Shown: in pieces, positions 1-64,000 of the stretch
How the letters are laid out: each line of letters starts with the position of its first letter
How positions within the stretch are numbered: position 1 is the stretch's first letter
From: an uncultured Alistipes sp.
Lineage (GTDB): Bacteria; Bacteroidota; Bacteroidia; Bacteroidales; Rikenellaceae
Assembly: GCA_944321955.1 (NCBI GenBank)
Contig: CALUNG010000010.1
Coordinates: 17,362 to 81,361, forward strand
Length of the DNA: 64,000 bases
Direction: 5' to 3'
Made by a program: the position numbers and the translations under genes
The notes under the pieces: model-generated
Seen by the model: only the letters and a program-made list of their open reading frames with translations
The model's database searches: none
Told to the model about the DNA's origin: nothing

Positions 1-666
1 GATGTAGAACAGTTCGTCGGCGCTGCCGAGCTCCTCGACCGGAATGTCGCGTGTCATTATTTCAAGTCCGGCCCGGCCCGCAACATCCGTTACAAGCCTC
101 CGCTCGACGGAGTCGATGGCCGGCGGAACGACCAGTGTGTACTCCCTTATCATGAACAGGGGAGCGTCGTCGGCCGAAACGGCATGGCCCCGCGAATCGG
201 CCTGTATCGCGACGCGTGCCCCTTCGGACATGGCTTTTATACGGGCCAGAGCGGCGAGCGATTCGCGCGCCGATGTCGGGTGCGCCGACAGCGGTACGTC
301 GTATGTGACTATGGCGGCAGCAGGGTATATCGATCTGAGCCCGAAGCTCCTGTATGTCGAAATCTCACCGGCCGAAAGCAGCAGGTGTCCCGATGTGTAC
401 CACCGCATGACGACCTGCGACTGCATGGCCGCTGGATAGTTGTTGCGCATCAACAGAGCGGAGATGTCACGCTTTGTCGCGGCCGTGTCGATCGACGGTT
501 CGCGTCCCGTCGTCTCGAGTGCCGCGCGCTTCAGAAGTTCTATATGCCGGTCGAGATACAGCGCCTCGTGCCCCGACGTGCGTATGTTCTGGTAGAGATA
601 CAGCCCGTCGGGATAATCGCCGCACGTCGTCATGCGGCCGTCTATGCAGCACACGTTTTCGGTCAT
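1..666 (-). CDS. Aminotransferase class IV family protein (3' end cut by window edge)
   Basis: The frame is open from the ATG at 666 down to base 1 (222 codons seen, no stop). The product resembles fold-type IV PLP enzymes, the group of branched-chain aminotransferases and aminodeoxychorismate lyase. Visible family features are the N-terminal segment HEALYLDRHIELLKRAAL, a central RIKAMSEG stretch where the PLP-binding lysine would sit, and the late ELGSADELFYI block that corresponds to the family's ADE-F-T motif. The start codon overlaps the holA stop as ATGA, so it is the last gene of the murB-tilS-holA operon and translationally coupled. The substrate cannot be assigned; pabC-like lyase or an amino-acid transaminase are both possible. 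Confidence 0.7.
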   Translation of the reverse strand, partial: MTENVCCIDGRMTTCGDYPDGLYLYQNIRTSGHEALYLDRHIELLKRAALETTGREPSIDTAATKRDISALLMRNNYPAAMQSQVVMRWYTSGHLLLSAGEISTYRSFGLRSIYPAAAIVTYDVPLSAHPTSARESLAALARIKAMSEGARVAIQADSRGHAVSADDAPLFMIREYTLVVPPAIDSVERRLVTDVAGRAGLEIMTRDIPVEELGSADELFYI

Positions 667-1733
667 TGCATGAAGATCTTGAGCAGCAGCTCGCGCAGCA
701 GTTCTCCGTCGGAGGCTCCGCCCGAATTCACGCCCTTGCTCTTGGCGTCGTATTCGCGCAGCAGCCCCAGAATGTTGAATACCTTGCGGTTGTCCCACTG
801 TGGCGCGATCTGTTTTAGCTCCTTGAGTGCGTAGATGTTGCCGGTCTTCACGATGGACATCAGTTCCGGATCGCCCGGAAATGGCTTCAGCTGGTGCCGC
901 GCCTGCCACATCAGATAGTTGACGATGAATATCTCGCGGAACTTGCCGAACAGGGCCATGATCGTCAACAGCAGCGGATTGTCCTTCGGGTTGGCGGCGA
1001 AGTGGTCGGCTATGGCGAGTGAGCGTACTATGTCCTTCGAGGCTACGGCCTTGCACAGCTCGAAGTTGTTGAAATCCTTGGATATGCCTACATTGGCTTC
1101 GATCTGCGCATCGGTGATGCTGCGGGTGCCTTCGGGCAGCGATACCAGCAATTTGGTCAGCTCGTTAGATATCTTGGAGATGTCCGTGCCCAGATGGTCC
1201 GTAAGCATGGCCAGCGCCTTGGGCGTGATGCTGCATCCTTTCGACGCGATGTACTCCGTAAGCCACGGACCTATTTCATAGTCGCGCGGACGCACCGATT
1301 CGAAGACGACGCCCTTTTCGGCCGTACTCTTGTAGAACGCCGAACGGCGGTCGACGCTCTTCTCCTTGTGACATACGACGAGGATGGTCGTCGACGAGGG
1401 CTTCGACGTGTAGTACGACAGCTTGTCGAGGTCGCGCATCTGCTGCGCCTCCTTTACGATTATCACCTCGTAGCTCCCCATCATCGGCATCTGACGGCAG
1501 TAGTTGACCACCGTGCCGGCATCGCTCTCCTTGCCGTAGAGCGTGATCTGGTTGAACGACCGCTCGGCCTCGTTCAGTATCGTCGATGAGAGCTGTTCGC
1601 ACAGCCGGTCTATGAAGAACGACTCTTCGCCCATGAGCAGGTATACGGGGGCGAACCTGCGTGCGGCTATCTGTTTTGACAGCTGCTCGTAGGCGGCCAC
1701 GCTCTCCTTGAACTTTACCGTACTCCTGGCCAT
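663..1733 (-). CDS. holA: DNA polymerase III subunit delta
   Basis: The product is 356 residues, normal for the delta subunit, which opens the beta sliding clamp as part of the clamp-loader complex. The N-terminal FAPVYLLMGEESFFIDRL block near residue 28 is the typical start of the degenerate AAA+ module. The middle holds the helical lid region (LGTDISKISNELTKLL) and the C-terminus the collar domain ending in a helix rich in leucine. It begins 2 bp after the tilS stop and overlaps the next gene by 4 bp, so the four genes murB, tilS, holA and the aminotransferase read as one transcript. Assignment rests on family resemblance across the whole length. Confidence 0.9.
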   Translation of the reverse strand: MARSTVKFKESVAAYEQLSKQIAARRFAPVYLLMGEESFFIDRLCEQLSSTILNEAERSFNQITLYGKESDAGTVVNYCRQMPMMGSYEVIIVKEAQQMRDLDKLSYYTSKPSSTTILVVCHKEKSVDRRSAFYKSTAEKGVVFESVRPRDYEIGPWLTEYIASKGCSITPKALAMLTDHLGTDISKISNELTKLLVSLPEGTRSITDAQIEANVGISKDFNNFELCKAVASKDIVRSLAIADHFAANPKDNPLLLTIMALFGKFREIFIVNYLMWQARHQLKPFPGDPELMSIVKTGNIYALKELKQIAPQWDNRKVFNILGLLREYDAKSKGVNSGGASDGELLRELLLKIFMQ

Positions 1734-1735
1734 GG

Positions 1736-3091
1736 TCAGATGGTTTCACGTATGATCTTGAGAACGTTCTCGCTCTTATCGGTCAGACGGTAGCGGTCGT
1801 CTATGCGGCGGCCTACGACCCATACTATGTCGTCGCCCGAGAGCAGCACGAACTGCCGCTGCTTTTCGATTGCCGAGGTCTTGCAATCGGTCAGGAAATC
1901 GCCCACCTTCTTGCGGCCGGTCATGCCGAAGGGTATGAACCAGTCGCCGCTGCGCCAGCGACGCAGCCGCAACGGATATTTCAACAGATCGGCATCCAGC
2001 TGCGCCATGTTCTGCGGTACGCCGAATGTCTTGATCTGGTCGATGTCGGTATGGACGTAGTAGAGCACCGAGTTGCCGCAGAAACTGCGCATGGCATCGG
2101 CTTCGACGGTCGTTTCGCAGTCGTCCTCGTCACCGATACGGGCGATAATGACGTTGCCGCGGTCGACATAGGCCACATATTCCTTTGAATAGAAGCGTTT
2201 GCCGCTCATGCCGTGCTCGAGCGAACGGTACAGGCTCTCGACGGTGTCGCTCTTGAATCCGTATATCGAATTCAGCAGTTCGTATATCACGAAGTTGAGC
2301 GGGAAGGCCTTGTCTATGCGGTCGACATGAAGCGTATCGACGCCGTCGTTCGTGTCGATGGCTATGGCGCGTATCTTGTCGATGGCGTGGTCGATGAAGA
2401 GCTGAGCGTCGGTCAGATGGGCTATGTTGCCCTGCATCAGGTCCGTGAATTTGGGGTTGATCTCCTTGATCATCGGTACCAGCCCGAGTCGGATCTTGTT
2501 GCGCAGGTATTTTGTCGAGCGGTTCGACGAATCTTCACGGAAGGGTATGTGATTGGCAAGCGCGTACTCAGTGATCTCCTTGCGCGTGGCGAACATCAGC
2601 GGCCGTACGATATGCCCGCGCTGGTTACTGATGCCCGTAAGTCCCCGAAGTCCCGTTCCACGCAGCAGATTGATGAAAAACGTCTCGATCGAGTCGTCGA
2701 TATGATGTGCAACGGCTATGGCCGTGTATCCGTGTTGTGCGCAAAGCTCATCGAACCATGCGTAACGCAGGCGGCGGGCCGTCATCTCCATCGAGTCGCC
2801 CGTGCGCTCCATCTCGGCCGTGGTTTCGAAGCGTTTATTGTAGCATTCGACGCCGTATTTGGCTGCTTCTTCGGCAACGACTACCTCGTCCTCGTCGCTT
2901 TCGGCTCCGCGCAGCTGGAAGTTGCAGTGGGCTACGCCCACCTTGTAGCCGCAGCGCACGAACAGCGACAGCATCACCATCGAGTCCACGCCGCCCGACA
3001 CGGTCAGCAGTATGCGGTCTTCGGACGTAAATAGCTCGTTGTCCCTGATGTACTTGCGGAACTGCTCCGCCAATTTCTCCTGTGGAATCAT
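1736..3091 (-). CDS. tilS: tRNA(Ile)-lysidine synthetase
   Basis: The product is 451 residues. It modifies C34 of the CAU-anticodon isoleucine tRNA to lysidine using ATP and lysine, so that AUA is read as isoleucine. The PP-loop signature SGGVDS lies at residues 32-37, followed by the N-type ATP pyrophosphatase core (GVAHCNFQLRG, AVAHHIDDSIETFFINLLRGTGLRGL, RPL, REDSSN). The C-terminal part (LRLRRWRSGDWFIPFGM.G..K) is the TilS C-terminal domain that contacts tRNA. The start ATG overlaps the murB stop by 3 bp (TGA at 3090-3088, ATG at 3091-3089). The gene is essential in nearly all bacteria that decode AUA this way. Confidence 0.95.
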   Translation of the reverse strand: MIPQEKLAEQFRKYIRDNELFTSEDRILLTVSGGVDSMVMLSLFVRCGYKVGVAHCNFQLRGAESDEDEVVVAEEAAKYGVECYNKRFETTAEMERTGDSMEMTARRLRYAWFDELCAQHGYTAIAVAHHIDDSIETFFINLLRGTGLRGLTGISNQRGHIVRPLMFATRKEITEYALANHIPFREDSSNRSTKYLRNKIRLGLVPMIKEINPKFTDLMQGNIAHLTDAQLFIDHAIDKIRAIAIDTNDGVDTLHVDRIDKAFPLNFVIYELLNSIYGFKSDTVESLYRSLEHGMSGKRFYSKEYVAYVDRGNVIIARIGDEDDCETTVEADAMRSFCGNSVLYYVHTDIDQIKTFGVPQNMAQLDADLLKYPLRLRRWRSGDWFIPFGMTGRKKVGDFLTDCKTSAIEKQRQFVLLSGDDIVWVVGRRIDDRYRLTDKSENVLKIIRETI

Positions 3092-4098
3092 ATTATGTTT
3101 ACCTCCGTATCTATTTCTATGCCGAACTTTTCATGGACGCGGCGCTGAACCTTGTGCGCGAACTCGATGACTTCGCCGCCAGTGGCGCCGCCCGTATTGA
3201 TCAGCACCAAAGCCTGACGGTCGTGTACGCCCACATGGCCTTCGCGGTGCCCCTTCATTCCCGCCTTGTCGATGAGCCAGCCGGCGGCCAGCTTGACCTT
3301 GCCGCTCTCGGCCACCGGATACATCGGCATGCCCTGATATTCGGCCTGCAGCCTCTCGGCAACGGCAATGTCTACAACGGGATTCTTGAAGAAGCTGCCG
3401 GCATTGCCCGTAACCGCCGGATCGGGCAACTTGGCGCGCCGTATCGAGCAGATGGCGTCGCGTATGTTCCGCAACGTGGCACCGCCGCGAGCCTCGACTT
3501 CACGTATGACGTCGCCGTATCCCAGATTGGGGTGCGGCGTTCGGCTCAGCCGAAACTCTACCGACGTAATAATAACGCGCCCGCGCAAGGTATGCTTGAA
3601 GACGCTTTCGCGATAGCCGAATGCGCAGTGCTCGGCCGCCAGCGTCACGAAGTTCCCCTGCTCGGGAAAATACATGGTCACGGAACGTATGGCGTCCTTG
3701 GCTTCGGCTCCGTATGCGCCGATGTTCTGTACGGGTGCGGCTCCGACCTTGCCGGGTATGAGCGAGAGATTCTCGATGCCCCACAAACCGTTATCGACGG
3801 CCCAGGCGACCAGATCGTCCCACTCGACGCCGGCCTCGACGTCGACGGTAACTTCGGTGCCGTCGTCGCTGCGGATCTCGATGTCGCGCCCGCAGGGCGT
3901 CAGAAGCGTCCCGTCGTAATCTTTGGTGAAGAGTATGTTGTTGCCGCCGCTCAGTACCATCCAGCGTTCGGGCGCAAGTTTCCCGAATATTTCGGGTAGC
4001 TCCGCCTGCTTGTCGAACTCGATGAGGCGTGCGGCGTGCTGAGCGACATGGAAACTGTTCCGGCCGCTCAAATCGGCATTTTCAAAAACTCGGATCAT
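3088..4098 (-). CDS. murB: UDP-N-acetylenolpyruvoylglucosamine reductase
   Basis: The product is 336 residues. MurB reduces the enolpyruvyl group of UDP-GlcNAc-enolpyruvate with NADPH and FAD in peptidoglycan synthesis. FAD-binding motifs are visible: RNSFHV near the N-terminus, LSGGNNILFT, and NIGAYGAEAKD. The catalytic serine lies in GNAGSFFKNP. The length and the presence of the YRES-type segment fit the longer type I enzymes (E. coli-like). It is the first gene of the leftward operon murB-tilS-holA-aminotransferase. A Bacteroidota -7 element (TAACTTTG) lies only 5 bp upstream of the ATG, so the mRNA may have almost no leader. Confidence 0.95.
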   Translation of the reverse strand: MIRVFENADLSGRNSFHVAQHAARLIEFDKQAELPEIFGKLAPERWMVLSGGNNILFTKDYDGTLLTPCGRDIEIRSDDGTEVTVDVEAGVEWDDLVAWAVDNGLWGIENLSLIPGKVGAAPVQNIGAYGAEAKDAIRSVTMYFPEQGNFVTLAAEHCAFGYRESVFKHTLRGRVIITSVEFRLSRTPHPNLGYGDVIREVEARGGATLRNIRDAICSIRRAKLPDPAVTGNAGSFFKNPVVDIAVAERLQAEYQGMPMYPVAESGKVKLAAGWLIDKAGMKGHREGHVGVHDRQALVLINTGGATGGEVIEFAHKVQRRVHEKFGIEIDTEVNII

Positions 4099-4100
4099 TG

Positions 4101-4131
4101 TTGCAAAGTTAGAAATTATTTCGTTACTTTG
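4101..4131 (+). promoter_or_regulatory. Putative promoter of the DUF4301 gene
   Basis: TTG at 4101-4103, a 20-bp spacer and TTACTTTG at 4124-4131. The -7 box differs from TAnnTTTG at one position but equals the first promoter at the right end of this window. Predicted start near 4138, giving a leader of about 50 nt. It overlaps the divergent murB -7 element. Confidence 0.45.
4104..4111 (-). promoter_or_regulatory. Putative -7 promoter element of the murB operon
   Basis: TAACTTTG on the minus strand fits the Bacteroidota -7 consensus TAnnTTTG. No TTTG is found at the usual 19-21 bp upstream, so the match is partial. The expected start point falls at or next to the murB ATG (4098). Confidence 0.45.
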
Positions 4132-4190
4132 AGGTGGATTTGGCCACTTTATAAGCCAATATCCGGCTATTGAACCTAAATCAACTTTGT

Positions 4191-5624
4191 ATGTTTACTG
4201 AAAAGGATATTAAGGAGATCGGGGCCCACGGACTTACGGTCGGGGGCGTCGAGCGCCAGATCGAGAATTTCCGCCGCGGATTTCCTTATCTCAAGGTAGT
4301 GTCGGCGGCATCCCCGGCCGATGGTATCATGGTATTGTCGCAGCAGGGTATGGACGAGGCCCGCAGCGAATATGAAAAGGCTGTCGATTCGCTCGACGTT
4401 GTGAAGTTCGTGCCGGCTTCGGGTGCGGCGACGCGCATGTTCAAGGAACTATTCGAGTTCGTCAACGAAGGCAAGCGCGGCAAGGGTATAGACGTGCTGC
4501 TCGACCATCTGTCGGAATTTGCCTTCTATCCCGAGCTTATGCAGTATGTAAGCCCCGATGCCGATGATGTGACGAAGGTCAGCGCCATCATAAAGGACGG
4601 ATTGTGCTACGGTTCCAAACCCAAGGGGCTCGTGACCTTCCATGCCTATCCCGAGGGGGTGCGCAAGGCCGTTGAGGAGCATCTGGTCGAGGGGGCGATG
4701 TACGCCTCGTCGAACGGCAGGGTGAAGATCCACTTCACCGTCTCGCCCGAACATATCGAAGGTTTCCGGGCGTTGCTGGCTGAAAAGCAGCCTCTCTATG
4801 AGAAGCGTTTCGGCGTTAAGTACGATATTTCGTTCTCGGTGCAGAAGGCTTCGACCGACACCATTGCGGTCAATCCCGACAATACGCCTTTCCGTACCGA
4901 CGACGGACATCTGCTCTTCCGTCCGGCGGGACACGGTGCACTTAACGAAAACCTCAACGATATCGATGCCGACATTATATTCATAAAGAATATCGACAAC
5001 GTCACCACCGATGCCCGCAAGGGCGATACCGTTGCGTGGAAGAAGACTCTGGCCGGTGTTCTGGTCCGCCTGCAGCGGGAGGTTGCACGCCATCTCGAGG
5101 CGCTTCGTGCCGGCAAGGCCGATATCGCCGCCGTAGCGCGTTTCGCCATGAAGGACCTTTGCGTCAAGCTGCCGCAGAACTACGATGCCGCTCTTCTGGA
5201 GGCGCTGCTCGACCGTCCCATCCGCGTATGCGGCATGGTGCGCAACGAAGGTGAACCGGGCGGAGGCCCATTCTGGGTTTCCAATGCCGACGGTACGCAG
5301 ACGTTGCAGATTGCCGAGTCGAGCCAGATCTCGCCCGACGACATGCACCTGATGAAGGACGCCACGCACTTCAATCCGGTTGATCTGGTCTGCGGCGTGC
5401 GCCGTGCCGACGGCTCGAAGTTCGACCTGACGAAATATGTCGATCCCGCAACGGGCTTCATATCGTCGAAGTCGAGCGGCGGACGCGACCTGCGCGCACA
5501 GGAGCTCCCGGGTTTGTGGAACGGGGCCATGGCCCACTGGAACACGGTCTTCGTGGATGTTCCGGTGACGACCTTCTCGCCGGTCAAGGTGGTTCAGGAT
5601 CTGCTGCGTCCGCAGCACCGTTGA
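4191..5624 (+). CDS. DUF4301 family protein of unknown function
   Basis: The product is 477 residues from the ATG at 4191 (MFTEKDIKEIGAHGL). A TTG 21 bp upstream also extends the frame, but the ATG matches how I remember the family starting. DUF4301 proteins are widespread in Bacteroidota and no function is known to me. The sequence shows no signal peptide or membrane segment, so it is probably cytoplasmic. Recognisable conserved blocks are FVPASGAATRMFKELF near residue 70, FHAYPEGVRKAVEEHL, FRPAGHGALNENLNDIDADIIFIKNIDNV in the middle, and DATHFNPVDLVCG followed by SSKSSGGRDLRAQELPGLWNGAM near the C-terminus. The glycine/arginine-rich blocks suggest nucleotide or sugar-nucleotide handling, but that is only a guess. 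Confidence 0.8.
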   Translation: MFTEKDIKEIGAHGLTVGGVERQIENFRRGFPYLKVVSAASPADGIMVLSQQGMDEARSEYEKAVDSLDVVKFVPASGAATRMFKELFEFVNEGKRGKGIDVLLDHLSEFAFYPELMQYVSPDADDVTKVSAIIKDGLCYGSKPKGLVTFHAYPEGVRKAVEEHLVEGAMYASSNGRVKIHFTVSPEHIEGFRALLAEKQPLYEKRFGVKYDISFSVQKASTDTIAVNPDNTPFRTDDGHLLFRPAGHGALNENLNDIDADIIFIKNIDNVTTDARKGDTVAWKKTLAGVLVRLQREVARHLEALRAGKADIAAVARFAMKDLCVKLPQNYDAALLEALLDRPIRVCGMVRNEGEPGGGPFWVSNADGTQTLQIAESSQISPDDMHLMKDATHFNPVDLVCGVRRADGSKFDLTKYVDPATGFISSKSSGGRDLRAQELPGLWNGAMAHWNTVFVDVPVTTFSPVKVVQDLLRPQHR

Positions 5625-5651
5625 CACGCCCGCTATATGCTTGTTGTTCCA

Positions 5652-5690
5652 AAAGTCCGCAATGATTTTTATTGCGGACTTTATTTTGTC
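5652..5690 (+). terminator. Intrinsic terminator after the DUF4301 gene
   Basis: A perfect 12-bp stem (AAAGTCCGCAAT at 5652-5663 with ATTGCGGACTTT at 5671-5682), 7-nt loop, then a T-rich tail. Confidence 0.85.
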
Positions 5691-5716
5691 GGTTGGCGTA
5701 TTTTTTAGTACATTTG
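5685..5716 (+). promoter_or_regulatory. Promoter of the V/A-type ATPase operon
   Basis: TTTG at 5685-5688, a 20-bp spacer and TACATTTG at 5709-5716: an exact match to the Bacteroidota housekeeping consensus. The -33 box sits in the T-tail of the preceding terminator. Predicted start near 5722, about 58 nt before atpE. Confidence 0.8.
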
Positions 5717-5779
5717 TGCGCGCTGCGCGTAGCGTGGCCCGAGAACCGATATATCAATAAAAACAATATAATACGAATT

Positions 5780-6394
5780 ATGGGAAACAAACTTCAGGAA
5801 CTGACAGAGAAACTCTACGGCGAAGGCCTCGAAAAGGGCCGTGCCGAGGGCGAACGCATGGTTGCCGAGGCCAAGGCCGAGGCTGCCCGTATTCTGGACG
5901 AAGCCAAGGCCGAAGCCGCCTCGATCGTGAAGCAGGCGCAGACCAAGGCCGAGGATATCGAAAAGAATACCATGACCGAGATCACGCTTGCCGGAAAGCA
6001 GGCCGTTGCCAGGATCAAGTCCGAGATTTCGGAGATGATAATCGCCAAGGCCGTAGCGCCTGCCGTCAAGGATGCCACTCTCGACGCTGCGTTCGTCAAG
6101 GAGATGCTGCTCGACGTGGCCCGCAACTGGAACGGCAAGGATTCGTCGAAGGTCGAACTCGAGGCTCTGTTGCCCGAGTCGCGCCGCAAGGAGTTTTCGG
6201 CTGCATTCGAAAAGAGCGCCAAGGAGCTTCTGAGTGCCGGTATCGAGGTCGGCTACTCCAAGGATGTCAAAAGCGGCTTCAAGGTTGGCGCCAAGAACGG
6301 TGGATACTATATCTCGTTCTCGGACGAGAGTTTCGATGCCCTTCTGAAGGAGTATCTGCGTGACAAGGTTTCCGAAATGCTTTATAAGGCATAA
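5780..6394 (+). CDS. atpE: V/A-type ATP synthase subunit E
   Basis: The product is 204 residues starting at MGNKLQELTEKLYGEGL. Subunit E forms the peripheral stalk that holds the catalytic A3B3 head against the membrane motor. Residues about 15-75 are a long charged alanine/glutamate/lysine coiled coil (EGERMVAEAKAEAARILDEAKAEAASIVKQAQTKAED), and the C-terminal half is the globular domain that docks on the head. The frame continues upstream, but the ATG at 5780 is the first one after the predicted transcription start. It is the first gene of the operon E-DUF2764-A-B-D-I-K, followed after 3 bp by the next start. Confidence 0.85.
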   Translation: MGNKLQELTEKLYGEGLEKGRAEGERMVAEAKAEAARILDEAKAEAASIVKQAQTKAEDIEKNTMTEITLAGKQAVARIKSEISEMIIAKAVAPAVKDATLDAAFVKEMLLDVARNWNGKDSSKVELEALLPESRRKEFSAAFEKSAKELLSAGIEVGYSKDVKSGFKVGAKNGGYYISFSDESFDALLKEYLRDKVSEMLYKA

Positions 6395-6397
6395 CCC

Positions 6398-7231
6398 ATG
6401 TTCGGCAGCAACTATTACACTCTGGTAGCCGGACTGAAGGAGTATGCGCTCGACAGCGACGCCAAGGGCTTCGATGCGAAGGAGATCGTGTCGGAGATCC
6501 TCGAGAACGTCTCGTCGCGGGACGCTGCCGCCGTGCGCCTGCTCTACACTTGGTACGACTGCGAGAATCTGGTGAACTTCCGCAACGGCCGTTCGGCTCA
6601 CAACGCGTTGGGCAACCTCACGCGTGAGCAGATCGAGGCCGAGTCGGCGCGCCCGTCGCTATTGCCGAAACGCCTGGCTGCGGTAGTGCGCGCCTACGAC
6701 AATCCCGAGGGCGAAGATGCCGAGACGGTCGACGTGAACCGCCGTTTCGAGCGTACGCTCTTCGCGGCCTACTATGACGAGTGTGCCCGTTCGTCGAGCC
6801 GTTTCCTGAGCGAGTGGTCCGAATTCGACCGCACGCTGCGCAACATCATGGCCGCAGCGGTGGCACGCCAGCAGTCGCGTTCCATCGACGAGGTTACGGT
6901 CGGGGGCGGCGATGCCGTCGAACAGCTGCAGCGCAGTTCGGCCGCCGATTTCGGATTGAGGGGAGAGTATTCGTTCGCCGATGCCGTCATCACGGCCGTG
7001 AACGACGAACAGAACATACTGGACAAGGAGCGCAAGATAGACATCATACGCTGGAACGAGGCCGATTCCCTGTCGGTCTTCGACTATTTCGACATAGACG
7101 CCATACTGGCCTATCTGGTCAAGATCAACATGGTGGCTCGCTGGAGCACGCTCGACGAGCGTCAGGGCCGCGAGATGTTCGAGCGCCTGCTTGCGGACCT
7201 CGACGGCAAGGATTTGATAAATAAACAATAA
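6398..7231 (+). CDS. DUF2764 family protein, V-type ATPase operon
   Basis: The product is 277 residues and soluble. It lies between subunits E and A, the place where Bacteroidota and Chlamydia V-type ATPase operons carry a conserved gene of the DUF2764 family. The N-terminus MFGSNYYTLVAGLKEYALD matches that family. The C-terminal third (ILDKERKIDIIRWNEADSLSVFDYFDIDAILAYLVKINMVARWSTLDERQGREMFERLLADL) is conserved-looking and helical. Since no gene for the axle cap subunit C/d is present, this protein is the best candidate to replace it, linking the central rotor shaft to the proteolipid ring. That role is inferred from position, helical character and absence of C, not shown by sequence identity. 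Confidence 0.8.
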   Translation: MFGSNYYTLVAGLKEYALDSDAKGFDAKEIVSEILENVSSRDAAAVRLLYTWYDCENLVNFRNGRSAHNALGNLTREQIEAESARPSLLPKRLAAVVRAYDNPEGEDAETVDVNRRFERTLFAAYYDECARSSSRFLSEWSEFDRTLRNIMAAAVARQQSRSIDEVTVGGGDAVEQLQRSSAADFGLRGEYSFADAVITAVNDEQNILDKERKIDIIRWNEADSLSVFDYFDIDAILAYLVKINMVARWSTLDERQGREMFERLLADLDGKDLINKQ

Positions 7232-7237
7232 CCATAT

Positions 7238-8992
7238 ATGAAAACTACAGGACGTGTAAAGGGTGTCATTTCGAACATCGTGATCGTCGATGCCGACGGT
7301 GCGGTGGGACAGAACGAGATATGCTTCGTTCATACGGGCGACACCAAAATGATGGCCGAGGTCATCAAGGTGATAGGCGATGACGCCTACGTACAGGTGT
7401 ACGACAGTACGCGCGGACTGAAGATCGGCGACAAGGTCGAGTTCGAGGGACACATGCTCGAGGCGACGCTGGCACCGGGACTTCTGTCGCGCAATTACGA
7501 CGGATTGCAGAACGACCTCGAAAAAATGGACGGTCTGTTCATCAACCGCGGTTCGATAACCGATCCCATCGACTTCGAGCGCAAGTGGGCCTTCGAGCCT
7601 CTGGCCAAGGTCGGCGACAAGGTTACGGCCGCATCGTGGCTCGGTCAGGTGCAGGAGATGTGGATCTCGCACAAGATCATGGTGCCGTTCGTCATGACGG
7701 GCAACTATACCGTCAAGAGCGTGGCTGCCGCAGGCGAATACAAGGTTACGGATACGATCGCCGTGGTGACCGACTCCGACGGCAACGACTACAACATAAC
7801 GATGGTGCAGAAGTGGCCGGTAAAGCAGGCCATACGCTGCTATACCGAGAAGCCGCGCCCCTATCGCGTCATGGAGACGGGCGTGCGTGCAATCGATACG
7901 TTCAACCCTCTGGCCGAAGGCGGTACCGGATTTATCCCGGGTCCTTTCGGCGCCGGCAAGACGGTGCTCCAGCATGCCATATCGAAACAGGCCGAGGCCG
8001 ATGTCATCATAATGGTGGCCTGCGGTGAGCGAGCCAACGAGGTTGTGGAGATCTTCGCCGAGTTCCCCGAACTGGTCGACCCCCGCACGGGACACACCCT
8101 CATGGAGCGTACGATCATTATCTGCAACACCTCGAACATGCCTGTTGCCGCGCGTGAGGCGTCGGTATATACGGGTATGACCATCGGCGAGTACTACCGC
8201 TCGATGGGCCTGAAGGTGCTGGTTATGGCCGACTCGACGTCGCGCTGGGCACAGGCACTGCGTGAGATGTCGAACCGTTTGGAGGAGCTTCCGGGTCAGG
8301 ACGCCTTCCCGATGGACCTTTCGGCCATCATATCGAACTTCTATTCGCGTGCCGGTCTGGTGAAACTCCAGAACGGTCAGACCGGATCGGTAACCTTCCT
8401 CGGAACGGTGTCGCCTGCGGGCGGTAACCTCAAGGAGCCGGTGACCGAGTCGACCAAGAAGGCTGCACGCTGCTTCTACGCCCTGTCGCAGGGCCGTGCC
8501 GACTCGAAACGTTACCCGGCAATCGACCCGATCGACTCCTATTCGAAGTATCTCGAGTATCCCGAAATCCGCGAATACCTCGACGGCCATATCGACAAGG
8601 GTTGGGTAGACCGCGTATACGAGGGCAAGACCATCGTGCAGCGAGGCAAGGAGGCCAACGACCAGATCAACATTCTGGGCGATGACGGTGTTCCGGTAGA
8701 GTACCACGAGCGTTTCTGGAAGAGCGAGCTTGTCGACTTCGTGATCCTGCAGCAGGATGCCTTCGACGAGATCGACGCCAACTGCCCGATCGAGCGTCAG
8801 AAGATGATGTACGAGATGGTACTCGACGTATGCCACAGGAATTTCGGATTTAACGACTTCGAGGAGTGTTCGCAGTTCTTCAAGTCGCTTATCAACCTCT
8901 TCCGTCAGATGAACTATTCGGAGTGGAAGTCCGACAAGTTCTACGATTACAAGAGCCAGATCGAGAAACTGGTGAACGATAAAGCTAAATAG
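7238..8992 (+). CDS. atpA: V/A-type ATP synthase catalytic subunit A
   Basis: The product is 584 residues, the normal length for the catalytic A subunit. The P-loop GPFGAGKT is at residues 235-242. The insertion typical of A subunits (the non-homologous region, about residues 110-190) precedes it. Downstream are the family blocks [60 protein letters not shown] and the glutamate-containing AMDLSAI/FPMDLSA region. It binds and hydrolyses or synthesises ATP at the A/B interface. Seven bases separate it from DUF2764 and ten from atpB, so the genes are co-transcribed. Confidence 0.97.
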
Positions 8993-9001
8993 ATCCGCGC
9001 T

Positions 9002-10321
9002 ATGACAACACGAGCATTTCAGAAAGTATATACCAAGATAGACAACATTACCAAGGCCACGGTTACGCTTCGCGCCACGGGCGTTGGCAATGACGAGCTG
9101 GCTACCGTAGGCGGCAAGCTGGCTCAGGTCGTAAAGATTATGGGCGACAACGTGACGCTTCAGGTGTTCGCCGGAACCGAAGGCCTCAAGACCGACTCGG
9201 AAGTGGTATTCCATGGCGAGCCGCCGAAGCTGAAGGTTTCGGACAACCTGGCCGGACGTTTCTTCAACGCCTATGGCGAACCGCTCGAGGGCGGCGAGCA
9301 GATCGAGGGCGAGGCGCGCGAGATCGGAGGCCCGACGGTCAACCCGTTCAAGCGCAAGCAGCCGTCGGAGCTTATTGCTACCGGTATCGCCGGTATCGAC
9401 CTTAACAATACCATCGTGTCGGGTCAGAAGATCCCGTTCTTCGCCGATCCGGACCAGCCCTACAACGCCGTGATGGCCAACGTGGCGCTGCGCGCCAAGG
9501 CCGACAAGATCATCCTCGGCGGCATGGGACTTACCAACGACGACTTCCTCTACTTCAAGCAGGTGTTCGAGAATGCCGGTGCGCTGGACCGCATCGTGTC
9601 GTTCGTGAACACTACGGAGAACCCTCCCGTCGAGCGTCTGCTCGTTCCGGACATGGCCCTTACGGCGGCCGAATATTTCGCCGTGGACAAGGGCGAGAAG
9701 GTTCTGGTGCTGCTGACCGACATGACGCTCTATGCCGATGCGCTGGCCATCGTGTCGAACCGTATGGACCAGATCCCGTCGAAGGACTCGATGCCTGGTT
9801 CGCTCTATTCGGACCTCGCGAAGATCTACGAGAAGGCCGTGCAGCTTCCTAACGGAGGTTCGATCACCATTATCGCCGTGACGACCCTTTCGGGCGGCGA
9901 CATCACGCACGCCGTACCCGACAATACGGGTTACATCACCGAGGGACAGCTCTTCCTGCGCAACGATACCGATACGGGTAAGGTCATCGTCGACCCGTTC
10001 CGTTCGCTGTCGCGTCTGAAGCAGCTGGTTATCGGCAAGAAGACCCGCGAAGACCACCCGCAGGTGATGAATGCCTGCGTGCGTCTGTATGCCGATGCGG
10101 CCAACGCCAAGACCAAACTCGAGAACGGTTTCGACCTGTCGGACTACGACGAACGTGCCTTGAAGTTCGCCCACGACTATTCGGAGAAGCTGCTGTCGAT
10201 CGACGTGAACATCGATATCAATCAGATGCTCGACACGGCGTGGACGCTCTTTGCAAAATACTTTACCAAGGAAGAGGTTGCCATCAAGGCCGACCTGATA
10301 GCCAAGTACTGGAAAGCATAA
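9002..10321 (+). CDS. atpB: V/A-type ATP synthase regulatory subunit B
   Basis: The product is 439 residues. B alternates with A in the hexameric head and binds nucleotide without catalysing hydrolysis. As expected for B, the position of the P-loop carries SGQKIPFFADPDQPY instead of GxxxxGKT. Other B-family blocks are LVLLTDMTLYADALAIVSNRMDQIPSKDSMPGSLYSDLAKIYEKA and YITEGQLFLRNDTD. The sequence is clearly V/A-type and not F-type beta. It follows atpA after 9 bp and precedes atpD after 6 bp. Confidence 0.96.
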   Translation: MTTRAFQKVYTKIDNITKATVTLRATGVGNDELATVGGKLAQVVKIMGDNVTLQVFAGTEGLKTDSEVVFHGEPPKLKVSDNLAGRFFNAYGEPLEGGEQIEGEAREIGGPTVNPFKRKQPSELIATGIAGIDLNNTIVSGQKIPFFADPDQPYNAVMANVALRAKADKIILGGMGLTNDDFLYFKQVFENAGALDRIVSFVNTTENPPVERLLVPDMALTAAEYFAVDKGEKVLVLLTDMTLYADALAIVSNRMDQIPSKDSMPGSLYSDLAKIYEKAVQLPNGGSITIIAVTTLSGGDITHAVPDNTGYITEGQLFLRNDTDTGKVIVDPFRSLSRLKQLVIGKKTREDHPQVMNACVRLYADAANAKTKLENGFDLSDYDERALKFAHDYSEKLLSIDVNIDINQMLDTAWTLFAKYFTKEEVAIKADLIAKYWKA

Positions 10322-10327
10322 GGAACA

Positions 10328-10936
10328 ATGGCAATCAAATTTCAATATAACAAGACTTCGCTCGGCGAACTCGGCAAACAGCTGAAGATGCGCCAGAACG
10401 CTCTGCCTACCATCAAGAGCAAGGAGAGCGCCCTGCGTTCCGAGGTCAAAAAGGCGAAGAACTCCGCACAGCACTACCGTGAGCTGTTCGAGCGTGCGAC
10501 GCACGAATACGACTACATGGTATCGTTGTGGGGGGAGTTTGATTGTACGTTGCTTCGCGTTGCCGATGTCGATCTGGCGACGCAGAAGATTGCCGGCGTG
10601 AAGATACCGGTGCTCGGCGGCGTACGTTTCGAGGAGCGTCCATACGATGTCTTCTCGTCGCCGTTGTGGTATTCGGACGGTATCGCCATACTGAAGAAGT
10701 TGGCAGAGCTGGGCATCGAATACGAGGTCTATAACCGACGTATGGAGCTGCTCGACTTCGCACGCCGCAAAACCACTCAGAAGGTGAACTTGTACGAGAA
10801 GGTGCAGATACCCGGGTATGAGGACGCCATACGCAAGATCAAACGATTCATGGAGGATGAGGAGAACCTCTCCAAGTCTGCCCAGAAGATAGTGAAAACT
10901 CGTCAGCAACAGGCCGCGGAGGGGTCGATGTCATGA
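10328..10936 (+). CDS. atpD: V/A-type ATP synthase subunit D (central stalk)
   Basis: The product is 202 residues, predicted to be almost wholly helical, as expected for the antiparallel coiled coil of subunit D that rotates inside the A3B3 head. N-terminal helix: FQYNKTSLGELGKQLKMRQNALPTIKSKESALRSEVKKAK; C-terminal helix: ARRKTTQKVNLYEKVQIPGYEDAIRKIKRFMEDEENLSKSAQKIVKTRQQQ. The middle differs from archaeal D proteins. The stop overlaps the atpI start by 4 bp (ATGA), indicating coupled translation. No separate F-subunit gene follows, unlike in Enterococcus or Thermus operons. Confidence 0.9.
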   Translation: MAIKFQYNKTSLGELGKQLKMRQNALPTIKSKESALRSEVKKAKNSAQHYRELFERATHEYDYMVSLWGEFDCTLLRVADVDLATQKIAGVKIPVLGGVRFEERPYDVFSSPLWYSDGIAILKKLAELGIEYEVYNRRMELLDFARRKTTQKVNLYEKVQIPGYEDAIRKIKRFMEDEENLSKSAQKIVKTRQQQAAEGSMS

Positions 10937-12768
10937 TAGCGAAAATGTCGAAATACGATTTTGTCCTCTATGCGGGACAGAGCGCCGATTTCATCGAACG
11001 GCTGCGTGAACTGGGCCTTGTCGACATCACTACGGCCGGATGGGAACCCGCCGAGGAGGACCGTCAGCTGCTTTCGGACATCGAGGCTCACGTGAAGACC
11101 GTGGAATTTCTGCGTGCGTTCCGTGCGGACGAACGTTATGTTGCAGGCCAGCCGCTGGCCGCAGGTACTGATGTCTTCGGCGAATATACGGCCACGCAGC
11201 AGCGGATTACGGAGCTGAAGGCCGAGATAGGCCGTCTGTCGAAGATCGTGACCGAGTGGACGCCGTGGGGCGACTTCTCGACCGAGACCGTCGGCAAACT
11301 GGCGTCACAGGGTGTCGTACTGCGATTCTTTACTACGCAGAAGAGCACCTTCGAACGTTACGAGGCCGAGTGGAACGAACGTTACAACATATCGGTAATA
11401 GAGCAGACTGCAGGTACGGTCTATTTCGTGGTTGTTGGGGCTCCGGGCGACGAGGTGGAACTCGATGCCATGGAGGTCAAGCTCCCTCAGATGGATGCTG
11501 CGGAGGCGTCGAAACGTATCGGCCAGCTCGAAGAAGAGATATCGGGGCTCGATGCGACGCTGTCGCGCTGCGCCGACTCGGTAGAGGTGATCGAGACCGA
11601 AACGGCCGCATTGAAGGAGCGCCTGCAGGGCGTGAAGGTTCAGGCCACGGCCAAACCCGAAGCCGACGGTACGCTGCTCGTGATGGAGGGCTGGGCCGAA
11701 AAGGAGACCTCGGACAAGGTAGACGCGCTGCTCGACGAGTATCCCAACGTGGTATATGTCAAGAGCGACCCGACGCCCGAGGACGATACGCCGGTCAAGC
11801 TTAAGAACGGCTGGTTCGCCCACATATTCGAGTTCGTAGGCAACATGTACGCACTGCCCAAGTACGGCACGATAGACCTCACGCCGTTCTTCGCACCGTT
11901 CTACATGCTCTTCTTCGGAATCTGCCTGAACGATGCCGGTTACGGTCTGATACTGCTGGCCCTGGGACTGGTCATGCTGCGCAAGAGCAAGACCCCGACC
12001 ATGAAGCAGGCCTCGTGGTTCGCCACGATGTGCGCCGTCGCCACGATACTGTTCGGCGGCTTCTGCGGTTCGTTCTTCGGAATGAGCATGTCGGAGTGGT
12101 TCCCGTCGGTACACTTCTTCGACTTCCAGAACAAGTTCTTTACGATAGCCCTGGCCATAGGCTTGGTACAGATCATATTCGGAATGATACTCAAGGTCTC
12201 GCTTATCAGCGGTACCGTTGGTTTCAAATATGCGCTGTCGACGCTGGGCTGGGTGATCATCGTCGTGTCGGCATGTCTGGCAATGGGACTGCCGCTGCTC
12301 GACGAGAGTTGGGTAATACCGTTCTTCACCTCGTCGTCGCCGGCATTCTATGCCGCCCTCGGCGTCGGTGCGGTGTTGATGTTCTTCTTCAATTCGCCCG
12401 GCAAGAATATCTTCGTGAATGTCGGTTCGGGCCTTTGGGATACCTACAACAATATCACCGGCATATTGAGCGACGTGCTGAGTTATATCCGTCTGTTCGC
12501 CATCGGACTGTCGGGCGGCGTGCTGGCACTGGTGTTCAACTCGCTGGCATCGGGATTTGTCCCCGAAGGAGCCAACATATTCGTGCGGCTGCTGGTGATG
12601 ATACCCATATTGCTCATAGGTCACGGTATCAATATGTTCATGTCCACGATATCGTCGTTCGTGCACCCGATGCGACTTACGTTCGTGGAGTTCTACAAGA
12701 ATGCGGGTTTCGAGATGTCGATGCGTACGTTCGAACCCCTGCGCAAACTGAATCAAACAAACAAATAA
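10933..12768 (+). CDS. atpI: V/A-type ATP synthase subunit I (a-subunit, membrane stator)
   Basis: The product is 611 residues. The first ~310 residues are cytoplasmic with coiled-coil segments (PQMDAAEASKRIGQLEEEISGLDATLSRC). The C-terminal half has about seven membrane helices, starting with the conserved FAPFYMLFFGICLNDAGYGLILLALGLVML. The essential arginine is expected in DVLSYIRLFAIGLSGGVLALVFN, a block conserved in I/a subunits that provides the half-channels for ion flow. The ATG at 10933 overlaps atpD; an in-frame ATG at 10945 is an alternative start. The gene pairs with atpK to form the membrane motor. Confidence 0.95.
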   Translation: MIAKMSKYDFVLYAGQSADFIERLRELGLVDITTAGWEPAEEDRQLLSDIEAHVKTVEFLRAFRADERYVAGQPLAAGTDVFGEYTATQQRITELKAEIGRLSKIVTEWTPWGDFSTETVGKLASQGVVLRFFTTQKSTFERYEAEWNERYNISVIEQTAGTVYFVVVGAPGDEVELDAMEVKLPQMDAAEASKRIGQLEEEISGLDATLSRCADSVEVIETETAALKERLQGVKVQATAKPEADGTLLVMEGWAEKETSDKVDALLDEYPNVVYVKSDPTPEDDTPVKLKNGWFAHIFEFVGNMYALPKYGTIDLTPFFAPFYMLFFGICLNDAGYGLILLALGLVMLRKSKTPTMKQASWFATMCAVATILFGGFCGSFFGMSMSEWFPSVHFFDFQNKFFTIALAIGLVQIIFGMILKVSLISGTVGFKYALSTLGWVIIVVSACLAMGLPLLDESWVIPFFTSSSPAFYAALGVGAVLMFFFNSPGKNIFVNVGSGLWDTYNNITGILSDVLSYIRLFAIGLSGGVLALVFNSLASGFVPEGANIFVRLLVMIPILLIGHGINMFMSTISSFVHPMRLTFVEFYKNAGFEMSMRTFEPLRKLNQTNK

Positions 12769-12775
12769 ACAATAA

Positions 12776-13249
<474 letters not shown>

Positions 13250-13274
13250 TACCGACGAATCGTTACGGAATTCG

Positions 13275-13311
13275 GTTGCAGCGGGATATCTTCCCGCTGC
13301 AACTGTTTTTT
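13275..13311 (+). terminator. Intrinsic terminator of the ATPase operon
   Basis: A perfect 11-bp stem (GTTGCAGCGGG at 13275-13285 with CCCGCTGCAAC at 13293-13303), 7-nt loop, then TG and a run of T. Confidence 0.9.
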
Positions 13312-13327
13312 ATATATGTATGCGATG

Positions 13328-13359
13328 TTTTATTTTTCGGATGAAAAGTCCTATATTTG
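13328..13359 (+). promoter_or_regulatory. Promoter of the GH3 glycosidase gene
   Basis: TATATTTG at 13352-13359 matches the -7 consensus. TTTT at 13328-13331, 20 bp upstream, is a 3-of-4 match to the -33 box. Predicted start is about 24 nt before the ATG. Confidence 0.65.
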
Positions 13360-13389
13360 TACGGAAACTCTAAAATCTGCAATAAATCA

Positions 13390-15651
13390 ATGAAACTTTT
13401 ATCCAAACTTCTGTTGTTGGCGTTGCTGGTTGCACTGCCGACATCTACTCTTGTGGCAGCCAACACCCCCAAGGACAAGACCGACAAGGAGATCATGCGC
13501 AAGGTCGACGCTCTGATGAAAAAGATGACCCTGCGCGAAAAGATTGGTCAGCTGATACAGTTGCGTCCCAGTGAAGGGGACATAACCGGTCCGGATGGAG
13601 AACAGCTCAAGGTCGAGGACTTTATCCGTGAAGGATGTTGCGGATCGCTGCTCAGCGTTGCTTCTCCCGATGAAATCATGCGTTTCCAGCGTTTGGCCGT
13701 CGACAGCTCGCGACTGGGTATCCCGCTGCTTTTCGGACATGACGTAATTCACGGTTGCCGAATTATTTTCCCCGAAAACCTCGGAGTGTCGGCTTCGTGG
13801 GACGTGGAGGCCGCCGAGCGCCTTGCACGTGTTTCAGCCGAAGAGGCTGCCGCCTTCGGTATCGCATGGACATTCTCGCCCATGTGCGACGTCAGTGCCG
13901 ATCCTCGTTGGGGTCGTGTCTCGGAGGGATCGGGCGAAGATCCGTATCTTGGTGCTGCCATGGCCCGTGCCATGGTACGCGGCTATCAGGGCGATGACCT
14001 CTCGGATCCTAATACCATTCTGGCCTGCGTGAAGCACTTTGCAGCATACGGAGCTCCGCAGGGAGGCCGCGACTACAATACAGTCGACATGTCCGAACGC
14101 ATGTTCCGTGACCGTTACCTGCCGCCGTACCGTGCTGCCATAGATGAAGGCGCTGCAACGGTCATGACATCGTTCAACGATTTCAACGCCATTCCCGCTA
14201 CAGGCAACAAGTGGCTGATGCGTACCGTGCTGCGTGATGAACTCGGGTTCGACGGCTTTGTCGTAACCGATTACAATGCCATGCACGAGATGGTCGCACA
14301 TGGCGTTGCCGCCGACGGCAAAGAGGCTGCAGCCATGGCTTTCGACGCTCATGTTAACATGGATATGGTCGATTGCGACTACCTGATGTACGGTGAGGAA
14401 CTCGTACGCGAGAGACGCGTGTCGGAGAAGACGATAGACGAGCTTTGCCGTGCGGTACTGGTGGCAAAGTTCCGCCTCGGCCTTTTCGATGACCCGTACA
14501 GATATGGCGGCGATCGTTACGAGACGGCGATGTACAAATCCGAAAACCTGAAGATCGCACGCGACGTGGCCCGCAAGTCGATGGTGTTGCTGCGTAATGA
14601 GAATGATCTGTTGCCTCTCGACGGCAATGAGCGTATGGCGCTGATAGGTCCGTTCGGCGATTCCGGTAGCGAGATGCTCGGTTCGTGGAGTGCATTCGGC
14701 GAAGGCGACCGCTCGATAACCTTCCTCGAAGGATTGCAGGAGCGCTTCGGCAGTGAAAATGTCGCGTATACAGAGGGATGCAAGCCTCTCGAACAGATCG
14801 AAGGCGGGATAGATGCTGCCGTGGCTGCCGCAAATGGAGCCGATGTGGTTCTGCTGGCTTTGGGCCTGCCCAACAAGTGCAGCGGCGAAGCGGCGAGCAT
14901 GACATCCATAGAGTTGCCGCAGCCGCAGCTGGAGCTTCTCGATGCCGTGGCTGCTACCGGCAAGCCTGTGGCCATATTGTTGGTTACGGGTCGTCCGATG
15001 GATATTACGGATGAGGTCGGAAAGGTCGACGCCGTGCTTGTAACGTGGCACGCCGGAACGATGGCCGGAGCTGCGCTGGCCGATGTCGTGTCGGGTGATT
15101 TCAATCCGTCGGGACGTCTGACCATGACTTTCCCTTACGATATTGGCCAGGTACCCATACACTATTCGATGAAGCGAACGGGACGTCCGATGCCGTCGCC
15201 CGATGCTCGCGCAAAGTATCTGTCACGTTACCTGTTTACGCCCAATGAACCGCTCTACTGCTTCGGCTACGGGTTGAGCTACACGACGTTCGACTATTCG
15301 GATCTGAAGGTCCTGACGCCCGAAGTGAAGATAGGCGAGCCGGTACGTGTAAGCGTCAAGGTGACCAACAGCGGAAAACGCGACGGCGACGAGGTCGTAC
15401 AGCTCTATCTGCATGACAAGGTGGCTTCGACGACACGTCCCGTACGTGAGTTGAAGGGGTTCCGCAAGGTTGCGCTCAAGGCCGGCGAGTCGAAGGTCGT
15501 GGAGTTCACCATACAGCCCGAGGATATGGCTTTCTGCCGTGCCGACATGGAGTTTGCGCAGGAGCCCGGTGACTTCGACGTATGGATCGGCCACGATTCC
15601 AATGCCCCTCTGCATGGCGGGTTTACCGTAAAACAGGACATCCGTAAGTAA
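13390..15651 (+). CDS. Glycoside hydrolase family 3, beta-glucosidase-like, secreted
   Basis: The product is 753 residues from the ATG at 13390. A signal peptide is clear (MKLLSKLLLLALLVALPTS). It is followed by the GH3 N-terminal TIM barrel (KMTLREKIGQL, FGHDVIHGCR, FSPMCDVSADPRWGRVSEG, VKHFAAYG), with the likely nucleophile Asp294 in GFVVTDYN. Then come the GH3 C-terminal alpha/beta domain (ALGLPNKCSGEAASMTSIELP) and a fibronectin III-like C-terminal domain (FGYGLSYTTFDYSDL onward). Architecture and length match periplasmic BglX-type enzymes that split beta-glucosides. It has its own promoter and terminator; the exact substrate is not clear. Confidence 0.92.
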   Translation: MKLLSKLLLLALLVALPTSTLVAANTPKDKTDKEIMRKVDALMKKMTLREKIGQLIQLRPSEGDITGPDGEQLKVEDFIREGCCGSLLSVASPDEIMRFQRLAVDSSRLGIPLLFGHDVIHGCRIIFPENLGVSASWDVEAAERLARVSAEEAAAFGIAWTFSPMCDVSADPRWGRVSEGSGEDPYLGAAMARAMVRGYQGDDLSDPNTILACVKHFAAYGAPQGGRDYNTVDMSERMFRDRYLPPYRAAIDEGAATVMTSFNDFNAIPATGNKWLMRTVLRDELGFDGFVVTDYNAMHEMVAHGVAADGKEAAAMAFDAHVNMDMVDCDYLMYGEELVRERRVSEKTIDELCRAVLVAKFRLGLFDDPYRYGGDRYETAMYKSENLKIARDVARKSMVLLRNENDLLPLDGNERMALIGPFGDSGSEMLGSWSAFGEGDRSITFLEGLQERFGSENVAYTEGCKPLEQIEGGIDAAVAAANGADVVLLALGLPNKCSGEAASMTSIELPQPQLELLDAVAATGKPVAILLVTGRPMDITDEVGKVDAVLVTWHAGTMAGAALADVVSGDFNPSGRLTMTFPYDIGQVPIHYSMKRTGRPMPSPDARAKYLSRYLFTPNEPLYCFGYGLSYTTFDYSDLKVLTPEVKIGEPVRVSVKVTNSGKRDGDEVVQLYLHDKVASTTRPVRELKGFRKVALKAGESKVVEFTIQPEDMAFCRADMEFAQEPGDFDVWIGHDSNAPLHGGFTVKQDIRK

Positions 15652-15654
15652 ATA

Positions 15655-15695
15655 AGCGGGCCGTATCGTCGAAAGATACGGCCCGCTTTGTTTTG
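15655..15695. terminator. Bidirectional terminator between the GH3 gene and mqnC
   Basis: A perfect 13-bp stem (AGCGGGCCGTATC at 15655-15667 with GATACGGCCCGCT at 15675-15687), 7-nt loop, T-rich on the right side. It lies between two convergent genes. Confidence 0.85.
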
Positions 15696-15702
15696 TGTTC
15701 CA

Positions 15703-16800
15703 CTACATGGGCCACTGCCGGTATTCGTAGAGCTGGTTGCGCAGCCGCGGCGTAAATCCGGCTTCGCGGATGGCCTGCTGTATGCCTTCGGCGTCGAAGG
15801 TGTTGTGCGCACCGGCCGAGGCCACCACGTTCTCCTCGATCATGATGGAGCCCATGTCGTTGGCACCGCTGTGAAGCGCGATCTGCGCCGTGGCCTTACC
15901 GACGGTGAGCCACGAGGCCTGAATGTTGCGTATGTTGCACAGCAACAGCCGGCTGACGGCTATGATGCGGATGTATTCGAGCGGCGAGAATCGTGTGACG
16001 ACTCCCTCCTGCTCGAGCTGTGTTCCCGTCGAACGGAATATCCACGGAATGAAGGCTATGAATCCGTAGTTGCCTTCGGGACACCGTGCCTGCAGGTCGC
16101 GTATGCGCAGCAGATGGTCGACGCGCTGGCGGGGTGTCTCTATGTGGCCGTACATCATCGTGGCCGATGTCGGCAGGTTCAGCAGATGCGCCTCGTGCAT
16201 AACCTCGAGCCACTCATCCACTCCGGGCTTTGCCGGTGAGATGCGTTTGCGCACGTCGGGATCGAGAATTTCGGCGCCGGCGCCGGGCAGCGAGTCGAGA
16301 CCTGCGGCCATGAGCCGCTGCAGCGTCTGCATGGTCGTCAGCGAACTGATGCGCGCAATATGCGCAACCTCGGGCGCGCCGAGTGCATGCAGCCGGAGTG
16401 TGGGGTAGCGCCGTTTCAGTTCGCGAAAGAGATTCTCGTAAAACTCAATGCCCAATTGCGGGTGAAGTCCTCCCTGTATCAGCAGCTGGTCGCCACCCAG
16501 ACGCAACGTCTGGTCGATCTTCTCGCAATACTGTTCGATGGTGGTTATGAATGCACGCTCCTTCTGGTGCGGCTTGCAGTGGAAGTTGCAGAACTTGCAC
16601 CCAGAAATGCAGACGTTCGTTATGTTTACGTTGCGGTCGATCTGCCACGTTACGACCGACGGGTCATCGACCGTCTGTCGGCGCAGACGGTCGGCCGTCT
16701 CGGCCAGTTCGGGCAGAGGCGCATCGTAAAGTGCATAAGCCTCGTCGCGGGTCAGCGGCTCGCGGTCGAGGCATTTTTCGTAGAGGTCGTGCAGTCTCAC
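15703..16800 (-). CDS. mqnC: Cyclic dehypoxanthinyl futalosine synthase (radical SAM)
   Basis: The product is 365 residues. The radical SAM CX3CX2C cluster motif is C64-ISG-C68-KF-C71. Other blocks match MqnC: LLIQGGLHPQLGIEFYENLFRELKRRYP, LDSLPGAGAEILDPDVRKRISPAKPGVDEWLEVM, ATMMYGHIETP, FIPWIFR, NIQASWLTVG and SGANDMGSIMIEENVV. MqnC cyclises dehypoxanthine futalosine in the futalosine route to menaquinone, the respiratory quinone. The start overlaps the rnr stop by 4 bp, so it ends the leftward operon. Confusion with the related MqnE is possible, but the GAGAEIL/ATMMYGH/ENVV set favours MqnC. Confidence 0.88.
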   Translation of the reverse strand: MRLHDLYEKCLDREPLTRDEAYALYDAPLPELAETADRLRRQTVDDPSVVTWQIDRNVNITNVCISGCKFCNFHCKPHQKERAFITTIEQYCEKIDQTLRLGGDQLLIQGGLHPQLGIEFYENLFRELKRRYPTLRLHALGAPEVAHIARISSLTTMQTLQRLMAAGLDSLPGAGAEILDPDVRKRISPAKPGVDEWLEVMHEAHLLNLPTSATMMYGHIETPRQRVDHLLRIRDLQARCPEGNYGFIAFIPWIFRSTGTQLEQEGVVTRFSPLEYIRIIAVSRLLLCNIRNIQASWLTVGKATAQIALHSGANDMGSIMIEENVVASAGAHNTFDAEGIQQAIREAGFTPRLRNQLYEYRQWPM

Positions 16801-18929
16801 TTTTCGTTCACAAGTTCGAAGTCGAGGGTGCGTCGGCGCAGGTCGGTGGCCTTTACGCGCACGCGCACCTTGTTACCCAACGTATATGTCTTGCCGTGCG
16901 ATGTGCCGTAGACCTCGTAACGCTCCTCGTCGAAACGGTAGAAGTCGTCGTCGATGTCGCGCAGGTGCACCATGCCTTCGATGATCGAGTCGTCGAGTTC
17001 GACATAGATTCCCCACTCGCTGAGCCCCGAAATGTGTCCGTCGAAGACTTCGTGGCTGTGTTCCTGCATGTACTCCACCATCTTGTACTTGACGGAGGCA
17101 CGTTCGGCCTCGGCGGCTATCACCTCACGTTCCGAGGCGTGCTCGCACTGCGCTTCGAGCGCTACCTTGTCCACCGAACCCTTGCCCTCGAGATAGCGGG
17201 CGAGCAGACGGTGAACCATCATGTCGGGGTAGCGGCGTATGGGTGACGTGAAGTGCGTGTAGTAGGGGAATGCCAGTCCGTAGTGGCCGATGTTGTCGGT
17301 CGAGTACATGGCCTTGGCCATCGAACGTATGGCCAGCGTCGATACGGCATTCTCTTCGGGTTTGCCCTTGACCTTCGTCAGCAGCTTGTTCATCTCGCGG
17401 GCGATGGCTTTGCCCTTGTTGGCCTTGAAGATCAGCCCGAAGCGCAGAATGAACGTGCGGAACTTGTCGAGCTTTTCGGAGTCCGGTTTGTCGTGTATGC
17501 GGAATACCATCGTGCGCGGATGTCCGTTCTTGCCCTTGGCGCAGAACTGAGCCACGTGCTTGTTGGCCAGCAGCATGAACTCTTCGATAAGGTGGTTGGC
17601 CTCCTTCTGCTCCTTGAAGTAGATGCCCGTAGGTCTGCCGTCGGCATCGAGCGTGAATTTGGCTTCGCGGCGGTCGAAAAGCAACGCTCCGTTGTTTATG
17701 CGGGCTTCGCGCAGACCCTTGGCCAGGCGGTTGAGCGTTAGTATTTCGTCGGCAAGATCTCCCTTGCCCGTTTCGATTACCTCCTGCGCCTCGGCATAGG
17801 TGAAGCGACGGTCGGAGAGTATCACCGTACGGCCGAACCACTCCTTGGTGATTTCGAGATTCTCCCTGATGTTGAATACGGCCGAGAAACAGAGCTTCTC
17901 CTCATGCGGCCGCAGTGAACAAAGTTCGTTTGAGAGACGTTCGGGCAGCATCGGCACCGTGCGGTCGACCAGATATACGGACGTACCGCGCTCCTGCGCC
18001 TCGTTGTCGAGAATCGATCCCGGGCGTACGTAGTGCGTTACGTCTGCGATGTGTACGCCAACTTCCCACGTGTCGTCGCCCACACGGCGTATCGACAACG
18101 CATCGTCGAAGTCCTTCGCGTCGGCCGGGTCTATGGTGAATGTCGGAACATCGCGCATGTCGCGTCGTTCGGCATAGTCCTTTTCGGTTATCTCGCCCGG
18201 GATGCGCTCGGCGGCACGCTCCACCTCCTCGTCGAACTTGTACGGCAGGTCGTATTCCGCAAGTATGGCGTGCATCTCGGTATCGTTGTTGCCTTCGTCG
18301 CCCAGAACCTCCACGAGCGTTCCCGTCGGCCACTTGTCGTCGGCAGCCCAATCCTCTACGCGTACCACGACCTTCTTGCCCGACTCGAGATCGGGATATT
18401 TGTGGCGCGAAAGGTAGATGTCCACCGGTATGCGGCGCGTGTCGGTGTGAACCAGAACCGTATTTTTGGATGTTACCTCAGTCGTACCTATGTATGTGCG
18501 GCTGCTGCGCCCGACGATGCGGATGATCTCGCCTTCGGGCGATCCCTTGCGCGAATGGCGCGTTACGATCAGTTCGACACGGTCGCCGTCGAGCGCATGG
18601 TTGGCATTGCGCGGATCGACGTATATGTCGCCGTCGAGACCATCTACCGTTACGAATACTGCACCCGAGGCCGTCATCGACGCTACGCCCTCGTAGTGGG
18701 GCATGAGGTTGCGGCTCAGGTGATACTTGCGGTGGCTGACGCAGATGGTCCCCTCTTCCGTCAAACGGTCGAGAATGGCCTTCGTCATCTCGCGTCCTGC
18801 AGCGTCGGCTCCTCCCGATGCGGCTGCCAGATGCCTGAGCGAAAAGCTCTTGTCGGGCATCTCGTTAAACATGCGTACGATGAACGATGCCCGTTCATCG
18901 AATGTTATCTTCTCTTTTTTCCTTCCCAT
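16797..18929 (-). CDS. rnr: Ribonuclease R
   Basis: The product is 710 residues. This 3'-to-5' exoribonuclease degrades structured RNA. Domains in order: an N-terminal helix-turn-helix-like segment, two cold-shock/OB domains (about 70-210), the RNB catalytic domain with the Mg2+-binding motif TIDPADAKDFDDALS near residue 270, and a C-terminal S1 domain (VFDGHISGLSEWGIYVEL...) that ends in a basic tail. HFTSPIRRYPD is the conserved active-site arginine block. The start codon lies inside the end of the amidohydrolase gene (35-bp overlap) and the stop overlaps mqnC by 4 bp. Confidence 0.95.
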   Translation of the reverse strand: MGRKKEKITFDERASFIVRMFNEMPDKSFSLRHLAAASGGADAAGREMTKAILDRLTEEGTICVSHRKYHLSRNLMPHYEGVASMTASGAVFVTVDGLDGDIYVDPRNANHALDGDRVELIVTRHSRKGSPEGEIIRIVGRSSRTYIGTTEVTSKNTVLVHTDTRRIPVDIYLSRHKYPDLESGKKVVVRVEDWAADDKWPTGTLVEVLGDEGNNDTEMHAILAEYDLPYKFDEEVERAAERIPGEITEKDYAERRDMRDVPTFTIDPADAKDFDDALSIRRVGDDTWEVGVHIADVTHYVRPGSILDNEAQERGTSVYLVDRTVPMLPERLSNELCSLRPHEEKLCFSAVFNIRENLEITKEWFGRTVILSDRRFTYAEAQEVIETGKGDLADEILTLNRLAKGLREARINNGALLFDRREAKFTLDADGRPTGIYFKEQKEANHLIEEFMLLANKHVAQFCAKGKNGHPRTMVFRIHDKPDSEKLDKFRTFILRFGLIFKANKGKAIAREMNKLLTKVKGKPEENAVSTLAIRSMAKAMYSTDNIGHYGLAFPYYTHFTSPIRRYPDMMVHRLLARYLEGKGSVDKVALEAQCEHASEREVIAAEAERASVKYKMVEYMQEHSHEVFDGHISGLSEWGIYVELDDSIIEGMVHLRDIDDDFYRFDEERYEVYGTSHGKTYTLGNKVRVRVKATDLRRRTLDFELVNEK

Positions 18930-20022
18930 TTTCGAGTATGGTTCTTGTCAATTTGTTCATGAATTCGATTCCGTATCCGATGGCCCTTTCGTCGGGATTG
19001 AACAGCGGAGTATGGGTGGCTCCGGTGCCTCCGGTCCCCAGACGGTAGAAGAGCGACGGATAGACGCTGCAGTAGAAGCCGAAATCCTCTGCCGTGGTGC
19101 GCAGCGGCAACTCGACCGTCCTGTAATTCCCGGCGGCCAGCGTACGTGCCGTCGCCGTCAGCTGCGGATTGTTCACCACGCACGGATATCCGCGGCGTAT
19201 GTCCGCATCGATCGTAACGCCGTATTTAGTTCCCGTAGCGGCGGCGGCTTCGTGTATGTTTCGTTTGATTTGTTCGCGCAGGGATTCGTCGAACGTCCGC
19301 ATCGTCCCCTGCATTGCGACCGTGTCGGGAATGACGTTGGTGGCTCCGTCGGCGATGAAGCGTCCTATGGAGACGACGCTGTCGGCCGAGTTCATGGCTG
19401 TCAACTGCAACGTCATGTCGGCGGCGGCCGTCACGGGATCCTTTATCTGTTCACGCATGGCGGCATGTCCTCCCTTGCCGTGTACGGTGATATGCAGCTC
19501 GTCGTTCGAGGCCATGTACTTGCCGGCCCTGAATCCGAACGTCCCCACCTCGAGCCGGGGCTCTACGTGTTCCCCGATCATGGCAATGACGTCGTACCCC
19601 TCGAACGGCTTCTCTGCCAGCACGAGCGACGCTCCGCCCGGAACGCACTCCTCGCCCGGCTGGAACAGCCCGAATACGGTGCCGTCGAAACCGCCCTCCT
19701 CCTTCAGCCGTTTCAGCACTCCGAACAGTACGGCGGCATGCACGTCGTGTCCGCATGCGTGCATCACTCCCTCGTTACGGGAGCGCCATGTCACATCGAC
19801 GGCCTCGTGTATGGGCAGGGCGTCGATGTCGGCGCGAAGCACTACGGCCCGGCGCGTGTCGCCACCACCCACGATGCGTGCGAGCACACCCGTACGGGCT
19901 ATGCTTCGATGCTCGATGCCCAGCGCCGTAAGTTGCTCGGCGATGAAGCGTGCGGTCTGCTCCTCCCCGAACGATAGTTCGGGGTAAGCGTGCAAGTGAC
20001 GGCGAAATTCGACAGGTGTCAT
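18895..20022 (-). CDS. M20D family metallo-amidohydrolase
   Basis: The product is 375 residues from MTPVEFRRHLHAYPELSFGE. The metal-binding cysteine and histidine are in GVMHACGHDVHAAVLFG, the second ligand set in QPGEECVPGG, and a further ligand histidine is in IGEHVEP. The lid domain carries HGKGGHAAM and the final ligand lies in GGTGATHTPLFN. The family removes acyl groups from N-acyl amino acids (hippurate, N-acetyl-diaminopimelate, indole-acetyl amino acids); the substrate here is not clear. No signal peptide is seen, so it is cytoplasmic. It starts 2 bp after the homocysteine methyltransferase stop, and its last 35 bp also encode the start of rnr. Confidence 0.88.
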   Translation of the reverse strand: MTPVEFRRHLHAYPELSFGEEQTARFIAEQLTALGIEHRSIARTGVLARIVGGGDTRRAVVLRADIDALPIHEAVDVTWRSRNEGVMHACGHDVHAAVLFGVLKRLKEEGGFDGTVFGLFQPGEECVPGGASLVLAEKPFEGYDVIAMIGEHVEPRLEVGTFGFRAGKYMASNDELHITVHGKGGHAAMREQIKDPVTAAADMTLQLTAMNSADSVVSIGRFIADGATNVIPDTVAMQGTMRTFDESLREQIKRNIHEAAAATGTKYGVTIDADIRRGYPCVVNNPQLTATARTLAAGNYRTVELPLRTTAEDFGFYCSVYPSLFYRLGTGGTGATHTPLFNPDERAIGYGIEFMNKLTRTILENGKEKREDNIR

Positions 20023-20024
20023 AA

Positions 20025-20834
20025 CTATCCGTTTATTCGTTTCTTTTGCCTGCGCGGGGCATATTTTTTTGCCATTCGGCCGAGTGCGGCAATGTATTCG
20101 GGAGTGGTGCCGCAACAGCCTCCGATAATGTCGACGAGCCCCCGTTTGAGGTATTGCTCCACGCAGGCGGCAAAAGCCTCGGACTCTACGGGGTATTTCC
20201 CTGTATTGTCGGGCATGCCGGCGCCGGGGTATGCCACGATACGCAGATCCGATATTGCGTCGAGCTCCGCGAGTGGCTTCATGAGCGATTCGGGCCCGTA
20301 CGAGCAGTTGAACCCTGCAGCGAACGGCTTGAACTCCGCCACTGCCGTGTAGAAGTCGGCGACGCTCTCGCCCGATGGCAGCCTTCCTTCACGCGTCAAC
20401 GTGGCCGAGACGATCACTGGAACGGAGATGCCGCGCCGTGCCGTTGCCTCCTTCAATGCCTCAAGGCTTGCTACCAGAGGCTCTACTGCAGTTGCCGTTT
20501 CGAAAACAATGCCGTCTATGCCGCCGTCGAGCAGGCCCTCGACATGTTCCACCACATTATCCTCGGACGGATATACGGCTCCGAAAGCGAATCTCGGCTT
20601 GAGCGGATCTATCCCGGTATGTCTTTGCGCCGCTTCGCGGGCCGTGCATGCGGCCGCAAGGGCTGATGCGTGATCCGAAGCCGCAATGTCGGTCTCGATG
20701 ATGTCGGCGCCGGCCCGAAGGTATGCTTCGTGGATCTCTCGCGGCGTGAAACCTTGCATGAGCATGGTGCCGAAACCTCCGTCGAGCAGGAGCACCCGCT
20801 CGTCGGCGACATCGTATATCGACCTGCGGTTCAC
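20025..20834 (-). CDS. Homocysteine S-methyltransferase domain protein
   Basis: The product is 269 residues using a GTG start (MNRRSIYDVADERVLLLDGGFGTMLMQ). The GTG overlaps the preceding stop as GTGA, which decides the start. The fold is the zinc-dependent homocysteine methyltransferase barrel: DGGFGTML at the N-terminus, FGAVYPSED, FETATAVEPL, the first Zn cysteine in GFNCSYGP, and the Cys-Cys pair in IIGGCCGTTPEYI. It stands alone, without the folate, cobalamin or activation domains of MetH, so it resembles MmuM/BHMT-type enzymes that methylate homocysteine from a small donor, or a detached MetH module. The donor cannot be told from sequence. Confidence 0.85.
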   Translation of the reverse strand: MNRRSIYDVADERVLLLDGGFGTMLMQGFTPREIHEAYLRAGADIIETDIAASDHASALAAACTAREAAQRHTGIDPLKPRFAFGAVYPSEDNVVEHVEGLLDGGIDGIVFETATAVEPLVASLEALKEATARRGISVPVIVSATLTREGRLPSGESVADFYTAVAEFKPFAAGFNCSYGPESLMKPLAELDAISDLRIVAYPGAGMPDNTGKYPVESEAFAACVEQYLKRGLVDIIGGCCGTTPEYIAALGRMAKKYAPRRQKKRING

Positions 20835-21622
20835 TGCTCGACAAGTTCTATCTCGAAGAGTTTGCTCCAGTTCTTGCCCGTGACGAAGATGCGCTTGCCC
20901 GCCTCGTCGTAGGCTATGCCGTTCAACACGTCGGTTTCGGGACCGATCTCGCTTTCGGGCAGAATGCCCGTAAGATCGACCACGCCCTCGACCTGACCGC
21001 TTTCGGGATCGATTATCACTATCTGGTCGGTGGTGTAGACGTTGGCCCATATCTTGCCGTCGATCCATTCGAGCTCGTTGAGGTAGTTGACCGGTTCGCC
21101 GCGGAAGGTTACGGTCAGCGTACCCTTGCGTTTGAATGTCTCGGGATCGATGCGGTAGATGTTCTCCGAACCGTTGGACATGTAGAGCCATTCGCCGTCA
21201 GTCGTCAGGCCCCAGCCCTCGCCCGTGTATCGCATGTCGCGCAACTTGTTGCCGGATGCGCTGTCGTAGACGTGAACCACGTTGTTGGTCCACGTAAGCT
21301 GGTATATCCTGCCGTTCAGCAGCGTGATGCCCTCGCCGAATTCGGCGTACGGCAGTTCCGCCACGACGGTCGCCTTGCCCGTGTCGAGATCGATACGCTG
21401 CAGACGCGACTCGCCGTGCTGGCCTGTGCCCTCCCACATCGTGCCGTCGACATACTGCAGTCCCTGCGTATAGCTGGTGGTGAGATGCGGGTGCGTGGCC
21501 TTGACCCTGTATGAGTACATGCGCGGTTCGATTGTCTGTACGGTCTGCCCCGAAGTGTTGCTGCGCCCGGTGCAGCCAATGCACGAAGCCACAAGTAAAA
21601 GTATCGTCGTAAAACTTCTCAT
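20831..21622 (-). CDS. Glutaminyl-peptide cyclotransferase lipoprotein
   Basis: The product is 263 residues. The signal sequence MRSFTTILLLVASC has a plausible lipobox VASC at residues 11-14, so the protein is probably lipid-anchored in the envelope. The rest is the five-bladed propeller type of glutaminyl cyclase (plant/bacterial kind): TSYTQGLQYVDGTMWEGTGQHGESRLQRIDLDTGK, FGEGITLLNGRIYQLTW, GEGWGLTTDGEWLYMSNGS, LNELEWIDGKIWANVYTTDQIVIIDPESG and LNGIAYDEAGKRIFVTGKNW. The enzyme converts N-terminal glutamine to pyroglutamate, protecting exported proteins. It heads the leftward operon. Confidence 0.88.
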   Translation of the reverse strand: MRSFTTILLLVASCIGCTGRSNTSGQTVQTIEPRMYSYRVKATHPHLTTSYTQGLQYVDGTMWEGTGQHGESRLQRIDLDTGKATVVAELPYAEFGEGITLLNGRIYQLTWTNNVVHVYDSASGNKLRDMRYTGEGWGLTTDGEWLYMSNGSENIYRIDPETFKRKGTLTVTFRGEPVNYLNELEWIDGKIWANVYTTDQIVIIDPESGQVEGVVDLTGILPESEIGPETDVLNGIAYDEAGKRIFVTGKNWSKLFEIELVEQ

Positions 21623-21631
21623 ATCTTCCTA

Positions 21632-21639
21632 CAAAGGTA
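21632..21639 (-). promoter_or_regulatory. Putative -7 element for the glutaminyl cyclase operon
   Basis: TACCTTTG on the minus strand matches TAnnTTTG; no TTTG lies at the proper distance. The predicted start is a few bases before the ATG at 21622. Confidence 0.5.
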
Positions 21640-21657
21640 ACATTATAATTCGTTATA

Positions 21658-21689
21658 TTTGTAATATGCGAATTAAATTTCTATCTTTG
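21658..21689 (+). promoter_or_regulatory. Promoter of tig
   Basis: TTTG at 21658-21661, a 20-bp spacer, TATCTTTG at 21682-21689: exact consensus. Predicted start about 35 nt before the tig ATG. A second -7-like box (TATATTTG, 21654-21661) overlaps the -33 box. Confidence 0.8.
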
Positions 21690-21730
21690 CGCACCCGTAT
21701 GGAGAGTAAATAAAGGACAAATATACAGTT

Positions 21731-23056
21731 ATGAAAATCGTTAGAGAACAGAAAGACCAGCACGCGTCGCTGATAAGGGTGACCGTCGACGAAAAGGACT
21801 ACGGCGAGGCCGTCGAGAAGACGCTCCGCGATTACAAGCGCAAGGCCAATATCCCCGGTTTCCGCCCGGGTATGGTTCCGATGAGTATCATCAAAAAGAT
21901 GTACGGCAAGGGCGTAGTTGCCGAGCAGTCGTACCGTCTGGCTTCGAATTCGGCATTCGACTACCTCCAGAAGGAGAAGATCGACTATGTGGGCGATGTC
22001 ATTCCGGCCGAGGAGCAGGGCGATTTCGATTTCGACAACAATACCGAATTCGAGTTCGTCTTCGAGATCGGCGAGGCTCCCGAGGTCAAGCTCGATCTTT
22101 CGCAGAAGGACGAGGTCGTTTACAACCGCATCAAGGTCGACAAGAAGATGCACGACGACTATCTGAGCAACTACCTGCGCCGCTTCGGCCGTCTGGTCGA
22201 CGTGGACGAGGTTGCGTCGGACGAGGCTCTGACCGTTACGCTCGACAACGGCGACCTGAAGGTTGAGGATGCGTACCTGGGTCTGATCTCGATGAGCGAC
22301 GAGGAGCGCAAGCCCTTCATAGGCAAGAAGGTAGGATACAAGACCACGATCAACATAAACGAGCTCTACAAGAATCCTTCGCAGCGTGCGTCGATTCTGC
22401 ATGTCAAGGAGGCCGAGCTGGCCGATCTCAATCCCGAGTTCTCGCTCGAGATCACCAAGATCCGCCGTTTCGCCAATCCCGAACTCAACGAGGAGTTCTT
22501 CAAGGAGGCGTTCCCCGCAGGCAACGTGAAGAACGAGGAGGAGCTCAATAAGTTCATCGACGAAGAGATCAACCGCGAGCTTTCGCGCGAGAGCGATTAC
22601 CTCTTCACACTCCAGTTGCGCAACTACCTTCTGGACAAGGCCAAGCTCGAGATGCCGGTCGAGTTCCTCAAGCGCTGGCTCTATGTCATCAACGAGGGCA
22701 AGTTCACCAAGGAGGATATCGAGAAGGATTTCGACTCGTTCGTGAAGATGTTCTCGTGGAACTATCTGCAGAAGTATTTCATTCAGAAGGACGGGCTGAA
22801 GGTATCGGCAGAGGAGGCTTCGGCCGAGGCCAAGCAGTTTGCTGCCGCTCAGTTCGCACAATACGGCATGCCGTCGGCTCCCGAGGAGATGATCGACAAC
22901 TTCGCAAAGCAGATCCTCGACAACAAGGAGCAGTCGCAGAAGATCTACGAGAAGCTCTACGAGCAGAAGGTGGTCGAGGACGTGAAGTCGAAGATCAAGG
23001 TTACGGAGAAGTTCGTTTCGGCCGAGGATTTCGCCAAACTGGCCAAGGAGATTTAG
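21731..23056 (+). CDS. tig: Trigger factor, ribosome-associated chaperone
   Basis: The product is 441 residues. The N-terminal ribosome-binding domain has the motif NIPGFRPGMVPMSIIKKMYG near residue 40 (family signature GFRxGxxP). A divergent peptidyl-prolyl isomerase-like middle (about 150-250) and the long helical chaperone arms follow (EKDFDSFVKMFSWNYLQKYFIQKDGLKVSAEEASAEAKQFAAAQF). Sequence of the middle domain is poorly conserved, as usual in Bacteroidota. It lies upstream of clpP-clpX, the arrangement seen in many bacteria, though the 121-bp gap and its hairpin may separate the transcripts. Confidence 0.92.
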   Translation: MKIVREQKDQHASLIRVTVDEKDYGEAVEKTLRDYKRKANIPGFRPGMVPMSIIKKMYGKGVVAEQSYRLASNSAFDYLQKEKIDYVGDVIPAEEQGDFDFDNNTEFEFVFEIGEAPEVKLDLSQKDEVVYNRIKVDKKMHDDYLSNYLRRFGRLVDVDEVASDEALTVTLDNGDLKVEDAYLGLISMSDEERKPFIGKKVGYKTTININELYKNPSQRASILHVKEAELADLNPEFSLEITKIRRFANPELNEEFFKEAFPAGNVKNEEELNKFIDEEINRELSRESDYLFTLQLRNYLLDKAKLEMPVEFLKRWLYVINEGKFTKEDIEKDFDSFVKMFSWNYLQKYFIQKDGLKVSAEEASAEAKQFAAAQFAQYGMPSAPEEMIDNFAKQILDNKEQSQKIYEKLYEQKVVEDVKSKIKVTEKFVSAEDFAKLAKEI

Positions 23057-23082
23057 TCCTTTCCGTATCATAAAACTGTTTT

Positions 23083-23126
23083 CGGACTCTGCGGGTTTGG
23101 TTTTTGCAACCGGACTGCAGAGTTCG
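23083..23126 (+). other. Intergenic hairpin between tig and clpP
   Basis: CGGACTCTGC (23083-23092) pairs with GCAGAGTTCG (23117-23126) over 10 bp with one G-U pair. Inside the loop GGTT can pair with AACC. There is no T-run, so it may stabilise or process the transcript instead of ending it. Confidence 0.45.
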
Positions 23127-23177
23127 TTGCGTTGATTGAAACGCTTCGTGTCGTTTAACGCTAAAAATTATTGAGAC

Positions 23178-23846
23178 ATGTCTGAATTTGAAAAGTTTGC
23201 CAAGGGATTCCGCGGCTTGGGCAGCATGACGCTGCACGATTATGTTTCGACGCAGGCTGCCTACGTGTCGCCTACGATCATCGAGGAGCGCCAGCTGAAT
23301 ATCGCCACGATGGATGTCTTCTCGCGTCTGATGATGGACCGCATCATATTTCTGGGTGCACCCATCAACGACGATGTGGCCAACATCATACAGGCCCAAC
23401 TGCTATTTCTCGAGTCTTCGGATCCGGACAAGGATATTCAGATATATGTCAATTCGCCCGGCGGATCCGTGTCGGCGGGACTGGGCATATACGATACCAT
23501 GCAGCTGATAAACTGCGACGTGGCAACCATCTGTACCGGCATGGCCGCATCGATGGGAGCCGTGTTGCTGGCTGCCGGAGCCAAAGGCAAGCGATCGGCG
23601 CTGCCGCATTCGCGCGTGATGATACACCAGCCGCTGGGCGGGGCTCAGGGACAGGCTTCGGATATCGAGATCACGGCCCGCGAGATCATGCGCACCAAAC
23701 GCGAGCTCTACGACATATTGGCATACCATACGGGCGTGTCGGTCAAGAAGATCGAGCGTGATGCCGACCGCGATTACTGGCTGTCGGCCGAGGAGGCCAA
23801 AAAGTACGGCCTCATAGATGATGTATTATCCAAACGGCAGAAATAA
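23178..23846 (+). CDS. clpP: ATP-dependent Clp protease proteolytic subunit
   Basis: The product is 222 residues. The catalytic triad is Ser125 ([11 protein letters not shown]), His150 ([11 protein letters not shown]) and Asp199 (DADRDYW), with the same spacing as E. coli Ser97-His122-Asp171. ClpP forms a double-ring chamber that degrades unfolded proteins fed by ClpX or ClpC; both ATPase genes are in this window. The stop codon overlaps the clpX start by one base (TAATG), so the two are co-translated. The N-terminal ~30 residues before the core are longer than in E. coli and may be partly removed on maturation. Confidence 0.97.
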
Positions 23847-25153
23847 TGGCTGAAAACAAGAACAACAAAGGCAACAGAAGCAAACAGGAGAACGATTGCT
23901 GTGATTTCTGCGGAGCAAGACGCAGCGATGTGGAGCTGCTGCTGACAAGCGGCGACCATCGCGTCAACATATGCAACAACTGCATAGCCGAAGCATACCG
24001 CATGCTGGTTATGGGCGGCGTGATCCGGGATGGCCGGCAGGAGCGCGGAGGCGCTTACGTGGACAAGGCGCCGCGCAGCATGGAGGACCTGCTGAAACCG
24101 GTGCAGATTAAGGAGTTTCTCGATCAGTATGTCATAGGTCAGGATGTGGCCAAACGTTACATATCGGTGGCCGTGTACAACCACTACAAGCGACTGATAT
24201 GCAGTACGCACAAGGACGAGAACGAGGTGGAGATCGACAAGTCGAACATTCTGCTGGTCGGACCTACTGGAACGGGCAAGACGCTTATTGCCAAGACCAT
24301 TGCGCGACTGCTCAACGTGCCGTTCACGATAGTCGACGCGACGGTATTGACCGAGGCCGGTTACGTCGGCGAGGATGTCGAGAGCATACTGACACGTCTG
24401 TTGCAGGTTGCCGACTACAATGTTGAGGCGGCCGAGCGTGGCATCGTCTTCATCGACGAAATAGACAAGATCGCCCGCAAGAGCGACAATCCGAGCATCA
24501 CGCGCGACGTGTCGGGCGAGGGCGTGCAGCAGGCTCTGCTCAAACTGCTCGAGGGTACGGTCGTGAACGTGCCGCCCAAGGGAGGCCGCAAGCACCCCGA
24601 TCAGGACTTCATACACGTAAACACCAAGAATATCCTCTTCATCTGCGGCGGAGCGTTCGACGGTATCGAGAAGAAGATAGCACAGCGTCTCAATACCAGA
24701 GCTTTGGGTTATGGCCGTACACAGGCGTCCGGCAGTGTCGACCGCGGAAACCTGATGCAGTACATCATGCCTCAGGACGTCAAGTCGTACGGACTCATTC
24801 CGGAACTTGTCGGCCGCTTGCCGGTGCTGACATACATGGAGCCGCTGTCGAGACAGGCTCTGCGATCGATACTTACGGAACCCAGGAACGCCATCATAAA
24901 ACAGTACGAACGTCTGTTCGAGATGGACGGCGTGAAGCTGTCGTTCGACGAGGAGGCTCTCGACTATATCGTCGACAAGGCCATCGAGTTCAAGCTGGGA
25001 GCCCGCGGTCTGCGATCGATCTGCGAGGCTGTGATGATGGATACGATGTTCGAGATACCGTCGTCGGGTGAACGTCGGTTCGTGGTTACGCTCGACTATG
25101 CAAAGCGCAAGATCGAGAAGACCAATTTTGCGGCATTGCGTCGGGTCGGTTGA
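23846..25153 (+). CDS. clpX: Clp protease ATP-binding subunit ClpX
   Basis: The product is 435 residues. The N-terminal C4 zinc finger has C19, C22, C43 and C46. The AAA+ domain follows, with Walker A GPTGTGKT near residue 140, Walker [11 protein letters not shown], and the sensor and pore regions ([15 protein letters not shown]). The loop that docks on ClpP (IGF type) should lie between Walker B and the C-terminal domain, but I did not identify a clear copy. C-terminal [21 protein letters not shown] is the sensor-2 helix. ClpX unfolds tagged proteins and passes them to ClpP, encoded immediately upstream. Confidence 0.97.
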
Positions 25154-25214
25154 GAAGTTGAGTCTGGTGCTGCGGCCGATTTGGCTGCATTGGGTCTGAA
25201 AAGTTGTTTTTCCG

Positions 25215-25246
25215 TTTGTCTTTGCACTCGACTTTGCTTATATTTG
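25215..25246 (+). promoter_or_regulatory. Promoter of the transketolase gene
   Basis: TTTG at 25215-25218, 20-bp spacer, TATATTTG at 25239-25246: exact consensus. Predicted start about 30 nt before the ATG. Confidence 0.8.
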
Positions 25247-25282
25247 TATTGTAATTCCATTTGGGAATAATTAGATAATCTT

Positions 25283-27316
25283 ATGAAAACTGATAAATCC
25301 AAACTTCAGCGGGCTGCGGACAATATCCGCGTACTCGCGGCATCGATGGTCGAGAAGGCCAAATCGGGTCACCCGGGCGGAGCCATGGGCGGAGCCGATT
25401 TCGTCAACGTGCTGTTTGCCGAATACCTTCGTTACGATCCCGATGACATGAAATACCCCTTCCGCGATCGATTCTTCCTCGATCCGGGCCACATGTCGCC
25501 GATGCTCTATTCGGTGCTTGCGCTTGCGGGCAACTATACGATGGAGGATCTGGCCTCGTTCCGCCAGTGGGGCAGCATAACTCCCGGCCATCCCGAGGTC
25601 GACGTGATGCACGGCGTGGAGAATACGTCGGGACCTTTGGGACAGGGGCACGCCATGGGAGTGGGAGCCGCTCTTGCCGAGCGTTTCCTTGTGGCCCGCT
25701 TCGGAGAGTGGATGTCGCACAAGACATATATCTATATCTCGGACGGTGCCGTGCAGGAGGAGATTTCGCAGGGCGTTGGCCGCATAGCCGGCAATCTGGG
25801 ACTGCACAACGTGATCATGTACTACGACTCGAACAACGTGCAGCTCTCGACCAAGGTCGACGAGGTCGATACCGAGGATGTCGGAGCCAAGTACCGTGCA
25901 TGGAACTGGAACGTCATCGAGATATGCGGTAACGACATCGACCAGATACGCGGAGCACTCGATGCTGCTCTCGGCGAGACGGAGCGTCCTACCATCATCA
26001 TCGGCAAGACGGTGATGGGCAAGGGTGCCGTTGCTGCCGACGGTACGAGCTTCGAGGACAGGGTCTCGACGCACGGACAGCCTCTGTCGGCTGCCGGAGC
26101 CGATTATGCGGCTACGGTGAAGCACCTTGGCGGCGATCCCGAAAATCCGTTCTGCATCTTCGAGGAGAGTGCCGAGATATATGCGGCGCGTCGTGAGGAG
26201 TTGCGCGCGATAATCGCCGAACGCAAGGCCGAAGAGCAGAAGTGGCGTTCGGAGAACAAGGATCTGGCCCGCAAACTCGACATGTTCCTCGCGGGCGAGA
26301 TACCTCCCATCGACTACAAGAACATAGAACTCAAGTCCGATACGGCGACACGTGCCGCTTCGGCCACTATGTTGTCCGTATATGCCGACAAGATCGAGAA
26401 CATGATCGTCGCATCGGCCGACCTGAGCAACTCGGACAAGACCGACGGGTACCTCAAGAAGACCAAGGCCTTCTCGAAGGGCGACTTTACGGGCAAGTTC
26501 TTCCAGGCGGGCGTGTCGGAGCTTACGATGGCCTGCATGATGAACGGTATGGCGCTGCATGGCGGCGTAATTCCGGCATGCGGTACATTCTTCGTCTTCT
26601 CGGACTATATGAAACCGGCGGTTCGTCTGTCGGCACTCATGCACCTGCACGTGATCTATATCTGGACACACGACTCGTTCCGTGTGGGTGAGGACGGTCC
26701 TACGCATCAGCCCGTCGAGCACGAGGCTCAGATACGTCTGATGGAGCATCTGCGCAACCACAAGGGTGAGCGTTCGATGGTCGTACTGCGTCCGGCCGAT
26801 GCCGAAGAGACTGTTGCGGCATGGAAGGTGGCCGTCGAGGAGAAACGTCCTGTCGCTCTTATACTCTCGCGCCAGAACATCAAGAGCCTGCCGGCTTTGG
26901 GCCTTAATCGCCGCGAAGAGGCGATGCAGCTCACCAAGGGCGCCTACATCGTTGCCGACAAGGCAAAACCGAGCGTGGTGATGATCGCATCGGGTTCCGA
27001 GGTCTCGACTCTGATCGAGGGTGCCGAGCTTCTCGGCAAGGAGGGCATTGCGGTCCGAGTAGTCAGCGTTCCGAGCGAAGGCCTGTTCCGCGATCAGCCA
27101 AAATCGTATCAGGAGAACGTTCTGCCCGAAGGTATCGTACGTTACGGCCTGACGTCGGGACTGCCCGTTACGTTGCTCTCGCTTGTCGGCGATCTCAATG
27201 CCATACACGGCCTCGACCACTTCGGCTATTCTGCTCCCTACAAGGTGCTCGATGCCGAATTCGGCTACAACGGCGAGACTGTCTGCAAGGAGGTCAAGAC
27301 TCTGCTCGGCAAATAG
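25283..27316 (+). CDS. tkt: Transketolase
   Basis: The product is 677 residues, full-length for a bacterial transketolase. It moves two-carbon units between sugar phosphates in the pentose phosphate pathway using thiamine diphosphate. The N-terminal domain has KSGHPGGAMGGADFVNVLF (active-site His) and ISDGAVQEEISQGVGRIAG with the TPP/metal-binding DSNNVQLS block. The pyrimidine-binding domain contains TFFVFSDYMKPAVRLSALM and THDSFRVGEDGPTHQPVEH, the family signature. A C-terminal transketolase domain completes it. It has its own promoter and is followed by a terminator, so it appears monocistronic. Confidence 0.96.
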   Translation: MKTDKSKLQRAADNIRVLAASMVEKAKSGHPGGAMGGADFVNVLFAEYLRYDPDDMKYPFRDRFFLDPGHMSPMLYSVLALAGNYTMEDLASFRQWGSITPGHPEVDVMHGVENTSGPLGQGHAMGVGAALAERFLVARFGEWMSHKTYIYISDGAVQEEISQGVGRIAGNLGLHNVIMYYDSNNVQLSTKVDEVDTEDVGAKYRAWNWNVIEICGNDIDQIRGALDAALGETERPTIIIGKTVMGKGAVAADGTSFEDRVSTHGQPLSAAGADYAATVKHLGGDPENPFCIFEESAEIYAARREELRAIIAERKAEEQKWRSENKDLARKLDMFLAGEIPPIDYKNIELKSDTATRAASATMLSVYADKIENMIVASADLSNSDKTDGYLKKTKAFSKGDFTGKFFQAGVSELTMACMMNGMALHGGVIPACGTFFVFSDYMKPAVRLSALMHLHVIYIWTHDSFRVGEDGPTHQPVEHEAQIRLMEHLRNHKGERSMVVLRPADAEETVAAWKVAVEEKRPVALILSRQNIKSLPALGLNRREEAMQLTKGAYIVADKAKPSVVMIASGSEVSTLIEGAELLGKEGIAVRVVSVPSEGLFRDQPKSYQENVLPEGIVRYGLTSGLPVTLLSLVGDLNAIHGLDHFGYSAPYKVLDAEFGYNGETVCKEVKTLLGK

Positions 27317-27340
27317 TGTCGGGTAGCAATATACTGATGC

Positions 27341-27372
27341 AAGGTGCGGAACGGTAGTTCCGCACCTTTTTT
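27341..27372 (+). terminator. Intrinsic terminator of the transketolase gene
   Basis: A perfect 12-bp stem (AAGGTGCGGAAC at 27341-27352 with GTTCCGCACCTT at 27357-27368), 4-nt loop and T-run. Confidence 0.9.
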
Positions 27373-27380
27373 ATGCAATG

Positions 27381-27417
27381 AAAAAGGGCCGTACCGGTGC
27401 GAGGTACGACCCTTTTT
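27381..27417 (-). terminator. Intrinsic terminator of metK
   Basis: AAAAAGGG and GTACC pair with GGTAC and CCCTTTTT; a CC/GA mismatch interrupts the stem. Read leftward it ends in TTTTT and lies 20 bp after the metK stop. Confidence 0.75.
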
Positions 27418-27436
27418 GTGCAGGACAATGGTTGTG

Positions 27437-28687
27437 TCAGAGTCCGAACTCCTTCCTGAGCATGTCGACGGCATCGAGTTTCTCCCATCCGAAGAACTCG
27501 ATTTCGCGCTCTACCTCCTTGCCGTCGCGGAACAACTTTACCGTCTTGGTGTACGGGCGGTTGCCGAAGTGCCCGTACGAAGCCGTAGCTTCGAATATCG
27601 GGTTCTTCAGGCCGAACTCGCGAACGATGCTTGCAGGACGCAGGTCGAACAGACGCCCTATGCGCTCGGCTATCTCGCCGTCGCTGACGTTCGTATGATT
27701 CGTTCCGTAGGTGTTGACGTAGATCGAGAGCGGTTCGGCTATGCCGATGGCATATGATACCTGAACCAGAATCTCGTCGGCTATGCCTGCCGCCACCATG
27801 TTCTTGGCTATGTGGCGTGCGGCGTAAGCCGCCGAACGGTCGACCTTCGACGAATCCTTGCCCGAGAAGGCGCCTCCGCCGTGTGCACCGCGACCGCCAT
27901 AGGTGTCGACGATGATCTTGCGGCCCGTAAGGCCCGTATCGCCGTGAGGACCTCCGATTACGAACTTGCCCGTCGGATTGACGTGAAGTATGTAGTCATC
28001 GCCTATGAGGTCGGCCAGATGGTCGTTGGCACGCTCCAGACGTGCCTTTACGCGCGGTATGAGTATCGTGCGCACATCTTCCTTGATGCGCGCTGCATCC
28101 ACGCAGTCGTCATGCTGCGTAGATACGACGATGGTGTGCACGCGCAACGGTTTGCGTGTGGCGCTGTCGTATTCGATCGTCACCTGACTCTTGGCGTCGG
28201 GACGAAGATACGGCATCAGTTTGCCGTCACGGCGTATGTCCGCAAGCTCCTTGAGGATGACATGCGACAGGATGAGCGTTGCGGGCATCAACTCGCGTGT
28301 CTCGTTGCATGCATATCCGAACATTATACCCTGATCGCCTGCTCCCTGCTGCTCCTCTTCGGCACGTACGACGCCGCGGTTGATGTCGGGCGACTGCTCG
28401 TGAATGGCCGAGAGTATGCCGCAAGATGCGGCGTCGAACTGATATTCGCTGCGGTTGTAGCCTATGCGGTTGATGACGCGCCGTGCTACATCCTGTACGT
28501 CGACATATGCCTCCGAACGCACCTCGCCGGCAACTACTACCAGTCCGGTGGTGCAGAGCGTTTCGCACGCAACCTTCGATTCGGGGTCGCGGCGCAGGAA
28601 TTCATCGAGAATTGCATCGGATATCTGATCCGAAACCTTGTCGGGGTGACCTTCGGACACCGATTCCGACGTGAATAAAAATCCCAT
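27437..28687 (-). CDS. metK: S-adenosylmethionine synthetase
   Basis: The product is 416 residues from [25 protein letters not shown]; the ATG at 28687 is chosen because the family starts there, though the frame runs 30 bp further upstream. The enzyme joins methionine and ATP to make SAM. Family motifs include GHPDKV at the N-terminus, [16 protein letters not shown] (ATP site, GAGDQG hexapeptide) and the glycine-rich [27 protein letters not shown] near the middle. The 5' leader holds a SAM-II-type riboswitch, which would let the enzyme's product shut down its own synthesis. Confidence 0.96.
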
Positions 28688-28752
28688 AGTACAAACATTT
28701 AATTTGTTAAACATCAATGTAAAATGGGGTAGGATTGGCTGCTGTAATAAAA

Positions 28753-28810
28753 AGATGCTGTTTTAGCGATTTTTTATTGTGGTTGCAATCAGTCAAATCT
28801 TTCCACATTT
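28753..28810 (-). ncRNA. SAM-II-type riboswitch (SAM_alpha) in the metK leader
   Basis: Read on the minus strand, the leader has P1 strands TGTGG (28806-28802) and CCACA (28781-28777). Between them lie GATTTGAC and ATTGCAA, then AATAAAAAA, then GCTAAAACAGC (28766-28756). These are the conserved single-stranded blocks of SAM-II RNAs (GAUUUAAC, AUUGCAA, AUAAA, GCUAAAA) in the same order and spacing. The loop CTG can pair with the 3' CAG to form the pseudoknot, replacing the CC/GG pair of the crystallised alphaproteobacterial RNA, that is, compensatory change. The predicted transcript starts about 15 nt before it. Placement before metK fits SAM sensing. Confidence 0.8.
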
Positions 28811-28831
28811 CTTCTCCCTCGAAAGGGTCTG

Positions 28832-28863
28832 CAAAGATATCGCCGTATGATGAAATATCCAAA
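28832..28863 (-). promoter_or_regulatory. Promoter of the metK leader
   Basis: On the minus strand TTTG (28863-28860), a 20-bp spacer, TATCTTTG (28839-28832): exact consensus. Predicted start near 28825, just ahead of the riboswitch. It overlaps the region before the divergent ung gene. Confidence 0.85.
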
Positions 28864-28898
28864 TATTTTGATAATTTTACACAAAATTTATCGCCCGT

Positions 28899-29561
28899 AT
28901 GCAGGTCAAGATAGCAGAAGACTGGAAGCAGATACTCGCTCCCGAATTCGACAAGCCTTATTTCGAACAACTTACCGGGTTTGTGCGCGAGGAGTATGCT
29001 ACCCGTCGCATATATCCGCGCGGTTCGAACATTTTCCGTGCTTTCGACAAGTGTCCCTTCGAACGGCTCAAGGTCGTTATCATCGGTCAGGATCCGTATC
29101 ACGGGCCCGGTCAGGCCAACGGGCTGTGCTTTTCGGTGGGCGACGGTGTACCTTTCCCGCCTTCGCTACAGAATATCTTCAAGGAGGTGCATGACGATAC
29201 CGGTGCACCGATACCCGTTTCGGGCAATCTCGACCGCTGGGCCGAGCAGGGAGTGCTGTTGCTCAATTCGGTGCTTACGGTGCGTGAACACGAGGCGGCC
29301 TCGCACGCGAACCACGGCTGGGAGACCTTTACCGATGCCGTAGTCAAGGCCATAGCCGAGCGCAAGGAGGGTATAGTTTACATGTTGTGGGGCAGTTACG
29401 CCCAGCGCAAGGGAGCCATTGCCGATCCTTCGCGTAATCTTATCCTGAAGGCCGTGCACCCTTCTCCTCTGTCGGTTTACCGTGGATTCTTCGGCTGCCA
29501 CCATTTTTCAAAGGCCAACGAATATCTGCGATCCATAGGCAAGACTCCGATAGAATGGTAG
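28899..29561 (+). CDS. ung: Uracil-DNA glycosylase, family 1
   Basis: The product is 220 residues. It removes uracil from DNA to start base-excision repair. The catalytic water-activating motif GQDPYHGPGQA is at residues 63-73 (Asp65), the uracil-binding LLNSVLTVR block follows, and the DNA-intercalating loop HPSPLSVYRGFFGCHHFSKAN is near the C-terminus. All family 1 motifs are intact and the length is usual. The gene is divergent from metK, with the two leaders overlapping in about 210 bp. No clear promoter of its own was found: the region after TTTG at 28867-28870 lacks a good -7 box. Confidence 0.96.
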   Translation: MQVKIAEDWKQILAPEFDKPYFEQLTGFVREEYATRRIYPRGSNIFRAFDKCPFERLKVVIIGQDPYHGPGQANGLCFSVGDGVPFPPSLQNIFKEVHDDTGAPIPVSGNLDRWAEQGVLLLNSVLTVREHEAASHANHGWETFTDAVVKAIAERKEGIVYMLWGSYAQRKGAIADPSRNLILKAVHPSPLSVYRGFFGCHHFSKANEYLRSIGKTPIEW

Positions 29562-29648
29562 GTGAGTTTCGGCGGTCTATGCCCAAGCAAACACTTCTTT
29601 GCCAAAGAGAATAAAAGGAATATTGTCGGCAAACCGTCGTCCGATGCA

Positions 29649-29686
29649 AAAAAAATAACGGTATCATCTTTCGAGGTGATACCGTT
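29649..29686 (-). terminator. Intrinsic terminator of rpoD
   Basis: A perfect 10-bp stem (AACGGTATCA at 29657-29666 with TGATACCGTT at 29677-29686) followed, reading leftward, by ATTTTTTT. Confidence 0.85.
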
Positions 29687-29712
29687 TATTTATAAGCTAC
29701 CGGCTCTGATTC

Positions 29713-30573
29713 CTATCCCAGATACGATTTGAGCAGTTTGCTGCGCGACGAGTGACGCAGACGGCGAATTGCCTTCTCCTTGATCTGACGTACACGCTCG
29801 CGCGTAAGGTCGAACTTCTCGCCGATCTCTTCGAGCGTCATCTCCGAGCATCCTATGCCGAAGAAATACTTGATGATGTCGCGCTCGCGCTCGGTCAGCG
29901 TCTCAAGTGCACGATCCACTTCCGTAGCCAGCGACTCGTTGATCAGTCCGCGGTCGGCGTTGGGCGAATCGGGATTCACAAGCACGTCGAGCAGCGAGTT
30001 GTCCTCACCGTCGGCAAACGGTGCATCGACCGATATGTGGCGGCCGGCGACACGCAGCGTGTCGGTGACCTTCTCTTTAGGCAGCTCCAGCTCGGTTGCG
30101 AGCTCTTCGGGCGACGGGGTACGTTCGTGCTCCTGCTCGAAGCGGGCGAAAGCCTTGTTTATCTTGTTGAGCGAACCTACCTGGTTCAGCGGCAGACGTA
30201 CTATTCGCGACTGTTCGGCCAAAGCCTGGAGGATCGACTGGCGGATCCACCACACGGCGTAGGAAATGAATTTGAAACCACGTGTTTCGTCGAATTTCTC
30301 TGCTGCCTTGATAAGTCCGAGATTGCCCTCGTTGATAAGGTCCGGCAGGCTCAAACCCTGATTCTGATACTGTTTGGCCACCGAAACCACGAAGCGCAAA
30401 TTGGCTTTTGTCAGTTTCTCCAGCGCCTCCTGATCACCCTTCTTGATGCGTTGCGCGAGTTCCACCTCCTCCTCGACGGTGATGAGTTCCTCCTTGCCTA
30501 TCTCCTGGAGGTACTTGTCGAGCGACGCGCTTTCGCGGTTGGTGATCGATTTCGTAATTTTTAATTGACGCAT
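29713..30573 (-). CDS. rpoD: Primary sigma factor RpoD/SigA
   Basis: The product is 286 residues, the short form of the group 1 sigma factor usual in Bacteroidota, lacking region 1.1 and the large non-conserved insert. Region 1.2 ([31 protein letters not shown]) is at residues 17-50. Region 2 includes [38 protein letters not shown] and the -7-recognising [19 protein letters not shown]. Regions 3 and 4 end in [30 protein letters not shown], the -33-binding helix-turn-helix. This factor reads the TTTG/TAnnTTTG promoters listed throughout the window. A long inverted repeat lies just upstream. Confidence 0.95.
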
Positions 30574-30601
30574 AATTTATTTGCTCCTATCTTATAAAAC
30601 A

Positions 30602-30655
30602 ATTGACTTTTACTTCGTCCAGCTGTGACATGTGCGGGCTGAAGTAAAAGTCAAT
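30602..30655 (-). other. Long perfect inverted repeat between htrA and rpoD
   Basis: ATTGACTTTTACTTC (30602-30616) is exactly complementary to GAAGTAAAAGTCAAT (30641-30655), 15 bp with a 24-nt loop that can form a little more pairing. Reading leftward it is followed by TGTTTTATAAG, a weak T-rich tail. It may terminate htrA, or act in the rpoD 5' region. Confidence 0.7.
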
Positions 30656-30680
30656 CGTATGGTTTGGCCGTTACGTCAGC

Positions 30681-32165
30681 TTACTCCACAATCACATAAC
30701 TTGCGGCACGTCCGTCGGGATATATACCGTCTATGGACGAAACCTTGTCGGTTATGCGGTTCATGTCCGAAACTCCGTAGATCGCTTTGTCGTTGATGTG
30801 GGTGATGACGAATCCCTGCTTTACGCGGGCTCTCTCGAGCAGGCCTCCGCGTTTGATTCCCGCTACCTGTACTCCGCCACGTATGTCGAGCGAGCGGCAC
30901 AACTTGGCGCTTGCATCGACGAACTTGCCGCCCAGGACAGCCTCCACATCCACGCTTTCGCGCGTCAGAAGTTCAGTTTTACCGGCTTTATTACGTAAAG
31001 TAACTTCAAAATGTTTCAGATCGCCATCTCTTTTTACCGATATTTTCACCTTGTCGTTGGGACGGTGCTGTGCGATCTGCTCGGTAATGGTGGTACCGCT
31101 ATCAATTTTCACGCCGTCGATGTCGACAATCACATCGCCCTTGCGTATTCCGGCTTCGGATGCCGCACCGCCTTCGATGACCGATGCCACGTATGCACCG
31201 CCTATCTCCTTGATGCCGGTATCCTTGCCCAATTCGTCGATGAAGTTCTGGTCGACCATGCGATACGATATGCCGAGCATTGCACGCTGTACGACGCCAT
31301 ACTCCTTGAGGTCTACGACTACCTTGCGGACGATCGTCTCGGGAACGGCGAACGAATAGCCTATGTAGCTTCCGGTCGACGACTTGATGACGGTGTTGAT
31401 GCCTACGAGTTCACCGCGCGTGTTTACCAGCGCACCACCCGAGTTGCCGGGGTTGACGGCTGCATCGGTCTGTATGAACGACTCGATACGGAACTCGTTG
31501 GGAATGACGTCGAGACGGCGGGCCTTGGCGCTGACTATGCCGGCCGTAACCGTAGAGCGCAGGTCGAAGGGCGAGCCGATGGCCAATACCCATTCACCCA
31601 GACGCAGGGCGTCGGAACTGCCGAAAGGCAGCGTCGGTAACTTGTCGGCGTCGATCTTTATGAGCGCGATGTCCGTCGTGGGATCCGTGCCGATAACCTT
31701 GGCGTCGAACGAACGTCCGTCGTTGAGCGTTACGCGAAGCTTGGTGGCTTCGTCAACGACATGGTTGTTGGTCACGATGTAACCGTCTTCCGATATGATC
31801 ACGCCAGAACCGCCGGCGCGGCGCTCCTGAACCTGCGGACGTCCCTCATAGTATCCGCCCTGCGGAATGCCGAAAAACTCGAGGAACGGATCGTAGGAAC
31901 GCTGACGCATCTCCACCTCCTGTACGGCCTCGATGTTGACTACGGCCTTGACCGCATTCTCGGCCGCATAGGTCAGGTCGGGATATTTGTCGGCTTCGTA
32001 TGCCGTGAATTGCGTACCGAGGGACGGATTGCGTTCGACGGTACGTTCAACTACCTTTATCTCTTGGCCGTTACGGCTTATGCGTGCGACGCTCCAGGCG
32101 GTAAGGCCTCCGGCGAGTGCCGATACGGCCAATATGCCCAAAAATAAAAATGCTCTCTTTTTCAT
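30681..32165 (-). CDS. HtrA/DegP-family periplasmic serine protease
   Basis: The product is 494 residues from MKKRAFLFLGILAVSALAGG, an N-terminal signal or membrane anchor. The trypsin-like triad is His135 (IVTNNHVVDEA), Asp165 (DPTTDIALIK) and Ser242 (VNPGNSGGALVN). Two PDZ domains follow: the first begins near LGISYRMVDQNF and includes GDVIVDIDGVKI, the second near VAGIKRGGLLERARVKQGFVITHINDKAIYG. Such proteases degrade or refold damaged envelope proteins. The frame is open further upstream, but the ATG at 32165 gives a standard signal sequence. It lies upstream of rpoD in the same direction, separated by the inverted repeat. Confidence 0.94.
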   Translation of the reverse strand: MKKRAFLFLGILAVSALAGGLTAWSVARISRNGQEIKVVERTVERNPSLGTQFTAYEADKYPDLTYAAENAVKAVVNIEAVQEVEMRQRSYDPFLEFFGIPQGGYYEGRPQVQERRAGGSGVIISEDGYIVTNNHVVDEATKLRVTLNDGRSFDAKVIGTDPTTDIALIKIDADKLPTLPFGSSDALRLGEWVLAIGSPFDLRSTVTAGIVSAKARRLDVIPNEFRIESFIQTDAAVNPGNSGGALVNTRGELVGINTVIKSSTGSYIGYSFAVPETIVRKVVVDLKEYGVVQRAMLGISYRMVDQNFIDELGKDTGIKEIGGAYVASVIEGGAASEAGIRKGDVIVDIDGVKIDSGTTITEQIAQHRPNDKVKISVKRDGDLKHFEVTLRNKAGKTELLTRESVDVEAVLGGKFVDASAKLCRSLDIRGGVQVAGIKRGGLLERARVKQGFVITHINDKAIYGVSDMNRITDKVSSIDGIYPDGRAASYVIVE

Positions 32166-32186
32166 AACAACAAAAATTAAATTCAA

Positions 32187-32368
32187 TTATTATCAAATCA
32201 GAGGCTAAGTCACTTCATGCAGTTATATTTTGTGTGTTTCGTTAAGACAAACGCAAGCACTTCACAAATATTGCGGAATATTTACATTTTTTGCGACAAC
32301 ATTTCGTTCCGGTGCCGTGTCGGCCGCGGAACACATCTGCGCAAATGGCGTATATGCTTGTGGTGATG
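32187..32368. other. AT-rich intergenic region between trmB and htrA
   Basis: No gene is seen. An imperfect palindrome (AAATATT, GCGG, AATATTT near 32265-32283) could be a weak terminator for trmB. No exact promoter for htrA was found. Confidence 0.4.
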
Positions 32369-33112
32369 TTATTTGCGGGCCTCCTCGTTGTCCTTCTCGT
32401 CGCTGAGGTCACCGTCCCAGTCGAACATCTCGAAGTCGCGTTGTCCGCCCAGACCGAAGCGCGTGTAGGTTATCGGAAGGCCTCGTTCGAGGAACATCTG
32501 TTCGTAGGCGGTCTTTACCGACAGAACCTCGTCGGCATATCCCGAGCCGTAAATGTCGCGGTTCGATACCTCGCACGGCAGCCCGAAACGGCGTATGACG
32601 GCATCGGTGTATTCATAGAGGTGCTGCGAGTCGGTCTTGAGGTTGATGGCTCCTTCAGGGCGCAGCATGCGGGCATAACTACTGAGGAACAGCGGTGAGG
32701 TGAGGCGTTTCTTCGCGCGGCGCGTCTTGAGCTGCGGATCGGGAAAGGTTATCCATATTTCGTCGATCTCGCCTTCGCCGAAAAACGACTCGATGAACTC
32801 GATACGCGTGCGTACGAATGCAACGTTGCGCATCTGCTTCTCGGTTGCGGTCTTGGCGCCGCGCCACATGCGCGCTCCCTTTATGTCGACGCCTATGTAG
32901 TTGCGGTCGGGATCGCGTTGCGCCAGAGCTATCGTATATTCGCCCTTGCCGCACCCCAGTTCGAGAACTATGGGATTGTCGTTGTGGAAGAAACTCTCAT
33001 GCCAATGCCCCTTGAGTGGATGGTCGCGGTGGAATATCTCTTCGAAGTCGGGCTGTATCATGCAGTCGAACGTCAGGTTCTCGGCAAAACGTCGCAGTTT
33101 GTCTTTTCCCAT
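32369..33112 (-). CDS. trmB: tRNA (guanine-N7-)-methyltransferase
   Basis: The product is 247 residues. TrmB adds a methyl group to N7 of G46 in tRNA using SAM. The SAM-binding motif is VLELGCGKGEYTIALAQRDP near residue 50, followed by NYIGVDIKGARMWRGAKTA and the signature EIWITFPDPQLKTRRAKKRLTSPLFLSSYARML. Near the C-terminus TAYEQMFLERGLPITYTRFGL is typical. The last residues are an acidic/basic tail (DWDGDLSDEKDNEEARK). It starts 2 bp after the gldH stop, so ricT, gldH and trmB appear to be one operon. Confidence 0.94.
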   Translation of the reverse strand: MGKDKLRRFAENLTFDCMIQPDFEEIFHRDHPLKGHWHESFFHNDNPIVLELGCGKGEYTIALAQRDPDRNYIGVDIKGARMWRGAKTATEKQMRNVAFVRTRIEFIESFFGEGEIDEIWITFPDPQLKTRRAKKRLTSPLFLSSYARMLRPEGAINLKTDSQHLYEYTDAVIRRFGLPCEVSNRDIYGSGYADEVLSVKTAYEQMFLERGLPITYTRFGLGGQRDFEMFDWDGDLSDEKDNEEARK

Positions 33113-33114
33113 CT

Positions 33115-33546
33115 CTACTCCTTTGTTTCAAATGTTATTCCTATGGCTTCGATTCCGCGTTGAGGTGTGTCCGGGGTTATGCTTATGCTGTACCGGCCCG
33201 TTTGCGAGAGGCGTGACGACAGTCTGTATGGTATCTTCTCGACGGCAGAGGTGGGCGCCGGCTTGCGTTTGAGTCCGAGACGGCAAGCGAACTGCTCGCT
33301 GAAGAGCGTCGAGTCGGGAGCCTCGGTGGTGATCGTCAACGGCAGGGTGGCCTCATGACGGTCGGCATTGTACCTTACCACCAGCGATATGTCGCGTAAC
33401 GACACCGTGTCGCGGTTGTCGTAGCCGATGACCGTGCAGCTGCTCCAGTCGCCCGGATGCACATCGTTCATGACCGTCTCGACGGATGTGGTGCATCCGA
33501 CCAGAATTGCGGCTGCGGCCGCGACGACTGTCGCCCTGGTAATCAT
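33115..33546 (-). CDS. gldH: GldH-family lipoprotein
   Basis: The product is 143 residues from MITRATVVAAAAAILVGC; the lipobox LVGC puts the modified cysteine at residue 18. The frame extends upstream into ricT, but no start there gives a signal peptide. GldH is a gliding-motility lipoprotein in flavobacteria that is kept in non-gliding Bacteroidales, where it usually lies next to ricT, as here. The C-terminal block RYSISITPDTPQRGIEAIGITFE fits the family. Assignment depends on this block, on the lipoprotein signal and on the neighbour; overall similarity is modest. Its role outside gliding species is not known. Confidence 0.7.
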   Translation of the reverse strand: MITRATVVAAAAAILVGCTTSVETVMNDVHPGDWSSCTVIGYDNRDTVSLRDISLVVRYNADRHEATLPLTITTEAPDSTLFSEQFACRLGLKRKPAPTSAVEKIPYRLSSRLSQTGRYSISITPDTPQRGIEAIGITFETKE

Positions 33547-33547
33547 G

Positions 33548-34921
33548 TTACTGTTTCTCGTTGCGGTTGCCTGTCTGCCTGCCGTTTTGCTGATTGTTGC
33601 CCTGGCTGTTCTCTTTGCGGTTATTGCGGTGATGCCTGTTGTTGTGAGGACGGTTGCCGCCATTGTTGCGCTGTTCCGCCGTAGCGGTCTGTTGTCCGTT
33701 GGTCGCCTTGCCGTCATCGCCTGATGGACGCTGGACCGGTTTGTTGGTGTTTTGACCTTCGGCTCTCTTCTCGTCGGGACGGTTGCCGTGACGGTTGCGG
33801 TTCTTGCGGTTGCGGTTCTTGCGCTTGTTGTCGAAACGGGTGATGCTGTCCTCCTCGGTGCGGAATGTCGGCTCCTCGTATTCGGGCGTGCCGTCGTTGT
33901 CGAGCAGCTGCTCTACTTTACGACCGGCCCGATTGGCCGCAATTATCTCCCTGACGCGCGATACGGGCAGCGTTACCATGTTCGACATCGAATCCTTGCT
34001 GCTGCTGAAGGACATGGTGCGTGCAAGAATATCGCTCTTTACGAGGAAGTATTCACCGTCGAGCGTCTGCAGCGGCTCCCTGATCTTCGGGAAGTCGCGG
34101 CGTGCATCGGCATAGGCGTCGTATTCGTACATCAGACAACACTTCAGTTTCGAGCACTGGCCTGCCAGTTTCTGCGGGTTGAGAGATATCTCCTGCATGC
34201 GGGCGGCATTGGTCGTTACGCTCGAAAAACTCGATATCCACGATGCACAGCACAACTGTCGGCCGCAGGCTCCGATGCCGCCGATGCGGCCGGCCTCCTG
34301 TCGGGCACCGATCTGCTTCATCTCGATGCGTATGTGGAACTGCTCGGCGAAGACCTTGATCAGCTCGCGGAAATCTACACGTCCCTCGGCTATGTAGTAG
34401 AATATGGCCTTGATCTTGTCGCCCTGATATTCGACGTCGCCGATCTTCATCTCGAGACCCATCTCGGCGGCGATCTGGCGCGAGCGTATCATCGTCTCGT
34501 GTTCGAGGGCTATGGCCTCCTGCCAGCGTTCGATATCGTATGGTTTGGCCTTGCGGTAGATCTTCTTGTATTCGCCGTTGTAGGGGTTGAAGCCCACGCG
34601 GCGCATCTGTTTGGCCACGATGTCGCCCGTGAGCGACACGATGCCGATGTCATGGCCGGGCGAAGCCTCCACAGCCACGATGTCGCCGCGTTTGAGCGGC
34701 AGGTTGTTGACGTTGCGGTAATATGACCGGCGCGTATTCTTGAAACGTACCTCGACTATGTCGGTCGGGATGTTGTCAGGATACTCCTCGAGCCATGCCG
34801 TCTCGTGGAGCTTGTAGCACCCTTCGCACGGAACGGCGGCGGCTTCGCCGTCATTCTCGTAGAATAGACATCCGCGACCCATTTCGGGTTTGTTGTTGTC
34901 GTTATATTCTGAAGATGACAT
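33548..34921 (-). CDS. ricT: RicT/PSP1-family protein
   Basis: The product is 457 residues. The PSP1 domain occupies about residues 30-330. It carries cysteine pairs: GCLFYENDGEAAAVPCEGC near the N-terminus, GACGRQLCCASW, and GQCSKLKCCLMYEYDAY. In Bacillus, RicT (YaaT) with RicA and RicF forms an Fe-S complex that aids RNA maturation and phosphorelay; whether partners exist here is unknown. The last ~100 residues are a low-complexity tail of Asn, Arg, Gln and Gly (KRKNRNRKNRNRHGNRPDEK..., then NNGGNRPHNNRHHRNN), which looks disordered and RNA-binding. It heads the operon ricT-gldH-trmB. Confidence 0.88.
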   Translation of the reverse strand: MSSSEYNDNNKPEMGRGCLFYENDGEAAAVPCEGCYKLHETAWLEEYPDNIPTDIVEVRFKNTRRSYYRNVNNLPLKRGDIVAVEASPGHDIGIVSLTGDIVAKQMRRVGFNPYNGEYKKIYRKAKPYDIERWQEAIALEHETMIRSRQIAAEMGLEMKIGDVEYQGDKIKAIFYYIAEGRVDFRELIKVFAEQFHIRIEMKQIGARQEAGRIGGIGACGRQLCCASWISSFSSVTTNAARMQEISLNPQKLAGQCSKLKCCLMYEYDAYADARRDFPKIREPLQTLDGEYFLVKSDILARTMSFSSSKDSMSNMVTLPVSRVREIIAANRAGRKVEQLLDNDGTPEYEEPTFRTEEDSITRFDNKRKNRNRKNRNRHGNRPDEKRAEGQNTNKPVQRPSGDDGKATNGQQTATAEQRNNGGNRPHNNRHHRNNRKENSQGNNQQNGRQTGNRNEKQ

Positions 34922-34941
34922 TTATTTTCGTAAAATTTCTA

Positions 34942-34973
34942 CAAATATACGAAAAGCTTAGCGCCGAGCCAAA
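34942..34973 (-). promoter_or_regulatory. Promoter of the ricT-gldH-trmB operon
   Basis: On the minus strand TTTG (34973-34970), 20-bp spacer, TATATTTG (34949-34942): exact consensus. Predicted start about 15 nt before the ATG. Confidence 0.85.
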
Positions 34974-35111
34974 TTTGGATACCCAAGATTTCAAATTTGA
35001 CCTGCGGAAAGCATGCGGATATTCCCAAAAACAGGAAAAAGAGTGTCGGTTCCGGACGACGTCGCAGAATTTGAACACTATTTGCTGCGTATGTGTTCGG
35101 GAATAAATTGC

Positions 35112-35119
35112 TATCTTTG
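35112..35119 (+). promoter_or_regulatory. Putative -7 element of the first MATE gene
   Basis: TATCTTTG at 35112-35119; no good -33 box. The ATG is 8 bp beyond, so the transcript would be leaderless or nearly so. Confidence 0.5.
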
Positions 35120-35126
35120 CGGCCGT

Positions 35127-36491
35127 ATGTATGCATTTTCAAAATACAGGGAGCAGTATCGCGCCAACCTCAGGCTTGCGCTTCCGGTTGTGATTGCGCA
35201 GCTCGGTCAGATACTCGTACAGTTCGCCGACAACGTGATGGTCGGACGCTATGGCGGCGACGACGCTCTGCCGCTGGCTTCGGTGGCATTCGGCAGTTCG
35301 GCCTCGTTCCTCTTCTTCATCGCGGGTCTCGGCATAACGTTCGGACTGACGCCATTGATTGGTGAGCTCTTTGTACGCGGCGAGACGCGACGCTCGTCGT
35401 CATATCTGAAGCATTCGCTTGTCCTGTACGGCCTTTTCGGCGTCGGGATAACGTTGCTGCAGCTGCTCTTCGCTCCGATGCTTTACCGCATGGGACAGCC
35501 TGTCGAAGTGGTCGACATGGCGCTGCCGTATTACCGTTATCTGGCATTCAGCATGCTGCCGGTAATGCTCTTCGGCTCGTTCAAACAGTTTCTCGAGGGC
35601 GTGGGCAACACCGTCGCCTCGATGGTTATAATACTCGGATGCAACCTGCTTAACATACTGCTGAACTGGATATTCATCAACGGTGAACTGGGTGCTCCGG
35701 AGATGGGCGGTGCCGGTGCCGGTCTGGCCACGATGATATCGCGTGCCGTGATGCCGGTGGCTGCATTCGTATATTTCATGGTACAGGAGCGTTACCGCCG
35801 TTATCTGCGTCTCTTCCCGTCGCTGTCGCTGCGCCGGGCCCAGTTCAACGACCTCTTCAAGATGGGGCTGCCCATTGCGGCGCAGATGTTCCTCGAGGCT
35901 GCGGCTTTCGTCATCACAAGCGTGATGATGGGGTGGTTCGACGTGGTGGCCATCAGCTCGAACCAGATAGCCATGACACTCGGAAACTGCGCATTCATGA
36001 TAGTGACGGCCGTCGGTGCCGCTACAACAATCCGTGTATCGCACTGTTACGGCGCCCGCAATATCGGCGAGATGAGCCTTGCCGCCAAGGCGTCGCTGCA
36101 CATAGTCCTGCTCTGGAACACACTGGCCATAGTTGCGTTCGTATCGTTGCGACACCTTATTCCGCACCTCTTCACCTCGAACGCCGCCGTTATCGACATG
36201 ACTGCGCTGTTGCTGGTGTTCGTGTCTCTGTATCAGCTGTCCGACGGCCTGCAGTGTGTCGCCATAGGCATCATGCGAGGCTTCCAGGATGTGAAGGTCA
36301 TTCCGTGGATATCGTTCCTGGCATACATTGTCCTGAATCTGCCCGTGGGGTATCTGTTCGGCTTCACGTTGGGCATGGGCCCGTGCGGCCTCTATATCGG
36401 ATATTTCGTCGGCCTGACTACTTCGGCCGTACTTCTGCTGCTGCGCATAAAGCGCAAGGTAAGGTATCTGCGGCAGCACAATCCCGCATGA
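35127..36491 (+). CDS. MATE-family efflux transporter (NorM-like)
   Basis: The product is 454 residues from MYAFSKYREQYRANLRLALPVVIAQLGQ. About twelve membrane helices are visible as two six-helix halves, the standard MATE arrangement. The first half has QFADNVMVGRYGGDDALPLASVAFGSSASFLFF, the second MGLPIAAQMFLEAAAFVITSVMMGWFDVVAISSNQIAMTLGNCAFM. The pattern resembles NorM-type multidrug/Na+ or H+ antiporters more than the MepA group found later in this window. The frame extends upstream, but this ATG precedes the conserved first helix and follows a -7 element. The substrate is not predictable. Confidence 0.92.
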   Translation: MYAFSKYREQYRANLRLALPVVIAQLGQILVQFADNVMVGRYGGDDALPLASVAFGSSASFLFFIAGLGITFGLTPLIGELFVRGETRRSSSYLKHSLVLYGLFGVGITLLQLLFAPMLYRMGQPVEVVDMALPYYRYLAFSMLPVMLFGSFKQFLEGVGNTVASMVIILGCNLLNILLNWIFINGELGAPEMGGAGAGLATMISRAVMPVAAFVYFMVQERYRRYLRLFPSLSLRRAQFNDLFKMGLPIAAQMFLEAAAFVITSVMMGWFDVVAISSNQIAMTLGNCAFMIVTAVGAATTIRVSHCYGARNIGEMSLAAKASLHIVLLWNTLAIVAFVSLRHLIPHLFTSNAAVIDMTALLLVFVSLYQLSDGLQCVAIGIMRGFQDVKVIPWISFLAYIVLNLPVGYLFGFTLGMGPCGLYIGYFVGLTTSAVLLLLRIKRKVRYLRQHNPA

Positions 36492-36498
36492 AAACAGC

Positions 36499-36535
36499 GA
36501 CGGCCGGACCTGTCAAGTCCGGCCGTCTGCCTTTT
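36499..36535. terminator. Bidirectional terminator between the MATE gene and clpC
   Basis: A perfect 11-bp stem (GACGGCCGGAC at 36499-36509 with GTCCGGCCGTC at 36517-36527), 7-nt loop and a short T stretch on the right; it separates convergent genes. Confidence 0.8.
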
Positions 36536-36537
36536 CG

Positions 36538-38982
36538 TTACGCTACCTTCAGCGTAACCCCGTGTCTGGATTTTTCTACCACGACACTCTTGCCGCGGCT
36601 CAGTTTGCCCTCGATGATGAGGGTGGTGAGAGGTTCTTCCACTTCGTCGAGGAGCGTGCGCCGCAGCGAACGCACCCCATATTTTGATTCATATCCCATG
36701 CCGGCGAGCGTCCGTTTCGCCGCGTCGGTGATGCGTATCCTGTATCCGAGCCTTTCGGCGCGGGCGAACAGATCGGCAAGCTCGAGGTCGATGATCCGCT
36801 CCACGTCGGCAGTCTCGAGCGTGCGGAACATGATGATGTCGTCGATGCGGTTGAGGAACTCGGGAGCAAACGTGCGCTCCAGCGCCTTGCGGTATTCGCC
36901 GGTCGGTGCCGTGCTCTCGCCCGATGCTTTCGACATGGTGGCGTATCCCACGTGCGACGAACGTACGGCGGCTTCGCGCGATCCGACATTCGATGTCATG
37001 ATTATTATCGTATTGCGGAAATCGACCCTGCGCCCCGAGCCGTCGGTCAGGTGTCCCTCGTCGAAGATCTGCAACAGCGCGTTGAAGACATCTGGGTGTG
37101 CCTTCTCGATCTCGTCGAAGAGCACTACCGCATACGGTTGACGTCTTACGGCCTCGGTCAGCTGGCCGCCTTCGCCGTATCCGACATATCCCGGAGGCGA
37201 GCCGATCAGGCGTGCTACGTTGTGTTTTTCGCCGTACTCCGACATGTCGATTCGGATAAGGCCCCGCTTGTCGTCGAAGAGCCAGCGTGACAGCTCCTTG
37301 GCAAGAAGCGTCTTGCCTACACCCGTAGGACCGACGAACATGAAGACGCCGATCGGTCTGTTTTCGTCCTTCAGCCCGGCCCGCGAACGCTGTATCGAAC
37401 GCGCAACCCGCGTCACGGCGTCGTTCTGTCCTATGACGCGCGATGCCAGCTGCCCCTGCAGCATGCGAAGACGCTCCATCTCGCTGCTGCCGACGCGCTC
37501 GGCCGGAATACCTGTCATGGACGTTATTACGGAGGCGATGTCATCGGCCACGATCTCCGCTGGGTTCAACTCGAGCTGACGGCGCCATTCGGCGCGGCTC
37601 TCGCCGATCTTCGACTTGAGTGCTATTTCGCGCAGTCGGGCGGCTGCCGCCTTTTCGTATATAAGTGCCGCAACGGCTTCGTTGCGTTCACGTTTGGTCA
37701 ACGTGAGGGCTTTTTCGAGGTCGCGAATCTCTTCGGGCTCGCGTGCCGACCCAAGATGAGCGCGCGATCCGGCCTCGTCAAGCACGTCAATGGCCTTGTC
37801 CGGAAAGTAACGGTCGGTGATGTAACGGTCCGTAAGGTCGACGCACGCACGCAAAGCCTCTTCCGTGTAGCGTACCTTGTGGTAGCGTTCGTAGTTGGGC
37901 GCTATGTTGCGCAGTATCTGCAGAGTCTGCTCGCGCGACGTGGGTTCGATCAGAACCTTCTGGAAACGACGCTCGAGTGCCGCATCGCGCTCGATGTTCT
38001 CGCGATACTCGTCGAGCGTGGTGGCTCCGATGGTCTGCAATTCGCCGCGTGCAAGTGCCGGCTTCAGTATGTTGGCCGTATCGAGGCTGCCCTGAGTCGA
38101 ACCGGCTCCGACGATGGTGTGTATCTCGTCGATGAAGATAATGGTGTTGCGCGACTTGCGCAGTTCGTCGATAAGCTGTTGCATGCGCTCCTCGAACTCT
38201 CCCCGGAACTTGGTGCCGGCAACCAGCGACGACACGTCGAGTGAAAAGATGGTCTTGTCGCTGATGGTGTACGGTACGTCGCCCGAAGCTATGCGCAGGG
38301 CAAGCCCTTCGACTATGGCACTCTTGCCTACTCCGGCTTCGCCTATGAGTACGGGGTTGTTCTTCTTGCGGCGCGAGAGTATCTGCACGACGCGTTCTAT
38401 CTCGCGTTCGCGGCCTATTACGGGGTCGATCTTGCCTTCGCGGGCAAGACGCGTGAGGTCGACGCCGAATTTGGACAGCATGCCCGAAACCCCATGTGAT
38501 GCCGGCTGCTCGTTGTCGCTGTCGAGCAACCTTGCATGGATGTCGTTGCGGGGCTCGCCGCCACCTATGAAACGTTCGATATCCTCACGCAACATGTCGG
38601 GCACGATGTGATACATCTCCATGACGCGCGACGAAATGGTGCGGCGGTCGGATATGATATGCAGTACGGCATGAGATGTCGATATGTTGTGCACGTCGCC
38701 GAAGCTCCTGCAAAGCTCCTCGGCGAATGTCCTGAAAAACTCTTCGGGAGAGATGTTTTCGCTGTCGGCGGCGTTGGCTTCGCGTTCTATGCGCAGAGCT
38801 ATCTGGTACAACTCCCAGTCCTTGAGCCGCGACGAGAGTATCTGATAGGCCATCGAACCTTCGGTTCGCAATATCTCGAGCATGAGATAATCCTTGAGCG
38901 AATGATCGATTCCGGCCTTGGCCGTATCGAAGGCGGTGCGGGCCATGATGCTTTCGAGCGTCTTTGAAATCTTGGTCTGCAT
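36538..38982 (-). CDS. clpC: ClpC-type AAA+ ATPase, Clp protease ATP-binding subunit
   Basis: The product is 814 residues. A divergent N-terminal Clp domain (about 1-150) is followed by two AAA+ modules. The first has Walker [18 protein letters not shown] and Walker [16 protein letters not shown]. The second has [31 protein letters not shown] and the sensor [14 protein letters not shown]. The coiled middle region between them is short ([29 protein letters not shown]), which fits ClpC and not the long M domain of ClpB. It unfolds substrates for ClpP. No McsB/adaptor gene is adjacent. The N-terminal domain lacks obvious clear repeats and may recognise different substrates. Confidence 0.9.
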
Positions 38983-39112
38983 TCTCTTTCAATTTTTGGT
39001 TTTCGCCCTTATAACGGCCCGGATGCAGACGATATTATGTTAAATGAAACCGCTTTTTTGAACGTTGGGACTATCTTGCTGATTTCGAGAGGATGAATAT
39101 GTCTTATTTTTG

Positions 39113-39147
39113 CACAAAAAAATACACTCCGGTCTCAGACGGAGTGT
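39113..39147 (-). terminator. Intrinsic terminator after the phosphoesterase gene
   Basis: An 8-bp stem (ACACTCCG at 39124-39131 with CGGAGTGT at 39140-39147), followed leftward by ATTTTTTTG. It ends the rarA-esterase-phosphoesterase transcripts. Confidence 0.75.
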
Positions 39148-39185
39148 AATAAACGATACCAATGTCCGATTTTGGATATGCCGGG

Positions 39186-39680
39186 CTATTGCCTCGGGTA
39201 TTCCCATATCTCCATGTTGCGAATGTCGCTGCCGTCTATCTCGAAACGCACGGCCGTACGCAATTTGTGTGCGCCGTAATTGCCGGCCGCCCCGGGATTG
39301 ATATGCAGCAGGTCATACACCGGATCGTATATGATCTTGAGTATGTGCGAGTGTCCTGCGATGAAGAGTTTGGGGTGTATCGCCTGTATGCGGGCGACGG
39401 CCTGCGGCTGGTAGTGGCGCGGATATCCGCCTATGTGGGTCATCAGAACCTTTACACCTTCGCATTCGAACGATGCGAAAGTGTTGTAGACACGGCGTGT
39501 CATGCCGCCGTCGATGTTGCCGCATACGGCCCGCAGCGGTTTGAATGCGGCTATTTCGTCGGCAAGTTCGAGCGACCCGATGTCGCCGGCATGCCATATC
39601 TCGTCGACGTTCTCGAGAAACAGACGCAACGGTTCGTCGAATGTGCCGTGCGTGTCCGATATGACGCCTATACGTTTCAT
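39186..39680 (-). CDS. YfcE/MJ0936-type metallophosphoesterase
   Basis: The product is 164 residues, a compact calcineurin-like phosphoesterase. The binuclear metal ligands are in ISDTHGTFDEP (D9, H11), HAGDIGSLEL, VCGNIDGGM, MTHIGGYP and IAGHSHILKI. Members hydrolyse phosphodiesters or phosphomonoesters of unclear natural substrate; the family name is YfcE/MJ0936. The protein is soluble with no signal peptide. It begins 1 bp after the upstream esterase gene, which suggests co-transcription, but the esterase is exported, so a shared pathway is not implied. Confidence 0.9.
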   Translation of the reverse strand: MKRIGVISDTHGTFDEPLRLFLENVDEIWHAGDIGSLELADEIAAFKPLRAVCGNIDGGMTRRVYNTFASFECEGVKVLMTHIGGYPRHYQPQAVARIQAIHPKLFIAGHSHILKIIYDPVYDLLHINPGAAGNYGAHKLRTAVRFEIDGSDIRNMEIWEYPRQ

Positions 39681-39681
39681 G

Positions 39682-40620
39682 TCATTCGCCGTAGTTGGAG
39701 CCGAGGTAGTCGAATATCGAGAAGTCCGTCGGCCGAATCGGATCGTTTAGGTTCTCTATATGCACTTCGGTGATCTGTTTCAAGCCGTCCTCGACGTAGT
39801 TGTCGAGAAACTCGCCTATCTGCTCGAGGTTGTCGGTCATCGGGGTTTCGGCCAGCGAGTGATCCTCATACTCTACCGAGTAGAAGTAGTATGGCGTGCG
39901 CATCTGCCGCAGTTGCGACGCGATAAGTCCCGAACCGTAGAATCCGATACCGAATACGCGTGCCTTGTCGTAGGGTACGTTCTTGTCCGATGTGCCGTGG
40001 AAGAACATTATCGGAGCCGGGGCCTTGTGCCATTCGGGTTTGCCGTCTGTCGAGAAGATGGCGCCGGCAAACGATATGATGCCGGCGTAGTTGAATCCGG
40101 CAGGCAGCGATTTCGAAGCCTCCGAACCGTTGCAGATGCCGTTTTCGGCCTGCAGTACGGTGATGGCTCCGGCGCTCGAACCGCTGGCTACCATGCGCGA
40201 AGTGTCGATGCCCCATTCGGCAGCGTGTCCCAATACGAACCCTGTGGCTGAATACAGGTCCTCGACAGCCATGTTCACCGTAGCCTTGAATTGCGAAATG
40301 GCGCTGAAGATGCCCGGATCGGTCACGCCCTTCATGCCCAATCGATAGTCGATGGCCACCACGTCGTATCCCTTGCGCGCCAGATAGTCGTAGTATTGCA
40401 GATATTTCGCCGCGTCGCGAAGGCCCGTCGAGAAACCTCCGCCGAATACGAATATGACGCACGGCCTCTTGGCATCGGATACATCCGATGACGTGTAACG
40501 GTCGAGGTAGAGCTCCTGTCCGTCCTTGACGGCATAAAGGTGCGTGCTCTTGCGAATCTCCTGTGCCGCAGCCGTGAAGAACAGGGCCAGTGCGGCGATT
40601 AACGACAATACTCTCTTCAT
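39682..40620 (-). CDS. Secreted alpha/beta-hydrolase, esterase-like
   Basis: The product is 312 residues from MKRVLSLIAALALFFTAAAQ, a clear signal peptide. The fold is an alpha/beta hydrolase of the carboxylesterase kind. The catalytic Ser149 lies in ASGSSAGAITVLQ (GxSxG), the oxyanion region is FVFGGGFSTG near residue 57, an acidic residue is expected near HGTSDKNVPYDKA, and the histidine is in EYEDHSLAETP. Length and motifs fit small acetyl or feruloyl esterases of gut Bacteroidales, though no polysaccharide locus is adjacent. It starts 2 bp after the rarA stop, so both genes are likely on one mRNA. Confidence 0.87.
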   Translation of the reverse strand: MKRVLSLIAALALFFTAAAQEIRKSTHLYAVKDGQELYLDRYTSSDVSDAKRPCVIFVFGGGFSTGLRDAAKYLQYYDYLARKGYDVVAIDYRLGMKGVTDPGIFSAISQFKATVNMAVEDLYSATGFVLGHAAEWGIDTSRMVASGSSAGAITVLQAENGICNGSEASKSLPAGFNYAGIISFAGAIFSTDGKPEWHKAPAPIMFFHGTSDKNVPYDKARVFGIGFYGSGLIASQLRQMRTPYYFYSVEYEDHSLAETPMTDNLEQIGEFLDNYVEDGLKQITEVHIENLNDPIRPTDFSIFDYLGSNYGE

Positions 40621-40622
40621 AA

Positions 40623-41897
40623 TCATCTCTTTTTGTCGCCCCACAGGTGCTCCATGCGTTCGGCCATCTTCGCTTCGGCAGCGTTGCTCCTGTCCGGTTT
40701 ATAGAAGCGGCGTCCCTTGAGCGATTCGGGCATGAACTCCTGCTCGACGAAGTGTTCGCTGTAGTCGTGGGCGTATTTGTAATCCTTGCCGTAGCCGGCG
40801 TTTTTCATCAGTTTCGTAGGTGCGTTGCGCAGATGCAGCGGTATCGGACGGTTCGTTGTGTCGTGTTCGACGAACGAGAGAGCTTCGTTTATGGCCATGT
40901 ATGCCGAGTTGCTCTTGACGCTTGTGGCCAGATATATCGTCGTCTCGGCCAGCGTGATGCGGGCTTCGGGCATACCTATCTTGTGTACCGTGTCGAAGCA
41001 GGCGTTGGCCAGCAGCAGGGCGTTGGGGTTGGCCAGACCGATATCCTCCGATGCCAGTATGACCAGACGCCGTGCAATGAACCGCGGCTCTTCGCCTCCG
41101 GCCAACATCCGTGCCAGATAGTATATCGCTGCGTCGGGATCGCTGCCTCGTACGCTCTTTATGAATGCCGAGATGACATCGTAGTGCTGCTCGCCGTTCT
41201 TGTCGTAGAGTGCGATGTTCTGTTGCAGACACTCGGTGACGAACCTGTCGGTAATGACGATGTCTCCATCGGAGGCCCCGACGATGATGTCGAGAATATT
41301 GAGCAGCTTGCGGGCGTCGCCTCCCGAAAACTTGAACAGCGCAGCCGTCTCCTCGACCTTGATGTTGCGTTTGGACAGCACTTCGTCGACCTTGAGGGCG
41401 CGGTCGAGCAGCCGTTGCAGGTCATCGTCGTCCATGGGGTTGAGGATGTATACCTGGCATCGGCTCAACAGAGGCGATATAACCTCGAACGACGGGTTTT
41501 CGGTGGTGGCTCCGATCAATGTGACGATCCCCTGCTCGACTGCCCCAAGAAGCGAATCCTGCTGGCTCTTGTTGAAGCGGTGGATCTCGTCGATGAAGAG
41601 GAACGGGGGCTGCTGGTTGAACAGGTGCTGGCGTTTTGCCGTATCGATGACTTCACGTACATCCTTTACGCCCGACGTTACGGCCGACAGAGTGAAGAAC
41701 GGCCTTTCGAGCGTCGAGGCCACGAGTTTGGCAAGCGTGGTCTTACCCACGCCCGGCGGCCCCCACAAAATAAAGGAGGGGACGTTTCCCGTTTCGAAAA
41801 ACTTGCGGAAAACGCCCTCTTTACCTACAAGGTGTTCCTGCCCGATGTATTCATCGAGCGTATGCGGACGCAATCTTTCGGCCAGAGGTGCAGGCAT
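40623..41897 (-). CDS. rarA: Replication-associated recombination protein A
   Basis: The product is 424 residues from MPAPLAERLRPHTLDEYIGQEHLVG. The frame continues upstream but this ATG starts the family's standard N-terminus. RarA (MgsA) is an AAA+ ATPase related to clamp loaders that acts at stalled replication forks. Walker A is ILWGPPGVGKTTLAK, Walker B PFLFIDEIHRFNKSQQDSLL, and the sensor is LIGATTENPSFEV. The C-terminal helical domain includes HYDVISAFIKSVRGSDPDAAIYYLARMLAGGEEPRFIARRL, which is diagnostic for RarA and forms the tetramer. All motifs are intact. Confidence 0.95.
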   Translation of the reverse strand: MPAPLAERLRPHTLDEYIGQEHLVGKEGVFRKFFETGNVPSFILWGPPGVGKTTLAKLVASTLERPFFTLSAVTSGVKDVREVIDTAKRQHLFNQQPPFLFIDEIHRFNKSQQDSLLGAVEQGIVTLIGATTENPSFEVISPLLSRCQVYILNPMDDDDLQRLLDRALKVDEVLSKRNIKVEETAALFKFSGGDARKLLNILDIIVGASDGDIVITDRFVTECLQQNIALYDKNGEQHYDVISAFIKSVRGSDPDAAIYYLARMLAGGEEPRFIARRLVILASEDIGLANPNALLLANACFDTVHKIGMPEARITLAETTIYLATSVKSNSAYMAINEALSFVEHDTTNRPIPLHLRNAPTKLMKNAGYGKDYKYAHDYSEHFVEQEFMPESLKGRRFYKPDRSNAAEAKMAERMEHLWGDKKR

Positions 41898-41917
41898 GGT
41901 CTCTTTTATTTTTTTTA

Positions 41918-41925
41918 CAAAAGTA
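41918..41925 (-). promoter_or_regulatory. Putative -7 element of rarA
   Basis: TACTTTTG on the minus strand; no -33 match at the right distance. It lies about 20 bp upstream of the ATG. Confidence 0.45.
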
Positions 41926-41974
41926 CAAAAATTTTGCACCTTTTCAGCCGTCGGCCCGCATTATGTTATCGGTG

Positions 41975-43273
41975 TTACAGTTCCCAGAAGCCCTTGCCTT
42001 TGTAGCTGTCGATTTTTGCCTGTGTAGCATCTTCGTCCACGACGAATTTGGCGTTCCCGTTGGCGTCGGAAACAGTCTTGTACACCGGAGCCGATCTGTC
42101 GAGGTAGGCATTCGTGAAGAAGACCACTATGAACATAACTACTCCTACGAACGGCAGTACGATTGCAAGCAGGATACTGAATGCAGCCACGATTATTGCT
42201 ATTGTCAGCGGCATGAGCAATGTCGTATATACGTTCATGAATATCGTTCCGAACGTTCCGTACCAGAATCCCATTCTGAACCAGTTGTATATCATCGGCA
42301 CTATCAGTCCGGCCGCGAAACTTACGAAGAAGACGGCAGCGGCTGCCTCTCCGTTCGAATAACCGGCTATGCCGTCCGGGGTTATCAGGTGCTGGTATTT
42401 CTGGTCGATATATATTAGAATGCCGACGAATGCCACGGCCGTAACGACGAGGCCGAGGATACTCATGCCTATGCTCGGCGGGTATCCGGCCTTGCTTTCG
42501 ACGAGCGAACGGAACTGGCTGAATGCGAAGAACTGCAACCCGAGCACCAGTACGAGCATCGACATTCTCCACACGGCGCCCATCTTCGAGAATATCTCTA
42601 CGGCACACCACCACATGCACTCGGAGCCCATCAATGCCACATATCCGAACTCGATGGCGGCCGTCAGCAGTACGACTGCCGACAGCAGAATGATTGCAAT
42701 GAATGTCGGTAATTTCCCGGAGTGGCCCAGCAGTCCGATTATGATCCCGATTATCGACAGTAGGAGTATCGATACGGGAATCAGCCAGCTGTACATAAGT
42801 TTGTCGAACGAGGTGTTGAGCCGGCCTCCTTCGCCCTTGAACCATGAATACAGATATGACGGCGAGTAGTCGATATCGAGTCTGTCTATGGTCCCGGCGG
42901 GGTTGTCCTCGGCGAATAGGAGGTCCCGGGCGGGAACTTCGTACAGTTTGCCGTTATGGTCTATATATGCCATAAAGTTCAGAGGTTTGTGGTATGTAAG
43001 CAGTTTCGTCTCCTCTTTGTAGTACTCGCGAATCTTTTCATAGTCGAACGAAGCCCCGACGACGGTTACGGTCTCGCCGTTTGGGATGTCGAACGCCTCG
43101 CCTTTGTTTTTGGAGAAGAATGCCATTGTTCCGGTGCGGTCTTCGCCCTGCGGGCGGGCTGTCGTGTGGTTGCGGGCGGGGCTGCTGACGACGTAGCGTT
43201 GCGCTGCCGCATAATCGGAAAAGACGATGCACGAGATTATCGTCGCAAATAGGGCAGTAAGGAATCTTTTCAT
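41975..43273 (-). CDS. Multi-pass membrane protein of unknown function
   Basis: The product is 432 residues from MKRFLTALFATIISCIVFSDYAAAQ, a signal peptide. I do not recognise the family. Residues about 26-155 form an extracytoplasmic domain with a short SH3-like appearance (YEKIREYYKEETKLLTYHKPLNFMAYIDHNGKLYEVPARDLLF). About seven membrane helices follow (near 160-183, 190-214, 236-251, 268-289, 309-330 and two in 340-387). The end (DRSAPVYKTVSDANGNAKFVVDEDATQAK) is again polar and resembles a second small envelope domain. It has its own exact promoter and is not obviously linked to rarA. Function unknown. Confidence 0.75.
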   Translation of the reverse strand: MKRFLTALFATIISCIVFSDYAAAQRYVVSSPARNHTTARPQGEDRTGTMAFFSKNKGEAFDIPNGETVTVVGASFDYEKIREYYKEETKLLTYHKPLNFMAYIDHNGKLYEVPARDLLFAEDNPAGTIDRLDIDYSPSYLYSWFKGEGGRLNTSFDKLMYSWLIPVSILLLSIIGIIIGLLGHSGKLPTFIAIILLSAVVLLTAAIEFGYVALMGSECMWWCAVEIFSKMGAVWRMSMLVLVLGLQFFAFSQFRSLVESKAGYPPSIGMSILGLVVTAVAFVGILIYIDQKYQHLITPDGIAGYSNGEAAAAVFFVSFAAGLIVPMIYNWFRMGFWYGTFGTIFMNVYTTLLMPLTIAIIVAAFSILLAIVLPFVGVVMFIVVFFTNAYLDRSAPVYKTVSDANGNAKFVVDEDATQAKIDSYKGKGFWEL

Positions 43274-43302
43274 AAGCAAAGGTTTTAATAAAGTGAGCTT
43301 TA

Positions 43303-43334
43303 CAAATGTATGAAATAGTTTCCGATAATCCAAA
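43303..43334 (-). promoter_or_regulatory. Promoter of the unknown membrane protein gene
   Basis: On the minus strand TTTG (43334-43331), 20-bp spacer, TACATTTG (43310-43303): exact consensus. Predicted start about 23 nt before the ATG. Confidence 0.85.
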
Positions 43335-43432
43335 TCGACATCTTTTTCGGTGTAAACGGATATCGCGTGACGGACCGGTATTGTCAATATTGGCATGCGA
43401 ATGGCAGGGAACAGCCTCGTATGTGGCGGAAT

Positions 43433-43464
43433 ATTGCCGGAGTCACGATTTTTTGTTAAATTTG
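43433..43464 (+). promoter_or_regulatory. Promoter of the small secreted protein gene
   Basis: ATTG at 43433-43436 (3 of 4), 20-bp spacer, TAAATTTG at 43457-43464. Predicted start about 22 nt before the ATG. Confidence 0.65.
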
Positions 43465-43491
43465 CAGTGATACCTTAAAATATCCCATGCC

Positions 43492-44076
43492 ATGAAGAGA
43501 CTGTTTTTGCTCGGAGCCATGTTGTTCGGTTTGGCGGCATCGGCTCAGAACGGCCATCTGAAATTTATGGGCCGTGAAATATGCGGCTCGGTAGCGGATT
43601 TCAGGAGTTATCTGGTGGCAGAGAAAGGATTTTACAGAACAATTGATCCATGTATCCTACGCGGCACTTTTGCTGAGCAGAAGTGCCAGGTGCGGCTTGT
43701 GAAGGGAGCTGACGGCATGCATTTCTCCGTAGAGATGTTGTCTGACAGCAGTTATGACAACTGGACTCCGCTCTATCGCTCCTATTGTGCATGGGTGGAA
43801 ATATATACCGTCAAATACGGAAATCCCATATCAGCGATTCAGTCGTTCGGGAGTAATGATGATTTCGTCCGGGCGACAAACTCCGATTTTGCACGTATGA
43901 CGGCCGTTGAAGATGAGACCTGCAATTTCAAAACTGTTTTTTCGACAAATGGCGGAACTATCGAGATTGCCATTGTCAAGGATAAAAATGAGTATAAACA
44001 TGGCAAAATCTTTATAAGGTATTGCGACAAGTTGAACGATAAGGTGCAGCGTTCGAGGATACTCGATGAGATATGA
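43492..44076 (+). CDS. Small secreted protein of unknown function
   Basis: The product is 194 residues with a signal peptide (MKRLFLLGAMLFGLAASAQ). After cleavage it begins NGHLKFMGREICGSVADFRSYLVAEKGF, a start shared by many small exported Bacteroidales proteins (HLKFKGVPIDGT... type) whose function I do not know. Four or more cysteines in the mature chain (C31, C54, C64, C98 and others) could form disulfides. The coding sequence is visibly richer in A/T than neighbouring genes, especially in its last third, which may point to relaxed selection or later arrival. Single-gene unit with its own promoter and a strong terminator. Confidence 0.7.
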   Translation: MKRLFLLGAMLFGLAASAQNGHLKFMGREICGSVADFRSYLVAEKGFYRTIDPCILRGTFAEQKCQVRLVKGADGMHFSVEMLSDSSYDNWTPLYRSYCAWVEIYTVKYGNPISAIQSFGSNDDFVRATNSDFARMTAVEDETCNFKTVFSTNGGTIEIAIVKDKNEYKHGKIFIRYCDKLNDKVQRSRILDEI

Positions 44077-44093
44077 CATGTATTGCAATAAAA

Positions 44094-44130
44094 CAAAAAG
44101 AGCAACGCGGTAACGTTGCTCTTTTTGTTT
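44094..44130. terminator. Bidirectional terminator between the secreted-protein gene and aspS
   Basis: A perfect 14-bp stem (CAAAAAGAGCAACG at 44094-44107 with CGTTGCTCTTTTTG at 44114-44127), 6-nt loop, T-rich in both directions. Confidence 0.92.
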
Positions 44131-44143
44131 GGCGGTAGCTCCT

Positions 44144-45898
44144 TTATTCTACCGGCTTCAGGTCGAGGTACAGCTCGTCCAACTGCGCCTTGTCGATGGC
44201 CGACGGGGCATCGAGCATCACGTCGCGGCCGGCGTTGTTCTTCGGGAAGGCGATATAGTCGCGTATCGAGTCGGCGCCGCCGAAGAGCGAACACATGCGG
44301 TCGAAGCCGAATGCCAGACCTCCGTGAGGGGGCGCTCCGTACTTGAAGGCGTTGATCAGGAAGCCGAACTGCTCCTCGGCCTTCTCGGGCGTGAAGCCAA
44401 GTACCTTGAAGATGAGCGCCTGCAGTTTCGGGTCGTGGATACGGATCGAACCGCCGCCGACCTCCGTGCCGTTGCAGACGAAGTCGTATGCATTTGCACG
44501 TACGCGTCCCGGATCGCTCTCGAGGAACTCGATATCTTCGGGTTTCGGAGAGGTGAAGGGGTGGTGCATGGCGTAGAAGCGCTGCGTTTCGTCATCCCAC
44601 TCGAACATCGGGAAGTCGACAACCCACAGCGGAGCGAACTTGAAGTGGTCGCGCAGGCCGAGACGGTCGCCTATTTCGAGACGAAGGGCGCACAGCTGTC
44701 CGAGAGCCTTGAACTTCGGACCGCAGATCACCAGCACGAGATCGCCGGCCTTGGCTTCGCACTTTGCGGCGATGGCCTTCAGCTCGTCGGGCGTGTAGAA
44801 CTTGTCGATCGACGACTTGACGTTTCCTTCGGCGTCGAGACGTATCCATACGAGGCCCTTGGCTCCCACCTGCGGACGCTTAACGAACTCGGTAAGCTCG
44901 TCTATCTGCTTGCGGGTGTATGTAGCGCATCCCTCGGCGGCGATGGCTCCGACATACTCAGCATCTTCGAATATCGAGAATCCATGGCCCTTGACCATCG
45001 GAGTTATTTCGTGTATCTCCATGCCGAAGCGCAGGTCGGGCTTGTCGCATCCGAAGCGCTCCATGGCCTCGATCCAAGGCATGCGCTGCAGCGGCTCCGG
45101 GATGTCAACGTTCAGAATCTCCTTGAACATGTAGCGCATCATGCGCTCGAATACGTCGATCACGTCATCCTGCTCGACGAACGACATCTCGCAGTCGATC
45201 TGCGTGAATTCGGGCTGACGGTCGGCGCGCAGGTCCTCGTCGCGGAAGCAGCGTACGATCTGGAAATAACGGTCGTATCCTGCCACCATAAGCAGCTGCT
45301 TGAGGGTTTGCGGCGACTGCGGAAGAGCATAGAACTGGTTGGGGTTCATGCGGCTCGGAACCACGAAGTCGCGGGCTCCCTCCGGTGTCGACTTGATCAG
45401 GTAGGGTGTCTCGATCTCGAGGAATCCCTCCTTGTCGAGGAATGTGCGTACGGCGTGTGCCATGCGGTGACGCAATGCCATGGCGCGCTGCAGGGGCGGA
45501 CGTCGCAGGTCGAGGTAGCGGTATTTCATGCGCAGGTCGTCACCGCCGTCGGAGTGCTCCTCGATGGTGAAGGGCGGAGTGATGGCACGATTGAGTATTC
45601 GCAGTGACGTGGCTGCAACCTCGATGTCGCCTGTCGGCATTTTCGGGTTCTTCGATTCGCGCTCGATGACCTTGCCGGTCACCTGCAGTACGAATTCGCG
45701 GCCGAGCTCAGCCGCAACTGCCTTGGTCGCCTCGTCGGAGTGTTCCTCGACGACGATCTGCGTGATGCCGTAACGGTCGCGCAGGTCGATGAATGTCATG
45801 GCGCCCAGATTGCGCACCTTCTGCACCCATCCTGCGAGTGTCACCGTACGGTTGACGTCTTCGGCCCTCAGTTGGCCGCACGTATGAGTTCTGTACAT
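44144..45898 (-). CDS. aspS: Aspartyl-tRNA synthetase
   Basis: The product is 584 residues from [25 protein letters not shown]. This class II enzyme charges tRNA(Asp). The N-terminal OB-fold anticodon domain (residues 1-~110) is followed by the catalytic core with motif 2 [23 protein letters not shown] and motif 3 [16 protein letters not shown]. The bacterial-type GAD insertion domain lies between them (about residues 290-410). The ATG at 45898 is chosen over an upstream in-frame start because the family begins MYRTH/MRTH. The product length is standard for bacterial AspRS. Confidence 0.96.
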
Positions 45899-45962
45899 GG
45901 TTAAAGGTATGTTGTTCAATTATATTCCGTATGGTATCGCCTCCCTTGCGGGAAACAGTCTA

Positions 45963-45970
45963 CAAAAGTA
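45963..45970 (-). promoter_or_regulatory. Putative -7 element of aspS
   Basis: TACTTTTG on the minus strand; no -33 match. Predicted start about 58 nt before the ATG. Confidence 0.45.
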
Positions 45971-46023
45971 GCTATTTTCCACGAAAATGGAGCATGTGCA
46001 GGCAAAAAACGACAAATAATTGC

Positions 46024-46031
46024 TACATTTG
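46024..46031 (+). promoter_or_regulatory. Putative -7 element of the TonB-C-domain gene
   Basis: TACATTTG matches the consensus; -33 not seen. The ATG is 29 bp downstream. Confidence 0.5.
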
Positions 46032-46059
46032 TAAATGTTAGTAAATCATTGCATGTAAC

Positions 46060-46554
46060 ATGGGAAAACTTGGATTGGTTATGATGGCTGCAGCCGTTGC
46101 AATGGCTGTGTTGCCCGTATCGGCAAAATCGCCGAGAGAGAAATCGAGGCAGAAGCCCGCCGCAAATGTCGAAACCGTGGAGAAACGTACCATCGGTCCG
46201 AATGAAGAGATAACTCTCCGGGCCGACATGATGCCGCAGTTCGGGAAGGGCCGAAGCCTGTACGAGTTTCGGACATGGGTAATGAATATGATCAGGGTGC
46301 CGAAGACGACGCGTGAAAGGATGCGTAAGACATGGGAGCCTGTAAATGTCGCAGTTTTGTTTGTGGTGTCGAAGGATGGCCTGATCTGCAATGTCGAGAC
46401 GCAGCTTGCGGGCAACCGTCCGCTCGATGACGAAGACCTTAAGGCCGAGATCGAAAGGGTGATGTACAAGTCTCCAAAATGGATACCGGCTGAGCAGGAC
46501 GGCCGCAATGTGAATGTGCGATACATGATGCCTCTGCAATTCAATCCGCGTTGA
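46060..46554 (+). CDS. Exported TonB C-terminal-domain-like protein
   Basis: The product is 164 residues with a signal peptide (MGKLGLVMMAAAVAMAVLPVSA). The rest resembles the TonB C-terminal domain: FRTWVMNMIRVP, VNVAVLFVVSKDGLICNVETQLAGNRPLDDEDLKAEIERVMYKSPKWIPAEQDGRNVNVRYMMPLQF. The pattern V-FVV--DG-I-NVE and SPKW-PA-Q-GR-V-V is characteristic. It lacks the proline-rich spacer and the membrane anchor of a working TonB, so it is probably a small periplasmic relative and not an energy transducer. It ends 3 bp before tadA, so the pair is likely co-transcribed. Confidence 0.8.
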   Translation: MGKLGLVMMAAAVAMAVLPVSAKSPREKSRQKPAANVETVEKRTIGPNEEITLRADMMPQFGKGRSLYEFRTWVMNMIRVPKTTRERMRKTWEPVNVAVLFVVSKDGLICNVETQLAGNRPLDDEDLKAEIERVMYKSPKWIPAEQDGRNVNVRYMMPLQFNPR

Positions 46555-46557
46555 GAT

Positions 46558-47019
46558 ATGGCTGATACGAGAGAAGAAACGACGCAAAAAGATGAAAAAT
46601 ACATGCGCCTCGCACTAAACGAGGCGCATAAAGCGTTAAAAGAGGGAGAAGTCCCCATAGGGGCGGTTGTGGTCGCGGGCGACAAGGTCGTCGGACGAGG
46701 ACACAACATGGTCGAGACGCTGTGCGATGCCACGGCGCATGCCGAGATGCAGGCGATTACGGCGGCAGCATCGACTCTCGGCGGAAAATATCTCAACGAG
46801 TGCACACTATATGTTACGGTTGAGCCGTGCGTCATGTGTGCCGGGGCATTGGCCTGGAGTCAGATAGGACGTATTGTTTATGGTGCCGATGATCCGAAGC
46901 GCGGATACACTACTGTCGCTGGAGCGATACTTCATCCCAAGACTACGGTTGAAAAAGGGGTATTGGCCGACGAGTGTGAAGCCTTGATGAGCGGCTTTTT
47001 TGCAGGGTTGCGATCGTAG
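46558..47019 (+). CDS. tadA: tRNA adenosine(34) deaminase
   Basis: The product is 153 residues. TadA converts the wobble adenosine of tRNA(Arg) to inosine. The zinc-binding and catalytic motif HAEMQAI (His61, Glu63) and the second motif PCVMCAGAL (Cys91, Cys94) are intact, with the usual spacing of about 28 residues. The N-terminal first helix EKYMRLALNEAHKALKEGEVPIGAVVV is standard. A 12-residue polar extension precedes it. General cytidine or guanine deaminases share this fold, but the PCxMCxGAL/GAxxxPKxG pattern fits TadA. Confidence 0.92.
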   Translation: MADTREETTQKDEKYMRLALNEAHKALKEGEVPIGAVVVAGDKVVGRGHNMVETLCDATAHAEMQAITAAASTLGGKYLNECTLYVTVEPCVMCAGALAWSQIGRIVYGADDPKRGYTTVAGAILHPKTTVEKGVLADECEALMSGFFAGLRS

Positions 47020-47022
47020 GTA

Positions 47023-47053
47023 TTTGATTTTTTAATAAAAAAATATACTTTTG
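47023..47053 (+). promoter_or_regulatory. Promoter of the TPR protein gene
   Basis: TTTG at 47023-47026, 19-bp spacer, TACTTTTG at 47046-47053. Predicted start about 60 nt before the ATG. Confidence 0.75.
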
Positions 47054-47120
47054 CAAATTGTAACTACGGCAGGTCCCGACTTACGGGACACTATATATGT
47101 AATTTAAAACAGAAGCAGAT

Positions 47121-48095
47121 ATGAAAAAGTTATTTTCGTTGGCGGTCGCACTTATGACCGTGTGTGTCGTATCGGCACAGAATGAGTTGGTTACCAAGTT
47201 CAATGATGGTGCCGCAGCTGTTTCGAGCAAGGATTTCGAGACGGCGGCCAAATTGTTCGACGAAGTCATTGATCAGGGCATCGATTCGGAGGATCCTACG
47301 GTTCTCAACTGCGTTGCCACTGCGAAGAAATACATTCCTATCTGTTATCAGAACATGGGAGCCAGGGCTGCTGCCGAAGGTAACTTCGACAAGGCTGCCG
47401 AACTGCTTTCGACTGCAGCAGACAGGGCAGAACTCTATGGCGAAACTCAGACTCAGACAAAAGCCAAGATGATTCTTGCAAAGGTGTATCAGGTGCAGGG
47501 CGGTACGGCATTCAACAACAAGGACTATGCTACAGCAGCCGAGGTTTTCGCCAAGGGATATGCAGCCGATCCGCGCAACACGGAGATGGCTCTGAATCTG
47601 GCGATGAGCTATTGCGAGCTCGGCCGTTACGATGAGGGTATGGACATCTACAACAATATCATGGCCATGAATCCCGATCGTTATGCAGACGCCATAGCAA
47701 AGGCTACTGAGATGAAGGCTCTTTATACCAACAACCGCGTGGCCAAGATGCAGGCCGACAAGGATTATGACGGTATCATCGCCATGGCTGACAAGATGAT
47801 CACCGAGAATCCGGCCGATGCCCTCGCTTACAAGCTCCGCCTTCAGGCATATAGCGGCAAGCAGGATTACGACAAGGTTATCGAGTTGGGCGAAGAGAGC
47901 GCCATGGCTCAGCAGGCCGAGGATGAGAAGAGCGATATCTACTTCCTCATCGGTGCAGCCTACAATGCCAAGTACAATGCCAGCGGCAACAAGGACGTTG
48001 CCATGAAAGACAAGGCTATCGAGGCTCTGAAGAAGGTCGTTGCCGGTTCGAACGTGGAGGCTGCCGCCAAGTCCGTAGCCGACCTGTCGAAATAA
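47121..48095 (+). CDS. Periplasmic tetratricopeptide-repeat protein
   Basis: The product is 324 residues with a signal peptide (MKKLFSLAVALMTVCVVSAQ). It consists of repeated helix pairs of TPR type: DFETAAKLFDEVIDQG, GNFDKAAELLSTAADRA, KDYATAAEVFAKGYAADPRNTEMALNLAMSYCELGRYDEGMDIYNNIMAMNPD, DYDGIIAMADKMITENPADALAYKLRLQAYSGKQDYDKVIELGEESA. TPR domains bind other proteins; no enzyme domain is present. Such proteins are common and abundant in Bacteroidales envelopes. Its own promoter and strong terminator suggest independent expression. The specific partner is unknown. Confidence 0.82.
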   Translation: MKKLFSLAVALMTVCVVSAQNELVTKFNDGAAAVSSKDFETAAKLFDEVIDQGIDSEDPTVLNCVATAKKYIPICYQNMGARAAAEGNFDKAAELLSTAADRAELYGETQTQTKAKMILAKVYQVQGGTAFNNKDYATAAEVFAKGYAADPRNTEMALNLAMSYCELGRYDEGMDIYNNIMAMNPDRYADAIAKATEMKALYTNNRVAKMQADKDYDGIIAMADKMITENPADALAYKLRLQAYSGKQDYDKVIELGEESAMAQQAEDEKSDIYFLIGAAYNAKYNASGNKDVAMKDKAIEALKKVVAGSNVEAAAKSVADLSK

Positions 48096-48117
48096 CCGGT
48101 CGTTTACCGTATGACTG

Positions 48118-48150
48118 AATGGCTGTCCATATTCGGACAGCCATTTTTTT
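48118..48150 (+). terminator. Intrinsic terminator of the TPR gene
   Basis: A perfect 11-bp stem (AATGGCTGTCC at 48118-48128 with GGACAGCCATT at 48135-48145), 6-nt loop, then TTTTTT. Confidence 0.92.
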
Positions 48151-48211
48151 TGTCATGACGTGAATGCTTGCCGTGACGGATACGGCTCTCGGATAAATGA
48201 TCGTGAAAAAA

Positions 48212-48243
48212 TTTGGATGTACGGGATATTTGACCCACCTTTG
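48212..48243 (+). promoter_or_regulatory. Promoter of the second MATE gene leader
   Basis: TTTG at 48212-48215, 20-bp spacer, CACCTTTG at 48236-48243 (one mismatch to TAnnTTTG). Predicted start near 48250, giving a leader of about 147 nt. Confidence 0.65.
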
Positions 48244-48249
48244 CAGCGT

Positions 48250-48396
48250 CATACGCAAATGAGTGTTTTGTAATCCTCATCGGAGGGCAACGATAAGGTA
48301 AGGTGCCGGATAAGATGACTGGGTAAAACCAATCGGCTTGTCCGGTTTTTTCGTGCGCCTGACCCCGTTATGTATAACTTTTACATGTGATCGATT
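48250..48396 (+). promoter_or_regulatory. Structured leader with intrinsic terminator before the second MATE gene
   Basis: The leader can form CCTC-GAGG (48275-48278 with 48283-48286) and GGCA-TGCC (48286-48289 with 48304-48307). It also contains a terminator: CCGGATAAG (48306-48314) pairs with CTTGTCCGG (48337-48345) over 9 bp with one G-U, followed by TTTTTT (48346-48351). The terminator's 5' arm uses bases of the TGCC strand, so the two structures exclude each other, as in riboswitches that act by attenuation. I cannot match the aptamer to a class I know for certain. MepA-type MATE genes in Firmicutes are controlled by guanidine-IV RNAs; similarity to that class should be tested. Confidence 0.55.
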
Positions 48397-49755
48397 ATGA
48401 AACATGAAACTTTCGATTTAGGCAGTGATGACGTTTGTTCGTTATTCAGGAGGTTGTTTTTCCCGACATTGATCGGCATGTTGAGCGTGTCGGCCGTGAC
48501 TGCAATCGACGGCATCTTTGTCGGCCACGGTGTCGGCAGTCATGGAATTGCGGCCGTCAATATTTGCATCCCTCTTTTGATGATACTTACCGGTATCGGT
48601 CTGATGGTTGGAGCCGGTTGCTCGGTCGTGGCCTCGGTCTGCATGTCCAGAGGACAGTTGAGGCAGGCCCGAGCATGCGTTACTGAGGCAATGATATTCA
48701 TTACCGTTGTTGCGGCCGTTCTCGTATCGCCAGTATGGCTCTATCCGGAGCTGGTTGCATACATGCTTGGCAGTTCCGGATCGTTGCTGCCTATGGTCGT
48801 CGACTATCTGGTTTGGTTTGCGCCGTCGTTGATATTCGAGCTGTGGATTGCCGTGGGGCTTTTCGTATTGCGCCTGGACGGCGCGCCGAGGCTCGCCATG
48901 TGGTGCAGCGTTGTTTCGGCAGTGGCAAACATATTTTTCGACTGGCTGTTCATCTTCCCGTTCGGCTGGGGCGTCATGGGCGCCGCTCTGGCAACATCGA
49001 TCAGTTGCTTGTTGGGAGCTGCCATCGTCTTGTGGTATCTGGCGGTCGGAGCCGGGCAACTGCGTCTGCATTTTCCCGTGTTGAGCCGACGCGGACTGTC
49101 GTATTCGTTTCGCAATATCCTCGAGATGTGCAGGATCGGTTCGTCGGCAATGCTCGGCGAGTTGACCATGGCGACGCTGATGTTCGTCGGCAACCACGTC
49201 TTCATGCGATATCTCGGAGACGACGGTGTAGGTGCCTTTGGCGTTAGCTGCTATTACCTGCCGTTCGTCTTCATGGTAGGAAATGCCATAGCGCAGTCGG
49301 CCCAGCCGATCATAAGTTTCAATTACGGTAAGGGCGACGGCGGCAGGGTAGCGTCGGCTTTCGGAATATCGTTGAGGACCGCGGTCGTTTGCGGCGCAAT
49401 ATCGACGGCCGCATTCATGTTCATGCCTCGTGTACTGACTGGCCTCTTTCTCGATCTCGACGACATGTCGGCCCGGATCGCCGTCGCCGGTTTCCCGTAT
49501 TACGGTATGGGGTTTGTCTTCTTTGTGGTCAATCTGGCGGTAATCGGATACTGTCAGAGCCTCGAACGGGTATTGCCCGCATCGGCCTTTGCCGTCATGA
49601 GAGGATTCCTGTTTCTGGTCCCGTGTTTCATGCTGCTGCCCAGGTTGTTTGGGACGGTTGGCATATGGCTGGCCTTGCCTGTGTCGGAGATCATGACATC
49701 GACGGCTGCACTGCTCTATTTTGTCGTACGCCGCCGATGGCACCACTTTCAGTGA
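48397..49755 (+). CDS. MATE-family efflux transporter (MepA-like)
   Basis: The product is 452 residues with about twelve membrane helices. The first loop AIDGIFVGHGVGSHGIAAVNICIPLLMILTGIGLMVGAGCSVVASVCMSRGQLRQA is close to the MepA subgroup (IDGIFVG-GVGS--IAAVNI). MepA proteins export cationic drugs or small guanidinium-like compounds. It differs clearly from the NorM-like MATE gene at 35 kb. Its long leader with an internal terminator suggests regulated read-through, which would be meaningful if the leader senses the exported substrate. No operon partner follows; the next gene, a VOC protein, has its own possible -7 box. Confidence 0.9.
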   Translation: MKHETFDLGSDDVCSLFRRLFFPTLIGMLSVSAVTAIDGIFVGHGVGSHGIAAVNICIPLLMILTGIGLMVGAGCSVVASVCMSRGQLRQARACVTEAMIFITVVAAVLVSPVWLYPELVAYMLGSSGSLLPMVVDYLVWFAPSLIFELWIAVGLFVLRLDGAPRLAMWCSVVSAVANIFFDWLFIFPFGWGVMGAALATSISCLLGAAIVLWYLAVGAGQLRLHFPVLSRRGLSYSFRNILEMCRIGSSAMLGELTMATLMFVGNHVFMRYLGDDGVGAFGVSCYYLPFVFMVGNAIAQSAQPIISFNYGKGDGGRVASAFGISLRTAVVCGAISTAAFMFMPRVLTGLFLDLDDMSARIAVAGFPYYGMGFVFFVVNLAVIGYCQSLERVLPASAFAVMRGFLFLVPCFMLLPRLFGTVGIWLALPVSEIMTSTAALLYFVVRRRWHHFQ

Positions 49756-49772
49756 GCGAAAAATCACTGAAA
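49747..49772 (+). other. Inverted repeat at the end of the second MATE gene
   Basis: TTTCAGTGA (49747-49755) and TCACTGAAA (49764-49772) form a perfect 9-bp stem with an 8-nt loop overlapping the stop codon. No T-run follows, so it is at best a weak terminator. Confidence 0.4.
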
Positions 49773-49819
49773 CGTAAATAATACATATCTTTATACCGTA
49801 TATCCGTAAGTTGACAGGT

Positions 49820-50206
49820 ATGAAACTCGAATCCCTTCACCATGTGGCGATCATATGTTCCGATTACGTACGATCGAAACGTTTCTATACTGAACTCCTG
49901 GGCTTCCGTGTGGTTGCCGAGAACTACCGTGCCGAACGGAAATCCTATAAGACGGACCTCGTACGTGACGGCATATGCCGTATCGAACTCTTCTCGTTTC
50001 CCGATCCGCCGGCACGCCTGTCTTATCCCGAGGCTGCGGGACTGCGGCACCTGGCATTTGCCGTGGCCGATATTGACAAGGCGGTTGCCGAACTCGATGC
50101 TGCCGTTGTCGAGCATGAAGCCGTTCGCGTGGATGAATACACGTCGAGACGGTTCGTATTCTTCAGCGACCCCGACGGACTTCCGATAGAACTGTACGAG
50201 GCATAG
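49820..50206 (+). CDS. gloA2: VOC-family metalloprotein (YaeR/GloA2-like)
   Basis: The product is 128 residues from MKLESLHHVAIICSDYVRSKRFYTELLGF. It is a vicinal-oxygen-chelate protein with two beta-alpha-beta-beta-beta modules. The expected metal ligands are His8, Glu56 (CRIELFSFPDPPARLSYPEAAGLRHLAF), His77 and Glu124 (DPDGLPIELYE). The blocks closely follow E. coli YaeR, a glyoxalase I relative without proven lactoylglutathione lyase activity. An in-frame TTG 9 bp upstream is possible, but the ATG is more probable. It is convergent with the ROK gene. Confidence 0.87.
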   Translation: MKLESLHHVAIICSDYVRSKRFYTELLGFRVVAENYRAERKSYKTDLVRDGICRIELFSFPDPPARLSYPEAAGLRHLAFAVADIDKAVAELDAAVVEHEAVRVDEYTSRRFVFFSDPDGLPIELYEA

Positions 50207-50222
50207 CGTCATGAAAAGGAAA

Positions 50223-50260
50223 ATCTCCGCGCTGCAAAATTCATATTGCAGCGCGGAGAT
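50223..50260. terminator. Bidirectional terminator between the VOC and ROK genes
   Basis: A perfect 15-bp stem (ATCTCCGCGCTGCAA at 50223-50237 with TTGCAGCGCGGAGAT at 50246-50260), 8-nt loop. T content after it is low, so its strength is uncertain. Confidence 0.75.
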
Positions 50261-50280
50261 TCGATGTTTATGTGTGGGTG

Positions 50281-51393
50281 TTACTTTTCGTCTGCATCGA
50301 GCTGCGCCAGGGCGAAAGCATAGGCGCCGACCGATATGGCTCTGCTGGCTCCCATCTTCGATATCGCCACACCGGTACGTTTCATCGGATCGAACGTCAC
50401 GCTCCGCTCCGAACCGTAGATCTTGAGCTCTCGTTGCGCGCCGCGGGCGAATTCGGCGAACTCCCGTTCGTCGTCGAGGTCGAATACGCGCATCTGCACT
50501 CGTCCCACTTCGTCACCGCCCAGCGTCCGTATCGAGCTGCGCATCTCTTTAAGCAGAGACGGCATTATGTACTTTCCGGCAGCAGTGATGCCGCCGCCTA
50601 TTACAACGAGACCGTCGATCAGCGTCACGGCCTCGCTTATGGCTCGGCCTGCGACTGCTCCCATCTCGGCAAAAGCCTTGCGGGCCGCTTCGGCGTCTCC
50701 CGGACGACGGCCTTCGGCTATCTCGAATATATCCCTGGGTTCGAGTTTGTGGTCGCGATCGCCCGAGAGTTCCCCGTAGACACGCTTCACGGCGCGTACC
50801 GATACTCCCTCCTCGACTATTATGCCGGGCATGTCGCGATGTGGCAGACAGAATGTCTCGACACACGAATTGTCTCCGCGGTTCAGGCGGTTGTCCACAA
50901 CAACGCCGATACCGAATCCCGTGCCGAACGTATAGCCTATCAGATTCTTGTAGCGTTTGCTGCTGCCAGCGGCCTCGAGGCGGGCATTCGTCTCCGGAAG
51001 GATGCCGCACAGGGCTTCGCCGTAGGCGAACAGGTCGCCGTCGTTGTTGATGAATACCGGTATCCCGAACTGCTCCTCGAGAAACGGCCCCAGCGCCACG
51101 CCGTCGCGGAACGACGGAAAGTTGGGCAGATATCCGCCGCCGATGATGCCGTGCGGATAGTCGGCAGGACCCGGAAATGCGAAGCTTATGGCTGCGGGTT
51201 TGCGTTCGCCGAGAGCGGCTGTTATGCGGCTGAATCCCTCGACCATCGTCTGCATGCAGAGCCCGAGGTCCTGCGCCTGCGACGGCAGCGTTACGGGTTC
51301 TACGATGAACCGTCCGGCCTGCATCGCCCCGAATACGAGGTTGGTGCCTCCGGCGTCGAGAGTGATCACTATGCGTTTGTCGTCAGTGTACAT
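50281..51393 (-). CDS. ROK-family protein (sugar kinase-like)
   Basis: The product is 370 residues from MYTDDKRIVITLDAGGTNLVFGAMQAG. The phosphate-binding DxGGTN is at residues 13-18 (DAGGTN), FAFPGPAD and VFINNDGDLFAYGE follow, and the second ATP segment is LVVIGGGITAAGKYIMPSL. The usual ROK zinc motif (CxCGxxGC after GEIGH) is not present; the corresponding region reads DNSCVETFCLPHRDMPGIIVEE. It therefore belongs to a divergent ROK subgroup and may have changed substrate or be a transcription regulator-like relative, although no DNA-binding domain precedes it. The frame extends upstream of 51393, but this ATG directly precedes the ROK domain. Confidence 0.82.
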   Translation of the reverse strand: MYTDDKRIVITLDAGGTNLVFGAMQAGRFIVEPVTLPSQAQDLGLCMQTMVEGFSRITAALGERKPAAISFAFPGPADYPHGIIGGGYLPNFPSFRDGVALGPFLEEQFGIPVFINNDGDLFAYGEALCGILPETNARLEAAGSSKRYKNLIGYTFGTGFGIGVVVDNRLNRGDNSCVETFCLPHRDMPGIIVEEGVSVRAVKRVYGELSGDRDHKLEPRDIFEIAEGRRPGDAEAARKAFAEMGAVAGRAISEAVTLIDGLVVIGGGITAAGKYIMPSLLKEMRSSIRTLGGDEVGRVQMRVFDLDDEREFAEFARGAQRELKIYGSERSVTFDPMKRTGVAISKMGASRAISVGAYAFALAQLDADEK

Positions 51394-51429
51394 GTTTCTG
51401 GTTGTTACGTGTGGTTGCGATATACTGTA

Positions 51430-51437
51430 CAAATTTA
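51430..51437 (-). promoter_or_regulatory. Putative -7 element of the ROK gene
   Basis: TAAATTTG on the minus strand, about 37 bp upstream of the ATG; no -33 match at 20 bp. Confidence 0.45.
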
Positions 51438-51516
51438 TGAATTTTATGCCAAAACCGCACTTCTTCCCACTATAAATAATGGCCATCGGCGTCGTCGAAA
51501 ATACCAATTTGTGGCG

Positions 51517-51548
51517 ATTGCCCGCCGTTTGCGGCTGCGGTAATTTTG
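51517..51548 (+). promoter_or_regulatory. Promoter of the TonB-receptor operon
   Basis: ATTG at 51517-51520 (3 of 4), 20-bp spacer, TAATTTTG at 51541-51548. Predicted start about 14 nt before the ATG. Confidence 0.65.
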
Positions 51549-51567
51549 TGCCGTAAACCGGAAAGAT

Positions 51568-54408
51568 ATGTCAACAGTTCTCAGATTGGCCGCTGTCGTG
51601 TTGTGCGTGTGCGTCTCTGCCGTTGTCTCGGCGGCCACGTCGCGTTATTCGGTAGCGGGACATGTGGTTGCTTCCGATACCCGCGAACCTGTTGCCGGGG
51701 CCGTCGTTACGGTCGAGGGCAGCGGACTGTGGGCCGTCGCAGGACGTGACGGGTATTTTGTGATCGAGGGCGTGCAGCGCGGAACCTATACGGTTACAGC
51801 CGTATCGTTGGGATATGTGGCTTATGTCGGTGAGATCGGGGTCGAAGGTGATGTAGAGGGCTTGAAATTCGACCTCGTACCCGACAATCTCGAGATCGAG
51901 GAGGTGGTGGTCACGGCGCAGGAGGTTGCCGATGCCACAGCAACGGTCCGTACCATAGGCTCTGCGGCGCTCGAGCACATGCAGATGCTCAACGCTTCGG
52001 AGGTTGCGGCGTTGCTTCCCGGCGGCAAGACTGTCAGTCCCGACCTCATGACCGACACCCGTTTTTCGTTGCGCAGCGGCGGAAGCGATGTCGGCAATGC
52101 CTCGTTCGGTACGGCTGTCGAGGTCGATGGCGTACGTCTGTCTACCAATTCGTCGTTCGGCGCGATGTCCGGTGCCGGTACACGCGCCGTGGCATCGGCC
52201 AATGTCGAATCCGTCGAGGTGATAACCGGGGTTCCTTCGGTCGAGTACGGCGACATGACCGGCGGAATAGTCCGGATAAACACACGCAAGGGTCGCACGC
52301 CGTGGAACGTGCAGCTCACGACGAACCCGCGCACCAAACAGATCTCCGCAGCCAAGGGATTCGATCTGGGTGGACGTCGCGGCGTTCTCAACTTTTCGAC
52401 CGAGTATGCCCGCGCCACCAGGAATCCCGTATCGCCATATTCTTCTTATACGCGGGCCGGGCTGTCGCTCAATTACAGCAATACGTTCAACGATGCGGTG
52501 CGTTTCAACGCCGGCGTTACGGGCAATATCGGCGGCATGAACACGAAGGACGACCCCGATGCCTATACCGGTGAATATGAACGTGACCGCGACAATGCCG
52601 TGAGAGCCAACGTATCGCTGGTGTGGCTGCTCAATCGCAAATGGATAACCGACCTGTCGTTCGATGCGTCGGTGAACTATCAGGACAAGCTCGAAAAATA
52701 CCGCTCGTACAACTCCAGCGCCTCGCAACAGCCGGCCGTGCATGCCGAACAGGAGGGTTACTATGTGGCCACTATGCTGCCGTACACCTATTTTGCTACG
52801 CAGTATGTCGATTCGAAGGCTCTCGATTATGCGGCCGGTGTCAAGGCTTCGTGGTCGCGCCGCCGGGGGCATGTGAACAGCACGCTCAAGGTCGGATTGT
52901 CGTGGCGGGCCGACGGTAATGTCGGTCGCGGGGAGTACTACGACGATCCGGCACTCGCTCCGAACGGCTATCGCCCGCGTCCATATACCGATATTCCATA
53001 CATGCACAACCTTGCTCTTTACCTCGAGGAAAAGCTGACCGTAGCCGTCGGTCGGACATCGCTGCAGCTGGTGGCCGGCGTGCGTGGTGAGAAGACCATC
53101 ATACGTGACGCCATGTATCGCAATACGGCAACGCTGTCGCCGCGGTTCAATATGCGTTGGAGTTTCGGCCGCGGCTATTCGCTCCGTGCAGGCTGGGGAT
53201 ACGCCGACAAACTGCCATCGTTCCACATACTCTATCCGTCGCCGCCGTACCGCGACATACAGACGTTCGGCGTCTCCTATGGAGACAATCGCAGTACATA
53301 TATATATTATACGCGACCAAATACCGTGCGGTTCAACCCCGACCTGCGTTGGCAGCGGAACCGCAATGCCGAAGTCGGGGCCGATTTCAACTTCGGCGAC
53401 ATGCATGTTTCGGTCGTGGGGTATGCCAACCGGACGAAGAATCCCTATGTGATCTCCAATGCCTATGAACCTTTCTCGTACGCCATATCACAGATTGCAG
53501 ACGGATACACGATGCCTGCAAATCCGTCGTTCAGGGTAGATGGAGAGGGGGTAGTCTATGTTCGGGATGCAGATGATCCGACGGACACGTGGACGGCGAT
53601 GAAGACCCGGGTGGTCAACACGACATTCATCCGGACAGACGTGCAGTCGAACGGCGCCGACGTAGACCGTTACGGTGTGGAGCTTGTAGTGGATTTCCCG
53701 GAGATAAATCCGTTGCGTACGCGTTTGCGTCTCGACGGTGCCTATACCCATACCCGCTATCTCAACGACGACCTGGCGTGGTACTATCTCGACGGTTGGT
53801 CGCATACTTCGCTGCCGGACCGTTCCTATCAGTATGTGGGTATCTACGCCAACAACGGCGGATCGTCGTCGGTGACATACAACGGTCGCCGAACCCATTC
53901 ACTCGACATGAACCTGACGGCCATTACCCGCATACCGTCCATACGCATGGTGATAACGGTGCGTCTGGAGGCGTCGCTGGTCAAGCGTTCGCAGAACATT
54001 TCGGAGTATGACGGCCGCGAATACGCGTTCAATGTCTCGGAGAGCAGCAATACGCCTGTCGGCGGCAGCATCTACGACGGCGGCAGCTATACGGCCATCT
54101 ATCCGATATATTACATGGATCTCGACGGCGTCGTCCATCGTTTTACTGCGGCCGAGGCGGCCGATCCCGATTTCGCCAACCTCATACTGCGGTCGAACAA
54201 CGCACGTCAGTACAATGCCGACGGTTATGATCCCTATTTCTCGGCCAACCTGAGCATAACCAAGGAGATAGGCGACCACGTTTCGCTGTCGTTCTATGCC
54301 AACAACTTTACCAATGCCCGACGTTACGTTGCTTCTTATGCGACGGGAGTGAAGGCCATATTTACGCCCGATTTCTATTACGGATTGACGTTGAGGATAA
54401 ATTTTTAG
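51568..54408 (+). CDS. TonB-dependent receptor with carboxypeptidase-like N-terminal domain
   Basis: The product is 946 residues with a signal peptide (MSTVLRLAAVVLCVCVSAVVSA). Residues about 26-110 are a CarboxypepD_reg-like beta-sandwich (VAGHVVASDTREPVAGAVVTVEGSGLWAVAGRDGYFVIEGVQRGTYTVTAVSLGYVAY). The plug domain follows (EVVVTAQEV near 115, VEVDGVRLSTNSSFGAMSGAGTRAVASANVESVEVITGVPSVEYGDMTGGIVRINTRKGRTPW), then a 22-strand barrel ending in aromatic GLTLRINF. It imports a ligand across the outer membrane with TonB energy. No SusD-like partner is encoded beside it; DUF4876 and DUF6850 genes follow directly. Confidence 0.92.
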   Translation: MSTVLRLAAVVLCVCVSAVVSAATSRYSVAGHVVASDTREPVAGAVVTVEGSGLWAVAGRDGYFVIEGVQRGTYTVTAVSLGYVAYVGEIGVEGDVEGLKFDLVPDNLEIEEVVVTAQEVADATATVRTIGSAALEHMQMLNASEVAALLPGGKTVSPDLMTDTRFSLRSGGSDVGNASFGTAVEVDGVRLSTNSSFGAMSGAGTRAVASANVESVEVITGVPSVEYGDMTGGIVRINTRKGRTPWNVQLTTNPRTKQISAAKGFDLGGRRGVLNFSTEYARATRNPVSPYSSYTRAGLSLNYSNTFNDAVRFNAGVTGNIGGMNTKDDPDAYTGEYERDRDNAVRANVSLVWLLNRKWITDLSFDASVNYQDKLEKYRSYNSSASQQPAVHAEQEGYYVATMLPYTYFATQYVDSKALDYAAGVKASWSRRRGHVNSTLKVGLSWRADGNVGRGEYYDDPALAPNGYRPRPYTDIPYMHNLALYLEEKLTVAVGRTSLQLVAGVRGEKTIIRDAMYRNTATLSPRFNMRWSFGRGYSLRAGWGYADKLPSFHILYPSPPYRDIQTFGVSYGDNRSTYIYYTRPNTVRFNPDLRWQRNRNAEVGADFNFGDMHVSVVGYANRTKNPYVISNAYEPFSYAISQIADGYTMPANPSFRVDGEGVVYVRDADDPTDTWTAMKTRVVNTTFIRTDVQSNGADVDRYGVELVVDFPEINPLRTRLRLDGAYTHTRYLNDDLAWYYLDGWSHTSLPDRSYQYVGIYANNGGSSSVTYNGRRTHSLDMNLTAITRIPSIRMVITVRLEASLVKRSQNISEYDGREYAFNVSESSNTPVGGSIYDGGSYTAIYPIYYMDLDGVVHRFTAAEAADPDFANLILRSNNARQYNADGYDPYFSANLSITKEIGDHVSLSFYANNFTNARRYVASYATGVKAIFTPDFYYGLTLRINF

Positions 54409-54412
54409 AGTG

Positions 54413-55639
54413 ATGAGAAGATTTATGACCATTTTCGTGGCCGCTGCAGCGGTATCATGTACGACATTGCAGCATGAAACGCCCTATGGCGGCGGGACAC
54501 TGCATACCCTGACCGTACATGCTGTATACCCGGACGAATATTCGGAGTATCGCCGTGAAGGTGTCGAGGTCCGAATCGAAGAGGTGAACAACGGCAACGG
54601 TTACCGGTGTCTCACCGATGCAGATGGTGTTGCCGTATGCCGTCTTTCCGAGGGTATATATCGCATATCGCTCTCGGACCAGGTCGATGCCCGCATCTTC
54701 AACGGTACGACCGAGGGCGTACGCCTCATTTCCGACATGGAGTGCCGGGTGGCACTCGCCTCGTCGCAGGCCGGCTCCATCGTATTCAGGGAGATATATT
54801 GCGGAGGCTGCTCCAAAGCTCCCGAGGAGGGTGGATACCAGTTCGACAAATACGTGATCCTGCATAACAACTCCGACGAGGTGCAGTATCTCGACGGTCT
54901 TTGCTTCGGCTGTGCCGACCCGTACAACTCGAGCGCCAACAACAACGTCTGGACATCGACCGACCCGACGACCGGCACTACCGTATTTCCCGAGTTCGTG
55001 CCGGTCATACAGTGCGTGTGGCAGTTCGGCGGATCGGGAACTTCTTTCCCGCTGGCTCCGGGCGAAGATGCCGTGCTGGTCGTATGCGGCGCCATAGACC
55101 ATGCGTCGCAGTATCCGCAGTCGGTGAATCTCAATCGCGACGGATATTTCGTCTGCTACAACAATACATACTTCACCAATACGTCTTACCACCCGGTGCC
55201 AGGCGACAGGATATCTGCCGACCGCTTTCTCGATGTAGTGATAAAGACCGGCGTGGCCAATGCCTATCCCTTTTCGATAAACTCTCCGGCGGCGGTCATA
55301 TTCCGCGCCGAGGGCATGACCATGTCGCAGTTCGTGGCCGATCCGGACAATCTGATGGCCAAACCCGGAAGTTCGTTGGATACCGTCGTAAAGGTCCCCG
55401 TAGAGTGGGTTGTCGATGCCGTCGAGGTCTTCAACGGCTCCTCCTCGTCGAACCTGAAACGTCTGCAGCCGCAACTCGATGCGGGGTATGTCACTCTGTC
55501 GGCGACATATCGCGGCCACACGCTGCACCGCCGTCTCGACGAGGCGGCGTCGACCGAAGCCGGATACGACATATATGTGGATACGAACAACTCTTCGAAC
55601 GACTTTTACGAACGCGACACGCAGTCGCTTCACGAGTGA
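54413..55639 (+). CDS. DUF4876-like lipoprotein
   Basis: The product is 408 residues from MRRFMTIFVAAAAVSCTTL. A lipoprotein signal with a probable modified cysteine at residue 16 is present. An N-terminal beta-sandwich (TLHTLTVHAVYPDEYSEYRREGVEVRIEEV) is followed by a large domain with conserved IVFREIYCGGCSKAPEEGGYQFDKYVILHNNSDEVQYLDGLCFG and WQFGGSGTSFPLAPGEDAVLVVCGAIDH. This order and its place after a TonB receptor match the DUF4876 family of Bacteroidota, for which no function is known to me. It begins 2 bp after the receptor stop. It may act as the surface or periplasmic partner of the receptor in place of SusD. Confidence 0.72.
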   Translation: MRRFMTIFVAAAAVSCTTLQHETPYGGGTLHTLTVHAVYPDEYSEYRREGVEVRIEEVNNGNGYRCLTDADGVAVCRLSEGIYRISLSDQVDARIFNGTTEGVRLISDMECRVALASSQAGSIVFREIYCGGCSKAPEEGGYQFDKYVILHNNSDEVQYLDGLCFGCADPYNSSANNNVWTSTDPTTGTTVFPEFVPVIQCVWQFGGSGTSFPLAPGEDAVLVVCGAIDHASQYPQSVNLNRDGYFVCYNNTYFTNTSYHPVPGDRISADRFLDVVIKTGVANAYPFSINSPAAVIFRAEGMTMSQFVADPDNLMAKPGSSLDTVVKVPVEWVVDAVEVFNGSSSSNLKRLQPQLDAGYVTLSATYRGHTLHRRLDEAASTEAGYDIYVDTNNSSNDFYERDTQSLHE

Positions 55640-55645
55640 CATGCT

Positions 55646-57145
55646 ATGAAAAGACTTTCGACAACGATATTGCTTTCGATGGTTGCCGGTGCTCTTTGGG
55701 CTCAGGGATTTGATTATGTCGAGCGCCGCAACGGATGGAACGCCGGCCTGAACGCCGCCGGTCTCGGTCGGGACAGCGTATCGTTGTCGTATGCCGAAAT
55801 ATATGCCGTGAAACGCAACGGCAACTTCATCGACGTTTCTGACTCGCCCGACAGCTGGAATGCCGGGGCGCGTACGCGATCCATACGGCACATCGGACGG
55901 GTCTCGTTTGCCGGCGGTTTCGGTTACGACTACTTCGAGGGACGCGACATGTGCGGGTCGATGTTTATCGATCCATGGTTTTATCCGTTCGATATTGTTG
56001 AATTTACACCCGGACGCAAGACTCTCGAAACTTACGACCTCGATGGACGTGTGGCCGTGCGCATCGGCAAGGGGTGGAGTCTGGGTCTGGGTGCGGACTT
56101 CATGGCGGCCAACTACGCCAAACGCAAGGACCTGCGTCATGCCAACCGCCGTCTCGACTTCGGCATAGCGCCGTCGGTACTCTATGCCGTCGGTGATTTC
56201 GTCTTCGGTGCCGCCTATTCGTTTCGCAAGAATGCGGAGCGTGTCACGGCCGACGAGATAGGTTCGACGCCCGAATCGTACGAAGCCTTCTTCGACAAGG
56301 GCTTGTGGTATGGTGTGCGTGAGTTGTGGACCGGCAGCGGCGTGCATCTCGATGAATCTGGTGTAAGCGGCTTTCCGGTAAGCGAAACGGCGCATGGCGT
56401 TTCACTGCAGGCGCAGTGGAGAATGCTCCTGGTTGATGCCGGGTTCAGTTACGGGCACGGCCATACGGGCGAACGCGGCGTGGAGTGGCATGATTTCGAC
56501 AGACGCGGTGTCGATCTCCGGGTATCGGCATGGTTCGGTGAGGCCGGCTGCATGCACTTTATCCGCACGGGCGCGTCATGGATCGCACGACGCAACCGTG
56601 AGAATGTTCTGGGACGGGAGACGACAGACGGCGTAACGCAGACCTTCATATATGGTTCCAATACCGTTTACACCGAACGCATTGCCACTCTCGATTTGGA
56701 ATACGAATACTCCTGCGCATGTACCGACCTGCGTGCGGGACTGCAGACGCTCTTTACCGACGGGCTTTCGACGCTGATGTATCCGTATGCATACGGCCGT
56801 CGTCTGTATCGGGTGTCGATGTATGTCGACGACAGACTTTTCGTGCGGCGGTTCGAGATACTCGCATCGCTGCGCTTTTCATGGGGCGGCAGTTCCCGGT
56901 ACGACGCGTCTGTCGGTTCATCGGCCGAAGCCGGCGAATACCCGTTGCACCTGACGGAATATTACGACCGTTCGACCGAATACCGGACAGCACCGGCACT
57001 GGAGGTCGGAGCCGGTTTGAAATACAATATCGCCCGAGGATTTCATGTCGGCCTCGAAGGTGGTTGGCGTCACGGATTCGATCTCCGATACGTGACGGGA
57101 GCCAATGCCTGGAAGGCGGTACTGAAGGTTGGATATGATTTTTGA
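55646..57145 (+). CDS. DUF6850-like outer-membrane beta-barrel protein
   Basis: The product is 499 residues with a signal peptide (MKRLSTTILLSMVAGALWAQ). Alternating aromatic/glycine strands (GRVSFAGGFGYDYFEG, GWSLGLGADFMAANYAKR, DFVFGAAYSFRKN, GVSLQAQWRMLLVDAGFSYGHGHTGERG) and a C-terminal aromatic residue (KVGYDF) mark an outer-membrane barrel. The family is, to my recollection, DUF6850, often found beside DUF4876 and a TonB receptor. The role is unknown; it may be a second channel or an export partner. It starts 6 bp after the DUF4876 gene. Confidence 0.7.
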   Translation: MKRLSTTILLSMVAGALWAQGFDYVERRNGWNAGLNAAGLGRDSVSLSYAEIYAVKRNGNFIDVSDSPDSWNAGARTRSIRHIGRVSFAGGFGYDYFEGRDMCGSMFIDPWFYPFDIVEFTPGRKTLETYDLDGRVAVRIGKGWSLGLGADFMAANYAKRKDLRHANRRLDFGIAPSVLYAVGDFVFGAAYSFRKNAERVTADEIGSTPESYEAFFDKGLWYGVRELWTGSGVHLDESGVSGFPVSETAHGVSLQAQWRMLLVDAGFSYGHGHTGERGVEWHDFDRRGVDLRVSAWFGEAGCMHFIRTGASWIARRNRENVLGRETTDGVTQTFIYGSNTVYTERIATLDLEYEYSCACTDLRAGLQTLFTDGLSTLMYPYAYGRRLYRVSMYVDDRLFVRRFEILASLRFSWGGSSRYDASVGSSAEAGEYPLHLTEYYDRSTEYRTAPALEVGAGLKYNIARGFHVGLEGGWRHGFDLRYVTGANAWKAVLKVGYDF

Positions 57146-57165
57146 ACTCTATAAAAACAAGAAGC

Positions 57166-58299
57166 ATGAAAAGATTTTTCACAATGGCAGCCTTTACGGC
57201 GATCATACTCGCCGGCTGCGACAAAAAGAGCAATGATGATGGTTTCGACGGCTGGGTCGGTGTACCGGAGATAACTGTTACTCCGGCCGAAACGACGATA
57301 GGCGTCGAGGGCGATGACGTTACGGTTTCGGTGGAGACTGAAGCGCCGTGGGTCGTCGAGTTACCGCAGACGACGCCTGACGTAACGGCCGACATCCTCG
57401 AGGGACAGGGTGCCGCGATGGTGACCTTTACCGTCGGAGCATACGATGGCGTAAGCCGCCGGATAAGTATCCTGTTCAGGGCTTCGGGCTATAACAACGG
57501 CACGCTTGAGGAACGTACGGCCGAGCTGATTATCACTCAGTCCGATGGCGGTACAGTCGTAAACGACGATCTGATCGAGTATGACGACCATATTGTCTAC
57601 CACGGCGTTTCATACCGGGTGGCGACGCTGGCCGACGGCAACGTCTGGATGATCGACAACCTGCGTTACGTTCCCGACGGGGTGACCGTAGCCTCGGATC
57701 CGACCGTTGCCGCCGGTGTATGGTATCCCTACACGTCGGACGGCACGACACTCACGGCCGTAACCGATGAAGAGGGTGTTGCGTCAAGGGGCCTGCTCTA
57801 CGATGCAGCTACGCTCTTCGGCGCCGAGACCACCGCCGACAACATCTATTCGTTCGAGGGGGCGCAGGGCCTTTGCCCCGAGGGATGGCATGTGCCGACA
57901 TTCGCCGAGGGGTTCGCACTGGCTGGCAAGTGTTCCAAGCTCAATTATGCCGTCGCGGGATATGAGGTCGGCGAGACACCCACGGATACGCAGGCACTCT
58001 TCTACAATGCCGATTACGACGGAGCAAACATTGCCGCGATGAACTCCGCAGGCTTCAACTTCGCCTTTGCCGGTACGCGCAACGGAGCGTCGTCTGGTTC
58101 GTACATCAAGCCTCTGGCCGGATACCTCGACAAGCCGATGACATATTTGTGGCTTTCGACAGGCTACAAACCCGTATCGACATTCCAGTTCTTTTCGCTG
58201 GGTTCGACCACTACGGCCAGTTATCCCGACGGACGCCTTACGGTGATGTTCAACAACCACTATAACGGCTGCCCGGTCCGTTGTGTCAAGAACAAATAG
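57166..58299 (+). CDS. FISUMP-domain surface lipoprotein
   Basis: The product is 377 residues from MKRFFTMAAFTAIILAGC, with lipobox LAGC and the modified cysteine at residue 18. The mature N-terminus is followed by an acidic stretch (KKSNDDGFDG) of the kind that can direct lipoproteins to the surface in Bacteroidota. A BACON/Ig-like sandwich (EITVTPAETTIGVEGDDVTVSVETEAPWVVELPQ) follows, and then the Fibrobacter succinogenes major paralogous domain (VWMIDNLRYVP, GRLYDAATLFG-type AEGLCPEGWHVPTFAE, and the terminal VRCVKNK). Probably binds a polymer or peptide outside the cell. It lies between the barrel gene and S46. Confidence 0.8.
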   Translation: MKRFFTMAAFTAIILAGCDKKSNDDGFDGWVGVPEITVTPAETTIGVEGDDVTVSVETEAPWVVELPQTTPDVTADILEGQGAAMVTFTVGAYDGVSRRISILFRASGYNNGTLEERTAELIITQSDGGTVVNDDLIEYDDHIVYHGVSYRVATLADGNVWMIDNLRYVPDGVTVASDPTVAAGVWYPYTSDGTTLTAVTDEEGVASRGLLYDAATLFGAETTADNIYSFEGAQGLCPEGWHVPTFAEGFALAGKCSKLNYAVAGYEVGETPTDTQALFYNADYDGANIAAMNSAGFNFAFAGTRNGASSGSYIKPLAGYLDKPMTYLWLSTGYKPVSTFQFFSLGSTTTASYPDGRLTVMFNNHYNGCPVRCVKNK

Positions 58300-58304
58300 G
58301 AGCC

Positions 58305-60452
58305 ATGCTGATGGTACGGAGATTTGTTAAACTGTTTATTCCGGCCATGCTAATTGCCCTCTCGGCTTCGGCCGATGAGGGCATGTGGCCTGTCAACGCC
58401 ATCGACCGCGAACTCTACGGCCGCATGCGCCACGCCGGTCTCAAACTCAGGCCCGAAGAGATATACGGCGGAGCATCTTCGCTTGCTGACGCCGTCGTTG
58501 CGGTAGACGGAGGAATGGGTACCGGCAGCATGGTTTCGGCCGACGGGCTGATGATAACCAATCACCATGTAGCATATAGCGACATATGCGCTTTGGGCGA
58601 TGATGAACACGACTATCTCGAAGATGGGTTCTGGGCTTCATCGCGCAGCGACGAATTACCTGTTGAGGGCAAAAGCGTCTGGTTTTTGCGCGAGGTTGTC
58701 GATGTTACGGACGAGGCTCTGGAGATTCGTGAGGAGATGGAGCGTAAAGGCCGGTGGGGGCCCATGGGCAACCGCCGAATCTATTCGCAACTCGAGAAAC
58801 GCCATTCGCAACGTAGCGGTCTCGAAGCGTCGTGCGTCTCCATGTGGGGCGGACGGACCTATCTTGTCTATCTTTATGAAGTCTATCGAGACGTGAGGCT
58901 GGTGGCGGCGCCTCCCGTGCGTATCGGGGCTTTCGGCGGAAACGATGACAACTGGAACTGGCCGCAGCACAAGGGCGATTTCGCCTTCTATCGTGTCTAT
59001 TGTTCCGCTGACGGGCGTCCGGCCGAATATTCGCCCGACAATGTTCCCATGCATCCGCGACGATGGCTCGAACTGTCGGACAAGGGCGTGCTGGAGGGTG
59101 ATTTTACGATGGTGGTGGGGTATCCCGGCCGTACGCACCGCTGCATGTCGTCGGCAGCCATTGCCGAGAAACAGTCGGTCCGGAATCCTGTTGTCGTCGA
59201 GGCCAGACATGCGCGCATGGAGGTGATTGACGAGGCCATGCGGGCCGACCCGACCGTGCGCAGGGCCTATTCGGATCGGTATTTCAATCTGAGCAACCAA
59301 GCCTATTATGTGCTTTGGGAGAATATCTGTCTCGGCAGGTTCGGTGTAGCCGATCTGCGTCGCGACGAGGAGCGGCGCATGGCGGCATGGTTGGATGCCG
59401 ACACCATTCGCAGAAGCAAATACGCTAATCTGCCCGTAATGTTGGAGCAGGCCTATGCCGCCCGCCGCGAAGCAGTACGCTGCAGATCGTGGTTTCAGGA
59501 GGCGTGGCTCTCTCCGAGCGAGGCTTTGCTTGCGGCGAATCGCGTGGCGTCGGTCATACGGCGGCTGGAGCGTGACGGTGTCGAGGTGATCGATACCGCT
59601 GACCGTCGAACACGGGGACTTGTCGCAGGTCTCGCCCGGTTGCGGCGTAATTACGACCGGGAGACGGACCGCCGACTTTTTGTAAGGATGGTACCTATGT
59701 TCACCTCGAACGTGCCGCGCGCCATGTGGGGAGATCGTCTGCGTTCGGAGCTCGACCGTTTCGGCGGCGATGCCGCCGCGATGGCAGCTGCGGCATTCGA
59801 TGCCTCGTTCTGCTCCGATGCGGATCGCTATGCCGGTTTCCTCTCGGCTCCGGTTACGGTTGCTGCCGCCGATCCGCTGGTGGCGCTTGCCCTGTCGGTT
59901 AATGTCTCGACATTCACGGAGGCTGTCAAAGCGGCAGAACGGGCTGCGGGACTCGCTGTCGACTCGCTCGAATCGGAACATGCACGCCTGCTCGGCGAGT
60001 ATCGCGAGGCTGTCGGTGCGGCGCACTATCCGGATGCAAACTCAACCATGAGGCTGAGTTACGGACATGTCCGTGCTCTCCGGCCGCGCGACGGTGTTTA
60101 CTTCAGCTGGCGCTCGACAGCCGCGGGCATACTCGAAAAGGCATCGGACGATTACGATTACCGCGTAGACGACCGCCTGCGACGGATTGCAGGTGAGCGT
60201 GGCAGTCACATGACCGTTAATTTCATCACCGACAACGACATAACCGGCGGCAATTCGGGCAGTCCCGTGCTTGATTCCCGCGGCCGTATCGTCGGACTGG
60301 CGTTCGACGGCAACCGCGAGTCGATGGCCGGCGACGTGTGGTTCAATGCCGACATGTCGCGTACGGTTTGTGTAGACATACGTTACGTGATGACTCTTGT
60401 GGAGCATTACGCTCCGTCGGATTATCTATTCAATGAACTGTCGGGACGTTAG
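58305..60452 (+). CDS. S46-family dipeptidyl peptidase, DPP7-type specificity
   Basis: The product is 715 residues from ATG 58305; a signal peptide precedes ADEGMWPVNAI. S46 peptidases remove dipeptides from the N-terminus of peptides in the periplasm. The catalytic His is 87/88 (LMITNHHVAY), Asp225 is in HKGDFAFYRVY, and Ser651 is in ITGGNSGSPVLDSRG. The residue that sets specificity in Porphyromonas (Gly673 in DPP7, Arg673 in DPP11, 18 residues after the serine) is Gly669 here, in LAFDGNRE. That predicts preference for a hydrophobic residue next to the cut, not Asp/Glu. As the last gene of the TonB-receptor operon it links the cluster to peptide use. Confidence 0.9.
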   Translation: MLMVRRFVKLFIPAMLIALSASADEGMWPVNAIDRELYGRMRHAGLKLRPEEIYGGASSLADAVVAVDGGMGTGSMVSADGLMITNHHVAYSDICALGDDEHDYLEDGFWASSRSDELPVEGKSVWFLREVVDVTDEALEIREEMERKGRWGPMGNRRIYSQLEKRHSQRSGLEASCVSMWGGRTYLVYLYEVYRDVRLVAAPPVRIGAFGGNDDNWNWPQHKGDFAFYRVYCSADGRPAEYSPDNVPMHPRRWLELSDKGVLEGDFTMVVGYPGRTHRCMSSAAIAEKQSVRNPVVVEARHARMEVIDEAMRADPTVRRAYSDRYFNLSNQAYYVLWENICLGRFGVADLRRDEERRMAAWLDADTIRRSKYANLPVMLEQAYAARREAVRCRSWFQEAWLSPSEALLAANRVASVIRRLERDGVEVIDTADRRTRGLVAGLARLRRNYDRETDRRLFVRMVPMFTSNVPRAMWGDRLRSELDRFGGDAAAMAAAAFDASFCSDADRYAGFLSAPVTVAAADPLVALALSVNVSTFTEAVKAAERAAGLAVDSLESEHARLLGEYREAVGAAHYPDANSTMRLSYGHVRALRPRDGVYFSWRSTAAGILEKASDDYDYRVDDRLRRIAGERGSHMTVNFITDNDITGGNSGSPVLDSRGRIVGLAFDGNRESMAGDVWFNADMSRTVCVDIRYVMTLVEHYAPSDYLFNELSGR

Positions 60453-60475
60453 CGGAATAATGCCGTTGAAGTGGT

Positions 60476-60503
60476 ACGGGCACCGGTCAAAACCGGTGCC
60501 CGT
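60476..60503 (+). terminator. Hairpin after the S46 peptidase gene
   Basis: A perfect 12-bp stem (ACGGGCACCGGT at 60476-60487 with ACCGGTGCCCGT at 60492-60503), 4-nt loop. No T-run follows, so termination may be incomplete or of another kind. Confidence 0.6.
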
Positions 60504-60599
60504 CTGCTTGATGCCTCTTCATTGCAAATGGAAAACCGCCTCGACGTCTCCGCCGGGCGGTTCCCCTTCAAAACAGGCAATGGCTTATGGTATTCTTTT

Positions 60600-61124
60600 C
60601 TATTTCACCTGATAACTATCGGCCTCGAAGTAGTATATCGACAGATACTCCTTGCCTTCGGCGGCCTTGCGTTCTGCTATCCGGTTGCGGTACGACTCTA
60701 TTGTCTTACGGGCGGTAGACTCTCCGCCATGGGCCTTGCGGTCGGCCGAGCACAGGTTCTCGCGACTGTCGCATGACTCCTGTTTGGCCTGAAGCCGTTT
60801 CTCCCAGTTCCGGAGGTAGGCTTCGTCGATGCGCTGCTCCCGAAGTGTGCCCTCGACGCTGACGTCGTGTTTCAATACCGACTTGTCGAACTCTCCAAGA
60901 TCTCCGGCCTCGACACGCAGGGGCTTGCCTTCGCCGCGCAGGAAGAGCTTTTTGCCTCCATGGGGACATGTGTGGCTGCAGTAGCCTTCGATCGTGATCT
61001 CCTTGCCGAGAAAACTTTCGGGTGATGCCAGCACTTCATCGACTCCGACAGTCGTCTGCTGTGCGAAAAGGGTGAATGGCAACGATACGGTTGCCGCGAT
61101 TAGCATGATTATTGACTTTTTCAT
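60600..61124 (-). CDS. Small exported protein with a Cys/His motif
   Basis: The product is 174 residues with a signal peptide (MKKSIIMLIAATVSLPFTLFA). I do not recognise a named family. The mature part starts like an OB-fold (VGVDEVLASPESFLGKEITIEGYCSHTCPHGGKKLFL..., then DVSVEGTLREQRIDEAYLRNWEKRL). The short motif CSHTCPHGGKK holds two cysteines and two histidines and could bind metal or haem, or sense redox. A coiled stretch (QAKQESCDSRENLCSADRKAHGG) and a tyrosine-rich end follow. The gene is convergent with the S46 peptidase gene and divergent from the RIC-like gene; a role in metal or redox handling is only suggested. Confidence 0.7.
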   Translation of the reverse strand: MKKSIIMLIAATVSLPFTLFAQQTTVGVDEVLASPESFLGKEITIEGYCSHTCPHGGKKLFLRGEGKPLRVEAGDLGEFDKSVLKHDVSVEGTLREQRIDEAYLRNWEKRLQAKQESCDSRENLCSADRKAHGGESTARKTIESYRNRIAERKAAEGKEYLSIYYFEADSYQVK

Positions 61125-61236
61125 CGTTTGATTTGTTTGTTCGATGCAAAGGTCGGGGTTTTACGGCGTGCGGACAATCATTATTAGTTGGTATATTGCG
61201 CTCCGCTGTAGCCATTTGTGGTTAAACCGCCAGTCC

Positions 61237-61259
61237 AGGTATGAATTTTATTCATACCT
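61237..61259 (+). promoter_or_regulatory. Palindromic operator over the RIC-like gene promoter
   Basis: AGGTATGAA (61237-61245) and TTCATACCT (61251-61259) form a perfect 9-bp inverted repeat spaced by 5 bp, total 23 bp. It overlaps the -7 element TACCTTTG. Size and symmetry (11-1-11) resemble NsrR and other dimeric repressor sites, but the sequence is different; no regulator is identified. Confidence 0.6.
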
Positions 61260-61262
61260 TTG
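61255..61262 (+). promoter_or_regulatory. Putative -7 element of the RIC-like operon
   Basis: TACCTTTG matches TAnnTTTG and shares bases with the palindrome. The -33 box is not clear. Confidence 0.55.
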
Positions 61263-61284
61263 TCGTGAATGCAAGTGAAACAAC

Positions 61285-61992
61285 ATGAAAAACAGATCCG
61301 ACATGAACGAAAACACCTTCTCGCCCGAAATGAAACTCGGCGAGTTGATAGATGCCAATTACAGACTGTTGTCGATCCTTTCGCGGCTGGGCGTACGGCT
61401 CGGCTTCGGCGAGATGAGCGTCGAGCAGATGTGCCGGCAGCGTGGATTGCCGACGGAACTCTTCCTGATGATCTGCCGGATATACACTTTCGACGACTAT
61501 ATGCCTTCGTGCGATATGTTCGGACGCGAGGAGTTGCGGCACATAGTCGATTACCTGAAGACGTCGCATCGTTACTATTCCGATTACGTCATACCGCGCC
61601 TGAGCGGGGAGATGGATGCGATGATCGCTTCGTGCGACCGCCTGCACGGCAAGGTGCTCAAACGCTTCTTCGACGACTATTGCGGCGAAGTGGCAAACCA
61701 TTTCGCCTATGAGGAGAATACGGTGTTCCCGTATGTCGAGGAACTGTTGAAGGGAATACGCTCGTCGGAGTACTCGATAGGTTCGTTCGAGGACAACCAT
61801 TCGGATATCGACGAGAAATTGAGCGACATGAAGAGCATCATCATGAAATATCTGCCCGAGAATACGTTGACCGAACAGCGCAATGACGTGCTGTTCGAAA
61901 TATACCGTTTCGAGGAGGATCTCAAGTGTCATACGCTTATCGAAAACCGTTTGTTGATACCTCTCGCAGCCAAAATCGAACGTGAATCATGA
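61285..61992 (+). CDS. RIC/YtfE-like di-iron hemerythrin protein
   Basis: The product is 235 residues. An N-terminal LGELIDANYRLLSILSRLGVRLGFGEMSVEQMC segment resembles the ScdA N-terminal domain but without its cysteine pair. The hemerythrin domain carries His95, His121, His139, Glu143, His172, His216 and Glu220. Apart from small loop changes these match the E. coli YtfE iron ligands (H84, H105, H129, E133, H160, H204, E208), including identical 4- and 44-residue spacings. YtfE repairs Fe-S clusters after nitric oxide and oxidative damage. The ATG at 61285 is used; an internal ATG at 61303 is possible. It overlaps the next gene by 4 bp. Confidence 0.87.
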   Translation: MKNRSDMNENTFSPEMKLGELIDANYRLLSILSRLGVRLGFGEMSVEQMCRQRGLPTELFLMICRIYTFDDYMPSCDMFGREELRHIVDYLKTSHRYYSDYVIPRLSGEMDAMIASCDRLHGKVLKRFFDDYCGEVANHFAYEENTVFPYVEELLKGIRSSEYSIGSFEDNHSDIDEKLSDMKSIIMKYLPENTLTEQRNDVLFEIYRFEEDLKCHTLIENRLLIPLAAKIERES

Positions 61993-62585
61993 ACAGAACG
62001 ATCAGAGTAGTCATAGCCGAGCCTTCGGCCATAGTGGGTACGGGGTTGCGTACCGTTTTGGATGATGCCGGCGGTTTCCATACTGCCGGGGTGATTACTG
62101 AACCGTCGATGCTCGACGAGCGGTTGCGCATACTCGATGCCGACATCGCCCTGATTAACCCGTCGATGATGGACTTCCGTACATCGCGCAACCTGAGGGC
62201 ATCTGTTCCGGCATTGCAGGAGATGAAGGTCGTGGCACTTGTCTACGGAGTTTTCGATGACGAGGCCCTGCGCCAGTACGATGCCGTAATAAAGATCGTC
62301 GATTCTCCGTCGATCCTGGTAAACCGCTTGCGCAGACTTGTCGAAGCTGATGGCGAGCATGCCGCCGATGGCGGTTACGACCTTACGGAACGCGAACGCG
62401 AAATACTCGTGTCGGTCGCACGTGGCCATACGAACAAGGAGATCGCCGACGAACACAACATATCGATTCATACGGTCATATCGCATCGCAAGAACATTAC
62501 GCGCAAAACCGGTATAAAATCGGTGGCCGGACTGACGGTCTATGCCCTGCTGAACAACATGATCGACCAGAACGACATGGAGTAA
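61989..62585 (+). CDS. LuxR-type transcription regulator with degenerate receiver domain
   Basis: The product is 198 residues. Residues 1-~118 have the response-regulator receiver fold, but the acidic pair is changed (E11-P12) and the phosphoacceptor aspartate is replaced by Asn57 (ALINPSM where LLDxxMP is expected). Thus it probably is not phosphorylated. Residues 130-195 form the LuxR helix-turn-helix (YDLTEREREILVSVARGHTNKEIADEHNISIHTVISHRKNITRKTGI). It overlaps the RIC-like gene by ATGA, so the two are made together. The regulator may respond to the state of the di-iron protein or to another ligand. No histidine kinase is nearby. Confidence 0.88.
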   Translation: MNRTIRVVIAEPSAIVGTGLRTVLDDAGGFHTAGVITEPSMLDERLRILDADIALINPSMMDFRTSRNLRASVPALQEMKVVALVYGVFDDEALRQYDAVIKIVDSPSILVNRLRRLVEADGEHAADGGYDLTEREREILVSVARGHTNKEIADEHNISIHTVISHRKNITRKTGIKSVAGLTVYALLNNMIDQNDME

Positions 62586-62686
62586 CTGCAATGTTGCCGC
62601 AGTTCTTATCTTCGTAATAGATGGCCGGTATCGTATAAAAACATGGCAAATATGCCGTTTTGCTCGTAACTTTGTTATTTTGTATT

Positions 62687-62694
62687 TATATTTG
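62687..62694 (+). promoter_or_regulatory. Putative -7 elements of the metal-dependent hydrolase gene
   Basis: TATATTTG at 62687-62694; a second candidate TAACTTTG at 62667-62674. The -33 spacing is off for both. Leader length about 60 nt. Confidence 0.45.
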
Positions 62695-62761
62695 TAAAGT
62701 CGGTCGGCGGTGAAGTGCCATTGCCGGCCGCAGGATGTTGAAACAATTAAAGAATATTGAC

Positions 62762-63505
62762 ATGAAAACCAAACTCATTGCCATTCTGTCGCTTTTTTCC
62801 CTGCTCGGCTGCAAGGAGAAGGCCGCGACGTTCCCTCAGGACACCATCAAGACCCGTACGGGTCAGGAGTTGACCATCACATTCTTCAAGCATGCATCGC
62901 TGTCGCTTGAGTTCGAAGGACATTATATCTATGTCGATCCGGTAAACACTTATGCCGACTATTCCAAGCTGCCCAAGGCAGACATTATTCTGATAACGCA
63001 TTCGCATTACGATCACCTCGACATGGAGACTATCGACAAGCTGACCAAGGAGGGTACGGTCGTTGTATGCGACAAGACTTCGGCCGAGTCGTTCGAATTC
63101 GACTGCGTGACGATGACTCCGGGAAGTGTCGCCAAACCGATTGACGGTGTGGATATACAGGCTGTGCCTGCATACAACATTACGGAGGGGCATCTGCAGT
63201 TCCATCCGCGCGAGCGTGAGGATTGCGGTTACATACTGACCCTGGGCGGGACCCGTGTATATATCGCCGGCGACACCGAGAATAACGACGATGTCAAGGC
63301 TTTGACCAATATCGACATTGCATTCCTGCCGGTCAACCAGCCCTACACCATGACCGTGGATCAGGCCGTGGATATGGTCAAGGCCATCAAACCCGCGATA
63401 TTCTATCCCTATCACTACGGTGAGGTCGAGACCGTTACCGACATTGACCGCCTTGTACGTGAACTCGATGGTGTGACCGAGGTGCGTGTACGCCCGATGG
63501 AATAA
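62762..63505 (+). CDS. Metallo-beta-lactamase-fold lipoprotein hydrolase
   Basis: The product is 247 residues from MKTKLIAILSLFSLLGC; lipobox LLGC, modified Cys17. The metallo-beta-lactamase motif HSHYDH is at residues 80-85. Other blocks are DPVNTYADYSKLPKADIILITHSHYDH, AVPAYNITEGHLQFHPREREDCGYILTLGGTRVYIAGDTENNDDV and FYPYHYGEV, which fit the UlaG-like/UPF0173 branch. Members hydrolyse lactones or phosphate esters; the substrate here is unknown. The frame extends upstream to 62735, but the ATG at 62762 gives a proper lipoprotein signal. It is followed by a terminator. Confidence 0.85.
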   Translation: MKTKLIAILSLFSLLGCKEKAATFPQDTIKTRTGQELTITFFKHASLSLEFEGHYIYVDPVNTYADYSKLPKADIILITHSHYDHLDMETIDKLTKEGTVVVCDKTSAESFEFDCVTMTPGSVAKPIDGVDIQAVPAYNITEGHLQFHPREREDCGYILTLGGTRVYIAGDTENNDDVKALTNIDIAFLPVNQPYTMTVDQAVDMVKAIKPAIFYPYHYGEVETVTDIDRLVRELDGVTEVRVRPME

Positions 63506-63528
63506 CATTTGACAACCGGCATATGCAG

Positions 63529-63556
63529 AGAGGAGGTATTAACCTCCTCTTTTTGT
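63529..63556 (+). terminator. Intrinsic terminator of the hydrolase gene
   Basis: A perfect 9-bp stem (AGAGGAGGT at 63529-63537 with ACCTCCTCT at 63542-63550), 4-nt loop, then TTTTT. Confidence 0.88.
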
Positions 63557-63701
63557 TTTACCTATATATATAATAAGGCAGTATTCTGTCGCCAATTCAT
63601 GCCTTGACAAATGTTTCGATGTCCGTATGAATGGCAAAATCCTTATTATTAGCGTGTTGTTTTTGACGCCGGAAAAAAGTTGAAAAAAAGTCCATGGAAT
63701 A

Positions 63702-63733
63702 TTTGCATATATCGAAAAGATGCCGTTACTTTG
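63702..63733 (+). promoter_or_regulatory. Strong promoter 1 of a tandem array
   Basis: TTTG at 63702-63705, 20-bp spacer, TTACTTTG at 63726-63733, followed by CACCCGCTTTC, typical of Bacteroidota rRNA promoters. Confidence 0.7.
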
Positions 63734-63816
63734 CACCCGCTTTCCGATAGAAAACAGGTCGGCAGGCAAACAGAAAAGGTTCTTAAAAAGTTTTTTCGAA
63801 AAAAGATCTTCAAAGA

Positions 63817-63848
63817 TTTGGAGGTTTCAAAAAAACGAATTACCTTTG
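63817..63848 (+). promoter_or_regulatory. Strong promoter 2 of a tandem array
   Basis: TTTG at 63817-63820, 20-bp spacer, TACCTTTG at 63841-63848, followed by CACCACTTTCGC. A/T-rich tracts upstream could act as UP-like elements. Confidence 0.85.
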
Positions 63849-63929
63849 CACCACTTTCGCTCAGAAATGAACGACAGTGCAACAGAAAAGGTTCTCAAAA
63901 AAAGTTTTTTGAAAAAAGTTCTCCAAAGA

Positions 63930-63961
63930 TTTGGAGGTTTCAAAAAAACGAATTACCTTTG
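63930..63961 (+). promoter_or_regulatory. Strong promoter 3 of a tandem array
   Basis: TTTG at 63930-63933, 20-bp spacer, TACCTTTG at 63954-63961, with the same downstream sequence as promoter 2. Confidence 0.85.
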
Positions 63962-64000
63962 CACCACTTTCGCTCAGAAATGAACGACAGTGCAACAGAA

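Follow-up and report, generated by a model that had tools for sequence, protein, structure and literature searches.

A SAM-II leader in Alistipes that probably turns metK off by hiding its start codon

The metK locus and its SAM-II leader

The window, the whole 64,000-nt stretch of DNA that was analyzed, carries on its minus strand an open reading frame from ATG 28687 that is identified as metK by its match to TIGR01034 (522.9 bits, cut-off 309.4). The closest MetK among 80 named loci, at 87%, belongs to an Alistipes metagenome genome, which points to Rikenellaceae as the probable origin of the window. A SAM-II aptamer and a promoter lie upstream of metK, and ung is divergent from the metK promoter region (Table 1). 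SAM-II RNAs are sensors of S-adenosylmethionine, the compound that MetK makes.

Table 1. Features of the metK leader region, in window coordinates
Feature	Position	Strand	Remarks
metK, S-adenosylmethionine synthetase, 416 aa	27437..28687	minus	ATG start, then GGA
Start-codon hairpin (predicted)	28683..28728	minus	CCCAU 28728-28724 with AUGGG 28687-28683
Extension of start-codon hairpin	28720-28718 with 28693-28691	minus	ACA with UGU, in MFE folds
Switching element CAGCAGCCAAUCCUACCCCAU	28724..28744	minus	Putative anti-aptamer strand; 3' end CCCAU 28728-28724 is the putative anti-start strand
UUUUUAUU	28746..28753	minus	Pairable with the aptamer AAUAAAAA strand in the ligand-free fold (predicted leader folds)
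SAM-II (long loop) aptamer	28753..28812	minus	RF01726, 74.4 bits, cut-off 44
P1 UGUGG/CCACA; core GAUUUGACUGAUUGCAACC; A-rich strand	within 28753..28812	minus	Parts of the aptamer
GCUAAA	28767-28762	minus	Followed by ACAG 28761-28758, which contains the P2 3' strand CAG
Short hairpin CCCUUUCGAGGG	28816..28827	minus	Predicted fold, near transcript 5' end
Bacteroidota-type promoter TTTG-N20-TATCTTTG	28832..28863	minus	TTTG 28863-28860, TATCTTTG 28839-28832
ung, uracil-DNA glycosylase	28899-29561	plus	Divergent from the metK promoter region

The only gathering-level match found by cmscan across the window is to RF01726, SAM-II (long loop), upstream of metK (E 1.5e-12), and it covers model positions 1-60 of 60 without truncation. 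Its alignment contains GAUUUGAC, AUUGCAA, AAUAAA and GCUAAAA together with a 5-bp P1, which bears out the original prediction that the SAM-II blocks stand in order before metK. Of the two covariance models which that prediction had in view, the long-loop model recognizes the aptamer, whereas the alphaproteobacterial SAM_alpha model (RF00521) gives only 22.0 bits, under its gathering cut-off of 36, indicating that long-loop RF01726 is the correct family. A covarying pseudoknot had also been proposed. The P2 pairing CUG:CAG is indeed possible in the window and, with UUG:CAA, is the commonest state among relatives; however, covariation is weak, as the own match is hardly above permutation (142/2000, for 115 distinct loop/3'-strand combinations). 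The window aptamer is an ordinary full-length RF01726 member that likely binds SAM in place; this aptamer is already known, and the novelty lies in the expression platform.

The promoter had been described as exact and is, with minus-strand TTTG, 20 nt and TATCTTTG. A -7 box of the form TAnnTTTG occurs at most 80 nt from P1 in 87 of the 88 Rikenellaceae loci that have 100 nt upstream, relative to 4 in a control with one shuffle per locus. Outside Rikenellaceae, this box is found upstream of the aptamer in 110/128 loci versus 11 shuffled, and it is accompanied by a TTG at the -33 distance in 45 Rikenellaceae loci and 49 others. Right after the -7 box, a GC-rich hairpin is predicted in the window and in L032, L033, L036, L037, L041 and L042. 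Such a 5' hairpin is also predicted in L045, L049, L058, L059 and L100, with a sequence that differs between relatives, and is absent in L069, L081, L084 and L091, among 16 Rikenellaceae loci inspected. Judging from these predicted folds, a GC-rich hairpin near the 5' end may protect the message.

RF01726 exceeds its cut-off in 126 of 150 genomes drawn from Rikenellaceae and in 195 of 295 drawn from Bacteroidales, in searches with strict filters that lose weak matches. Our leader collection comprises 219 loci with RF01726 matches, 90 of them from Rikenellaceae. An aptamer pattern fits 216 of the 219 (L117, L119 and L177 do not fit and were excluded), and 214 of the 216 precede metK (212 with ATG, 2 with GTG); L041 and L118 have no metK start within reach and were excluded, as were duplicates and leaders with gaps beyond the range of each script. 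Between GCUAAA and the start codon there are mostly 58-85 nt. Of the 80 named loci, 59 have a pattern aptamer followed by a gap of 45 nt or more, and 46 of these are new; 18 have no pattern aptamer, and 3 are of a fused form that is described below.

Several individual loci in these sets deserve mention in their own right. The SAM-II RNA at 423-497 of L258, from a Tidjanibacter genome, is a variant whose P1 and A-rich strand are separated by an additional hairpin; the aptamer pattern does not catch it, yet it scores 43.3 bits with RF01726, slightly under the cut-off. Second RF01726 matches away from metK are present in L118 (52.7 bits), L117 (45.2 bits) and L119 (46.3 bits); that of L118 precedes a 300-aa ORF, and that of L117 an ORF resembling UDP-glucose dehydrogenase, as identified from sequence reading alone. 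Finally, L160 (1-2059; the same locus as L332) has the only terminator-like hairpin in 211 leaders, GCUCCU...AGGAGC-UUUUUUU, and also a short ORF starting at GCUAAAAUG.

A conserved element with two predicted partners

The gaps of Rikenellaceae leaders share an element soon 3' of the aptamer, with CAGCCAAUUUUUCCCAUUUUAUAC as its genus-typical form, that is complementary to two different parts of the leader. The first partner is the 5' half of the aptamer, where GUGGAAAGAUUUGACUG matches CAGCCAAUUUUUCCCAU, and the second is the metK start, where the 3' part of the element matches it as CCCAUUUUAUAC with GUAU..AAAAUGGG. Three or more bases of the element are used by both the best anti-aptamer and the best start duplex in 75/85 Rikenellaceae leaders and in 79/124 other leaders, indicating that the two pairings are mutually exclusive. 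The best start duplex takes in the complete start codon, with none of its three bases unpaired, in 64/85 and 56/124 leaders, respectively. The element also follows departures from the usual start. Specifically, L094 and L105, the two GUG leaders, both start GUGGG and have CCCGC where their relatives have CCCAU or CCCGU, and five of the eight AUGGC leaders (L084, L087, L110, L113, L114) have CCAUACGU or CCAUACGUU opposite GUAUGG. Long inserts in the hairpin loop of L032, L046, L056, L059, L062 and L074 leave both arms retained.

Compared with dinucleotide shuffles, the start helix has a mean Z of -2.19 in Rikenellaceae and -0.68 in the rest of Bacteroidales, with corresponding values of -1.78 (n=76) and -1.79 (n=117) for the anti-aptamer helix. 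Swapping elements among 85 distinct Rikenellaceae leaders changed the start helix from -12.90 kcal/mol with the own element to -10.04 kcal/mol (z -12.2, 0/5000), and the own element was better in 78 of the 85; the same swap in the rest of Bacteroidales (n=124) gave z -6.8 (0/5000). For the anti-aptamer helix, swapping gave z -10.7 over all leaders (n=191, 0/2000) and z -9.9 in the rest (n=115, 0/2000), with a modest effect in Rikenellaceae (n=76, z -2.7, 8/2000), where the aptamer core is nearly invariant. Controls with reversed elements, which preserve composition, gave z -3.0 (Rikenellaceae, 14/5000) and -1.8 (rest) for the start helix, and -1.8 and -2.2 for the anti-aptamer helix. Since these controls also fall below zero, composition explains some of the signal. 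After thinning to less than 70% identity, z was still -4.4 for the Rikenellaceae start helix (n=13, 0/5000; control -0.9) and -4.6 for the anti-aptamer helix among the other leaders (n=25, 0/5000; control +1.2). The thinned start helix of the other leaders (n=25) was weaker (z -2.7, control -1.6), and the thinned anti-aptamer helix in Rikenellaceae (n=13) was not significant (z -1.4, 465/5000).

Alignments of the 59 short Rikenellaceae leaders gave a mixed picture. One, made with MAFFT, has 40 hand-picked rows, and the other has all 59. In the 59-row alignment 84.4% of start-helix cells are paired versus at most 61.1% when slid, and three of five covariation measures lie beyond all 500 shuffles. 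The other two are within the shuffles, namely double-change pairs (2 versus 2.2, 403/500) and further types (111/500). Double changes are also more numerous in two slid versions than in the start helix itself. The hand-picked 40 rows gave 0/500 on all five measures, relative to which the 59-row result is weaker. For the anti-aptamer helix in the 59-row alignment, 85.5% of cells are paired versus at most 66.3% when slid, and covariation is beyond shuffles in part (3, 203, 25, 12 and 23 of 500). RNAalifold on the 40 rows returned no helix besides P1, which is largely invariant there, and for this reason weight was placed on the duplex tests, which are free of register.

Start pairing is tied to the presence of the aptamer. 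Among 24 aptamer-less metK leaders, just one has start pairing that reaches p 0.05. (This set derives from 30 loci by removal of three without a start, of L220, which has aptamer core matches upstream, and of L247 and L249, which repeat L241 and L244.) A G at +4 is present in 85/85 aptamer-bearing Rikenellaceae leaders as opposed to 1/6 aptamer-less genomes, counting the first metK copy of each. Within genus g199, metK starts AUGGG in the loci that have the aptamer (L031, L038, L039, L055, L061, L109) and AUGAGU in those that do not (L221, L222), as might be expected were codon 2 of MetK retained for the RNA.

Outside Rikenellaceae the pairing with the start is less clear. There, AUGUC leaders have no start pairing (n=16), and the upstream flank of AUGGG leaders is without covariation (z -0.3). 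Many leaders there contain a 5-nt complement of AUGGG regardless of the start (13/18 AUGUC and 16/16 AUGAA leaders), and thus CCC-type elements outside Rikenellaceae may serve the anti-aptamer helix alone.

Start-codon access and competing explanations

Access to the start was gauged as the predicted energetic cost of unpairing positions -4 to +5, with the aptamer-removed leader as a proxy for the SAM-bound state. In Rikenellaceae (n=75) this cost is 9.41 kcal/mol with the aptamer removed, 4.24 kcal/mol for the free leader and 8.64 kcal/mol with the aptamer shuffled. Aptamer removal raises it by more than 1 kcal/mol over the free leader in 70/75 leaders and has the opposite effect in one. The rest of Bacteroidales (n=117) gave 5.15 versus 2.98 (over 1 kcal/mol in 76, opposite in 1), and 46 further non-identical leaders from the named genomes gave 5.16 versus 3.10 (31, opposite in 2). 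The start is therefore costlier to open without the aptamer, indicating that the ligand-bound form is the closed one, as feedback on metK demands.

The window's own copy follows this pattern in part. Its start duplex is -14.5 kcal/mol (p 0.023 against 1000 shuffled spacers), and its anti-aptamer duplex, at -10.0, is no better than chance against shuffled spacers (p 0.37). Opening its start is predicted to cost 7.65 in the whole leader as opposed to 10.35 once the aptamer is taken away, and the cost rises in 59 of 60 leaders with a shuffled aptamer. The whole leader in its lowest-energy fold has the start hairpin closed even without SAM (-24.3 versus -17.9 with the start held free), and the predicted fold of a transcript that ends 30 nt before the AUG is the anti-aptamer form. 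Because the hairpin is kept in the lowest-energy SAM-free fold, a switch at equilibrium would be mostly off and a kinetic route would be needed, so that the window copy would be a kinetic, co-transcriptional switch.

We regard it as probable that metK is shut off when this SAM-II riboswitch hides the start codon, with neither a Shine-Dalgarno site nor an intrinsic terminator. The sequence statistics that point this way are the aptamer itself, the conserved element, its complementarity to two partners in Rikenellaceae and the link between start pairing and aptamer presence. Without SAM, the downstream element would pair with the 5' half of the aptamer in an anti-aptamer helix, and the A-rich strand with a U-rich stretch, leaving the AUG region open and metK translated. 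With SAM, the aptamer would fold first during transcription and retain its own 5' half; the released element, by its CCCAU end and flank, would then pair with AUGGG and the preceding bases and block initiation. We infer both this order of folding and that hiding of the AUG is the cause of lowered MetK.

Five loci have a more compact arrangement that bears on what is controlled. In L215, L264, L268 and L289 (RF01726 59.0-63.5 bits), and in L331, which was found by pattern, the metK AUG lies 0-7 nt after GCUAAA, and the start codon is at or beside the position of the pseudoknot 3' strand. A search of 393 Bacteroidales genomes with a pattern for this fused form gave three matches, which are L331, the genome of L215 and one non-metK case. 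L160/L332 was rejected as a fused locus, as the AUG beside its GCUAAA opens a short other frame and not metK. Neither a terminator nor a Shine-Dalgarno site would fit before the AUG of the fused loci, which favors the accessibility of the start codon as the point of control.

The fused loci also weigh on the two alternatives that survive best. In one, aptamer folding would free a pyrimidine-rich strand (UUUUUCCC, CCAAUCC) for Rho or a nuclease, so that expression would fall by Rho-dependent termination or mRNA decay with start pairing as a secondary matter. The element is in fact pyrimidine-rich, and much of Bacteroidales has weak start pairing despite a strong anti-aptamer helix. However, the element and the start codon co-vary in Rikenellaceae, start pairing is lacking in all but one of the 24 aptamer-less metK leaders, and the fused loci leave almost no leader between aptamer and AUG. 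We consider this explanation unlikely. In the other, the SAM-bound aptamer or a compact fold would itself bar the ribosome or bS1 from the A/U-rich leader, and the complementarities would be by-products of conserved sequence. This would suit the fused loci, in which a separate element would not fit ahead of the AUG, but it agrees poorly with a usual gap of 58-85 nt that holds a conserved element and with swap tests that go beyond their reversed controls, and we accord it a low probability.

An intrinsic terminator that attenuates transcription, the mechanism inferred for numerous proteobacterial SAM-II RNAs, is the commonest published prediction for SAM-II in alpha- and betaproteobacteria in the available text of PMC2258182. 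It is very improbable here and was rejected, given that no terminator-like site occurs in 28600-29000 of the window, with counts of 0/84 in Rikenellaceae leaders and 1/127 in other leaders. Sequestration of a Shine-Dalgarno site in the pseudoknot strand, in the style of the Sargasso Sea metX RNA and proposed for one SAM-II RNA in the accessible portions of PMC6061858 and PMC9373788, has next to nothing to recommend it and was likewise rejected, since there is no such site by the P2 3' strand and no SD-like site or even a GG in the 74-nt spacer, with SD-like sites in just 1/85 Rikenellaceae and 2/124 other leaders. The original prediction of a SAM-II-type aptamer and a Bacteroidota-type promoter before a metK lacking a Shine-Dalgarno site stands in all three parts.

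Returning to start-codon hiding, a broader reading is that start-codon access is what SAM-II controls throughout the order Bacteroidales, either in a long form, where a single element would pick the aptamer core or the AUG, or in the fused form with the AUG 0-7 nt past GCUAAA, and that the second codon of MetK (GGN) would be kept for the RNA. This extension is tentative, and we judge it somewhat more apt to fail than to hold. If it is true, an amino acid in a protein may be constrained by the RNA switch that controls its gene.

Relation to known riboswitch platforms

Bacteroidota messages are without Shine-Dalgarno sites, and so the textbook riboswitch route to a translation block is unavailable to them. 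A switch acting by concealment of the start codon would fill this gap and would explain how a riboswitch can act without a ribosome-docking sequence. Such a role would have some reach, as a large fraction of the searched Bacteroidales genomes has the RF01726 switch ahead of metK.

SAM-II RNAs in the Bacteroides group were already in print in 2005 (PMC1273637), and RF01726, SAM-II with long loops, was described in 2010 with Bacteroidetes and marine listed in Table 1 (PMC2864571). The window aptamer does not differ from that family, which it matches over the full model at 74.4 bits. The accessible portions of PMC2864571 describe no expression platform for RF01726, and searches of the open-licence PMC library yielded no start-codon platform for Bacteroidota SAM-II RNAs. 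As far as that library shows, start-codon hiding without a Shine-Dalgarno site would be a new platform.

Among characterized relatives in the accessible text of these sources, Agrobacterium tumefaciens metA also has a SAM-II RNA, and putative terminators follow P2 in many representatives (PMC1273637). Sinorhizobium meliloti metA is likewise under translational control with a start codon distant from the aptamer; however, a Shine-Dalgarno site in the riboswitch is needed and a terminator is present there (PMC9373788), neither of which was found at the window metK. The closest parallel in logic is the Sargasso Sea metX SAM-II RNA, which has the same aptamer class, the same OFF logic and translation initiation as its target (PMC6061858, PMC9373788). 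The difference is that metX has its Shine-Dalgarno site caught in or beside the pseudoknot, whereas in the window a separate element ~17-37 nt past GCUAAA would hide the AUG. The Bacteroides TPP riboswitches (Costliow et al., cited in PMC7366714) are likewise said to control transcription or translation in Bacteroidota that lack Shine-Dalgarno sites, with a ligand and an aptamer that differ from those of metK SAM-II. Finally, in Flavobacterium, a member of the same phylum, structure in the start-codon region is reported to tune initiation (PMC6847099), which makes a start-hiding mechanism at metK plausible.
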